A stretch of DNA of 44,027 nt from a virus: the IMG/VR virus record IMGVR_UViG_3300048571_000234, positions 1-44,027 of that record, one strand, 5' to 3'. This document shows positions 1 through 44,027 of the stretch, in pieces (positions within the stretch are counted from its first letter, which is position 1; every line of letters begins with the position of its first letter). The notes under the pieces were generated by a model. The model had not been told where the DNA came from, did not search any database, and was given only the letters and a program-made list of their open reading frames with translations. Position numbers and translations under genes: made by a program.

Positions 1-135
1 GCTTCTCCAGAGCCAGCTTCTCCAGAGCCAGCTTCTCCAGAGCCAGCTTCTCCAGAGCCAGCTTCTCCAGAGCCAGCTTCTCCAGAGCCAGCTTCTCCAG
101 AGCCAGCTTCTCCAGAGCCAGCTTCTCCAGAGCCA
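1..135 (+). repeat. 15-bp in-frame tandem repeat, nine copies at window start
   Basis: The unit GCTTCTCCAGAGCCA is repeated nine times without variation and codes for Ala-Ser-Pro-Glu-Pro. The same array forms the last 120 bases of the window, so this is where the circular assembly was opened. Perfect identity between units suggests recent expansion or slippage, and short reads cannot fix the true copy number. Confidence 0.95.
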
Positions 136-207
136 GCTTCTCTCCCTACTGACATCGCTCCAAAAAAATCTTCGCCGAAGAATACCGCTTCCGTAAAACC
201 TGAATAA
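1..207 (+). CDS. C-terminal end of junction-spanning coiled-coil repeat protein
   Basis: This is the 3' part of the gene that begins at 42978; frame +1 continues without a break from the last codon of the window. It encodes nine more ASPEP units (1-135), then a lysine- and proline-rich tail that includes KKSSPK, and ends with TAA at 205-207. The joined protein would be about 418 residues with 17 repeat units, unless the two window ends are an assembly overlap, in which case fewer. A surface-exposed, proline-rich spacer attached to a coiled coil suggests a virion decoration or fibre-linker role, but I do not recognise a family. Fused across the circle with 42978-44027. Confidence 0.85.
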   Translation, partial: ASPEPASPEPASPEPASPEPASPEPASPEPASPEPASPEPASPEPASLPTDIAPKKSSPKNTASVKPE

Positions 208-208
208 T

Positions 209-370
209 ATGATCGGATTCGTCAAAGAAAATTTTGCACTCTGAACGGCAATCGGTATCCGTCATGAGCTCTCCATCCTACCAGGGGCAGATGTAGTGAC
301 TCTGACGGTGGCAGATTGTTTTGAGAGGATACAAACAGAGTCACTTGCTATCCGTCTAATCGCTTCATAG
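209..370 (+). CDS. Small hypothetical protein (53 aa)
   Basis: Starts one base after the preceding TAA and ends in TAG just ahead of the next ATG at 372, so it sits in a tight structural operon. It contains one TGA read as glycine (242). The sequence begins MIGFVKENFALG and includes a short hydrophobic run. No family recognised. Its place between the repeat-tailed protein and the first tail-fibre-like protein hints at a small virion or assembly protein, but that is inference from position only. Confidence 0.55.
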
Positions 371-371
371 T

Positions 372-2327
372 ATGCCAAACTTCACTCAGCCAGAATTCGA
401 CAAACTCACCCAAGATGATCTCCTCAAGAATGTCTTTGTTTTGGACTCCAATGGGAAGGTCTGTATGCGGGTACTCATGATCGGACAAAATATCATCAAC
501 TGGGGACAAGTCGGTGGGACACTCTCTAATCAGACCGATCTCCAGGCAGCTCTCAACGCTCTCTCGGCGAGTGATACCAATCTCCAGAATACGAAGATCA
601 ATCTCTCGGAAAAATGAGCGGCAAATGGGGTCGTTCCCCTCGGTGCTGATAGTAAAATATCGACTGCCTACCTCCCATCGATCGTATTTAATGATATCAA
701 AGCTGTGGCGACCATCGCCGCTCGAGATCTGATTGCTACGACGGATCGTCAGGGACTCATCGTCAAGGTCGCTGACCGAGGTGATGGAAAACCCGCCAAC
801 TATATGTGGGATCTCGAGACCCTCGCCTGGATCCAATTTGCCGATGTCAACGATGTCCTCATGGTCAATGGACAGACGGGTACGGTTGTGCTCAATACGA
901 GTCATATTTCAGAATTGACCAATCTCTACTTCACGGAAGCTCGAGTAATCGCAACAACCCTCACTGGATTTGCTGTCGGAACCAATGCTACGATCGTCGC
1001 CACCGATAGTATCCTCGTGGCGATGAATAAAATCCAAGCCCAGATCAATGCGAAGGAACCCACTATCGCCACTGGTACTGCTCTACAATTCTGGCGGGGA
1101 GATAAATCCTGGACAGACTTTGCTACGACCGTCCGAGTGAGTATCCTCACAGGACTCTCTCTTGCTTCTGCTGCTGCGGTCTCTGCAACGGATAACTTCC
1201 TCGTCGCTATCGGAAAGCTCCAGAAACAATGTAGTGATCTATCATCTAGTAAGCTCGATATCATCGGTGGACTCAGGACAGGGATGGGTGCACTCCTACA
1301 AAAAATAGAAATAGATGCCACAGGGGCAGAGGTAAAGCGAGCTGTAGCTGCAGGTACCAGTTTTTTAGGGATTGATTTGATTCCAACGATTGATCCATCC
1401 ACTCGATCGGTAAAAGAAGTTCCATTTTCATATCTCGCCTGATTCAAGGGGGATGGCAGCGATGGAAATGTGACTATTGCCTCTAATACGACCCTCGTGA
1501 GAGATATGTACTATAATGATCTCACGATCAATGCGACCTTTACTCTGGATCCGAATGGTTTTGTTATCTATTGTAAAGGAACCCTCACGAATAATGGAAA
1601 AATTGCTCGAAATGGTAATAACGCCTCTGGTACCACAGGCGGTACAGCCCTCAATACAGGAAATTGTGGCACTTGTCTCGGAGGATCTAATGGGTGACCT
1701 GGATGAACCTCATGAACAAACCTACCAGGAACCAACGGAGTCGCTACCGACCCATCATATGCTACAACAGGAACTGCTTCAGCAGCAGGATGAGCTGGTG
1801 GACTCTCATTCGGAGGTGCGGGAACAGGTGGCTGACCTCTATGAGGTACTTCGGCGACCGCAACACAATGAAATCTCTATAATGTCTACTATAATCTCGC
1901 TAAGCTCCTCAGTAACCTCGCTACTCCATCCCGATACACGGTCTATACGAGGTATCTCTGATTACCATCTTCCTGATGAGGGGGATCAGGAAATGGAAAT
2001 AGTTCTGGTATCAATGGCTGACCTGGAGGTGGAGCAGGAGGGAATGGGGGAAATATATTCATCTTTGCGAATGTGATCGCAGGGACGGGTACTATAGAAA
2101 CAAAATGAGGAAATGCAGCCAATGGACAAGCAGGAAATCTGCCAGGATCTGGATCGGCTGGCGGCGGCGGAGGCGGATGAGGAAATGGATGAATCGTATT
2201 TTTGGCGTATCTATCAGGAAGTGTCTGGACTATCACGATGACGGGAGGAGTCGCTGGAACGGGGAACGGGGCTGGACTCAATGGGGCTACGGGTACCACG
2301 GGACAAAGTATTATTATTAACGCATAG
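372..2327 (+). CDS. Glycine-rich tail-fibre-like protein (651 aa)
   Basis: One open frame once TGA is read as glycine; with standard stops it falls into several pieces. The N-terminal half has motifs common in phage tail fibres: NWGQVGGTLSNQTDLQAAL near residue 48 and a SHISELTNLYFTEARV-like segment near residue 180. After a short beta-rich stretch (about residue 370) the C-terminal 280 residues are strongly glycine-rich (GG, GGGG, NGG), like the polyglycine sandwich tips of some phage adhesins. TGA codons are concentrated there, more than a dozen in all, so expression depends heavily on a glycine-charged UCA tRNA. Likely a receptor-binding fibre; the smaller downstream genes could assist folding or form the tip. 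Family assignment is from motif resemblance only. Confidence 0.75.
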
Positions 2328-2330
2328 TAT

Positions 2331-2687
2331 ATGTATCTCTGTAAAAAAGATGGGGAAACTCTGTATATGGTAGATAAAAAACCCTCTCCTGAGGTATTAG
2401 AAGCAATGGGATGTGATGCGGCAGTAGAATGAGAATATATAGCACCACCGCCAACCAGTGAGGAAATGGGTGCAGTCATCACTCAGGAAGTCTATGATGG
2501 AAATCCCTATGCCCAGATCGCTGATCTCGCTAAGGCTCAGATCACGACCCTCGCCCTCCTCGTCCCCATACTCGGAAAAGCAACGATCAATGCAGCCTAT
2601 GCTGATCTGATCGTAACCGTGAAACAGGTGTCAAAATCTCGGGTGAAACAAGGGCTCTCGGCGTATGATCTATCATTTCTCGACTAA
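2331..2687 (+). CDS. Hypothetical protein downstream of fibre (118 aa)
   Basis: Begins 3 bp after the fibre stop; one TGA glycine near residue 34. The N-terminal part (MYLCKKDGETLYMVDKKPS) is followed by a proline-rich hinge (IAPPPTSEE) and an alpha-helical C-terminus rich in Ala, Leu and Val. Size and position immediately after a fibre gene fit a fibre-assembly or tip protein, but there is no signature sequence. Translationally coupled to its neighbours. Function unknown. Confidence 0.6.
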
Positions 2688-2690
2688 ACT

Positions 2691-2900
2691 ATGGCTGAAA
2701 GAAATCTCGACACCCTCGCAGATAAGCAAATTGGATATACCTATGTCTGATCGGCTCCACCAGGAACTCTCTCGAGTATTCGTGCTTGGCAAATCATCAA
2801 GGTAATTACCACGGGTGGGGTATCAACACGGTATGCCGAAAATGATCCCGAGTTCACCCATATATGGGATGATCGAGCCAACTATAACTACACTCTGTAA
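2691..2900 (+). CDS. Small hypothetical structural-region protein (69 aa)
   Basis: Starts 3 bp after the previous TAA and stops 3 bp before the next ATG. One TGA glycine follows IGYTYV. The C-terminus (EFTHIWDDRANYNYTL) is rich in aromatic and acidic residues, as in small phage appendage proteins. No family recognised. Its tight spacing says it is co-translated with the two fibre-like genes on either side. Confidence 0.6.
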
Positions 2901-2903
2901 TAA

Positions 2904-5900
2904 ATGGCTACATTCACCATCACCACGCCTGTCAATATCGACTCTCTTGCCTCAAAGGTGGGTGGGGATATCTATAATATCAACGGTGGATACCTCACGA
3001 TCGATCAAGATTCTCGATTCGGACTCAATCAAAACACCTCTGCGAGTCTCGGGAATATGACACTCTCAGCAACTCTCGGAGGGACTTGTGAGGTGAACGC
3101 TACGAAAGTACGCCTTATCCCCTACAATACAGGTACAGGGACAGTTCCCGCAAACAATACCGCTATCTCGATGGGTGGTGCGAGCGGACTCCTCATAGGA
3201 GTCTACTCCGCTCTCAATGTCGCACCTACTGCCTCGGGTGGTGCAATGCCAGTGAGTGGATATATCAAGATCAAGCAGTGGAATAGTGTCGCATACTCCG
3301 CAGGTGTGCTCACAGGTATATCGGCAGTCGCTACAGGTGCAGATCAGGCAGGATGGATCGAGCTGGTCGGCGATGAGGCTGGTACTGTCACCGTGAATCG
3401 ACTGAATCTCTGGAAAATGCGAGGAGATTGGTATGATTTTCTCGGTGCTATGACCGATGGTACTCGAGCTACTACCTACCAGATCCCGAGTAATGGTGCT
3501 CTCCAGTACCACGCCTGAGTATGGGTCGAGACTGGCACAGCGACAGGAATATACGAGTTCTATCCGTGTGCTGGTACGCTCACGGCTCTCCTGGCAAATA
3601 TTGCTACGGACGCAGTCAGGGGGAAAGTATGCTGGGTATCAACCGCCTGACTCCTCAGATTCGGTCACGATGGTACGAACTCGACAGGGGGATATATCCC
3701 ACCAGCAGGTCGAAAGATCCGTATCGCCAACATATTCACACAAAACTGTACCACTGCGGCTCGTACTGCGAATGTGCTCCCAAATGCTACCCTCGCGACT
3801 CGGTATGACTTCACGACTACAGGGGGTGGAGCTATCGATATCGACAAGGCGATGCTCGGCTGGTATCCTTCCTTCGCTCAGCCATACTCCGTGGCTCTCA
3901 CGAATGTGGGTATCCTCACTCAGCTCTCAGTATCCGAGATTGCTTCCCCTATAGCGTGGTCGAATGTCGGAGTCGGACAAGAGGCTGCGAATACTCAGAT
4001 CCCTATACTTACAGCTCTTTGTTTTGCAGGTGGGACGATGGATAGGTGTACTTGGACTCGTGCGAATGAGTCTGCTTCTGGTGCATACTGCGTCTCGATG
4101 ACCGATTGTAGTGGCTTTACTGTCACGAATGAGTGGTCTTTTTCTTTTATAAAAAGTGCGAATGCTACGACTGGTACCCATTCGCTCACTCGTGTTGCTT
4201 CCAGTACTTGGACTACCACGAAAATGGGTGCAGGAAGGGTCTTTTTGACGACTTGTACCGATGTGAAATACACGAATACTACCTATTACGATCATCCAGC
4301 TCTCACGACCACGACAGCGATACCAATGTATATGTTCGATACGGGGACAGGATGTAAAAACTGTACTTTCGACGGGGTAGACTTTGGGTGACTCACTCTG
4401 GTACAGCCATATAGTGGTATTCTCCAGGTTGGATCAGCAGGATGTACGAATATCAAGCTCAGGAATCTTGGGACATACGCCTCACCGCTTGATATGGGTG
4501 CCACTCAGCAGGACGCCGTGGCGTGGTCTCGTGCTACTACGGTGGCTACTATCACAAAAACCGCTCACGGACTCAAGGTGAATGATATTATCAACTGTCT
4601 TATTTCCTCGGATACAGGTGCTATCGTAGTGGGTGCGAAGACAGTCGCTACGGTCGCCAATGCTAATACCTTCACATTCACAGCACTAAATGCTGGAGAT
4701 ACAACTGGAACTCTGAGCTACTACCCTACAATGAGTGCATTCCTCGTAGTCCTTGGCGGATGAGCGGCTGCGAATAATGTAAAATGTCAGCGGTGCTATA
4801 CTCCGCATCTGAGAACTGGTGCATACTCTATCGATAACTCGTCTAAAAACTTCCTAGTGGAATCGGTATATGGGGACTTCGTATCAAACTCGGGTATGAC
4901 AGGGCTCAATGCCTCCCATAAGGCGTTCGGTGCGACGCAGTTCTTATCTGCCAGTACCGCAGTCTATGGGTCACACTGGTTCGATATGTTCACGAATGAG
5001 GTCACTCCAAATATCATCGCTCAGGCGTGGGATCGGACAACGACAGTCGCTACGATCACAAGTATGAATCACGGACTCCGTACAGGTCTCCAGGTCGTCG
5101 TCAATACTTCGAGTGATGCTACCGCAATTGTCCTCGGGATCAAGACGGTCACCGTCCTCACAAAAGATACTTTCACATTCGCTTGTCTGAATGCAGGACT
5201 GACCGCTGGAACGCTCACCTTCATCCCTATCAATGGTCGAATCGGAATAATGATGAATGAGAGTACCGTGGATACCGTCTCTCAGTACACACTGGATGCT
5301 GGATCTCCGCAATTCACCTCGGCAGGATCGCTCTATATTCCGACAATCACTCAGCAAATCACCTTCGAGACTCCCTACTCTATCCTCGGTCACGATGTAT
5401 TCCCGATCACTCAACCAGTTATGGCAGGAGGGACAATCGGAAACTACGATATTACCTACGCTATAGAGACTGGATCAGGATACTCCGCGTTCAAAAATCT
5501 TTCCTATCCGAGAGCTGGTGGTGGAGGAGCCTCAGCCTCTACGAATGTCACGATGACGAATACGACAGGGGTATCAGCAGGGGACTATGTTTTTGGAACA
5601 AATATTGCTCCAAACGCAAAAGTAAGTAGTATAACGAACGGAACTACCGTGGTCGTAGATATCGCAAATATCGGAACTGTATCGGGTGTTCTCATCTTCA
5701 ACCAGATCCCGAATGAAACTATACCAGCGACTGGTGCAAAACTAAAAATCAGAGTGAAGACAACTACGACGAACGCAACGGCGATCACCTCGCTCTATAT
5801 CCCTACGAATAGCTCAAGTACCACGAGAGCCTATCAGTATCCTCTCGATACGAACACGCTCACCCTCACAGGGCTCATATCAGGGACTCAGGTGGACGCA

Positions 5901-6113
5901 TATACAGGGACGATAGGATGAAGCTCGGTGAATATCGGAAACACAAACAGCTCAGGGACTTCATTTGCATTCCAACACTCCTCGTGATGAATATCTGGGT
6001 ATATAACGCTGATAATCAATTGATATAATCCTCTCACGATTCCCATTACCTTTTCTGCCTCGGACATATCTATACCAATCCAGCAAATCGTTGATCCAGT
6101 ATTCACTCCATAA
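2904..6113 (+). CDS. Large beta-rich tail appendage protein with duplicated module (1069 aa)
   Basis: A single frame with about ten TGA glycines. The sequence is Thr-, Ser-, Gly- and Asn-rich and predicted beta-structured. Two modules, roughly 4520-4725 and 5030-5225, are clearly homologous: each has W-(S/D)-R-(A/T)-TTVATIT, HGL, GxKTVT/A, DTFTF/NTFTF and LNAGxTxGTL. They look like an internal duplication of a beta-sandwich carbohydrate-binding or spacer domain. A third glycine-rich segment follows (GGGGASAS, near residue 870). No enzymatic motif is visible. Probably a tail spike, fibre shaft or baseplate protein binding the host surface. Assigned from composition, size and neighbourhood, not a named family. 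Confidence 0.7.
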
Positions 6114-6125
6114 CCCTTCTCCATT

Positions 6126-7478
6126 ATGGCTAAGCTCATTTCTCCCGCATCGCTCAATGTCGGTACGGAACTCACCGTCACACAAGCCTCACTCACATTC
6201 ACTCTGAATGTCGCAGGAAACCTCGTGGCAAAAGATGGTGTCACCATGCAGGCACTCTACTCAAAATTCGAGAAACTTTGGGATCTCGATGCTACGCTCA
6301 AAAAATACGCATTCCCAATGTCGTACGATCTGATTATGGTAGCGAACCAGCCAAAGGGTCTCTATCGATTCATCAATGGATGGACTCCGATCAATGATAC
6401 TACTCGTAAAATGCTCCGAGATGGAGGATGGGAGGAACGCTCCGTTGCCAATGTCCTCAATCGAGTCTATACAGGAGTCGTATCACGAGGATCAGTCTCA
6501 GCAGGGTCTCAGCTCTACTACCAGCTCACCGCAGTATCTGCTCCTACGAACTTCACCTATGCGGATGCAGTCAATGAAGCGGTGCAGGTATATGGTGATG
6601 CTAGCAATGGTGCCTTTGACTCTCGTACATTTTTCAAGGCGTACTGCCGAGAATATGGAAAAACCTACAAGGACTCTGTCCTCGGCGATACAGGTCTGAC
6701 TGGTACTGGACCGTATATCATCGATATGCTCCTCTCTAATGCCTCAGATCCGAAGATCCTCGCAGTCGATGGTACTGTATCGGCTTCATCTCCTTATACC
6801 GCTATCACGGTTACCTACTTTGGTGTCGATCAAAATAGGACGATTGGTGGTACCAGCTACCCATTTCGTACCATTATCGATGGTGCAGGTGCCACCCTCG
6901 AGCAGATCTATACGAAGATTGCCTACCTCGAGCGTCAGAACTCCGATATCGATGCAGGTGCTGGAACGGTCACAGGAAAAACAGCAGATCTCCTACTCAC
7001 TATGGTCGGTGACAATGGCATCACGGGTACTGGCGTGTATATCGACAACTACTCAGCGAATGATGCGAATCGTATCACCTTCTACGATAAAAATGGAGTG
7101 GCTCGCAACAATCCGTATACCGCTGGTATGAATATGACTTTTGATTCTACCCTCACCGCAGGATCAGTCGGAAAATATACGATGTACTTTGTTGATCTTC
7201 CTGGTGCATTCGACTACCTCTCTGGTACAGCGATCATCGTGAAGGATGCAAGTCTTGCAGATATCACTGGTACGATAAACGCCTCTACCATCTCCAAGAC
7301 ATTCGACTATGATGGAAATGTACAGGGTGGTAGAACGGCAGGAACAGATGCAAGTGTCGTCCTTGTGTGTACGAATCCAGGGAGCTCAATCGTGGTGACG
7401 ACATTCTTCACTATCACTCGTGCAGTCGGGCAGAGTGTCGTGAACAAGGGTACAGCAGATCCAGTCTACACTCCATAA
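6126..7478 (+). CDS. Tail-fibre/structural protein, phage family with GVTxQALYSxxK motif (450 aa)
   Basis: The N-terminal region carries DGVTMQALYSKFEKLW, YAFPM, NGWTPINDTTRKMLRDGGW: a pattern I recall from structural proteins of many environmental phages, where GVTLQ-LYS, a K(Y/F)PFPM segment, NDxTR and GGW occur in this order. Beta-rich, Thr/Gly/Ser-rich elsewhere. It contains no TGA codon at all despite many glycines, unlike the fibre gene upstream, which may mark an abundant virion component. Could be a tail or neck protein; subunit role unresolved. Confidence 0.65.
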   Translation: MAKLISPASLNVGTELTVTQASLTFTLNVAGNLVAKDGVTMQALYSKFEKLWDLDATLKKYAFPMSYDLIMVANQPKGLYRFINGWTPINDTTRKMLRDGGWEERSVANVLNRVYTGVVSRGSVSAGSQLYYQLTAVSAPTNFTYADAVNEAVQVYGDASNGAFDSRTFFKAYCREYGKTYKDSVLGDTGLTGTGPYIIDMLLSNASDPKILAVDGTVSASSPYTAITVTYFGVDQNRTIGGTSYPFRTIIDGAGATLEQIYTKIAYLERQNSDIDAGAGTVTGKTADLLLTMVGDNGITGTGVYIDNYSANDANRITFYDKNGVARNNPYTAGMNMTFDSTLTAGSVGKYTMYFVDLPGAFDYLSGTAIIVKDASLADITGTINASTISKTFDYDGNVQGGRTAGTDASVVLVCTNPGSSIVVTTFFTITRAVGQSVVNKGTADPVYTP

Positions 7479-7487
7479 TAGATTCAT

Positions 7488-7958
7488 ATGGCATATACTT
7501 TTGATTGACCGAATAAGACCATCATCCTCAGTTCCACTACTTCCCTCGATATGAGGGATTTATGGAGTCGGTGGAATGACTGGGTGCATAGTGCTACAAA
7601 TTCAAAGTATGCTCTCGCTTTCTCGGCAATTGGTGGTAATGCGATTGATCCAAGCTCAGGTACCTCTATTCCTGCCTATATATTCCAAGCAAACGGATGG
7701 AAAATCCGACCAATGGAATCAAATCATACCCTCTCAGTATTTGGGGGTATTTTGGTCGATCTTGCAGGCGACCCCTTCACAGATACTCTCGCTCCGTGGC
7801 GAGTCAATATCCGCTACCAGCAACCAGTCCAGGCTATCACAGTAGCTACTGGAGGTGGATCATGATGACTCACCCCGACTCAGGCAGCACAACTCTCAAG
7901 TACGGTCAAGTCAGGGGATCTCATCCTCAATAAGGGAAAGATCTCTATCCTAGTATAG
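7488..7958 (+). CDS. Virion-associated protein with DLWSRWxDWV/QPVQAIT pattern (156 aa)
   Basis: Starts 9 bp after the previous stop; three TGA glycines (one early, a TGA-TGA pair near the C-terminus). The order of motifs DLWSRWNDWV, FQANGWKIRPMESNHTLSV, NIRYQQPVQAIT matches a small structural protein that accompanies the preceding family in other phages. It probably forms part of the tail or appendage complex with the 450-residue protein. No enzymatic residues. Family recall only, no search made. Confidence 0.6.
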
Positions 7959-7959
7959 C

Positions 7960-8382
7960 ATGATACATATTCCCATCCCATACGCCATCCTGATCAAGCG
8001 ATACGATGATCTCACTCTGAGTGATATCGAATATATCGGGTATTGACCCATCAATGGCTGCTGACCTGCGTGGTTCAAAAAATGGAATATACATCCCCCG
8101 AAGGATGTATTTTTCGATGCCGACTGCAATCACCATGATTGGGGATTTTTCCAGGGATACCATATCCGAGGATGGTATCGCCTCGATGATATCCTCTGTG
8201 CGATACTCCGCAAACTCGAATGCGATACCAAATTTTACTCCTATATGCTCCGAGATATCTTTCGTTTGACGGATATCGCAAAAATCATATACTCTCTCGT
8301 ACGGGCTACTCTTTATTTCATCCTCGTCGTGACTTGTGGATGGTTCTCATTCAACTGGCGATGAGTGTACACCTACTACTAA
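7960..8382 (+). CDS. Phospholipase A2-like protein with C-terminal membrane segment (140 aa)
   Basis: Residues 32-36 read NGCGP (the second glycine is TGA) and 53-60 read DADCNHHD, matching the PLA2 catalytic signature D-x-C-C-x-x-H-D in spacing, with H59 and D60 as the predicted catalytic pair. Prokaryotic and phage PLA2 domains usually keep one helix with this HD pair and fewer disulfides than secreted animal enzymes. The C-terminal 35 residues contain a hydrophobic segment (ATLYFILVVTCGWF) that could anchor it in the membrane. It lies directly before the holin and amidase, so lipid hydrolysis during lysis or entry is plausible. The rest of the fold is not confirmed by eye. Confidence 0.55.
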
Positions 8383-8386
8383 GTCT

Positions 8387-8845
8387 ATGCTAGAAGGAAT
8401 ATTCGCAGCAGTAACCAAATTGTGCTCATTTGCTGGACTCAAGATCGTTCTCACGACCGTTGTCGTCTATATCGAATATATGATCGGCGGATTCGACCTC
8501 GTCACTCGGTGACTCCTCATGCTCATGCTCCTCGACTTCGTGATGGGGTTCTCTAATGCCTGGATCAATCATGAGGTCTCTCGAAGAAAGATGAAGGATG
8601 GACTCTATAAATTCATCCTCTATGCGGTCACCATCATGACGGGGCACTGGACAGATATCATCGTATTTCACCAGACGGTAGAATTCGGCTTCCAAAATGG
8701 ACTCATCGTCTATCTCGGTCTCACGGAAGCGATCTCGATCCTCAAGCATGCGGCTGACCGAGGTGTCCCCATCCCCAAACGCATCCTCGTCCGACTCGAA
8801 AGCTACCGTAATCATATCGATATCCAGGATCCTATCAATCAATAA
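8387..8845 (+). CDS. Phage holin, Holin_4 type (152 aa)
   Basis: Starts 4 bp after the PLA2-like gene; one TGA glycine (VTRGLLM). It has two or three hydrophobic segments (residues 18-35, 43-58, 75-85), the LLDFVMGFSNAW motif, and the C-terminal YLGLTEAISILKHAADRGVPIPK, which matches the phage_holin_4/toxin-secretion holin family (EAISILEN..G.PIPK). Role: forms membrane lesions that time lysis and release or activate the endolysin. Neighbours are a PLA2-like protein and an amidase, a coherent lysis cassette. Confidence 0.85.
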
Positions 8846-8855
8846 TCATACTCCT

Positions 8856-9053
8856 ATGCCTGAAGTGCACGAATACGAAGACGATACGATCCCCCAGCAT
8901 GTCGCCGCCCACTACCGAAGACTCGCCCATGATCGAGCCCTCCGTCTCCTGGAGGTCGCCTATCAGCAATCAGAACGACGCTGTCTCGATGACGACGCAG
9001 CTCGGGAACGAGAACCAGGGCAGGTCTATACTGGAATTAACCTTTTTGCATAG
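8856..9053 (+). CDS. Small charged protein in lysis cassette (65 aa)
   Basis: ATG 10 bp after the holin stop, TAG at 9051; no TGA. Begins MPEVHEYEDDTIPQHVAAHY and is rich in Arg, Asp and Glu with a predicted single helix (RLAHDRALRLLEVAYQQSERR). No membrane segment. Between holin and amidase it might be an antiholin, spanin-like or regulatory partner, but there is no diagnostic motif. Confidence 0.55.
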   Translation: MPEVHEYEDDTIPQHVAAHYRRLAHDRALRLLEVAYQQSERRCLDDDAAREREPGQVYTGINLFA

Positions 9054-9054
9054 T

Positions 9055-9165
9055 ATGCTCCTCTTTTTTATCCTGATCTCTGCTGCCTTGCTTATTTCTC
9101 CAGGACAGTGACCCGAGGTTATGACGCATTCCCGACGCTTGCACCCATTTTATAAATTTCTCTAG
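9055..9165 (+). CDS. Tiny membrane peptide in lysis cassette (36 aa)
   Basis: Begins one base after the previous TAG and ends one base before the amidase ATG, so its spacing is operon-perfect. The N-terminus MLLFFILISAALLISPG is a strong hydrophobic segment, followed by a short basic tail; one TGA glycine (GQ-G-PE). A single-span micro-protein next to holin and endolysin could be an antiholin or pinholin-type effector. Too short for the usual gene finders. Confidence 0.5.
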
Positions 9166-9166
9166 T

Positions 9167-9739
9167 ATGAAACTCTTCATCTCTTGCGGACATAACAATG
9201 CACTCATCCACTGGTACTCTCGCTACCGTGATCAGGGGGCTACGAATACCTCATTCGGGAATACGATGACTGAATTCCAGTTCTCCAAAAAGCTCTCTGG
9301 AGAGATCCTGAAAAAGTTCCCTGCCGAAAACTGAACACAATATGTGTTCGTTCCTGAGGGGCTCAATCTCGAAGCTCGCATCGCTTGGATCAATAGAAAT
9401 GCCGTCGATGGTGATATGTGTATCGAGCTCCATATGGACTCGGCTACCCCACAGGCAGAAGGATGCTCGACTTGGTTCATGACGGGATCGAAGTGGGCGG
9501 AAGATAAGGCTCGCCTCTTCCAGCAGGAATATACTCGTGTGACAGGGCTCAGGGGTCGAGGAGTCCATGGGGATAGCACGAACCGCCTCGGTCGTCTTGC
9601 TTTTGTCCGAGATACCAAATGCCTGGCACTGCTCCTCGAGATGGGATTCATCTCCCACCCATGAGATCGAGACAAGGTCTGGACGAAAGCCGCTGAAGGC
9701 ATCGCCCTCGCCCTCGCTACCATCACTCCACTGAAATAG
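9167..9739 (+). CDS. N-acetylmuramoyl-L-alanine amidase, Amidase_3 (endolysin, 190 aa)
   Basis: Amidase_3 motifs in order: ISCGHNN (H9), TEFQFSKKL (E36), ELHMDSA (H89) and LLLEMGFISHPGD (E158). H9, E36 and H89 are the expected zinc ligands and E158 the catalytic glutamate. Two TGA glycines, one in the terminal motif (HP-G-D) where family members have a turn. It cleaves the amide bond between N-acetylmuramic acid and L-alanine in peptidoglycan. No signal peptide, so release through the upstream holin is expected. Last gene of the lysis cassette; a terminator overlaps its stop. Confidence 0.9.
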
Positions 9740-9750
9740 TGGGGTTTTTT
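9725..9750 (+). terminator. Rho-independent terminator after amidase
   Basis: ACTCCACT and AGTGGGGT form an 8-bp stem (one G-U) with loop GAAAT, followed by six T. The stop codon lies inside the loop and 3' arm. It should end the fibre/lysis transcript before the DUF1064 promoter. Confidence 0.75.
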
Positions 9751-9763
9751 ATGTGAATCGGAG

Positions 9764-9791
9764 TTGATTTATATTCATATTCAGATATAGT
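9764..9791 (+). promoter_or_regulatory. Promoter with decamer operator, drives 9813 gene
   Basis: TTGATT, 16-bp spacer, TATAGT. The spacer contains ATATTCATATTC, the decamer element shared with other promoters here. Predicted start about 9798, 15 nt ahead of the ATG. Confidence 0.7.
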
Positions 9792-9812
9792 GTCGGTATA
9801 ACTTTTTGCCGT

Positions 9813-10223
9813 ATGGGATGGGATACAATCAAGAAACAAGAACGGGTCGTCGGAGCCGCCCCCAAGAAATCGACGGGGATGTATAATGTGACTCGAGTCG
9901 AGTTCGACGGACATAAATTCGACTCGATGGGTGAGCGAGATCGCTATATTGTCCTGAAAAAAATGATGCAGGATGGGGAGATCTCGGATCTCGTCCACCA
10001 CCGTGTCTATACCCTCCTCGATGGGGGATCCTACCGTGGAGAAAAGATCCGTCCGATCGAGTATGAAGCCGACTTCGTCTATCAAGAGCAGGGAGAAACG
10101 GTCGTCGAGGATGTAAAATCTACCAAAACCGCTCTCGATGCCCAGTATAAAATCAAGGTCAAGATGTTCAAACTCCGCTATCCAGAGCTCCTATTTCGAG
10201 AGTATATTGCAGTTGAAAGATAG
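9813..10223 (+). CDS. DUF1064-family nuclease-like protein (136 aa)
   Basis: The segment IRPIEYEADFVYQE...ETVVEDVKSTKT followed by YKIKVKMFKLRYPELLF matches DUF1064, a phage family with a PD-(D/E)XK-like core. Candidate catalytic residues are D in EADF, then E-x-K in VEDVK. Members are usually assigned to phage recombination or DNA processing, often replacing Holliday-junction resolvases, though biochemical proof is thin. No TGA codons. It is the first gene after the lysis terminator under its own decamer promoter, and the next promoter overlaps its 3' end, so it may be expressed separately from the lysis genes. Confidence 0.75.
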   Translation: MGWDTIKKQERVVGAAPKKSTGMYNVTRVEFDGHKFDSMGERDRYIVLKKMMQDGEISDLVHHRVYTLLDGGSYRGEKIRPIEYEADFVYQEQGETVVEDVKSTKTALDAQYKIKVKMFKLRYPELLFREYIAVER

Positions 10224-10240
10224 GAGAATATGAATATAAT
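10213..10240 (+). promoter_or_regulatory. Promoter with decamer operator, drives 10256-10754
   Basis: TTGAAA, 16-bp spacer ending GAATATGAA, then a consensus TATAAT. The decamer abuts the -10 box. It lies inside the last codons and stop of the upstream gene; predicted start about 10247. Confidence 0.75.
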
Positions 10241-10255
10241 ATAACCAACTTTTCT

Positions 10256-10447
10256 ATGAAAATCAAGAGAACCGTAGACTTCATCGACTGGCTCGTCTCT
10301 AAAAATTTCGCCAAAAAAACTCCACTCGGAGTCGTCATGAATACACTCTCTACACATGAACTTAACCAACTCAAATATGAGTATACCAACTGAAGTCCAT
10401 CAGAAGCCCTCGAGCGAAGAAAAACCCACTACCAACGAAAAAAATAA
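10256..10447 (+). CDS. Small basic hypothetical protein (63 aa)
   Basis: First gene after the decamer promoter, with an about 9-nt leader and no clear Shine-Dalgarno. One TGA glycine (YTN-G-SPS). Begins MKIKRTVDFIDWLVSKNF and ends with a basic run (RRKTHYQRKK). The charge suggests nucleic-acid or membrane contact, but no motif is recognised. Followed 4 bp later by the HTH-like gene. Confidence 0.55.
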
Positions 10448-10451
10448 AGCG

Positions 10452-10754
10452 ATGAAGCTCCTCGCTGAGGGGAATATTCGCTATTCTGGATTCGTGGCTC
10501 GTGTCGCCGAAGGATGTGGTTGTACCTATCCACACCTCAATAACTGTATCCGTGGGTACCGTGAGATCTCCCCAACGCTTGCCACTCGTGTGATCACATT
10601 TATTGAACAAAATAGGGCAGTATTCGTCGGGTCTCGAGCCACACATCAAGGAAAAATCCATGACAAACGATTCCTCAAGGGGGAGGAACGAAGCCTGCAC
10701 CGCACTGAGCTCCAGAACCGTAGAGAAAAAAAACTTTTGACAGAACGAATATAA
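10452..10754 (+). CDS. Putative HTH DNA-binding protein, Cro/XRE-like (100 aa)
   Basis: The segment FVARVAEGCGCTYPHLNNCIRGYREISPTLATRVITFIE has the spacing of an XRE-type helix-turn-helix: helix 2 around VAEGCG, recognition helix around YPHLNNCI, then PTLATRV. The C-terminus is basic (KRFLKGEERSLHRTEL...). The reading frame is open upstream to 10356 with ATGs at 10356 and 10377, but those would overlap the previous gene by 70-90 bp; 10452 gives a 4-bp gap and is preferred. It is a candidate regulator of the decamer promoters, being itself behind one. No TGA codons. Confidence 0.6.
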   Translation: MKLLAEGNIRYSGFVARVAEGCGCTYPHLNNCIRGYREISPTLATRVITFIEQNRAVFVGSRATHQGKIHDKRFLKGEERSLHRTELQNRREKKLLTERI

Positions 10755-10785
10755 TTTGTTACAATGGTGTCGTTCCATTGGTAAC
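10737..10785 (+). promoter_or_regulatory. Lysin promoter with overlapping palindromic operator
   Basis: TTGACA (10737-10742), 17-bp spacer, TACAAT (10760-10765). GTTACAATGG (10758-10767) and CCATT-G-GTAAC (10775-10785) form an imperfect inverted repeat spanning the -10 box and start. It lacks the decamer, so this promoter is likely under separate control, apt for a lysis gene. Confidence 0.65.
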
Positions 10786-10806
10786 ATTTATTCATAATTT
10801 CCTCAT

Positions 10807-12303
10807 ATGGAGAACACAAATACCGAGACACTGTCTCAAAACAAATACACATCGTCGATCCTCAGGATCGCCCCGATTGCCGCTCTCATCGCTGTAGCAG
10901 GAGTCACCATCTATTCCTATGCCACTCCCCATACGCTGACCCTCGAAGCGATCGAATCTCGCCGAGTCCAGGAAATGCTCCAGGCACAAACGAAAATCGA
11001 CAAAGACAATCTCAAGACACTCTCAGATTGCCATGATGCAGCCGAGAAAGAAGCTCGATATCCAGACGAATATCTGGTCATCCGATCCGAGTGCTACACC
11101 AAATGAAAAAAACCCGATGTCCTCCAGGGGACGATCGATGCGAGCGGAAATAAAATCTATCCTTGAATGTCTAACGGAGCGACATGAAGCTCCGTACCCT
11201 GGTGAAGCTGAAGTAGTGGATCCATCAGAGCTCATGTCAGTACCAAAATAATCTATGAAACAGAAATCAGCCGAGCGACAGGCTCAAAAAGAGAAGCAGA
11301 TGCTCCTCAGGTGAAATCTCCGACAGTTCGCTCGCCAGGAGCTCGCAAGGCAGATGGCGGAAAACGCCAGGAAGCGACGAGCGAACTTCGACTGCCACCA
11401 CCAACAGCATATCCAACTGCACATCCAGTACCAAAAGACCTCAATCTTCTCTGAGTCCTCGGACTCGACCGATGCTCCATCAAGCAACACGAAGACGAGC
11501 ATATGGCGAAAGATCGTGGGCATGTTTTCGCCACGGACATCGCCTGTGAACGAGGCAAGTCCTTCACGGTAAGTGCCCCAAGCTGGAAAAAATCATATAC
11601 CGTAACCGCTGTAGGCAATGACAAACGACTCGGCAACTACATCGTCCTCTCAAGCGGAGTCTATCGGTTCGTCTTCGGGCATACAGAGAGTCCCCATCGG
11701 GTATGAGATAGGGTCTCTGCTGGACACCAAATCGGGTATACCGATGACTCAGGAATCGCCACGAATATCCACCTCCACTTCGAACTCTGGCGACAAGGGT
11801 ACAACATCACCCATGATGAGATGCTGGGGAATGGATCACGGTGGAATGACTGATATAGCTATCGTCTCCTCTCTCAACGAGGATGGTATACGGGTCTCCA
11901 GGAGGCTACCGAATTCACGAGGTCGGTCGAGTGCAAGTCGGGGTACTCCCTGGAATCCTATGAGGATCCGAAGGGGTCAGGCAAGTGGTCGATCGGTTGT
12001 GGCACAACATCGTATGCTGGGGAACGAATCACAAAACAGGAAGCTGCTCAACGATTTGCTCGAGAGATCGCCCATCGTCTGGAATGGGTATACTCCCAGA
12101 GACTTGGACTCTCAACTCATGAGCGAAGTGCTCTCTCGGCGTTTGTCTATAACCTCGGATATAACCGACCTGAGTTTATCCAGGCGGTACGAGCTCGAGA
12201 CATGGCATCGCTCGAGACCGTCTGGAAAGCCCATGTTCAACCCTTCCCGAAGGGTCTCGGGATACGACGAGTCGCTGAATGGAAACAGTTTACTTCTCAA
12301 TAA
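10807..12303 (+). CDS. Membrane-anchored M23 peptidase / GH24 lysozyme fusion (498 aa)
   Basis: Residues 16-40 are a transmembrane helix (SILRIAPIAALIAVAGVTIYSYA). A low-complexity linker (about 100-215) with several TGA glycines follows. An M23 metallopeptidase domain comes next: H239 in DRGHVFATD with D244, and the HLHFELW motif at residues 322-328. The C-terminal GH24 lysozyme has catalytic E375 (SVEC), Asp in SYEDPKG and Thr in GCGTT, then the conserved SAFVYNLGYNRPEF and GLGIRRVAEW. It would cut both peptide cross-links and glycan chains from the membrane side, as a SAR- or anchor-type endolysin or entry lysin. It is separate from the amidase cassette and has its own promoter. First M23 His motif is slightly divergent. 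Confidence 0.85.
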
Positions 12304-12324
12304 TACTTTCTAATAATACCCCTT

Positions 12325-12576
12325 ATGAATACCCTCGAATATATCATGCACGAGTATGCACTCCCTATTGCGAAATTTGTCCTCATGGTCATCGGATGAA
12401 TCTGCACTCTCGCCATCATCTCTGATACCTTCAGTGATCCTCTCCCGAGCTGTCGAGTACAAAGTACCATGAATTTTCCGATCGATACGAAATGTAGTGT
12501 CGAATTCAATGTCGATGGACAGAACTATGGATGGACTCTTGAGCCCTACCGAGAAAATGCGAAAAAAATCAAGTAG
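12325..12576 (+). CDS. Single-span membrane protein (83 aa)
   Basis: Residues 12-34 (LPIAKFVLMVIGGICTLAIIS, one Gly from TGA) form a transmembrane segment; the remaining 50 residues include two cysteines and DGQNYGWTLEP. It sits directly after the M23/lysozyme fusion, so a spanin, lysis accessory or superinfection role is possible. No family recognised. Confidence 0.6.
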
Positions 12577-12593
12577 TTCATAACCAATTATCC

Positions 12594-13010
12594 ATGTCCA
12601 CTTCCATCGTCAATCAGGAGGGAACACAAGTTTTCGGCAAGCAAATTCCTGGTGTTACTGAGATGGTGAAACATGTGGCAAATACCGTAGGAGACAGTAG
12701 ATTCATCTATAAGGCATCACGGTATGAGCGAGGAAGAGCCCGAGATATAGCAGGAATGCGATCTGACTGGGGGATATTCTGCCAAAAAAATGGTATCACC
12801 AAAGAAAAACTCAATGACTCGGTGGCTTGGTTCATCCGAACCTCGCATACCCCCTACTTCAAATTCGAGAAGAAACGGATCACCAACTGTGAGAGTTTCT
12901 GGAGGAACTGGGCAGATGTCTATAATATCGCTATCGACCTCAAAGAGGCACAAAATAAGACCTATTTTCAGTCTCAGAAGAAACCATTATCTATCAAAGC
13001 TACCCTCTAA
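12594..13010 (+). CDS. Hypothetical protein, possibly replication-associated (138 aa)
   Basis: No TGA codons. A helical C-terminal segment (LNDSVAWFIRTSHTPYFKFEKKRITNCESFWRNWADVYNIA) resembles the tail of some phage replisome-organiser or helicase-loader proteins, in which a WF helix is followed by an S-ESFWxxW motif. The similarity is loose. Its stop overlaps the start of the next gene (TAATG), so the two are translationally coupled. Confidence 0.55.
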   Translation: MSTSIVNQEGTQVFGKQIPGVTEMVKHVANTVGDSRFIYKASRYERGRARDIAGMRSDWGIFCQKNGITKEKLNDSVAWFIRTSHTPYFKFEKKRITNCESFWRNWADVYNIAIDLKEAQNKTYFQSQKKPLSIKATL

Positions 13011-13462
13011 TGACTACCGCACTCACGACCCATACCGTCACTCATATTGCAAAAACTCGCACTGACTACAGTGGAGTGATATCGGGCATCGAAATCCCTT
13101 GTACCGCCAATATGGTCACATCCATTCGCCAGGCAAAAACAGACGGAGCCTCCTATATCCAACTCCCCAATGTCATGCGACCCACCGAGAATGCCTGGGA
13201 AGGGGATCCCAGGCAAATCGTCGAGATGATCCCCGTTCCACGAAATGATGCGGTACCAGGATCATTCGTCTGTCATTGGCTCCAGAAACATGCCCCTAAT
13301 TATGCGTGCACATGCTTCGAGGGAAAGAAGTACGATGTCGGTCTCTGTGAGAAGGTACTCAAGGAATTGTACCCAGAACTCAAGTACCACTATCAGGCAT
13401 CCCCAGAACAAAAATTCCAGTTCAGAATGGAGGTAAAAAGGCGTGTCGGAGAGCTCGAATAA
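13010..13462 (+). CDS. Hypothetical protein (150 aa)
   Basis: Overlaps the previous gene by one base (TAATG). It contains a cluster of Cys/His (VCHWLQKHAPNYACTCFEGKKYDVGLC) that could bind metal, and a basic C-terminal helix. No TGA codons, like its partner. No family recognised. The decamer promoter for the neck genes lies immediately after its stop. Confidence 0.55.
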   Translation: MTTALTTHTVTHIAKTRTDYSGVISGIEIPCTANMVTSIRQAKTDGASYIQLPNVMRPTENAWEGDPRQIVEMIPVPRNDAVPGSFVCHWLQKHAPNYACTCFEGKKYDVGLCEKVLKELYPELKYHYQASPEQKFQFRMEVKRRVGELE

Positions 13463-13466
13463 AAAC

Positions 13467-13494
13467 TTGTTTTTGTATTCATATTCTATATAAT
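13467..13494 (+). promoter_or_regulatory. Decamer promoter, predicted leaderless, drives 13501 gene
   Basis: TTGTTT, 16-bp spacer holding GTATTCATATTC, then TATAAT (13489-13494), then TCGGAT and ATG at 13501. Usual -10 to start spacing puts transcription initiation on the A of ATG. Confidence 0.75.
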
Positions 13495-13500
13495 TCGGAT

Positions 13501-14058
13501 ATGCAATTCCAAGAACTCCTCGAACTCTACGAGACATACCACCGCAATGAGGCTGTAGAATGGATCGCCTCCTCTGGAGTCCTCGCAAAACAGGCTCTCA
13601 ATTTTGGTCTGAAAGAAACCTATAATCGGTGGAGAAATACCGAAACAGGGAAGCGAATGCTCTCCGCCAAAACAGCCACGATCACGGTTACCGTCTGAGA
13701 AGTCAATCTCCCAGCGGATTTTGCCGAACTCAGGGAACTCTCAGGCAGTCTTCGATCGACCGATGCTCCACTGCATCAGATATTTTATGATCTCGAGCAG
13801 CCCAAGATCCGTGTTGGAAATGGATCCTATACGATCCGATATATCCCACAGCCAAAAAAACTCACGAATACCACCGATGTCGTCGGTCTCCCTGAAGAAC
13901 TCCTCTTCTCGGTCTGCGACTTTGCTATGGACTTTTACTACATGTGGGAGCGAAACTGGGTCGAGCGGTCTAATAACATGACCTTCGCCAAATCCAATTT
14001 CGACACTCGAAGTGGACAAATCTGGGATAATACGGAAGGGGATCATTTTTCATCATAA
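13501..14058 (+). CDS. Putative neck / head-tail adaptor protein (185 aa)
   Basis: One TGA glycine (TVTV-G-EVNLP). The layout, helical N-terminus (ELLELYETYHRNEAVEWIA) then VNLPADFAELREL and VVGLPEELLFSVCDFAMDFYYMWER, resembles phage head-tail adaptor proteins in which an LP-x-D/E pattern precedes a long helix. It is the first gene of the neck/internal-protein operon and is followed by a nozzle-like protein. The adaptor call rests on shape and position, so treat as provisional. Confidence 0.5.
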
Positions 14059-14067
14059 CTACCACCC

Positions 14068-15681
14068 ATGAACTCTGGTCGTCCCTATTCTGATAGCTTT
14101 ACATTTCTCGAAGGTATGGAACGATATGGTGCAACGATCGGCAGTAATCGTGCATTTCTCCTCAAAAATGTCGATTTTTTTCGTTCTCTGGCGACCGTTC
14201 GAGATGGTCTCATTGCTATCGGAGGATCGACCGCTGGAGCTCAGATTTTTGGAATGGGGATCATCAAAAAAGAAACGGGGGATATCCTCTGTCGGGTCGC
14301 TGGGAATAAATTCCAGAGGCTCGTATCCAATACCTGGACAGATGTCACGACTCTCTCGGGATCCTATCCTGCCTCGATGGAGTCTTTTTCATGACCTGAC
14401 AATACGGGATCAGCATTCACCTCAGGAACGGTCACCGCAGCCAATACGAGATCCATCGCAGCGACAGGGTATGGCAACTATAGCCAACTCGTCGGAAAAT
14501 ATATCGTCATCACGAGCTGAGGAGCCAGTGGGGATACGAAACTCGTCGCCTCGGCGACTGCCAGTGAGATATTTATCGAAGGCACCTTCAATGTCCTCCC
14601 CACCGCCACCGACACCTTCCAGATCCGAAACCGTGCTGACCATGTCTATGTGACGAATGGGATCGATCCCTTCATGATGTATGATGGGACAACGGTTACC
14701 ACCTTCTCCAACTCCAAGCGATTTCACTATCTCGCTGCGAATAATAATCGTCTCTATGGGGCGAGAAATGATGAGGATATCCTCGTGTATTCTGATCTCG
14801 GGACGGGATACTTCTCGAGTGAAAATACGATCCCGATCGATCAGGACGGAGATCAGATCACGGGTATGGTATCGAACCAGGATCGCCTCGTCGTCTATAA
14901 GCAATACTCCAGGTTTCTCCTCACAGGTTGAACACCTGAATTGTTCAACCTCAGAAGAATGGAATCCAATAAGGGTTCTATCGCCCCACTCTCGATCGTG
15001 AATGGAAATAATCTCCAATTCTTTCTCTCGGATGAGGGAATCGAGATGTTTAATTTTCTCGAACAATCCTCCCTCGATGAAGCCCTCCCCATCTCGCTCA
15101 TCATCGGAGATATGATATCGGCTCACTCGAGTGCCGAGAAGAAAGCCGCAGTATCTTGGGTCGATGATAATAAGCTCCATATCCAACTCTGAACTACCGT
15201 CTATGTCTATCATATCGCTCATAGTGACATCATGCGGTCGCAAGTGTTCTCCGTCTACCAATACTCATGAGCTGTCCAGTATGCCACTCGTCTCCAGGGA
15301 AAATCCTACATCGCTATCGCCTGAGTGGTGTACGCCCCTGGAGGTACTACGGATAATGGGGTTCCTATAGCCGTCGAGATGATCACGAATCGTCGTACCC
15401 AGAGTGGAAAAGAAGACTATCGACAGAATAAGCTCTACCTCAGGACTTATTTCGAATTCGAACGACCGAGTGTCAATACCGATGTGACCTTCTCGATGGC
15501 ACATAACGGGTCAGCCCTGGCAGTCAAAAAGGTCATCAATATCCGAGATAAGTACAATACCGCCAAGGTAGACTATTCCCATCGAGCGACCGACATCCAG
15601 ACGGGATTCTCATTCTCGACGAGTGAAAAAATCAGGTTCATCCATGGATCCGTCGAATACAATGTAGCCCCGCATCTCTAA
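14068..15681 (+). CDS. Tail nozzle / stabilisation-type protein, beta-propeller-like (537 aa)
   Basis: Five or six TGA glycines join otherwise separate frames. Motifs HVYVTNGIDPFMMYDGTTVTTF, AANNNRLYGARNDEDILVYSDLG, SNQDRLVVYKQYSRFLLTGG and GSIAPLSIVNGNNLQFFLSDEGIEMFN match the repeating beta-propeller blades of phage packaged-DNA stabilisation or nozzle proteins (P22 gp10-like in role). In that role it would plug or extend the portal and form part of a short tail. This supports a podovirus-like particle. Family by motif style; no search made. Confidence 0.6.
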
Positions 15682-15682
15682 T

Positions 15683-16264
15683 ATGAATGTCGAACAACGC
15701 ATCCTCGATATGGAGCGAGAACTCCTCGAACTCAAAATGCTCCAGTGAAAACTGAAGTCGAGTATACGAGAACCCGAGAGTCCAAAGATCAATGATGAGT
15801 GGTACAATCCCATCACAGGGGCGACACAAGTCTGGGATGGACACCAGTGGAATACGAAGACCCTCTCGAGCCTCTGACCGCTCAAACCTGGGGCATCCTC
15901 CGCATTCGTATGACCCACTGAGGCTGGATTTTACTTTAAGATTACGGATCTCGGATCCGTCTATATCAAGTCAGGGGAGATCATCGCCTCACTCATCCAG
16001 AATAAATCCTGAACCGCCAGTCAGGTCACGATCGATGCGAATGGCATATCCGTCAGAGATAGTAGCGGAGCCCTCATCTTCGAAGCAAAACCAACTTGAC
16101 TCTTTATCTGAGCGGATAAAATACGAATTAACGGAAAACAACCTTTTCATACCACTGCCTCTGGTGCTCCAGCAAAAACTGGATATACTCTCCCTGCCAA
16201 TGTTGCCTATATCCCGATGCAAGCTGCCGACGGAACCGCCTATAATGTCCTCGTAACACCATAA
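15683..16264 (+). CDS. Structural protein with N-terminal coiled coil (193 aa)
   Basis: Starts one base after the preceding TAA. The N-terminal 20 residues form a heptad-like helix (VEQRILDMERELLELKML) followed by PKINDEWYNPITGATQVWDGHQW, a WYN-PxTG-x-x-x-W-D-G motif seen in phage fibre and head-decoration proteins. The C-terminus is beta-rich (TIDANGISVRDSSGALIFEA). Six TGA glycines. Likely a trimeric fibre or tail needle component, inferred from architecture. Confidence 0.55.
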
Positions 16265-16266
16265 CT

Positions 16267-16932
16267 ATGGCTACTTCTCGATCATCCTCCCGCTCCCCTA
16301 CGACAGGAATGAATGTCGCACAACGACAAGCCTATCGAGCCTCAGCCACTCCAACCGCATCAGGGACTGGAGGGAACGCATCACTCTATAATACGAGTGA
16401 TATTTCCAATCAGTACCATAGCGATACTCGTGCCTACTCGCAGGAGGAATTCAATGCGGCTCAGGCAGCCGCAAAAGCCGAACAGCAGAAATACTGGGAT
16501 CTCCAGAAGACTCGGGTGAATGAGGATGCGAATACCAAACTCCAGGACTACGATCGCCTGATCGGATACGCCAATACCGATCTCACACGAAACCTCGAAC
16601 AGAATAATCTCACCTTCTCCCGAGCGATGAATCGTGCCTCGAATGCCTACGGGACTCGTGGGCTCCTCTTCTCGGGTCTCAATAAGACTGCTTCCAATGA
16701 AGCGGGGGCTGACTACAGTCGAACGCAGGATGCCACGAAGGATGCCACAGCTCGCAAGCTCACGGACTATAGTGGCTCCAAAGAGGTCGTATCTCGAGAT
16801 CAATCGAGAAAAATATTTGACCTCGGGGTCGAGGCAGATAATGCTGCCTGGTACAGTGCCTCAAAAAAACTCTCGAACGCCGATGACAAGGAGGCAGCAG
16901 ATAATCGAATGAAGCTCTATAACAAAATCTAA
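16267..16932 (+). CDS. Internal virion / ejection-type protein (221 aa)
   Basis: No TGA. Ala-, Asn-, Ser- and Gln-rich with a long helix (AYSQEEFNAAQAAAKAEQQKYWDLQK) and the motif RASNAYGTRGLLFSG, which recurs in small DNA-ejection proteins of short-tailed phages (ARGxLxSG). It is upstream of the CHAP-like protein and the giant internal protein, an arrangement typical of ejection cassettes. Likely packaged in the head and delivered with the DNA. Provisional. Confidence 0.5.
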   Translation: MATSRSSSRSPTTGMNVAQRQAYRASATPTASGTGGNASLYNTSDISNQYHSDTRAYSQEEFNAAQAAAKAEQQKYWDLQKTRVNEDANTKLQDYDRLIGYANTDLTRNLEQNNLTFSRAMNRASNAYGTRGLLFSGLNKTASNEAGADYSRTQDATKDATARKLTDYSGSKEVVSRDQSRKIFDLGVEADNAAWYSASKKLSNADDKEAADNRMKLYNKI

Positions 16933-16934
16933 GT

Positions 16935-18779
16935 ATGTCACAAGATCTCTACAATCCACCATCTGCTGGAGCCGCATCAGGTGCCGCACCACTCCCATCA
17001 GGATGGACTCCTGTATTCGGATCGACCACTGCCGACCAGGCTCGTGTGCAGAATCAGGCTGTTCAAGATATCCCACCAGCCCAGGGAGTCATCACGACGG
17101 GGGGTGCGAGTGCCCAGAGAAGTAATAACGCTCCTGTATCCGTCAAGACCAACACGAGTGTTCTCGATGGAGTCAATACGAATAAGGATCTCTATAGTAT
17201 GAACGAGTCAGATCTCAAAAATAATATGGGGCAACTCGGGATCAATATTGCCAAAACGACCGAACGAAATGTCGTCCAGGATATCCAGGCAACGATGGGG
17301 GGGACGACTTCATTCGACCGAGACCTCAATAAGCTCATGTATGAAAAGAACCGTATCCGCCCGATGATGATGTCTACGACGAATGAGTACGCCAATCCCT
17401 ATGACCGAGAAAAACTCATCACCATGGAGGAGAAACGCATCGAGGACAAGATCGTAGAAGTCCAGGCAGAAAAGCAGTCTCGTCTCGGAACGATCGATAT
17501 GGCTCTCAAAGCCTCTCTCGAGGACAAGCAGAATGATCTCAATGCCGCAGCGAAACTCTATGAGGTGTATAAAAATGAGGTCGGAGATCGTCGAGAAGCC
17601 GAGAAGCTGAAGGTATCGATGCAGGGGATGCTCCTGGATATTGAGAAGACGAAACAGGAAATTGACTTCAATAAGGCGGCGATGCCCTATAAGATCGAAC
17701 AGCTCAAAACCGAATGAAACTCTATGTCTCGAAACCCACTGACGGGAGAAATGGAAGTCTATGACCGCTCTGGAAATCGAATCGATAACCAGCTCCCAGA
17801 ATCCTCTCGAACGATCCTCTCTCAGCAGGATGGGTATCTCCCGACCGATGGGAAGTACCGTCAAGATAAGTGAGGTGGATATGAGTGTGGAGAAGGGGCG
17901 AATAAGCTCACAGGAATGTCATCAACTCCAGGAGGAAATGATAAATCCGCTCGAAAGGCAGCCTATAATGATACCACTCCTGCACAAATGGGGCAAGTAT
18001 TCTTTGATTGACCTGGATTCGATAAGACCTACGGACACATCGAGACCGTGGCGACCATCGATCCAGCCAATGGAACCTTCACCACGAAGGGATTCAATAA
18101 AAATAACGATGGGAAGCTCACGACGAGTACCTATAGTATGGCGGATCTCAAAGCCAAATGAGTTCAAGTCGGATTTTATAATACTACTCCAGCAGCGAAA
18201 AAAATCGGATCTCCCACTGGTATGAATGGGACATCGGGTATCGAACGAATTATCACGAGGTCAAGCTATACTGAGCAGGAAAAACAGCAGATCCGTGCTG
18301 ATATCAAAAAGAATAATCTCAGTGAGACAGATGCCCAATCGATCTACTTCGCTCCAAAGAACTATGGGGAAGCCGTCCAACAACTCTCATTCTCTGGAAA
18401 AGAAACCTGAGGAGAACTCATCAAGGAAGTCGGACTCATGGCATCCATGTTCCCTGAAGCAGGCAAGGCAAAAGTCGTCGCCAACTATATCACCAAAATG
18501 GGAGACAACGCTCCAGTCCTGGCTACAGAACTCATCGCTCATGGAACCTACTACTATACCGATGATAAGGATAAGACCCATATGGCAGATTTCTCCAATG
18601 ATGATGACCTCTATGATGGAATATCACAACTCATCAATGATCTCGGAGAGAAAAAATCCAAAGAAATCTTGAAAGCAAAACTCACCGATAAGGATGGATT
18701 CAAATCTGGATGGGTCAATGATGATAAATGATATGACACGATCCAGCAAGCATTCGAGGATGCAGGATATCAATTCTAA
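16935..18779 (+). CDS. Internal virion protein with CHAP-like cysteine peptidase domain (614 aa)
   Basis: The N-terminal half is Gln/Lys/Glu-rich and helical. Residues about 315-400 look like a CHAP/NlpC-P60-type fold: GGYECGEGANKLTG with C318, then QMGQVFF (the G-D-V step), GHIETVATI with H368 and a terminal VGFY strand. Cys and His spacing and flanking residues fit a peptidoglycan hydrolase or peptidase. The C-terminal 200 residues are helical with FSGKET-G-GELIKEVGLMASMFPEAG. Five or more TGA glycines, one next to the catalytic region. Expected role: local wall cutting during DNA delivery. Third catalytic residue not identified. Confidence 0.6.
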
Positions 18780-18790
18780 TACCACTCTCC

Positions 18791-21700
18791 ATGTCAAATC
18801 TCTACGATCTCTTCCCCAATCTCAAATCCACTCAGGAAGAAGCAGATACAAAAACTCCTCCACTCGATATCAAACCCAGTGAGGCTGCTATGATGTTTGA
18901 TAAAATCGATTCAGCGAATGCAAAGTATGATTCCAAGAAAACCCTCTCAGGGACTGGGAATATACAAGATACCTGAGTTATTTCACCAGATATATATAGT
19001 GGTGTAGAGATGACTGGAGAAGGGCTCACGAGCGATCCTAAAAATCCATCATGATGAATGCGTGCCGTATTTGACTATGATGCGATGGCGAAGGAATCTG
19101 CCTATCGGAAAAAAGGGACAGAGCTCAATAAGCAAATTACTGTGACTGGAAACGACCTCGAGGTATTTCGCAAACTCTCTGCCGAAGATCAACAGGCAGT
19201 GACGGATGCACGACAGCGAGAGACCGATCGAAAGACTATCCTGGCAGACCTCTGATCCTCACAGTACCAATCCAGAGCCTATAATAAGGAACTCGATCAG
19301 GACGGTGGGGTACTCTGGGGAGTGGAAAAAAACTGGAAGGTCGCTGAAGAGTCGATGGTCGATCTCCTCTCTCTCGGATATGCTGACCGATGGGATTGGC
19401 ATAAGCAAGACAAGATCTGAGGGATCGTATGAGGAACGGCAGCAGGGCATATACTCGGTAATGTTGCTGGTATCGCTGGACTCTTTATCGGGGGAATCGA
19501 AATGGGGGCAGCCAAACTCGTCGGATGAGCGGGATCTACTTATTCGACGCTCTCAGCGACTCAGGCTATCGGAGCCGATGCTCTCGCTGGTGCTGCCTAT
19601 GGATTCATCTGGGAGAATGGTGAGGATGCGAGTTGGTCAGAAGATATCAAAAAACGATTTGGATCTGCAGTCGGGCAAGGGGTACTCGGAGGCGTGCTCG
19701 GAACGGTACTGCGAGGGGGATATAGTTCGAAGGGGATCAATGATATCCTCGAGAAGTCTCGCTGGATCCCTGAAGAGAATACGATGATCACGAAGGGGGA
19801 AGGATTCTATGCCCTCACGAGGGGCGATATGAAAGCTCAGCAGATTATCGATGCCTCGACGGGAAATCCCGTATTTCGCATTATAGACAATAACTGAAGT
19901 GAGCTCGTCCAGGCAACGAGTACGACTCCCGAGTATATCCGTGCGATGATCAAACGAGGGGAGACCTCGAAGGATATCGCTCAGGCTCTCCACTTCACCC
20001 AGGCTCTCAAGGGATCGACCGATGATATCATCGAAGCCTACCAAAAAGCACTATTTTATGCTCCGAAGTGAGCGAAGGTACAGGTCAGTGAAAATCTCGT
20101 CGATACTGCGGGAAATCGTGTGGCGGGAAAGGTCGATGATGGAGCAATATACCTCGATAAGGAACTCGCTGATACGACGATAGCGATGCACGAAGTAACG
20201 CATGCGTACATCTCACGAATGCCTGAAAAAACTCGCACAGCGATGTTCGTCGAGGCTCAGAAGACCTACGGTACGAGTAACCTCGTAGACCTCGAGGAGC
20301 GTATCGCCGATGAGCTCTACTCCTACTCGGCTCAAAAGTCGATGCGAACCACGACCCTCTGAGGCAAACTCAAGGAGACCGTCCTCGATATCTATAATCG
20401 CCTCAATGGAGTGATCGGGCGAGATGCTAAGCTCAAATCTCTCTATGACAATATCGTAGCAGGTCGCCAGTATACTGCGGAAACTCGTATGGGGGAGTTC
20501 CTGAAGAAGGCTCCATCTGCCGAGTCGAGTGCTACGGTCATATCTGTCGAGCAAAAAACCAAACTCGATGCTCTCAAAAATGGTGAGCTCCCAGATGCTC
20601 TGAAGCGACAGAGTCAGGCAAAGATCGATGAGATCATCGCAAAAATCGAGCAAGGAACCCCTCTGACTCGTGCTCGTGATAGAGCGATCGCTACGAAGAT
20701 CTATGATGCGGTATGACTCGAAAAACCACCCGTACTTCGCCAGGCAAAAATGCGAATGGACGCAAAAACCGCATCCGCCCTCTCGAAGGAAGTCGATGAG
20801 CTCGCTACAGGATATGAAAATACTATCCACTCGAACATGAAGGAGCTCCGCAAGATGACGAATGCAGCGGAAAACTGGAAGGTATCGATCGACCAGCTCA
20901 CTCCTCTCATCGAAGGCATCGCCTCCATGCGTGATAAGTCTCGCCTGATCGCCCTCGCTATGAAGGGGGGGAAGCCATTTCTCATCGGAGACGCCCTGAA
21001 GGGATTCATGAAGGAGGTGGAGAGTGTCTATAGTACCCGTATGGGAAATATCGATCGAATCAAATCTCTCGGAAAAAAGATAGCAAAATCTCAGTCGATG
21101 GATGCGAGATATAGAGAAGAGTTAAAGGAATTTATCTCTGATTTTTCGTTCAAAAAGGAGCCGATGGAAGTCAAGAAAACAATCGATGTCCTGAAGAAAA
21201 TGGAAGTGGATCCAAACAGTCTCGATGCGACCGAACGAGATCTCTACCTCGACTATGTCCTCAATGCCGAGAAGCGAGAGGTCGTCGGGAAATATCTCAA
21301 TAAGAGAAATATCTATGATATGGATAATGCTGAGCTCGATTCGCTCCTCAATGATATGAGCAACAGCTACTTCATCGGGGTCGATATCAAGAAGGTCAAT
21401 ACCGACGCCTGGAAGGCGGAACGACAGGTCGAAGCGGAATCCTACACGCCATCTGGTATCAGCTATGGGAAGGACTATAAGAATACTGAAAACCTGTCCT
21501 TCTCTGAGAATGTCGGTGATATGTGGGAGACCCTGAAAAACGGAGTCGGGAAGTTCAACCTCTACCAGACTCGTGCCTCTCAGATATTTGATCGGATGGG
21601 ACTCAAGCCATTTTTCATGAAGTATGAGAAGGCGATGCTCCAACACGATCTCAAAAGTGCGAAGGTCAAACAAGCATTCGGAGCGATCGAGCGAGAACAT

Positions 21701-23485
21701 AAACTGACTCCTCAGGACTATATCCGCATCGATCTCCACCTCTACTCCAAGGATACGGATGCGGTTCACAATATCGCCTACCAGCTCGAAAAAACAGGGA
21801 TCAACTACCTCGATAATACTCCCGTCGCTCCTGAGGAAATATTTTCGACCATCGCTCGATACCAGAGTGATGACTTCCTGGAGACGGAAGGACAGAAGGC
21901 AATGGCGAAGTTCATGCGAGAGACCATCGATGCCGCCTGAGAGACCGCTCGTAATGTCGCCTATACCGAGAAAAATAAGGTCGTGAAGCATGACCCGAAC
22001 TACTGGTCAATGCGGCGAGATACGAAGGCAGATCCGAAAGCCTGGGAGCCCAATGATACCTTCGATGAGATGACAGGCGAGTACCTGAAGACCGCTGGAT
22101 TCCTCCAGAAATCGATCAATATCGCCCAGGTCGAAGATCGTACAGGGGCTGCCTATATCCTGAAGTATAATGCCCGAGAAAACTTCATCAATACCTTCGA
22201 AAATCTGTCTCACTTCGGAGAAATCCTCCCTACTCTCCGAGAAATGAATAGTATTGCAGAACGAATGGGCACAGCCAAGCTCGGACAGCATGGGATGGAG
22301 TATATGAAAAAATGGGTGGATCTCGTCGCACGCCGATGACGATCGACGGAACGGGTAAGCCCAGTGGGTCGATGAGCGGAAGTCCTCGCAAGAAACTTCA
22401 AAAAGGGAGTTCTGGGATTCAATCCAAAGACCATCGCCATCCAGCTCACGAATGTCCCTATGGCTCGTGGAGTCATCGGATGAGGGGTAGACTTCGAAGC
22501 GAATGTCGCCCTCGCTGCCTCGTCCAGGCAAGTCCGAGAGCAGGTATCTCAGAAGTCTGGAATCGTCGCCCTCAAGCGAACCGAATGGGAGTCACAAGGG
22601 TGGTGGGATCGCCTCACGGATAAGGCGTTCGTCCCGATGCAAGCCGTCGATGGGGTCACCTCGGTCGGTGTCTGGAAAACGGTCTATGATCGATCCATAT
22701 CAAAGGGGATGTCCGAGGTCGATGCGATCATGGAAGCAGAACACCAGCTCCGAAAGGTCATGACGGTCTCGGATGCGGGATCCAAATCGATGTTTGTCGC
22801 TGAGCACTCTCGTGGGCTCCCATCGCTCTTCTCGATGTTTCTCGATCCATCTACGGTGATCTACTCCAACCTCATCAATAAGAGTGAGCTCTCCTCCTCG
22901 ATGGGGCAACAGCTCCTCTGGGTCGCTGGAGTCTCGACCGCTATGTACTATACGATCGGGAATCTCGTCGAAGGAGCCATGCGTGGAGAGATCGGGGATC
23001 GAGATATCTTCGACATCGCTCTCCAGGGAGAGCTCCAGAAAAATGGAAAAATGAAACATGGATGGGGAGAAAAACTCTCGAACCTCCTCCTTATGAATAT
23101 CCCCATTGCCTCGATGATCTCAGGGCGGTCACAGTACAGCGAAGGGGTGGTATCCTTTCTCAATGATACCCGAGTTGGAACGATGCAACTCGTCCAGGGA
23201 ATCAGTGAAGGGGATGATGATAAATTCAATAAGGGGCTCGCCTCGATGATCAAGGGGATGATGATGGGGACAGGAGTACCAGGGGCAAACTGGATCAATA
23301 AGTACCAAATCAAACCTGCAATCACCTGAGAAAGTGTCTCCGCTACCTCCTGAGAGTCCTCAACACCACTCTTCTCTTCGGGATCATCAGGCAGGAAGCC
23401 TCGGACTCGCAAGCCCCGAGCTAGAAAATCTCGGAGAAAATCCAGTAGTGTCAGGAAGCGAAAATCCGCATCTCGAAAGGCATAA
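18791..23485 (+). CDS. Giant virion protein with HExxH site and protamine-like tail (1564 aa)
   Basis: Open for 4.7 kb when about 17 TGA codons are read as glycine. Residues 466-471 read MHEVTH (H467, E468, H471), a zincin signature, with a downstream EERIADELYSYSA offering a third ligand. The N-terminal region has a small Ala/Gly-rich hydrophobic patch (about 220-300), the middle is helical and charged, and around residue 1340 there is another hydrophobic stretch. The last 40 residues are very basic (GRKPRTRKPRARKSRRKS and on), like a protamine or histone tail, suited to DNA contact. Likely an ejected internal protein, analogous in position to T7 gp16, with a protease activity. End is followed by a strong terminator. 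Confidence 0.7.
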
Positions 23486-23513
23486 AAAATCCCCCTATTT
23501 CAGGGGGATTTTT
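23485..23513. terminator. Bidirectional terminator between convergent blocks
   Basis: AAAAAATCCCCCT and AGGGGGATTTTT form a stem of 11-12 bp with loop ATTTC, A-rich on one side and T-rich on the other. It closes the plus-strand late operon and the minus-strand groESL operon. Confidence 0.9.
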
Positions 23514-23718
23514 ATTCGTCACGAAATATCTTGCCCGTATAGTGGTACTGGTACTTCTCCTGGAGGGTATCTCGGACTTCCTCTTGGATCGTTTTCCCAT
23601 TGAGGACAGCGGCTTTCTTTAGAGCAATCTCAGCTGTAATGGGGAGCTCGATGACGAGGCGATAGGACTTTCGTCCATCAACATAGAGTCTTTTTCTGGG
23701 GATGGCGATGGGCTTCAT
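23512..23718 (-). CDS. Ribbon-helix-helix (Arc/CopG-like) regulator (68 aa)
   Basis: The sequence RLVIELPITAEIALKKAAVLNGKTIQEEVRDTLQEKY has the RHH order: short beta strand (YRLVIELP), helix (TAEIALKKAAVLNG), turn and second helix (TIQEEVRDTLQEK). The N-terminus is basic (PRKRLYVDGRK). Such proteins dimerise and bind short tandem or inverted sites, so it is a strong candidate to bind the GAATATGAAT promoters. It is the last gene of the groESL operon, which is itself headed by one of those promoters, giving possible autoregulation. No TGA. Confidence 0.75.
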   Translation of the reverse strand: MKPIAIPRKRLYVDGRKSYRLVIELPITAEIALKKAAVLNGKTIQEEVRDTLQEKYQYHYTGKIFRDE

Positions 23719-23727
23719 TCACAAAAT

Positions 23728-23860
23728 TTAGGGGGGGGGGTATATCTAAGGAAGTCTGTCAGGTCACTCGACAACGGAGGTATCCGCACTGGTTGCAGAT
23801 CATCTTGCCAGTGGATTCGGATTGTATGAAGGATGTATTGCCACAGCTTCAGCATTTCAT
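23728..23860 (-). CDS. Zinc-ribbon micro-protein; 3' end obscured by G10 tract
   Basis: Reads MKCGSCGNTSF...MICNQCGY: two CxxC pairs, so a zinc ribbon, with two TGA glycines. It starts 4 bp after the groEL stop. As given, a run of ten C (minus strand) at 23731-23740 leads past the expected stop and into the next gene in a wrong frame. With nine C the frame would end at TAA 23728-23730, three codons before the RHH start. Either a homopolymer miscall or a slippage site. Function unknown. Confidence 0.55.
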
Positions 23861-23864
23861 AATA

Positions 23865-25457
23865 TTATTTTTTAGAAAGATCAATAGGTACATCCACTAT
23901 GATCGCCTCGGTCGTGAGAAACATCCCAGCGACTGAGATCGCATTCTCGAGGGCACACCGCTCGACCTTGGTCGGATCGATGATCCCTGCGGTGATGAGA
24001 TCCTTGTACTCATCGAGTGCCGCATCATAGCCATATCGAGGATCAGGATTTTTGAGTACCTCATGGACGATGACGGCTCCCTCTTTGCCAGCATTCTGTG
24101 CGATCTGTGTAATCGGATAGGAGAGTGAACGCATGACGATCTCTGCTCCGACTCGCTCAGCCGCCGTAAAATTTCACCAGGAGATACTCTCTGACGCCTT
24201 CAACAGAGCGGTACCACCTCCTGCTACAATACCCTCCTCGACCGCTGCCTTGGTGGCATTGAGAGCATCCTCGATACGCAGTTTTTGTTCTCGCATCTCG
24301 ATCTCTGTAGCGGCTCATACCTTGATCACGGCGATCCCACCCGCAAGCTTGGCAATACGCTCTGCCATATTCTCACGGTCATATGACGAGGTACTCTGTG
24401 CCATCATGACCTCGATCTCACGCACCCTCGCCTCGATCAGGTGGGTATGTCCCCCTCAGGAGAGGATCGTCGTCGATCCCTTGGTCGCAATCACTGCCTT
24501 GGCTCGTCAGAGATGAGCGATCGTCGTCTGGTTCATCTGGTACCCTGCTTGCTCGGTGATGAGGGTAGCTCCTGTAAGAACCGAGAGATCTCTGAGCATT
24601 TCTCGTCGTTTCTCACCGAATCCTGGAGCCTTGATCCCGAGAATCGTCAGCACCCCCTTCATCTTATTCAATACAATGCCAGCCAGAGCCTCGCCATCGA
24701 TATCATCAGCGATAATGACGAGTTCACGACATCCCCCTTGGGTCAGTACCTCCAGGATACCAATAATATCTTGTATCGAGGAAATCTTTTTATCGGTGAT
24801 AAGAATATGAGCCCCATCGATGCGAGCCTCCATCTTGTCCCCATCAGTGATCATATAGGGAGAGATGTATCCATTGTCAAACTGCATCCCCTCCGTCACC
24901 TCTACTTCGAGTCCGAATGTAGTGCCCTCTTCGACGGTAATCACTCCATCTTTTCCGACTCGCTCCATGGCATCAGCAATAATGTTTCCCACCTCTTCAT
25001 CCTGTGCCGAGATCGTGGCAATCTGTGCAATCTCAGCACTGGTCTCGAGGGGAGTCGAGAGCCTGGCGAGCTCTATGACGACCAGAGCTCCCGCTTTTTT
25101 CATCCCATTTTTGAGCTCGATCGCATTGATCCCAGATCGGATCTCACGAAGCCCCTCTTTGACCATAGCGTAGGTGAGGAGCGTCGCCGTCGTCGTGCCA
25201 TCCCCTGCGGCATCATTGGTGCGTGTCGCTGCCTCCTTGATCAACTCGGCTCCCATATTCTCGATCGGATCATCGAGGATCACCTGTTGGGCAATCGTGA
25301 CTCCATCATTGGTCACTTGTGGTGCCCCGTATCATCGTGAGAATATCACATTGCGACCCTTGGGTCACATCGTCGCCGATACGACCTTGGCGACCTTCTC
25401 CATACCGAGAAACATACCGAGGCGTGCCTCATCTCCGAACTGAATCTGTTTTGACAT
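23865..25457 (-). CDS. groEL: GroEL chaperonin (530 aa)
   Basis: Full-length group I chaperonin subunit. Conserved parts: [37 protein letters not shown] (D86 in the ATP site), apical-domain GVITVEEG and [48 protein letters not shown]. Six TGA codons, at least two on invariant glycines, which fixes the UGA=Gly code. About 15 residues shorter than E. coli GroEL and lacking the GGM tail. It folds substrate proteins inside a GroES-capped double ring. Phage copies are thought to help fold capsid or tail proteins. Overlaps nothing; groES is 19 bp upstream. Confidence 0.97.
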
Positions 25458-25476
25458 ATAGGTAAGAGTAAAAAAA

Positions 25477-25752
25477 TTATTGGGAAATCACCGCCAGAAT
25501 CATCTCCGTCTTGACGAGCCGATATTCGATCGCATCGATCAGGTAGGGTTCTCCTACATAGGCTCCGATGAGGACTCGTTGTCCTGGAGTAAATCAGGGA
25601 GTCAATGCTCCACCGCCTACCGCCAGAATCGTATAGACGATAAATGGTCGAGCAGTATTTGTCAGGAGGATTCCTGAAGTGGTTTGTTCTGCTTGTTTCT
25701 CTGGTTGGAGAAGGATGGTATTGCCACAAGGGATAATCGTAGAGGGATTCAT
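25477..25752 (-). CDS. groES: GroES co-chaperonin (91 aa)
   Basis: Beta-barrel co-chaperonin: IIPCGNTILLQPEKQAEQTTSGILLTN, in which QTTSGILLTN is the mobile loop with an ILL variant of the GroEL-binding IVL tripeptide, then ILAVGGGALTP-G-FTPGQRVLIG (the Gly is TGA) and YLIDAIEYRLVKTEMILAVI. Slightly short, like several phage GroES-like caps. With groEL downstream it forms the canonical groES-groEL order, so the phage may carry a self-sufficient folding chamber. Confidence 0.92.
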
Positions 25753-25776
25753 AGAAGAAGGGTAAAAAAGTAGGAG

Positions 25777-26130
25777 TTACATGAGCGGATTGGGTCTATT
25801 GTTTTTGGGTGGATTGACCACGCTATCTCAGGTCAGGTGATCGTAGGGCAGGACGAGCTCCTTGCGGAGATCCATCCCGATCGAGTTGAAGTGCAGCATC
25901 CCACGATCCGTGATACGGACAATATTCTTGCCTTCTCGTTTCTCGACCCACCCACGCCCGACGAGCTTGGCGATATAGTATTTGTAGGTGGATCATGGGA
26001 TACCCAGGAGATAGGATCCATAGCTCTGATCGATACGGATCCAGTCTTGTGCCTGGGCTCAGTAGTTGGCGAGATGCTTGATCACCTTCATTTCCTTTTC
26101 GAGGATGCGATGCGGGAAGAGGTGTGACAT
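25777..26130 (-). CDS. Winged-helix-like DNA-binding protein (117 aa)
   Basis: ILEKEMKVIKHLANYGAQAQDWIRIDQSYGSYLLGIPGSTYKYYIAKLVGRGWVEKREGKNIVRITDRGMLHFNSIG has the shape of a winged helix: recognition helix STYKYYIAKLVGRGW, wing KREGKNIVRITDRG. Three TGA glycines. It stands between the operon leader gene and groES, 24 bp upstream of groES, so it may regulate the operon. Another candidate for the decamer operator. Confidence 0.55.
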
Positions 26131-26135
26131 AGGAA

Positions 26136-26531
26136 TTAGAGGGTATCAATAAATATTCACTCATCCTTGCGACGACGAGCCGTCGTATAGGTATTTCTCT
26201 TGCGTTGCTGCTCGTATCTCAGGTAGAAATTGGCGACATCATAGAGCTTCACTCGATCCCAGATTTCCCAGGCATGCTTTTGCATCACTTTCTCCAGGAG
26301 AAATCGTTCGACATTGCCGATGCGTCTCTCCGCATGGGTGTTGGGATTGTTGGTATCCATGGCAGAGAGCATGCGAACCAGGAACTCCTGGATATTGGCA
26401 GTACGGATGCTATCGGTGATACTCTTCTGGAGGAGCGTTATTTCCTTTTCGGAAAACACTCCATCCACGGTGAATGCGACCTCTATGTAGGCAACGACTT
26501 CGAACTCTGGTATCTTTTTTCTTGGGGGCAT
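26136..26531 (-). CDS. Operon-leading hypothetical protein (131 aa)
   Basis: The annotated frame passes one TGA (26157-26159, Gly) and ends at TAA 26136-26138. Begins MPPRKKIPEFEVVAYIEVAF; helical and basic, with LLQKSITDSIRTANIQEFLVRML and a C-terminal YLRYEQQRKRNTYTTARRRKD. Start ATG is at the predicted transcription start of the decamer promoter, hence probably leaderless. First gene of the groESL operon. No family recognised. Confidence 0.65.
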
Positions 26532-26537
26532 ACACGA

Positions 26538-26565
26538 ATTATATTCATATTCAAGAAAAAGACAA
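26538..26565 (-). promoter_or_regulatory. Decamer promoter, predicted leaderless, heads groESL operon
   Basis: On the minus strand: TTGTCT, 16-bp spacer ending GAATATGAA, TATAAT (26543-26538), TCGTGT, ATG at 26531. Same layout as the promoters of 13501 and 34944. Confidence 0.8.
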
Positions 26566-26567
26566 TA

Positions 26568-26738
26568 CTAAATAGCCATTTTATTGATTTCTCGGAGTGC
26601 CCTTTCTCCTATCTGGAAGAGTCCGTAATTAGGGCATGCTGGATTATGGCATATGATCAACTCAGGATATTTTTTGAGTCAATATGGGCATTCATGATCG
26701 CATTGAATACATTTTGGAGCTGTCTGAATTGTTTCCAT
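26568..26738 (-). CDS. Small zinc-finger protein (56 aa)
   Basis: Four-cysteine pattern CIQCDHEC-PY-G...ICHNPACPNYGLF, consistent with one zinc site; one TGA glycine. Starts one base after the recombinase stop (TAA-T-ATG), so it ends the recombinase operon. It may be a regulator or recombination accessory. The promoter of the groESL operon lies just inside its downstream flank. Confidence 0.6.
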
Positions 26739-26739
26739 A

Positions 26740-27537
26740 TTATTTGAGGATATCGTGGTGAATAGAACGGAGCCGCACTGGGGTGACATGGGCATATCGC
26801 ATCGTGGTCGTGATCGAACCGTGTGCCAGGAACTCCTGGATATAGCGAGTATCGACTCCCTGTTCCATCATGAATGTCGCCACCGAGTGTCGGATGACAT
26901 GGGGGGTGACGGCTACTGAAACTCAGGCATTGATTCCTATCCGAGCCATCATCCGATAGCTGTAGATATAATTCATGGTATTTCCCTCTCTAGTAACCCA
27001 AAGTGAAGTGTTCTTATCATCTCGGCTATGTATGTACGCTGACATATATTTGGTGGCACTCCCTGACAAAAACACAGTATGGAGCTTGCCTCATTTACCA
27101 ATAATCTGCATTTCGGGCTTGAGGTCAGTCTTGCGGAGGGTCAACGCCTCCGCAATACGAAGTCCTGTCGAGAAAAGAAATGCGATCAGAGCCTTTTCGA
27201 CGGGTTCGAGAGCGGTCTCGATCATCCGATCGATCTCGTCCTTGGTTAGGGCGATCACCTTGGTCGGTGCAATGCCTGGCAAATAGATCTTGTCGATCTC
27301 GATCGTCTTTTTTCCTTCACTTCGAGCAAAGAGGAGGTATGATCGGATGCAAGAGAGGTAGGCATGTACGGTCGAGCGATTATACTGCTTGCGGATGCTA
27401 TCGACCATCGTCATGGTGATCCGAGAGGGATCCTCAGGGTATTCTCTGAAGAATCTGGTCAGATTGGATTCATACTGCCTTATCGTGTTGGGAGACTTTC
27501 ATTTTTTCTCGAGATGTCGGAGGAATTGTGCGAGCAT
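26740..27537 (-). CDS. Tyrosine recombinase, XerC/D-like (265 aa)
   Basis: Full catalytic set: R127 (TGLRIAEAL), K151 in GKGGKLH, H213-x-x-R216 (TPHVIRHS), H239 (FLAHGS), Y248 (MRYAHV). The N-terminal core-binding domain starts KSPNTIRQYESNLTRFFREYPEDP, with a TGA glycine just before it. ATG 27537 is chosen because the start predicted from the long in-frame Met at 27414 would delete this domain. It overlaps the 3' end of the upstream gene by 58 bp. Could act as integrase or resolve genome multimers; no attachment site or excisionase is obvious. Three TGA glycines overall. Confidence 0.9.
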
Positions 27538-27842
27538 AGTTTGATAAATTCTTCGAGAAGTAGACGGAGGTTTTCCTGGATATGTTTTGGTATCTTTTTC
27601 TTGGCAGTATCACGATAGTTGATCTCCAGCTTTCCGAGAACATAGTCAGGATTGCATTGTCCCATGAACTCTTCGAATGTACGAGATCCCATCGATCTCC
27701 AGGCATATCCAAAGAATCACCAGTCAGAGTTGATAAATAGATCGCCTTCCTGTGTATAGCAGAAGTTGGCATATGATGCGGTAGGGTGCGAAATCCAAGC
27801 GATTTTCGCTACTCCAGATGTGATTTTTGCAGTTGTTTCCAT
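27480..27842 (-). CDS. Conserved phage hypothetical protein (120 aa)
   Basis: Contains YTQEGDLFINSDWGFFGYAWRSMGSRTFEEFMGQCNPDYVLGKLE, matching a widespread phage protein with the pattern INSDWG-x-F-x-Y-x-W-x-S-x-G-x-x-x-FxEF...DYxxGKL. One TGA glycine in that motif. Function unknown across the family. Its last 58 bp overlap the recombinase start in another frame. Confidence 0.65.
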
Positions 27843-27857
27843 TTTGGAAATAGTTGG

Positions 27858-28094
27858 TTAGATTATATGGACATGTACTTCATCCCGATAGAGATCAAGG
27901 ATTTCTTGCATCTCTTTTTCACTACCAGTTTCTAGGATCGTAGCATGATGGAAAGTTTTCCCTCGTGCGTGTTCTGGTCGTCATATCCATTCAAATTTTT
28001 CTTTAGCTCTGGCATTAGCTGTGTATTGATGGATGAATGAGAGGTATGTTTTGTAGTTTTCGCATACTACCGCATGATACATTATTGTGTTCAT
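27858..28094 (-). CDS. Small hypothetical protein (78 aa)
   Basis: Starts 12 bp after the upstream stop; one TGA glycine (EWI-G-RPEHARG). Contains HARGKTFHHATILETGSEKEMQEILDLYRDEV, helical and acidic at the C-terminus. No family recognised. Part of the recombinase operon under the 28.4-kb promoter. Confidence 0.55.
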
Positions 28095-28106
28095 GAGTAA
28101 AAAGGG

Positions 28107-28364
28107 TTATAGGCTATCATCCTCAGGGAAAATATCTCGAATCTCTTCATCGAGCCATTCGCATGCTACCTTCATGTACATACAGACATATGAATCTTTC
28201 ATGATCAACTCCTGTCATTCATCATCAAAGAATCCTGGTCACATAATCTCAGCGAAGTCCTCTAGGAGATCGAATCTCATGAACAGTATTACATCATCCT
28301 CTTTCCAGTGGTATTCCAGTCCGTTATCGGATATAAATCTATAGAGCTTTATTCAAGTATTCAT
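28107..28364 (-). CDS. Acidic hypothetical protein (85 aa)
   Basis: First gene behind the 28.4-kb decamer promoter (about 15 nt leader). Three TGA glycines. Very acidic and aromatic (YHWKEDDVILFMRFDLLEDFAEIM, EWLDEEIRDIFPEDDSL); such a charge profile is found in anti-host or DNA-mimic proteins, but no motif is specific. Function unknown. Confidence 0.55.
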
Positions 28365-28385
28365 AAAATGAAAAGTTATGGAAAT

Positions 28386-28413
28386 AGTATAATCATATTC
28401 ATATTCTATGCAA
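28386..28413 (-). promoter_or_regulatory. Promoter with decamer operator, heads recombinase operon
   Basis: Minus strand: TTGCAT, 16-bp spacer AGAATATGAATATGAT, TATACT. The decamer fills the spacer. Predicted start about 28379. Confidence 0.75.
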
Positions 28414-28426
28414 TATAATTATACAG

Positions 28427-28684
28427 TTATTTTTTTGAGTTAAAATAGAGAAAAAAGAGGAGAAAATAGATCCAGAACGGGAGCATATATCCTATCACGA
28501 TTCCGAAATAATGTACCGTGAATAGCGAGGTATAGATAGTCGATGCGAGAGCATAGAAGGCGGTATCTTGGAGTATGATTTTCATGTGTTTTAGTCAGAT
28601 AGAGAATGGTGAAACTCGACGCACTGGAGCCTGGTTCCGAGGAGCGAACGCAATTCATCCTCAGACGGTCATCCCTTCCACCAT
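28427..28684 (-). CDS. Small membrane protein (85 aa)
   Basis: Frame open from ATG 28684 with three TGA glycines; a shorter version would start at ATG 28585. The N-terminal TVGGGIAFAPRNQAPVRRV segment is followed by one or two transmembrane stretches (FYALASTIYTSLFTVHYFGIVIGYM, LPFWIYFLLFFLYF). The longer form fills the gap to the upstream gene. Membrane location is clear; role unknown. Confidence 0.5.
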
Positions 28685-28730
28685 ATATGGACTATTTTCT
28701 GTCTATCCTTGGGAAAGGCTTCCCGCTTCT

Positions 28731-28994
28731 TTACGAGTACCCGAAAACGGTGATCGTATCTGGCTTTCAGCCTACTGGGAATATCTGTCCTGTTGTAACT
28801 TCTCATATAAATCAGCGTAAAAAAATACATCTATTGGCATCTTGAAAATACAGTGCCACTCGCTCGCCATCCTTGGTAAATACACACTTGAGGTCGGCAT
28901 CCACCACCTTCCACCCTGCATCTATAGCGGATTCTATGATACTACTCATATGGTCTTTTCGTATTGCACGCATGATGATATCGGTATCGAGCAT
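28731..28994 (-). CDS. Small hypothetical protein (87 aa)
   Basis: Reads past TGA at 28812-28814 to TAA 28731-28733 with three TGA glycines. Contains HMSSIIESAIDAGWKVVDADLKCVFTKDGERVALYFQDANRCIFLR followed by a Gly-rich beta stretch. The Trp-Lys-Val-x-Asp-Ala-Asp pattern suggests a small alpha/beta fold. No family recognised. Confidence 0.6.
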
Positions 28995-29006
28995 AGGTGG
29001 GGGTGG

Positions 29007-29288
29007 TTATGAATAGTATGATTTTTTGATTCTTTGCATCGCTGCAACGGCATCCTGCGGGACATCCGAAGGGAACGGACATGATCCGAGCAGATGCAAG
29101 TCCTCAGGATATATCACATCATGCGAAACTACTCAGAGTGGACTATCGAAATCTACCGAAAAACTCGTGGATTGCATATAGGTCTCCCCGTTCATGATAT
29201 CTGCGGACTCATGATCCACGAGGGTGTATCTATCGACGGTTTTACCACCGTTATCGTAGAGAGAAAATCGAGGTGTTTTCTTGTTCAT
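29007..29288 (-). CDS. Phage hypothetical protein with DRYTLV motif (93 aa)
   Basis: Begins MNKKTPRFSLYDNGGKTVDRYTLVDHES, matching a small phage family in which YDxxGRTxDRYTVV precedes a C-terminal GCxxP-P-DVxxAI-x-R segment (here LLGSCPFPSDVPQDAVAAMQRIKK). One TGA glycine. An upstream in-frame ATG at 29351 exists, but it would put the duplicated 43-nt element inside the gene; 29288 makes that element the leader of this gene and of the next one alike. Confidence 0.65.
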
Positions 29289-29328
29289 AAAATGAGAGGC
29301 TTTATCTGTACTGCCTGTGAGAATAAAA
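29286..29328 (-). promoter_or_regulatory. Duplicated 5' leader, copy A
   Basis: A 43-nt element ending in ATG; 41 of 43 positions match copy B at 29509-29551. AGGC and GCCT can pair around a 12-nt loop, and both mismatches fall in that loop. It directly precedes the start codon of the 29007-29288 gene. Confidence 0.65.
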
Positions 29329-29331
29329 TAA

Positions 29332-29511
29332 TTATGCTTTCTGGTATCCATCGCCTATGAGTTCCTTAATAAAGGTCTCTTTTTTCTTTTTGTTCTTGAA
29401 AGTTTTGATTCCATAGAAAGGACTTTTATCAGTATGAAATTGTTTTCCATCGTGATAGGATACGGTATATTTTGCCTTCCCGACATTGTCGGTCGTGTAG
29501 TAGGTTTTCAT
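29332..29511 (-). CDS. Small conserved phage protein (59 aa)
   Basis: MKTYYTTDNVGKAKYTVSYHDGKQFHTDKSPFYGIKTFKNKKKKETFIKELIGDGY fits a short protein very common in phages (NVGKAKY-x-V-x-YHDG ... FxNKKxxxxFIKxLxxxGY). Function unknown. Separated from the next gene only by leader copy A. Confidence 0.8.
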   Translation of the reverse strand: MKTYYTTDNVGKAKYTVSYHDGKQFHTDKSPFYGIKTFKNKKKKETFIKELIGDGYQKA

Positions 29512-29551
29512 AAAATGAGAGGCTTTGTCTATACTGCCTGTGAGAATAAAA
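29509..29551 (-). promoter_or_regulatory. Duplicated 5' leader, copy B
   Basis: 43-nt element with 41 identities to copy A, again ending on a start codon, here of the 29332-29511 gene. A weak candidate promoter (TTGAGT, 18 bp, TATAAT) lies just upstream on the minus strand. The 200 bp between here and the stop at 29757 hold nothing else I can support. Confidence 0.65.
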
Positions 29552-29756
29552 ATTATATAATAATACAGCTATCTCACTCAAACGAGTAGGTATATCATAG
29601 TGCTAGTAGTAACTCTATAATAATATCACTGGTATAATCTCACACCCTGTCAAACTCTACTCATTTGTTATAGTGAAGTATTGCACGACTCACATGGATA
29701 TTTCTTTTGCGAGTTTTCAGAACAAAGTTTTTTATCATATAAGAAATTGTAAAAGA

Positions 29757-30071
29757 TTATATTGTGATCCATGATCCATCCCACGCCGTACCGTTCAGAT
29801 ACCAAACTCATTTTTTCTGCCCTATAGAAACTCGAGGGATACCATTTAGGCGTTCCTTTGTCGTATTAGAAAACCATCCCGCATTCGATATTTCTATCTG
29901 TACCGTTCAGGTGTGCAAGTTTTGTATACGGTGTGCAATCTCGTGACCGTGTAGTATCAGATTTGTATACTGGTATATCTGAGATTCTGAGACGCTAACT
30001 CGTGTATTGCCTGAGTTGAAACTCTGAGAATTCAAAAATGAATTTATCGCCTGTTCTGTGATCTTTCGCAT
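29757..30071 (-). CDS. Conserved phage protein, TTKERLNGLP family (104 aa)
   Basis: MRKITEQAINSFLNSQSFNSGNTRV ... LHGHEIAHRI ... ISNAGWFSNTTKERLNGIPRVSI-GQKKGVWYLNGTAWDGSW matches a widespread phage protein with the hallmarks F(K)xGNT, LHGNxIA, AGWxTxTTKERLNGLP and YLNGxxWDG. Two TGA glycines, one inside the QKK-G-VWYLNG motif. Role unknown, usually in early-gene clusters. Overlap-free start at 30071. Confidence 0.8.
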
Positions 30072-30114
30072 ATAGAGAGGGACTTGCACCCTGTGCCCTT
30101 GCGGGTCTTAAAAA

Positions 30115-30393
30115 TTAGAGAACATCTGCCCAACTAAAAAACTTGAAACCTTTATTTTCTTTTCGTCTCCCATCTATTTTTTCTGATACCAAAACAAGTC
30201 AGAATCTATCTACTATTTTTTCACGAGATTTTGCCCACTCGCTGTCCTTAATTTTTCCATTTCTCACAAAAGTATGTGGGAGTATAAAAACTGTATCATT
30301 TATACAATTATATTTGGAAATATATATGGATCCACCGACGGTGATTTTATACATAAAAGAAAGGTTAAAAAAATGGTGATCCTTGCGGAACAT
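30115..30393 (-). CDS. Hypothetical protein (92 aa)
   Basis: One TGA glycine (VDRF-G-LVLVSEK). Start is uncertain: ATG 30393 or the internal ATG 30354 (MYKITVGGSIYISKYN). Basic and beta-rich, ends KGFKFFSWADVL. No family recognised. It is A+T-rich compared with the late genes. Confidence 0.5.
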
Positions 30394-30410
30394 ATGAGAG
30401 GCAAAAGCCT

Positions 30411-30593
30411 CTATTTGCATATTGCGGGTGCGTTGTCTTGGTCGTATGCGTACCCGTCGCATGAGGCGTATTCTATATTCTCCATGATTGCCTGTTGTTG
30501 TCGGTGGATTCCATACATTGCGAGGAGTGAGAGCAAAGCAAAAACGAAACTTGCTATATTGAGCCAATAAATCCAGCGTGTATAATTTATCAT
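30411..30593 (-). CDS. Small single-span membrane protein (60 aa)
   Basis: Transmembrane segment IYWLNIASFVFALLSLLAMYGI after a short N-terminus, then a polar tail ending DQDNAPAICK. No TGA. A possible paralogue ends NAPAI at 31293. Function unknown; small membrane proteins in early phage regions often act in superinfection exclusion or host takeover, which is inference. Confidence 0.6.
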   Translation of the reverse strand: MINYTRWIYWLNIASFVFALLSLLAMYGIHRQQQAIMENIEYASCDGYAYDQDNAPAICK

Positions 30594-30624
30594 ATAGAAT
30601 TAGTTAATTTATAAAATGATTCTA

Positions 30625-30765
30625 CTATAGACTGATTATATTTTTTATTCAGTCATATCATGGATTTTTCTTTTCTAAAAAAGTCTTTGCGAGTCATCGT
30701 ATAGGATATGGAAAAACCATTTCTGCTTCTGTTTTTGTAGGTGATCTGAAAATTATGATTTTCAT
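30625..30765 (-). CDS. Micro-protein (46 aa)
   Basis: MKIIIFRSPTKTEAEMVFPYPIRG... with three TGA glycines, ends NIISL. Clean ATG and TAG, in line with its neighbours. No motif recognised and too short for confident prediction. Confidence 0.4.
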
Positions 30766-30772
30766 ATAATAA

Positions 30773-30901
30773 TTATTTTGAGGAAATACAAATCTTGTCC
30801 TTGCCACCGAATATTTCCGCAAGTTCTGCGAAAATATCCGAAGTATACACGCCCGTCGCCTTGCTCGCATGTGCGAGATCTGAAAAATTGAATGCTTGCA
30901 T
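30773..30901 (-). CDS. Micro-protein (42 aa)
   Basis: MQAFNFSDLAHASKATGVYTSDIFAELAEIFGGKDK resembles a short phage peptide with F-x-RASKxTGVYTxDI. The frame is open further to ATG 30973, but that would overlap the next gene by 47 bp. Predicted two-helix peptide, possibly DNA-binding. Confidence 0.5.
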   Translation of the reverse strand: MQAFNFSDLAHASKATGVYTSDIFAELAEIFGGKDKICISSK

Positions 30902-30926
30902 ATTAGTTTTTATATTAGATAATAGA

Positions 30927-31250
30927 TTATTGATTCTTGATACTGGTGAAAACATGAGTCCAAGCCGTTCCATAGTGTGTAATCTCCCAAAAGTATAAAT
31001 CGAATTCTTCGCTATATACTACCACTTCACTTGTATTCCTTTGGAGGTATTCCGCTCCATTTTGTGTGATTATATAACTTTGATAGGTGTCTATATACTC
31101 GTCATTTTCTTCATCGTAGAGAGTTCATGTGAAGTCTTCCGCATCCCCTACCTGTTGTCTTGCTGTATTGGCAAGTATACAATCTCAAACTCTTTTTGCG
31201 AGATCTGCATATGATATGTCGTCCCCTTGTGCCTGTGTAGCTGTGTACAT
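30927..31250 (-). CDS. Phage hypothetical protein with DTYQSYII...WEITHYGT pattern (107 aa)
   Basis: YIDTYQSYIITQNGAEYLQRNTSEVVVYSEEFDLYFWEITHYGTAWTHVFT agrees with a small phage family (YxIxxxGAEFL, YSEELDxYxWxITHxGTxWD). Two TGA glycines. Function unknown. A possible promoter (TTGCTT, 17 bp, TATTAT on the minus strand near 31390) could serve it. Confidence 0.65.
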
Positions 31251-31292
31251 ATAGTAAAAATAAAAGGAAATAAAAGGATTGTAGTATTATGA

Positions 31293-31487
31293 TTATATCG
31301 CTGGTGCATTAGATCATGTATACTGTCGGTGTGTGATCCGCTCGCCTGCTGTTGTGTAGCTTTGTGGCTGTTGTTGCGTTTCGACGAGAACATAATACAA
31401 GATATCCCAAGAAAAAGCAAATAAAAAGTATGTGAAATTATAGAAAGCTATTGCATAATATAGAAAACATATACAATCTATCCGCAA
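31293..31487 (-). CDS. Possible membrane protein with TTG start (64 aa)
   Basis: Open frame with a hydrophobic segment (FLYYAIAFYNFTYFLFAFSWDILYYVLV) and an end SNAPAI that echoes the NAPAI end of the 30411 gene, suggesting paralogy. There is no ATG; the best start is TTG 31487. One TGA glycine. Low confidence because the stretch is A+T-rich and a competing frame is open. Confidence 0.3.
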
Positions 31488-32082
31488 CCCAAAGCGGAAA
31501 ACTCAGAAAACAAAAAAAGACAATAAAAAGACAATAAAAACAAACGAAAACAAAAGAAACCGCAATACAAAAGGACAAAATCAAAATTGACAGAGCACCG
31601 CACGCCGAGAAATTGGCTGAATAGAGCCAAAAGAGCCGAACACAAAAAGTGATCAATTCAATTCTGTGCTGTTCAGTGTACCACTCACAAGGGTACAGCG
31701 TGTGCGAGGGTGAGGCGGGCGGGTGGTAGTGTACACTCTATACAATGACTGTATATAATTATATGATTATATATCACACTATGAATGTATCCGCAATGGA
31801 AAGCGATAGAGCAGAGACACTATATGTATGATGAAAGGACACAAGGCACACGAGCAGAGGGAACGAAGGCAAGGCGAGCCAATGTTAGAGTGAAACAAAC
31901 AAAACGACCCTCTCCCACGGGTACTTGTGCAAAAACCCTTGGCGATCGGTGCGGTCGCTCACACCCCCCACCCTGGGTGGAGAAATGTGCGATGTCGGAG
32001 CTGAAGGAAGCCAATGTGAATCTTTTCTGTTTTTTTAATTTACCATGTTTTCCTGTATTTTACTACCATTTTGCATGATGGG
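31488..32082. other. Gene-poor divergent control region
   Basis: Nothing here reads as a convincing gene. It holds a palindrome AGTGTACACT at 31728-31737 and a near copy AGTGTACCACT at 31675-31685, an A+T-rich tract (31741-31775), and the 13-bp palindrome CCACCCTGGGTGG at 31968-31980. It lies between minus-strand early genes and plus-strand replication genes, close to dnaB, so it is the best place for an origin or master operators. A plus ORF at 31781-31888 has no support. Confidence 0.5.
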
Positions 32083-32247
32083 CTAAAAAAAATACCCCCC
32101 GACGAGGCTATTCCGCCCAAGCCCATCTGCTGCAAGAGGCTCAAAAAAATTTGCACCCCAGAAAGATCTTCCGCCTGGCGAGGGTGCTGCAAAAAAATCG
32201 TCGCCGAAAAAAGATATTCCGCCTGGAGGTGGTCGTTTTGTTTCCAT
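32083..32247 (-). CDS. Repeat peptide, PGG-x-SFxG-x-xFF (54 aa)
   Basis: ATG to TAG with a three-fold imperfect repeat: PPGGISFFGDDFFAAP, SPGGRSFWGANFFEPLAADG, GRNSLVGGYFF. DNA units carry a TTTTTTT run and GGCGGAA. The opposite strand encodes KKSSPKKDIPPGG-like sequence without a start codon, similar over about 18 bp to the tail of the junction-spanning protein at 160-177. It may be a genuine peptide, or a repeat element whose coding look is a by-product. No TGA. Confidence 0.35.
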   Translation of the reverse strand: METKRPPPGGISFFGDDFFAAPSPGGRSFWGANFFEPLAADGLGRNSLVGGYFF

Positions 32248-32274
32248 TTATATCGTATAATATCCACAAAACAT

Positions 32275-32319
32275 TTGACAGGGGGTATTTTCTCTATATA
32301 CTCATTCATATTCATATTC
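32275..32319 (+). promoter_or_regulatory. Consensus promoter with downstream triple decamer
   Basis: TTGACA (32275-32280), 16 bp, TATACT (32297-32302). ATTCATATTCATATTC lies at 32304-32319, over the predicted start. Drives the replication/terminase block beginning at 32335. The only decamer site placed downstream of -10, a classic roadblock or repressor position. Confidence 0.8.
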
Positions 32320-32334
32320 TCTCACATTTTTGCT

Positions 32335-32508
32335 ATGAAACACTGGATAAAAAGCCTCTTCCTCGGTGATGAAACCCCCATGAAAACCATCATGTGGATC
32401 GCCATCATCTGTTCGGTGATCCTCCATATTTTGGAAGCTCCTGAATGGAGCTATATCGTCCTCGTAATCGCTACGGTCGCTCTCCATATACTCGTAACCT
32501 CTGACTAA
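32335..32508 (+). CDS. Small two-span membrane protein (57 aa)
   Basis: Two hydrophobic stretches (IMWIAIICSVILHIL and YIVLVIATVALHILV) joined by EAPEWS. First gene behind the consensus promoter, 1 bp before the next ATG. No TGA. Function unknown. Confidence 0.65.
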   Translation: MKHWIKSLFLGDETPMKTIMWIAIICSVILHILEAPEWSYIVLVIATVALHILVTSD

Positions 32509-32509
32509 C

Positions 32510-32776
32510 ATGACTCTCTTCTCGAAATGAAATACTGAATGGAAAAAGAGTATCCCTGGACTTCCAAAGGAACAAAGCCCTGCGGTGAAGAAAAAGAGGA
32601 TACTCGACTGGATGGAGTGGACAACAGGGAGAAATCGGAAGGCAATAGGCACTTTTTTCCAGAGAAATGGGCTCGAATTCGATCCAGGAGAGGTCTCGAC
32701 CTATATAGCAGCCTCTCGGATAAATACAGGAGGAAGCGTCCTCCTCTCTGACCTGAAGGCTCTCGATAATAAATAA
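32510..32776 (+). CDS. Hypothetical protein upstream of helicase (88 aa)
   Basis: One TGA glycine (FSK-G-NTEW). KKRILDWMEWTTGRNRKAIGTFFQRNGLEFDPGEVSTYI is helical and basic, as expected of a helicase loader or DNA-binding accessory, but no motif proves it. Ten bases before the dnaB start; its position suggests a replication partner. Confidence 0.6.
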
Positions 32777-32786
32777 TCACTCTCCT

Positions 32787-34106
32787 ATGGCACACCATAC
32801 TCCGCCTCACTCAGAAGATGCCGAACGAGGCATCCTCGGGTCTATCATGATCGATCCTGAATCCGTCACCTACGCTATAGAATCCTTGGATCGAGACGAC
32901 TTCTATAATCCTGCGAATTCGATCATATTTGAAGCGATGAAGTCCCTCTTTATGGATAATATCGCTGTAGACTCCCTCGTCGTACAGAACTATCTCATGA
33001 GTAATAAAAAGCTCGAGGCGATCGGGGGGAATGTCTACCTATGAGATCTCATGACCTCGGTCTATACCTCAGCCAATATCGCCAACTATATCCGAATCGT
33101 GAAGGATAAATCACTCCTACGGTCGCTCCAGAAGGCGAGCCACCTGATCGGGCGGATCGCTGAGGATGAATCTATCCCTGTCAGGGAGTCCATAGAGAAG
33201 GCTCAGGAAGCACTCTTTGACTCGACCCAGGGAATTGGGAAGAGCTCGATCGCCTCGATGAAGCAGGCTCTCAATGAACGCTATGAAATCCTTGCCCAGC
33301 TCCAATCTGATCCGAATTTTATCGATAATAAGCGAATATCGACGGGATATGAGGGGTTTGACGAGAAAATAGGGGGATTTACGAGGGGAAATCTCATCAT
33401 CGTCGCCGCTCGACCCTCTATGGGAAAGACGGCGATCGCCCTGAATTTCGCTCAAAATCTGGCGAAAAATGGCAAAAATATCATCATATTCTCCCTCGAG
33501 ATGTCCCGAGACGAGCTCGTGGATCGACTGGTCTCCGCTCATACAGGGATCGACCAGCGAAAGTTCCATGGGGGGAAGCTCTCGGACTATGAATTCTCTC
33601 GAGTGGCAGATGCGATGGAAGACCTCTCGAAGGCAACGATCTATATCGACGACTCTCCGAGTGGCATCACGCTCTCCGAGATCAGGAGTAAGGCAAAACG
33701 AATGAAGATGCAGCAAGGCGTCGATCTCATCATCATCGACTACCTCCAGCTCATCGACTGACCCAATCATGGCAATCGAGTCCAGGAAGTATCGGACATC
33801 TCGAGGGGACTCAAATCGATGGCTCGTGAACTCGATGTCCCGATCGTGGCACTCGCACAGCTCTCTCGAGCGGTCGAACAACGACCCGACAAGCGACCCG
33901 TGATGGCGGATCTGCGAGACTCGGGATCGATCGAACAGGATGCCGACATCATCGCTATGCTCTACCGTGACGACTACTACAACGACTTCTCTGAAACCCC
34001 TGGGGTGACCAATATCTTCATACGAAAGAATCGTAATGGGATGACAGGCAAGATCGATATGAAGTTCGAGACCCAGAGCCAGAAGTTCTTTGACTTGATC
34101 GCCTAA
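32787..34106 (+). CDS. dnaB: Replicative DNA helicase DnaB (439 aa)
   Basis: N-terminal domain (HSEDAERGILGSIMIDPESVTYAIESLDRDDFYNPANSIIFEAM), Walker A ARPSMGKTA (about 207-216), SLEMSRDELVDRLVS, Walker B LIIIDYLQLI, and C-terminal RGLKSMARELDVPIVALAQLSRAVEQRPDKRPVMADLRDSGSIEQDADII. Two TGA glycines, in NVYL-G-DLM and LQLID-G-P. It unwinds DNA at the phage fork. No primase or polymerase is visible in the window, so those must come from the host. Length is normal for DnaB. Confidence 0.96.
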
Positions 34107-34119
34107 CCTCACTATAGCT

Positions 34120-34260
34120 ATGAAAAATAGATCAAAACACTTCTGATTCTACGAATACTGGAAAGTAAAATACTGATATATAGATCATCTTACTCAAAAG
34201 AAAAGGTCTACATATCCTCGATGGATTTGGAAGATTCTAAAATATTTTAACTGGATTTAA
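34120..34260 (+). CDS. Basic micro-protein (46 aa)
   Basis: MKNRSKHFGFYEYWKVKYGYIDHLTQKKRSTYPRWIWKILKYFNWI: aromatic and strongly basic, two TGA glycines. Ends 2 bp before the small-terminase ATG. Function unknown; it could bind nucleic acid or membrane. Confidence 0.45.
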
Positions 34261-34262
34261 TT

Positions 34263-34901
34263 ATGACAAAACACCGTGAAACATCAAAACTCTGAGTCAC
34301 TATCCTCAGGAGTAAAGAAGAAATCCGAGAGGAACAAGAAATGATGGCACAGGATCCATTTGATGCTGACTTCCTCTGGGAGAGTGCGGAAGATCGCTGT
34401 ATCGCAGGACTCGTGAAACTCACGCCTCAGGAGGAGCGGTTTTGTCTCCTCTATGCCCTCAAGAGTGATATGCTCTTCGATGCGTATGAGTGCTACCTCC
34501 AGGTCTACGAAGAGGAAAGTGCTGGGCTCAATCGCAAGGCGATCGTCGCTCGTGCCCGAAGGCTCCTCGAGAAGAATGAAGTCACCAAGCGAATCAATCA
34601 GCTCCTCCATAATCCCGTCGATGGACTCTCTGATGCGGTGGCGGATCGACAGCTCTATCACCTCATGATGCAGAATGCGGATATGAATGTGAAACTCCGA
34701 GCGATCGAGATGTACAAAAAAGAGGTCGGGAAGTTCGTCAAGCGAACGGAGACCAAAAATATCAATGCGAACATCATCTATGCGAAGGTGGTAGGGGATC
34801 CGAGCCTGGCTCCATTACTGCCTGATAATGATCCGAATGCTGGAGCGATCGAGGGAGACTGGGACGATGTCGATGAGCGAATTTTCAAGGGAAACAAATA
34901 G
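34263..34901 (+). CDS. terS: Terminase small subunit (212 aa)
   Basis: KLTPQEERFCLLYALKSDMLFDAYECYLQVYE...ARARRLLEKNEVTKRINQLL is the Terminase_2/HTH signature (LTPKQERFCxEYL, AxxxAxRLLKxxxVxxRI). Downstream, a coiled helix (AVADRQLYHLMMQNADMNVKLRAIEMYKKEV) for oligomerisation and an acidic C-terminus for TerL contact. One TGA glycine. Recognises the packaging site on phage DNA. The terL promoter begins right after it. Confidence 0.85.
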
Positions 34902-34909
34902 TGTTTTCC

Positions 34910-34937
34910 TTGTTTTTTATATGAATATGAATATAAC
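34910..34937 (+). promoter_or_regulatory. Decamer promoter, predicted leaderless, drives terL
   Basis: TTGTTT, 16 bp ending GAATATGAA, TATAAC, TCGTCT, ATG at 34944. Transcription should start on the A of the terL start codon. Lies between terS and terL. Confidence 0.75.
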
Positions 34938-34943
34938 TCGTCT

Positions 34944-36659
34944 ATGGAAAAAATACAATTCAATGTCGAAAAGGCTCTGGTCTGAAAACTCAAGGATCGT
35001 GAATGGCGTATAAATAACTTGTACAAGATTGTCAATGAAGATGGCGAGCTCATTACCTTCAAGATGAACCGTATCCAGAGACAGATCTACCGAGAAATAA
35101 AAGAAGCCGCTCAAAAGGGTCGGCATATCAATATCCTCAAGTACCGTCAGGGAGGAGTATCGACCTTTTTTATTGTCCTCTTTTTCGATGATACCCTCTG
35201 GGGAGGAACGAATCGAGATAACTATATCATGTGTCACCGTCTGGATCTCTTGGATCAGTTTTTCAATAAGGTGAAGGTGATGTATGATAATCTCGATCCT
35301 GAGATCAAGGCGATGATCCCACAACCCAAGCACTACTCGGGCAATCGGATCCAGTTCGAAGGAACGAATAATCAGCTTATCATCACGATGGATGTCCGTG
35401 GTAAAACACCGACAAACCTCCATATCTCGGAGTTTGCATTTATGCCTGAAGAGCACCAGGCAGCGACATTCCTGGCGATCAATCCGATCCGTAATGCGAA
35501 TGTCTCGATCGAGTCTACGGCGAATGGTGAAGGAAATACTCACCATAAGCTCTGTGAACAGGGGATGAAGAAACAGGGGGCATACCGATTCCTCTTTTAT
35601 CCTTGGTTCATCGATGATCGAAATGAGGTACTACCTCCTGAAGGAATGATGTACACCGTGAAGGAAAAAGATATCATCCGTACCTATCTCAGTGATATGT
35701 TCACTCCTGAAGAGATCATACGAAAGATGGCATGGAGACGGATGCAGATCGAAACGAATAAGGCACTCGGTCTCCTCGGAGAAAAGAAGTTCATGCAGGA
35801 AAACCCTGCGAGTCCGATGGAAGCATTTCTCACGACAGGTGGTCGAGTATTTCCTGAAGAGGATATCGACTTCGAGATCGTCTCTCCACTCGAGACGGCT
35901 GGCGACTGGAGAGGATGGAGACTCTATAGTCTCCCTGAAGATAAGTGTAGTATCGGAGTCGATGTCGGTCATGGTATCGGGCAGGACTACACGGTCATCT
36001 ATGTGATGAATGCTCTCAATCGGTGTATCGCACTATTTCGGTCGAATGTCCTCCAGGAAGATCAGATCGCCGAGAAGCTCGATGAGATCCTGACCTTCGA
36101 CTTTGGTCAGGGACGATCCTACTGGGGTCGCATCCTGATCGAGAACAATCAGGGGCAAGCCCTCATCAATGCGTGTAAAAAGTATGACTGGTTCGATGAG
36201 CTCGTCATCCCCCTCATGGATACGAGAACCGATGAGGTGAAGAAGAAAAAACCAAACTCGAAGATCGCCTATGGATTCACGACAACGGGAGCGTCGGGTG
36301 GCTGATGATCAAAAGAACTGATCATCAAAGAATTCCGATGAGCCCTCTATCGAAAAATGGTGGGGATCCCTCTCGAGTGTTATAATGAGATCGTGACCTA
36401 TCGGTATGCACCGTCGGGGAAGGCGGAAGCCACTCCTGGTAACCACGATGACTGTATCATCGCTGCGATGCTCGCCCTCTATGCGAAGAATCATGACACC
36501 CATGTAGTATACTGGGCAAAATGAGTTGGTATAGGAGAAATTTTCTTCCTTCCCAATAGTCCTGAAGCGATGCGACGAGATATCGAGAGAACTTGGACTG
36601 AAAAAAATGTTGATAATTTTGAAATTCCTATACAATTTGAAGAAGAAAGTATCTGCTAA
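34944..36659 (+). CDS. terL: Terminase large subunit (571 aa)
   Basis: ATPase: KYRQGGVST (residues 66-74, Walker A-like, as KxRQxGxST), LHISEFAFM as Walker B, then STANGEGN coupling motif. C-terminal RNase H-like nuclease: CSIGVDVGHGIGQDYTVIYVM (about residue 330), LIENNQG, and a late DDCIIAAMLA segment. Five TGA glycines, three near the C-terminus. Packages DNA into the procapsid by ATP hydrolysis and cuts the concatemer. Start at 34944 is fixed by the promoter. Confidence 0.93.
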
Positions 36660-36669
36660 ACCCCACCCT

Positions 36670-36891
36670 ATGGAAAATATCGTCTATATCCTTGTCGCAG
36701 TTATTTCTATCCAGTCTATCGGATGACTCTACATCATCTATAGGCTGGCTTTGCTTGTAAAAGCCAAAGACCTCTATGAGGCACGAAGCTATACCGAAAA
36801 GACCCCTGAACCAACGATGAATGATGATGACTATGCTGATGTCTGACCTATAACTTCTAACCTTTTTGCAGATGTCACTTCTTCAAGATAA
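36670..36891 (+). CDS. Single-span membrane protein (73 aa)
   Basis: N-terminal segment IVYILVAVISIQSIGGLYIIY is a transmembrane helix with a TGA glycine; a second TGA sits in ADV-G-PIT. Ends 20 bp inside the portal gene in another frame. Function unknown; encoded between terminase and portal. Confidence 0.55.
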
Positions 36892-38923
36892 TTATAAGGG
36901 ATTTCTCGGGGATTTTCAACGAAAGATCGCTCAGTCATCGAGCCATAGAATCAACTGGGAGCAACTCGCATACATGTGTGATGTCTATTTTAAGCGTTCT
37001 CTCGATCAGAGTCCAGGAACCAATAAGGTCGCTGGATCCAATACCATGAAAATGACTCCCAGGGATCAAGCCATCCATATCCCCAAGATCAAAAAGATTG
37101 CCAGGGGGATCAAGAATATGCTCCTGAAGAACCAGCCTCGCTGGAATATCCAGGCAGGAGGACTCGTCAAAGCTCCCTCGGCGGATGAGGTCGAAGTCGC
37201 CCAGAAGATCCTCGACTACTACTATAAAAAAGCCTATGTCCGTACAGGACTCCGAGATATCGTCACGGATGGATTCGTCAAGTCTCTCGGGTGGTGTAGT
37301 GTCCTCTGGGATAGTGATAGAGACGAATGTAGGATCTCATTCGAATCTCCTGACAATATCTATACCTCTCCTGACTGTCGGTTCGAGTGACCGACGATCA
37401 CGGGAAGCTATGTGATCCGTCGCTATGTCCGAGGGATTCAGGAAGTCAAAACTAATCCTCTCTACGCAAATGGAAAATTTGCAGAGGATGTATCGAAGAT
37501 CGTTGCCTCCTATGGAAAAGAAAAGAGCCTCTTCAATCGTCTCACGGGAAATCTCGTTGTCTATACGAATACCGATGGGATGGGTCTCGTAGAGGAGATC
37601 TACTTCATGGATGATAGAGCAGTTCCGATGTCTCAGGAGTCTGTCCTCGATGCTCTCAAAACCATCGCTGAAGGGGAAGGAGGGATCGATGCTCTCGAAG
37701 GAAGGGAGGAGAAAAAGGAATCAAAACTCCGTGTCATCGCTATGGTCGGAGATATCGTGATCCGTGATGAATTTCTTGACTATGACTACTTTCCCTGGTT
37801 CGGATATAAGCCCGAACACGATCATGGACAGATCTATACACGACCCTGGATTGCTGATCTCATCCCCCTGGCTGATGCCATCAATCGTGCCTGGACAAAT
37901 CGGGATGTCTGGATCAATAATGTTGCCCGAGGGCGTATCATGCTGAAAAAAAATACCAAGCTCTCTACCCTCAAAAACACCTTCGGAATCGATATTGTCC
38001 AGTATGAAGGAGAGATGCCTACCGAGATGCGAATCGAGGCGATGCCTCCACAGGTCGGCAGTCATATCGCTGAAGCGAGTGCTATCATGGATGATGTCGG
38101 TGGTATCCATGGAGCATCGAGTGGACAAAATATCGGGACGAACTACTCGGGTACGGCTATAGCGGCTCTCCAGGCAGCGGATCTCGATAATGTCTCTGAG
38201 CCAAAGGAAAATCTCGAAACCTTCTTCGAAGAGCTCGCCTACCGCATCCTCGACTGTGAATCGAAGTTCGGGAAGATCAAACGATTCCAAAGAAAAGAAG
38301 GAGGAGAGATCGTCGCTATGGGCATCGCTGGTATGAAAGCGGCAGAATCTGCTGGACTCTCCACGGAATGAGCGATCATGATCAAGCCATTTGATAATAT
38401 CGAGGTCGATATCGTGCCTGGATCGGCATTCACGGATATCCTCGCTGTAGAAAACCTCACGAAGATGAAAGAACTCGGTCTAAAGATCCCTGATAGTGCG
38501 ATCATGGAGGCGATGAAGATCGGGAATGCTCGTGAGCTCATCAATCGAGCGATGCAAGAGGAAGAGATGGCTCAGGAATATAAGGATGGTCATGATGCTC
38601 TCGAGGTGAAGCAAGCCGAACTCGAGACGATGAAACTCCTCGAGGGGATCCCCGTCGCTGCACAACAGGGTGAAAATCACGAGATCCATAATGCGATCCA
38701 TGGAAAAGCCCTCCAGTCACTCGATAAATCGGATCCTCGGGCGGAAGCTCTGCGAAAACATATGCTCCAACATGAGGCGATGGTCAATCCACAAGCACAA
38801 CTCCCTGGAGAAACGGAAATCCCCGTCTGACCCGTGTGAACTGGTGCCGCTCCCCCAGGATGATCACAAGAAGTGATCGCACCACCTCCTCCAGGAGCCG
38901 AACAAATCCCAGTAGCAGCTTAA
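36872..38923 (+). CDS. Portal protein (683 aa)
   Basis: Follows terL and is of portal size. Features: KIKKIARGIKNMLLKNQPRWNIQAGG, GFVKSLGWCSVLWD, ESPDNIYTSPDCRFEG, PYFPWFGYKPEHDHGQ-like segment near 260, PLADAINRAWTNRDVWI, ASSGQNIGTNYSGTAI and a long C-terminal helix, all typical of large podovirus-style portals. Six or more TGA glycines, and a Pro/Gly-rich end. Forms the dodecameric DNA channel. Slight start ambiguity: 36872 is used, overlapping the upstream gene by 20 bp. Confidence 0.8.
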
Positions 38924-38945
38924 CATACAGGTTTCTCTAAAATAT

Positions 38946-38973
38946 TTGACATCGTCAATGTGATGAATATAAT
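38946..38973 (+). promoter_or_regulatory. Consensus promoter for small ncRNA
   Basis: TTGACA, 16 bp, TATAAT: both boxes match the consensus, the best promoter in the window. The spacer ends GTGATGAA, a degenerate form of the decamer, so control may be weaker or absent. Predicted start about 38980. Confidence 0.85.
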
Positions 38974-38978
38974 TCTCC

Positions 38979-39100
38979 CACATCTGCTGATGCAGGGTGT
39001 CGTATATTTTAGGCAATAAAGATATACGCAACCCTGCATCTATCCCTTCGAGGGGCAATGCAGACTAACCTATCATTATTGCCAGTGATAGGTTTTTTTT
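38979..39100 (+). ncRNA. Compact structured ncRNA, three-way junction (about 120 nt)
   Basis: A self-contained transcription unit with no ORF. P1: TCTGC 38983-38987 with GCAGA 39060-39064. P2: GATGCAGGGT 38989-38998 with ACCCTGCATC 39031-39040, extended by CGTATAT 39001-39007 with ATATACG 39022-39028 around a 14-nt loop. P3: CCCT 39044-39047 with AGGG 39051-39054. Ends in a perfect terminator. No known RNA class recognised; not tRNA- or 6S-shaped by eye. Strong promoter implies high levels. Confidence 0.75.
39067..39100 (+). terminator. Rho-independent terminator of the ncRNA
   Basis: AACCTATCA (39067-39075) pairs perfectly with TGATAGGTT (39086-39094), loop of 10 nt, followed by a run of T to 39100. 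Confidence 0.9.
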
Positions 39101-39221
39101 ATTATTTATCTTTTCCCACTATGGATGACCGCTATATCACAACTGGAGGAGAGGGATCAGTGACTTTCACTGCTTCAACATCTACTATTCCTGAGAAAAA
39201 AAGCCTCCTTATGGGACATCC

Positions 39222-39368
39222 ATGACTGCCTATAAGGCGATGCAACGAGCGAATGGGAGAGAAAAATCTTCCCTCTTCACCAAGAAGTGGACTCCTGGAA
39301 GACAAAATGAGCTGAATGTCTACCGATTCATGATCCAGCGAATCAATAACAAACTCAAGTATGCCTAA
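39222..39368 (+). CDS. Small basic protein (48 aa), possibly frameshifted from 39121
   Basis: MTAYKAMQRANGREKSSLFTKKWTPGRQNELNVYRFMIQRINNKLKYA, codon use like neighbouring genes, no TGA. Upstream, ATG 39121 opens a frame (MDDRYITTGGEGSVTF...IPEKK) that would join this one by a -1 shift in the A7 run at 39196-39202, giving a protein of about 81 residues. Basic helical content suggests nucleic-acid binding. No family recognised. Confidence 0.5.
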   Translation: MTAYKAMQRANGREKSSLFTKKWTPGRQNELNVYRFMIQRINNKLKYA

Positions 39369-39492
39369 TACTACCGTCTGTCCCCAGTGTACCTACGACA
39401 TGTTCCCGAATATGTATACCGCAGACAGTCCTCCAAAAGAGCGATACTGTCCCAATTGTGGATACACCGAACCACTAGCTATCGCAAGATAG
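39361..39492 (+). CDS. Zinc-ribbon micro-protein (43 aa)
   Basis: MPNTTVCPQCTYDMFPNMYTADSPPKERYCPNCGYTEPLAIAR has two CPxC knuckles, a zinc ribbon. Starts inside the end of the previous gene (8-bp overlap). No TGA. Its stop lies at the edge of the large structured region. Unknown role, one of three zinc micro-proteins in the genome. Confidence 0.65.
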   Translation: MPNTTVCPQCTYDMFPNMYTADSPPKERYCPNCGYTEPLAIAR

Positions 39493-40330
39493 CTCCTATC
39501 ACCTGGCAACAGGTGTCCATCACATCCTAGAACGAGCTGGTATCCAATCTAGGCGTAGAATATGGCGTATACCATCTATGGGAGGCTCTACGCTCAATCT
39601 ATAGTCTCCAGGATAAGAAATGTGCGGTATGATCTACATACCGATATATGGTCGAAATAACGACCTCCATACTCATCGACAGACAAGTCGGAGCGGCGTG
39701 ATATCCAATGCTCCGTGTAGAAAAACGATCCAATGCACTACCTCGCTGTCTGGTAAGTCCAATGTGCAGCACCCTTTGGTCGGGGTTGCGTGGGGGAAAG
39801 AAAGATCATGACTTTCCCAGGTACTAGTCAGACGCCATAAGCTCTGACTGTCGATCTCATAATACAGCCTCCTCGTGGCGAGATTGGATATCCAACCAAT
39901 GTATGATTTATTTGTGTCGAAAGGCATAGGATATTTTATGGTGCGAAAGCACCTCCATAAACAAAGTCTGAGGCGAAAGCTAGGCAGATCCACAAGGTTG
40001 TGAACTTCTTGTGGGTATTTCGAGATGTATCTCGACTGCGATAGAAATGACTCTAAAAAATCTATCGGGGTAAGTTCGCCGACAATGCAGTACAGTCCAT
40101 CATACTGAGTAGCAAGTCGTGTATGGTATCTGAGATCACCATGGGAGCATAACCCTAAATAGTCAGCCAGTAGCTCTTCCAATAGAAGGGTGAAGCTATA
40201 ACTCTATACTCTATATGTATAAGGGGGTAGGGGGTTTGACTCTGTGCAGAAACAGAACCATAACCTGAGTTACAAATCGGGTACAGGAAAACTCCAGTAT
40301 CAGCAGTAACCCAATCTCTCAACTTTCTTC
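39493..40330 (+). ncRNA. Large ornate structured RNA candidate (about 0.8 kb)
   Basis: No believable gene in 838 bp, yet about 18 local perfect or near-perfect stems follow one another. Examples: CACCTG-GCAA-CAGGTG (39500-39515); GCGTAGA 39553-39559 with TCTACGC 39587-39593; CGGAGC with GCTCCG (39689-39715); GGGAAAG with CTTTCCC (39794-39818); AGTCAGA with TCTGACT (39826-39849); GGTGC-GAAA-GCACC (39940-39953); CCACAAG 39990 with CTTGTGG 40014; TCGAGA-TGTA-TCTCGA (40020-40035); CGATAGA with TCTATCG (40039-40067). Four loops are GNRA only when read on the plus strand, which sets the transcribed strand. Size, ornateness and phage location recall GOLLD and ROOL RNAs; no class assigned. Confidence 0.65.
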
Positions 40331-40357
40331 TTGATTTCTACAGAATATGAATATGAT
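40330..40357 (+). promoter_or_regulatory. Promoter with decamer operator upstream of scaffold
   Basis: CTTGAT, 16 bp ending GAATATGAA, TATGAT; with TTGATT as -35 the spacer is 15. Weaker than the others. Predicted start about 40364, 48 nt before the scaffold ATG. Confidence 0.55.
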
Positions 40358-40411
40358 ACATCTATAGGACAAAACCTCTCAAATGTCATTTTATCTTTTT
40401 ATCCAATCTTC

Positions 40412-41308
40412 ATGGGAAAAGACCAAGTCGCACCTCCTGCATCGACAACAGGAAAATCAGCCTCAGAAGTGCTTGCTACGCATTTTGCTTCTCTCGCTGC
40501 ACCAGCACCAGCTGGTAATGGCGTACCCCCTACTCCGCCAGTAGGAGATGGAAGTCAAACTCCTCCACCAGCAGCAGGAACTTCTCCAGCAGGAACTCCC
40601 CCAGCTGATGCACCCAAGGAATGAGATGGAAGTCAAACTCCTTCGCCTCTTGCAGAACTCCTCAAAATCCCGAAAGCTCTCCCAAAAGAGCAGTTTGTCC
40701 CCCTCGAACGACTCCAAGATGTCATATCTAAAAAGAAGACGAGTGAGGCATCTCTCCAAAAAGAGGTAGATTTCTGGAAAAATAAGGCGGAAGAGCGAAA
40801 AAAGGTGGTCGATGATCTTCCTGACGATCAAAAGCAGGAACTTCAGCGGGCTCGAGCTCTCGGCATGAAGAATGTCGATACAGAGATCGAGGAAAACCTC
40901 TCTCGCTTGGATAGTACCGTAAAAACAGAATCTGAAGAGCTCACCCAAGCTCAGACCGAACTCAAGGAAGGAACCAATAAGTGGTTCGAGGAGCGATCTT
41001 CCCAACTCACGAAAGCATTCGATGGGTCTAATGGTCTTCCAAAATTCGATCTGAAGGAACTCGGAGAGTATGCGAATACGATGAACTTCTTCCCTGAAGA
41101 CCCTATCATCCTCTACCAGCAAAAATACTATGATGATATCATAAAATTTGCCGCTGGGCAGAATAAAGTATCGACAAAAATCGAAACTGGAACGCCTGGG
41201 AAGGCATCTGATATGGTTCCTCCGTCGTATGACTATCGAGATAAGGCTGCAAGAACCCTAAAGTCGCAGGCGGCGTTGGAGAAGTTAAAGTCGCAATATT
41301 CGTCCTAA
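40412..41308 (+). CDS. Scaffolding protein (298 aa)
   Basis: N-terminal 90 residues are Pro/Ala/Gly-rich and disordered (APAPAGNGVPPTPPVGDGSQTPPPAAGTSPAGTPPADAP has a duplicated GDGSQTP), followed by long coiled-coil helices (LQKEVDFWKNKAEERKKVV, DTEIEENLSRLDSTVKTESEELTQAQTELKEG) and a basic C-terminus. Placed between portal and major capsid protein, as scaffolds are. One TGA glycine. It directs procapsid assembly and is then removed. Start chosen as the first ATG in the frame. Confidence 0.75.
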
Positions 41309-41327
41309 CTTCTAACAACAAACACTT

Positions 41328-42566
41328 ATGTTGAATAATGTCAATGCAGTGCTCCAAGCATTTGCGGTGCTCCTCAAAGAGGTACATGCACCAAATATGA
41401 CATCTGCCATCTTCGATCAAAATGTATTCTCATCTATGATCAAGAAGAATAATGCAGGTGTCACCTTCAAGAATGAAAAGATCTTCATTCCTACGAATAC
41501 CGCTGGTCACTCTGGTGTCGCCTTCACGGGTGGATACATCGCAGACGGTGCTATGCAGTTCGACCAGACGGAGGCGACGGCGAAGTATGGGTATGGAAGT
41601 CATATCCTCGATGATAAACAAATCGAGAATATCAAGACCCAAGGAGAGGCAGCTCTCATCAATATCGCTGACAAATTCGCCGAAGGGTTGAATATGTCAT
41701 TTGCTCGTACGACCAATCGTATGATGCTCGGTAATGGTGATGGTGTGGTGGCGAACTTCACAGCGAGTGCATCGGCTACGGCTACGCATACCGTGAGTGA
41801 AACCCTCTCTCTCATTCCTGGAAAGCGATATGTTGTCGGGACGCTCGCTGCTATCAAGGCAGGTACAGGTACCGTAGTAACACTCCAGACCATCAATGGT
41901 ACTCCAAACTCGGTAACATTCACGGCTCCTGTGACTATCGTCAATGGAGACAAGATCGTAACAGAGGGAGCCTATATCGGAACGGCGTGTCAAGAGTATG
42001 ACGGTATCGGAAACCTCGTGGATAACGAATCGAATGCCTCTGGATCGAGCTTCCAAGGAAAGACTCGTGCTACCAACTATTGGGCAAACTCAATCGTAGG
42101 GGGTAACGGAGCTCTCACTGAAGCTATGGTCATCGCATTTGTCAAGAATCTCACGAAGTATGGGAAACCAGATCTCCTCGTGACGCACCCTGATCTCCAA
42201 CTCGCCTATGCTGCTATCCTCCAGTCTGTTCGCAAGAATAATTCTGATGTGAAGTATATGGATCTCGAGACAGGATTTAAGGGGATCGAAATCATCTACG
42301 GAAACACTTCTGTGCCTCTCGTTTCTGATTGGGATAATGATAAGAGCACTATCTTTGGTCTCACCACTGATACCTTCTCTCATGCAGAACTCTGCCCTCT
42401 CGAGGCTCTCGAAGCGGCAAACGGTGGAACCTGGACGGATGTCTTTGAAACGGTCGGTGGTGTGACTCGCCGAAAGGCAGCCTACCAGACGACGATGAAA
42501 ATGTATGGAAACCTCGTGTGTACGAACGCTATGTCGAACGGAAAACTCAAAGGACTCACTTACTAG
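41328..42566 (+). CDS. Major capsid protein, HK97-fold type (412 aa)
   Basis: Directly after the scaffold, typical size, with N-terminal AVLLKEVHAPNMTSAIFDQNVFSSMIKK, a central insert rich in Thr/Ser/Val, and a C-terminal domain with PDLLVTHPDLQLAYAAIL and YQTTMKMYGNLVCTNAMSNGKLKGL, the pattern of N4/P22-like capsid proteins. It has no TGA codon although it has dozens of glycines, unlike most genes nearby. Followed by a strong terminator, consistent with high expression. Confidence 0.85.
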   Translation: MLNNVNAVLQAFAVLLKEVHAPNMTSAIFDQNVFSSMIKKNNAGVTFKNEKIFIPTNTAGHSGVAFTGGYIADGAMQFDQTEATAKYGYGSHILDDKQIENIKTQGEAALINIADKFAEGLNMSFARTTNRMMLGNGDGVVANFTASASATATHTVSETLSLIPGKRYVVGTLAAIKAGTGTVVTLQTINGTPNSVTFTAPVTIVNGDKIVTEGAYIGTACQEYDGIGNLVDNESNASGSSFQGKTRATNYWANSIVGGNGALTEAMVIAFVKNLTKYGKPDLLVTHPDLQLAYAAILQSVRKNNSDVKYMDLETGFKGIEIIYGNTSVPLVSDWDNDKSTIFGLTTDTFSHAELCPLEALEAANGGTWTDVFETVGGVTRRKAAYQTTMKMYGNLVCTNAMSNGKLKGLTY

Positions 42567-42581
42567 TAGTCGTCAGGATTG

Positions 42582-42610
42582 TAAAAGAGGGGCAACCCTC
42601 TTTTATATTT
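42582..42610 (+). terminator. Terminator after major capsid protein
   Basis: TAAAAGAGGG (42582-42591), loop GCAA, CCCTCTTTTA (42596-42605): a perfect 10-bp stem followed by an A/T-rich run. Confidence 0.85.
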
Positions 42611-42626
42611 TGATAACTATACAACT

Positions 42627-42959
42627 ATGACTCCAGACTTCATCCATGGTGGGCAGCACCTCATCGAAAGTATGGGGTACAATATCCAGAAAGATCCTGA
42701 AACCAAGCATATCTCCTGGTATGATAGTGAGGGACAACCAATCCACTGTATCATACAGGCAGAGGATCAACATAAAAAACTCAGTCGGAAAATACCTATG
42801 ATTATCGGACAAGCGGATGATCGGGCAGTGAGGATGGTACAAGAGGTACAGGCTCATAACGACGAGTTGAAGACGAAGAAAGCGAAAGAAAATACCGATG
42901 CCACAAAAAAACACTTGCACGAATGAATAAAAAAGATAAAATCACAGGGAAATCTCTAA
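42627..42959 (+). CDS. Hypothetical virion-region protein (110 aa)
   Basis: MTPDFIHGGQHLIESMGYNIQKDPETKHISWYDSEGQPIHCII, then a charged helix rich in Lys, Glu and Gln. Passing one TGA (42924-42926), it ends GIKKIKSQGNL at TAA 42957-42959. No family recognised. Between capsid and the repeat-tailed protein. Confidence 0.6.
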
Positions 42960-42977
42960 TTTTTCACCAACCTACTT

Positions 42978-44027
42978 ATGTCTGAACTCTCTATATCACA
43001 GCTCGCCGACCTGAAAATCGCCGTACAGCAAGAGCAATCGAAGAAGGATACGCTTGCGGAGGACACAAAAGTCCTCGAATCTCGTCATGAATTCCTCACG
43101 GAAGATACGGCTCGTCTCGATAAGGCAGTAGCAGATAAGAACTTTCTCCTCAATGAGAAGCAGAAAGAAATCGCTGAGCTCGATAATAAGTATACCTCTA
43201 TCCAGAGCGAATTTAATCGTACTCAGGAACAGAAATTCAAAGAAAATGATACCCTCAGAATCGAAACTGAACAAAAATTGTGAACACTCGAACTCCGTGC
43301 CCTCGAAATCGAGAGTCGTGAAAAAAATATCGCCGAAAAAATAACCGCCAATGATGCTCGGGCTCAATCTCTCAATCTCATGATCGAGACCAACACGGAG
43401 AACTCCGTACGCATCACTAATGAGCGAAACCAACTCGAAGACGAGAAACAGAATGTAGAAAAAGAGAAATCAAATATCATCCATGCGAAGGCGGATCTCA
43501 CGAAACGAGAGATGGAAATCACCCAAAAGAAACAAGAAGTCGCCATCGATATGATGAACTTCGAAGAGGAACGCCGAAAAGTGGCTCAGGATCGTATCGA
43601 TATCAATGCGGCTGCGGCTCGAAATAAAGCAATCCTCGATCGTAATGAAAATGTCGAGTCATCCATCAAAGCCTACCGAGATCAGATCGTGATGCTCGGA
43701 GTCGCCAACACGACCGCCGATGTCTTCGTCGCCACTCTCGTGAATAAGCTCGATGAATATACCACCTTCAAGGAAGCCCTGGATGCGACCTCAGAATCCG
43801 ATCTCTCTCCCGCTCCTATATCAGAAGTGATTGTAGATACTACTCTTCCCGCTATGACCACTGAAGCTCCACTCCCTGGTGCTCCAATCGAATCACAAAT
43901 AGAGCCAGCTTCTCCAGAGCCAGCTTCTCCAGAGCCAGCTTCTCCAGAGCCAGCTTCTCCAGAGCCAGCTTCTCCAGAGCCAGCTTCTCCAGAGCCAGCT
44001 TCTCCAGAGCCAGCTTCTCCAGAGCCA
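42978..44027 (+). CDS. N-terminal part of coiled-coil protein with ASPEP repeat tail
   Basis: Long, highly charged coiled coil from residue 5 to about 250 (QLADLKIAVQQEQSKKDTL..., EIESREKNIAEKI..., QLEDEKQNVEKEKSN), one TGA glycine in KL-G-TLELR, then a hinge (VANTTADVFVATLVNKLDEY), a Pro/Thr-rich stretch and eight ASPEP units to the window end. The frame continues at base 1 and ends at 207 (418 residues in total). Extended rods with proline-rich tails suit head fibres or tail-fibre connectors. No family recognised. Confidence 0.85.
43908..44027 (+). repeat. 15-bp in-frame tandem repeat, eight copies at window end
   Basis: Continues the array of bases 1-135; both arrays together would be 17 identical units if the circle is real and not an assembly overlap of 120 bp. 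Confidence 0.95.

Follow-up and report, generated by a model that had tools for sequence, protein, structure and literature searches.

Comparison of two related phage genomes shows that the DNA at positions 39496–40290, between the portal and capsid genes, specifies a large plus-strand RNA that is under selection to keep an elaborate fold and a set of conserved loops, and that it is not a protein gene. The window, meaning the whole stretch of DNA that was analysed, comprises positions 1 to 44,027 of the virus record IMGVR_UViG_3300048571_000234 (44,027 bases). An earlier note, made from this sequence alone, had proposed a large non-coding RNA at 39493–40330, and the comparison confirms that such an RNA is there. 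The proposed region stands for about 39496–40290 and not for its 3′ end, as 40295–40325 is poorly conserved and 40325–40400 is the conserved promoter/leader of the next gene, outside the RNA body.

PHROGs profiles recognise the terminase large subunit (34944–36659, a match to phrog_2, the ordinary large terminases), the portal (36866–38923) and the major capsid protein (41328–42566) in the window. The gene at 40412–41308, which has no PHROGs profile match, occupies the scaffold position between the large RNA and the capsid gene. It is the direct downstream neighbour of the RNA within the portal–capsid interval; the upstream neighbour is a short ORF:

39361–39492, plus strand: zinc-ribbon ORF of 43 amino acids (CPxC...CPNC), conserved at 8253 of locus L003 in the relative and ending just 5′ of the large RNA.

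The single close relative that we located, IMGVR_UViG_3300037606_000709 (loci L002–L006 and L105), carries the entire head module with unchanged gene order, and its proteins are 73–88% identical to those of the window. At third codon positions identity is only ~52%, so neutral sites have diverged far and the pair is therefore informative. Among the TGA codons of L003 that stand opposite a differing window codon, 39 of 44 face GGN, which confirms that these phages read TGA as glycine; this is code 25, which certain candidate-phyla bacteria use. TGA is used far more in the coding genes of L003 than in those of the window.

The relative's counterpart of the large RNA sits in locus L003, and the region aligns from end to end with L003 8384–9290. 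It is ~75% identical between the two phages, compared with the ~52% at third codon positions. Consensus folding with RNAalifold, measured against column shuffles that preserve gaps and local conservation, gave a z score of −10.1 for the whole element on the plus strand and −5.5 on the minus strand, and −9.7 for the core (39666–40295); the 12 coding controls (six segments, both strands) ranged from −0.2 to −3.4. The closely spaced stems of the earlier note are borne out by the consensus fold of this core, which has 24 helices and 146 pairs, every one of them a standard pair in both phages.

Nineteen of the 146 core pairs have changed on both sides. When the 3′ letters were re-dealt, the mean was 9.7 such pairs and none of 500 trials reached 19; slid partners gave 0–1. 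Because the consensus structure and the count of compensatory changes both come from one alignment, we also tested pairs predicted at p>0.8 from one sequence alone. Substituted pairs of this kind were still paired in 13 of 19 cases from window to relative and in 15 of 20 from relative to window, compared with a fifth to a third in plus-strand coding controls. When the shared DNA was scanned in windows of 140 columns, position 39923 ranked first of 216 and a small RNA at 38940 second. The same scan has an outlier at window 31300–31640, an A-rich, conserved and apparently non-coding stretch upstream of replication genes, with a UCCGC/GCGGA hairpin and without an Rfam match.

Nothing in the region points to a protein. 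Substitutions in the core are spread over the three codon positions as 39, 41 and 39, without codon periodicity; its indels (1, 2, 1, 2, 1, 9, 1 and 5 nt) are mostly of 1–2 nt; and no listed frame of the region has a Pfam match, all in keeping with the earlier statement that it contains no convincing gene. A minus-strand ORF at 39634–40182 was considered and found unsupported, again without codon periodicity. Two marks of a large structured phage RNA in general, conserved helices with compensatory changes and an absent coding signal, were both found.

The stems could in principle have arisen by chance in ordinary non-coding or hidden coding DNA, and single-sequence folding would agree with that: the folding energy lies only about two standard deviations below shuffles (z −2.1 for 39493–40330, 20 shuffles; −2.2 for the core in the window and −2.8 in the relative), no better than a capsid-gene control at −2.4. 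The earlier expectation of an energy far below shuffles was thus disappointed, whereas compensatory changes, which had been expected alongside it, were found in the relative at about twice the shuffled mean. The four GNRA loops that had been reported are present in the window (GCAA at 39506–39509, GAAA at 39945–39948 and two more GAAA), and only GAAA 39945–39948 is GNRA in the relative; GCAA has become AUCA, one hairpin is deleted and one loop is a hexaloop. We therefore rejected these mostly unconserved loops as evidence. Folding energy alone is weak and neither it nor the GNRA loops would prove the large RNA; the comparison is decisive. Covariation, the consensus-fold z score, the absent codon periodicity and the scan rank refute an origin by chance, to which we give next to no credence. 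A conserved protein and a lack of covariation, named in advance as signs against an RNA, were both looked for, and we found no coding signal and strong covariation.

The RNA and its parts are as follows:

39496–40290, plus strand: large structured RNA, approximate extent of conserved structure (alifold z −10.1; aligned to L003 8384–9245).
39500–39552, plus strand: 5′ domain of two hairpins, from the alignment with L003.
About 39590–39646, plus strand: variable linker, with the hairpin GGTATG-ATCTA-CATACC in the window and a tRNA gene instead in the relative.
39647–40290, plus strand: conserved core of about 24 helices and 146 pairs, 19 of them compensatory.
39647–39671, plus strand: module UAUGG-hairpin-CCUCCAUA, copy 1, from a pattern count.
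39825–39850, plus strand: covarying hairpin, TAGTCAGA/TCTGACTG in the window and TAGTAAGT/ACTTACTA in L003.
39853–39885, plus strand: covarying helix, GATCTC/GAGATT in the window and GTGTCC/GGACAT in L003, with 4 compensatory pairs.
39937–39959, plus strand: module UAUGG-hairpin-CCUCCAUA, copy 2, GGTGC-GAAA-GCACC in the window and GGTGG-GAAA-CCACC in L003.
39989–40015, plus strand: hairpin with the invariant loop GUGAACUU at 40000–40007, from the alignment with L003.
40039–40067, plus strand: covarying hairpin, CGATAGA/TCTATCG in the window and CGATACA/TGTATCG in L003, with the invariant loop ATGACTCTAAA.
40124–40141, plus strand: covarying helix, TGGT/ACCA in the window and CAGG/CCTG in L003, with 3 compensatory pairs.

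In the 5′ domain, the first hairpin (CACCTG-GCAA-CAGGTG) becomes CACCCG/CGGGTG in L003, a compensatory change from T-A to C-G, and the second is CUGG-UAUCCAAU-CYAG with its loop UAUCCAAU invariant. Dense conservation starts at ~39647, with the first copy of the UAUGG-hairpin-CCUCCAUA module. Each RNA contains precisely two copies of this module, and the two sequences have no others; the inner stems of all four copies differ, and all of them pair. Several invariant loops and internal loops are flanked by covarying stems, for example AUGACUCUAAA at 40047–40057 and AGUA/AGUA within 40080–40120, which suggests tertiary contacts. The loop GUGAACUU at 40000–40007 is complementary to 40072–40079, a pseudoknot that is only a candidate because both sides are invariant. 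Invariant complementarity over a longer range also links 39738–39744 with 40224–40230; such matches are candidates only, as dozens of 7–8-bp matches without covariation occur in both sequences. As only two sequences could be compared, the majority of pairs show no variation, and neither the long-range pairs nor the pseudoknots are established. Inverted repeats confined to the window, such as GATATCCAAT/ATTGGATATC and ATCGACAGACA/TGACTGTCGAT, were rejected, as in L003 one side has changed and the other has not.

In the relative, a tRNA-Ile(AAT) gene (L003 8527–8601; found by ARAGORN, Rfam tRNA 56.3 bits) sits at the junction of the 5′ domain and the core, in place of the linker hairpin of the window. 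The RNA of the window contains no tRNA, so one of the two members has an embedded one. The position before the anticodon is a nearly universal U in tRNAs. Here it is a C, for which reason this tRNA may not be a normal decoder; CCA is not encoded. Going by its sequence, it may serve as a cargo or form a tRNA-like domain and not be a working decoder.

A second, smaller RNA lies upstream, between the portal gene and the zinc-ribbon ORF:

38946–38973, plus strand: promoter P1, TTGACA-16-TATAAT, a perfect sigma-70 promoter (12/12); TTGACT-16-TATAGT in L003.
About 38980–39098, plus strand: companion small RNA of about 118 nt, a three-way junction with a long hairpin, a short hairpin and a terminator hairpin, from its folds and pairs.
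39012–39017, plus strand: loop GGCAAU of the small RNA, matching AUUGCC at 39078–39083; GGCAAG/CUUGCC in L003, a concerted change.
39067–39098, plus strand: intrinsic terminator of the small RNA, with the loop AUUGCC, from the sequence.

P1 stands directly 3′ of the portal gene, and the promoter and small RNA together (38946–39098) correspond to L003 8090–8240. Compared with shuffles, the small RNA folds at z −7.3 in the window and −5.7 in L003, and its alifold z score is −9.2. Six of its pairs are compensatory, one of them within the 6-bp match between the loop of the long hairpin and that of the terminator. We think that this GGCAAU/AUUGCC contact is easier between two molecules than within one, because helices of about 22 bp and 11 bp leave the junction side by side. 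Beyond the terminator, 39106–39357 is an insertion in the window relative to L003 and contains a small ORF (39222–39368, MTAYKAMQRANGREKSS...) that is missing from the relative.

The small RNA is independent of the large one, and could be packaging-RNA-like or an attenuator. The phi29 packaging RNA (pRNA) is about 120 nt long and has a three-way junction, complementary loops and its own promoter, and the small RNA resembles it in each of these respects. The two differ in that the third hairpin of the small RNA is an intrinsic terminator, the loop of which is one of the two matching loops. One or both of the RNAs might therefore join the portal and terminase, or the scaffold, in the manner of the phi29 pRNA, with GGCAAU/AUUGCC linking small RNAs to each other. 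Both lie between the portal and scaffold genes, and the small RNA, some 118 nt long, has a perfect promoter and a terminator of its own, a three-way junction and a pair of loops that change together. The terminase, however, is of the ordinary phrog_2 kind and not a phi29-type ATPase; the small RNA matches nothing in Rfam, including the phi29 pRNA family; and the loop match could be intramolecular. A more distant code-25 phage (L007, a 36–40% relative) has the same gene order yet lacks the RNAs at this place. On balance we consider a role in head assembly or DNA packaging rather improbable.

Searches for further members covered several collections. Viral contigs were searched with the capsid, portal and terminase (as single proteins, fragments and alignments) and with two RNA patterns, and yielded one contig with the large RNA. 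Terminase searches of genome contigs reached only distant prophages from other phyla and no code-25 host genome. BLASTN against phages and plasmids returned nothing save one 25-nt chance match, and no additional RNA was found by nhmmer over the fetched loci (1.6 Mb) or, across 33 sources (0.57 Mb), by the covariance models R1 and R2.

In L007 the gap between the portal and scaffold genes is only about 170 nt and has no large RNA. The head module thus does not always include the RNA, which is dispensable to the module as such and, judging by these genomes, may be a lineage-specific addition. The L007 interval (5755–5930) holds only hairpins, one with a stem of about 13 bp. An RNA missing from the same site of a related phage could also be a degenerate self-splicing intron or another mobile RNA element lodged between genes, and a fragment of group II D1–D4 was matched in L003 below threshold (13.2 bits, E 2.9). 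Against this, group I, group II and HEARO are unmatched at gathering score, the position is intergenic with the adjoining genes intact, no protein is encoded by the element, and its place is conserved in both phages with invariant loops. We regard an intron or mobile element as very unlikely.

How the large RNA is transcribed bears on how it might act. One further element lies downstream of it:

40342–40357, plus strand: promoter-like element P2, AGAATATGAATATGAT, from its motif; 3′ of the large RNA and 5′ of the scaffold-position and capsid genes.

The P2 motif AGAATATGAATATRAT recurs at a few other sites in both phages with 15–16 of 16 matches, whereas shuffles gave 0–2 matches at the looser threshold of 13/16. 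The recurrent motif WGAATATGAATATRAT is found in the window at 40342 and 10225 (plus) and at 28407 and 26553 (minus), and in locus L005 of the relative at 15197 and 9970 (plus) and at 8721 and 2120 (minus). It is likely to be a phage promoter element common to both phages, and we read P2 as a putative phage promoter for the scaffold and capsid genes. We recognised neither a promoter nor a terminator immediately around the large RNA, P2 being downstream and the closest terminator upstream; a discrete transcript is therefore assumed. As P2 lies 3′ of it, the RNA would need transcription from upstream. In the relative, the zinc-ribbon start follows the terminator of the small RNA by just a few bases, which makes readthrough from P1 or the terminase–portal operon the likely sources; in the former case the small RNA could be an attenuator.

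With no promoter or terminator of its own immediately around it, and in the relative too little space to fit a promoter between the terminator of the small RNA and the ORF that follows, the large RNA could instead be a cis-acting element of the late mRNA, which would set the expression, processing or stability of the adjoining head genes without being made as a separate RNA. Its place within a colinear head-gene module, directly 3′ of the zinc-ribbon ORF, is consistent with this. The conserved P2 between the RNA and the scaffold-position gene means, however, that capsid-gene transcripts need not include it; its size and helix count are far above those of usual cis elements, and the next gene's start site lies outside the structure. 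We judge a cis-acting role unlikely.

The large RNA matches none of the families against which it was compared. At gathering score, Rfam gave zero matches for the whole window. At E≤10, GOLLD, ROOL, OLE, introns and HEARO were all unmatched in the window region, and the relative gave only the tRNA and weak chance-level matches, among them the group II fragment; others (HDV-like, U3, rli34 and YrlA) were far below gathering score and were judged to be chance. The GOLLD model (RF02032, the conserved 3′ region) was unmatched at E≤10 in window and relative, as was the ROOL model (RF03087), the sensitivity of which is unproven here as the control genomes held no ROOL. Since the large RNA fails both sequence models, we file it as neither, in agreement with the earlier view of it as GOLLD/ROOL-like and unassignable to them. 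The suggestion of a new class fits the lack of any Rfam match and is limited by there being two known members. Neither the large nor the small RNA is yet established as a family, because only two genomes carry either.

From its sequence, the large RNA looks like a new family of GOLLD/ROOL-like giant phage RNA. GOLLD and ROOL have recently been shown to form RNA-only cages, of 14 subunits in GOLLD and eight in ROOL, and few RNAs are as poorly understood as the giant phage RNAs. We favour, with evenly balanced confidence, the reading that the large RNA is a folded, trans-acting late RNA of this kind and a family of its own, because its size, phage origin and multi-helix appearance match and the relative's tRNA sits where the 5′ domain meets the core, as in the GOLLD linker. 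It would be made in the late phase, by rightward transcription through the head module, either from P1 (38946) past the terminator of the small RNA or from the terminase–portal operon. It would then act in trans as an abundant, compact, stand-alone RNA in the manner of GOLLD and ROOL; it may self-assemble, oligomerisation being a pure analogy with these two, and its variable linker could carry a phage tRNA as cargo.

A bolder and decidedly improbable proposal is a two-RNA head-assembly system between the portal and scaffold genes, with both RNAs produced during virion assembly and taking part in it: the small three-way-junction RNA would bind its own copies through the covarying loops, and the large RNA, as a giant RNA from a new family, might form an RNA particle loaded with tRNA. 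An unrelated giant RNA family in code-25 phages with the recurring linker tRNA would suggest that giant RNAs arose more than once in phages, the head-module position would be a fresh clue, pointing to head assembly, to the role of giant RNAs, and the small RNA with its covarying loop–loop contact would be a second new phage RNA beside the portal gene.

Three known RNAs invite comparison with the large RNA. OLE is likewise a large ornate RNA, and forms a homodimer (PMC12286853); it differs in being cellular, mainly from extremophilic bacteria and not from phages, and its Rfam model is unmatched here. ROOL is a large ornate RNA that is phage-encoded, as this one is, and tRNAs are often close by (PMC12286853); its model is unmatched at E≤10. 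GOLLD differs in setting, as the RNA described here lies in a head-gene module and not beside a tRNA island, belongs to phages of code-25 hosts and does not match the GOLLD model. In other respects the likeness to GOLLD is close: both are phage-encoded, about 800 nt long and rich in helices, with a 5′ part that is less conserved than the 3′ part. GOLLD is often found with tRNAs nearby or in its linker, and both members here come from phage contigs; the internal linker of GOLLD can contain a phage tRNA (PMC12286853), just as the relative's RNA holds a tRNA in its own.
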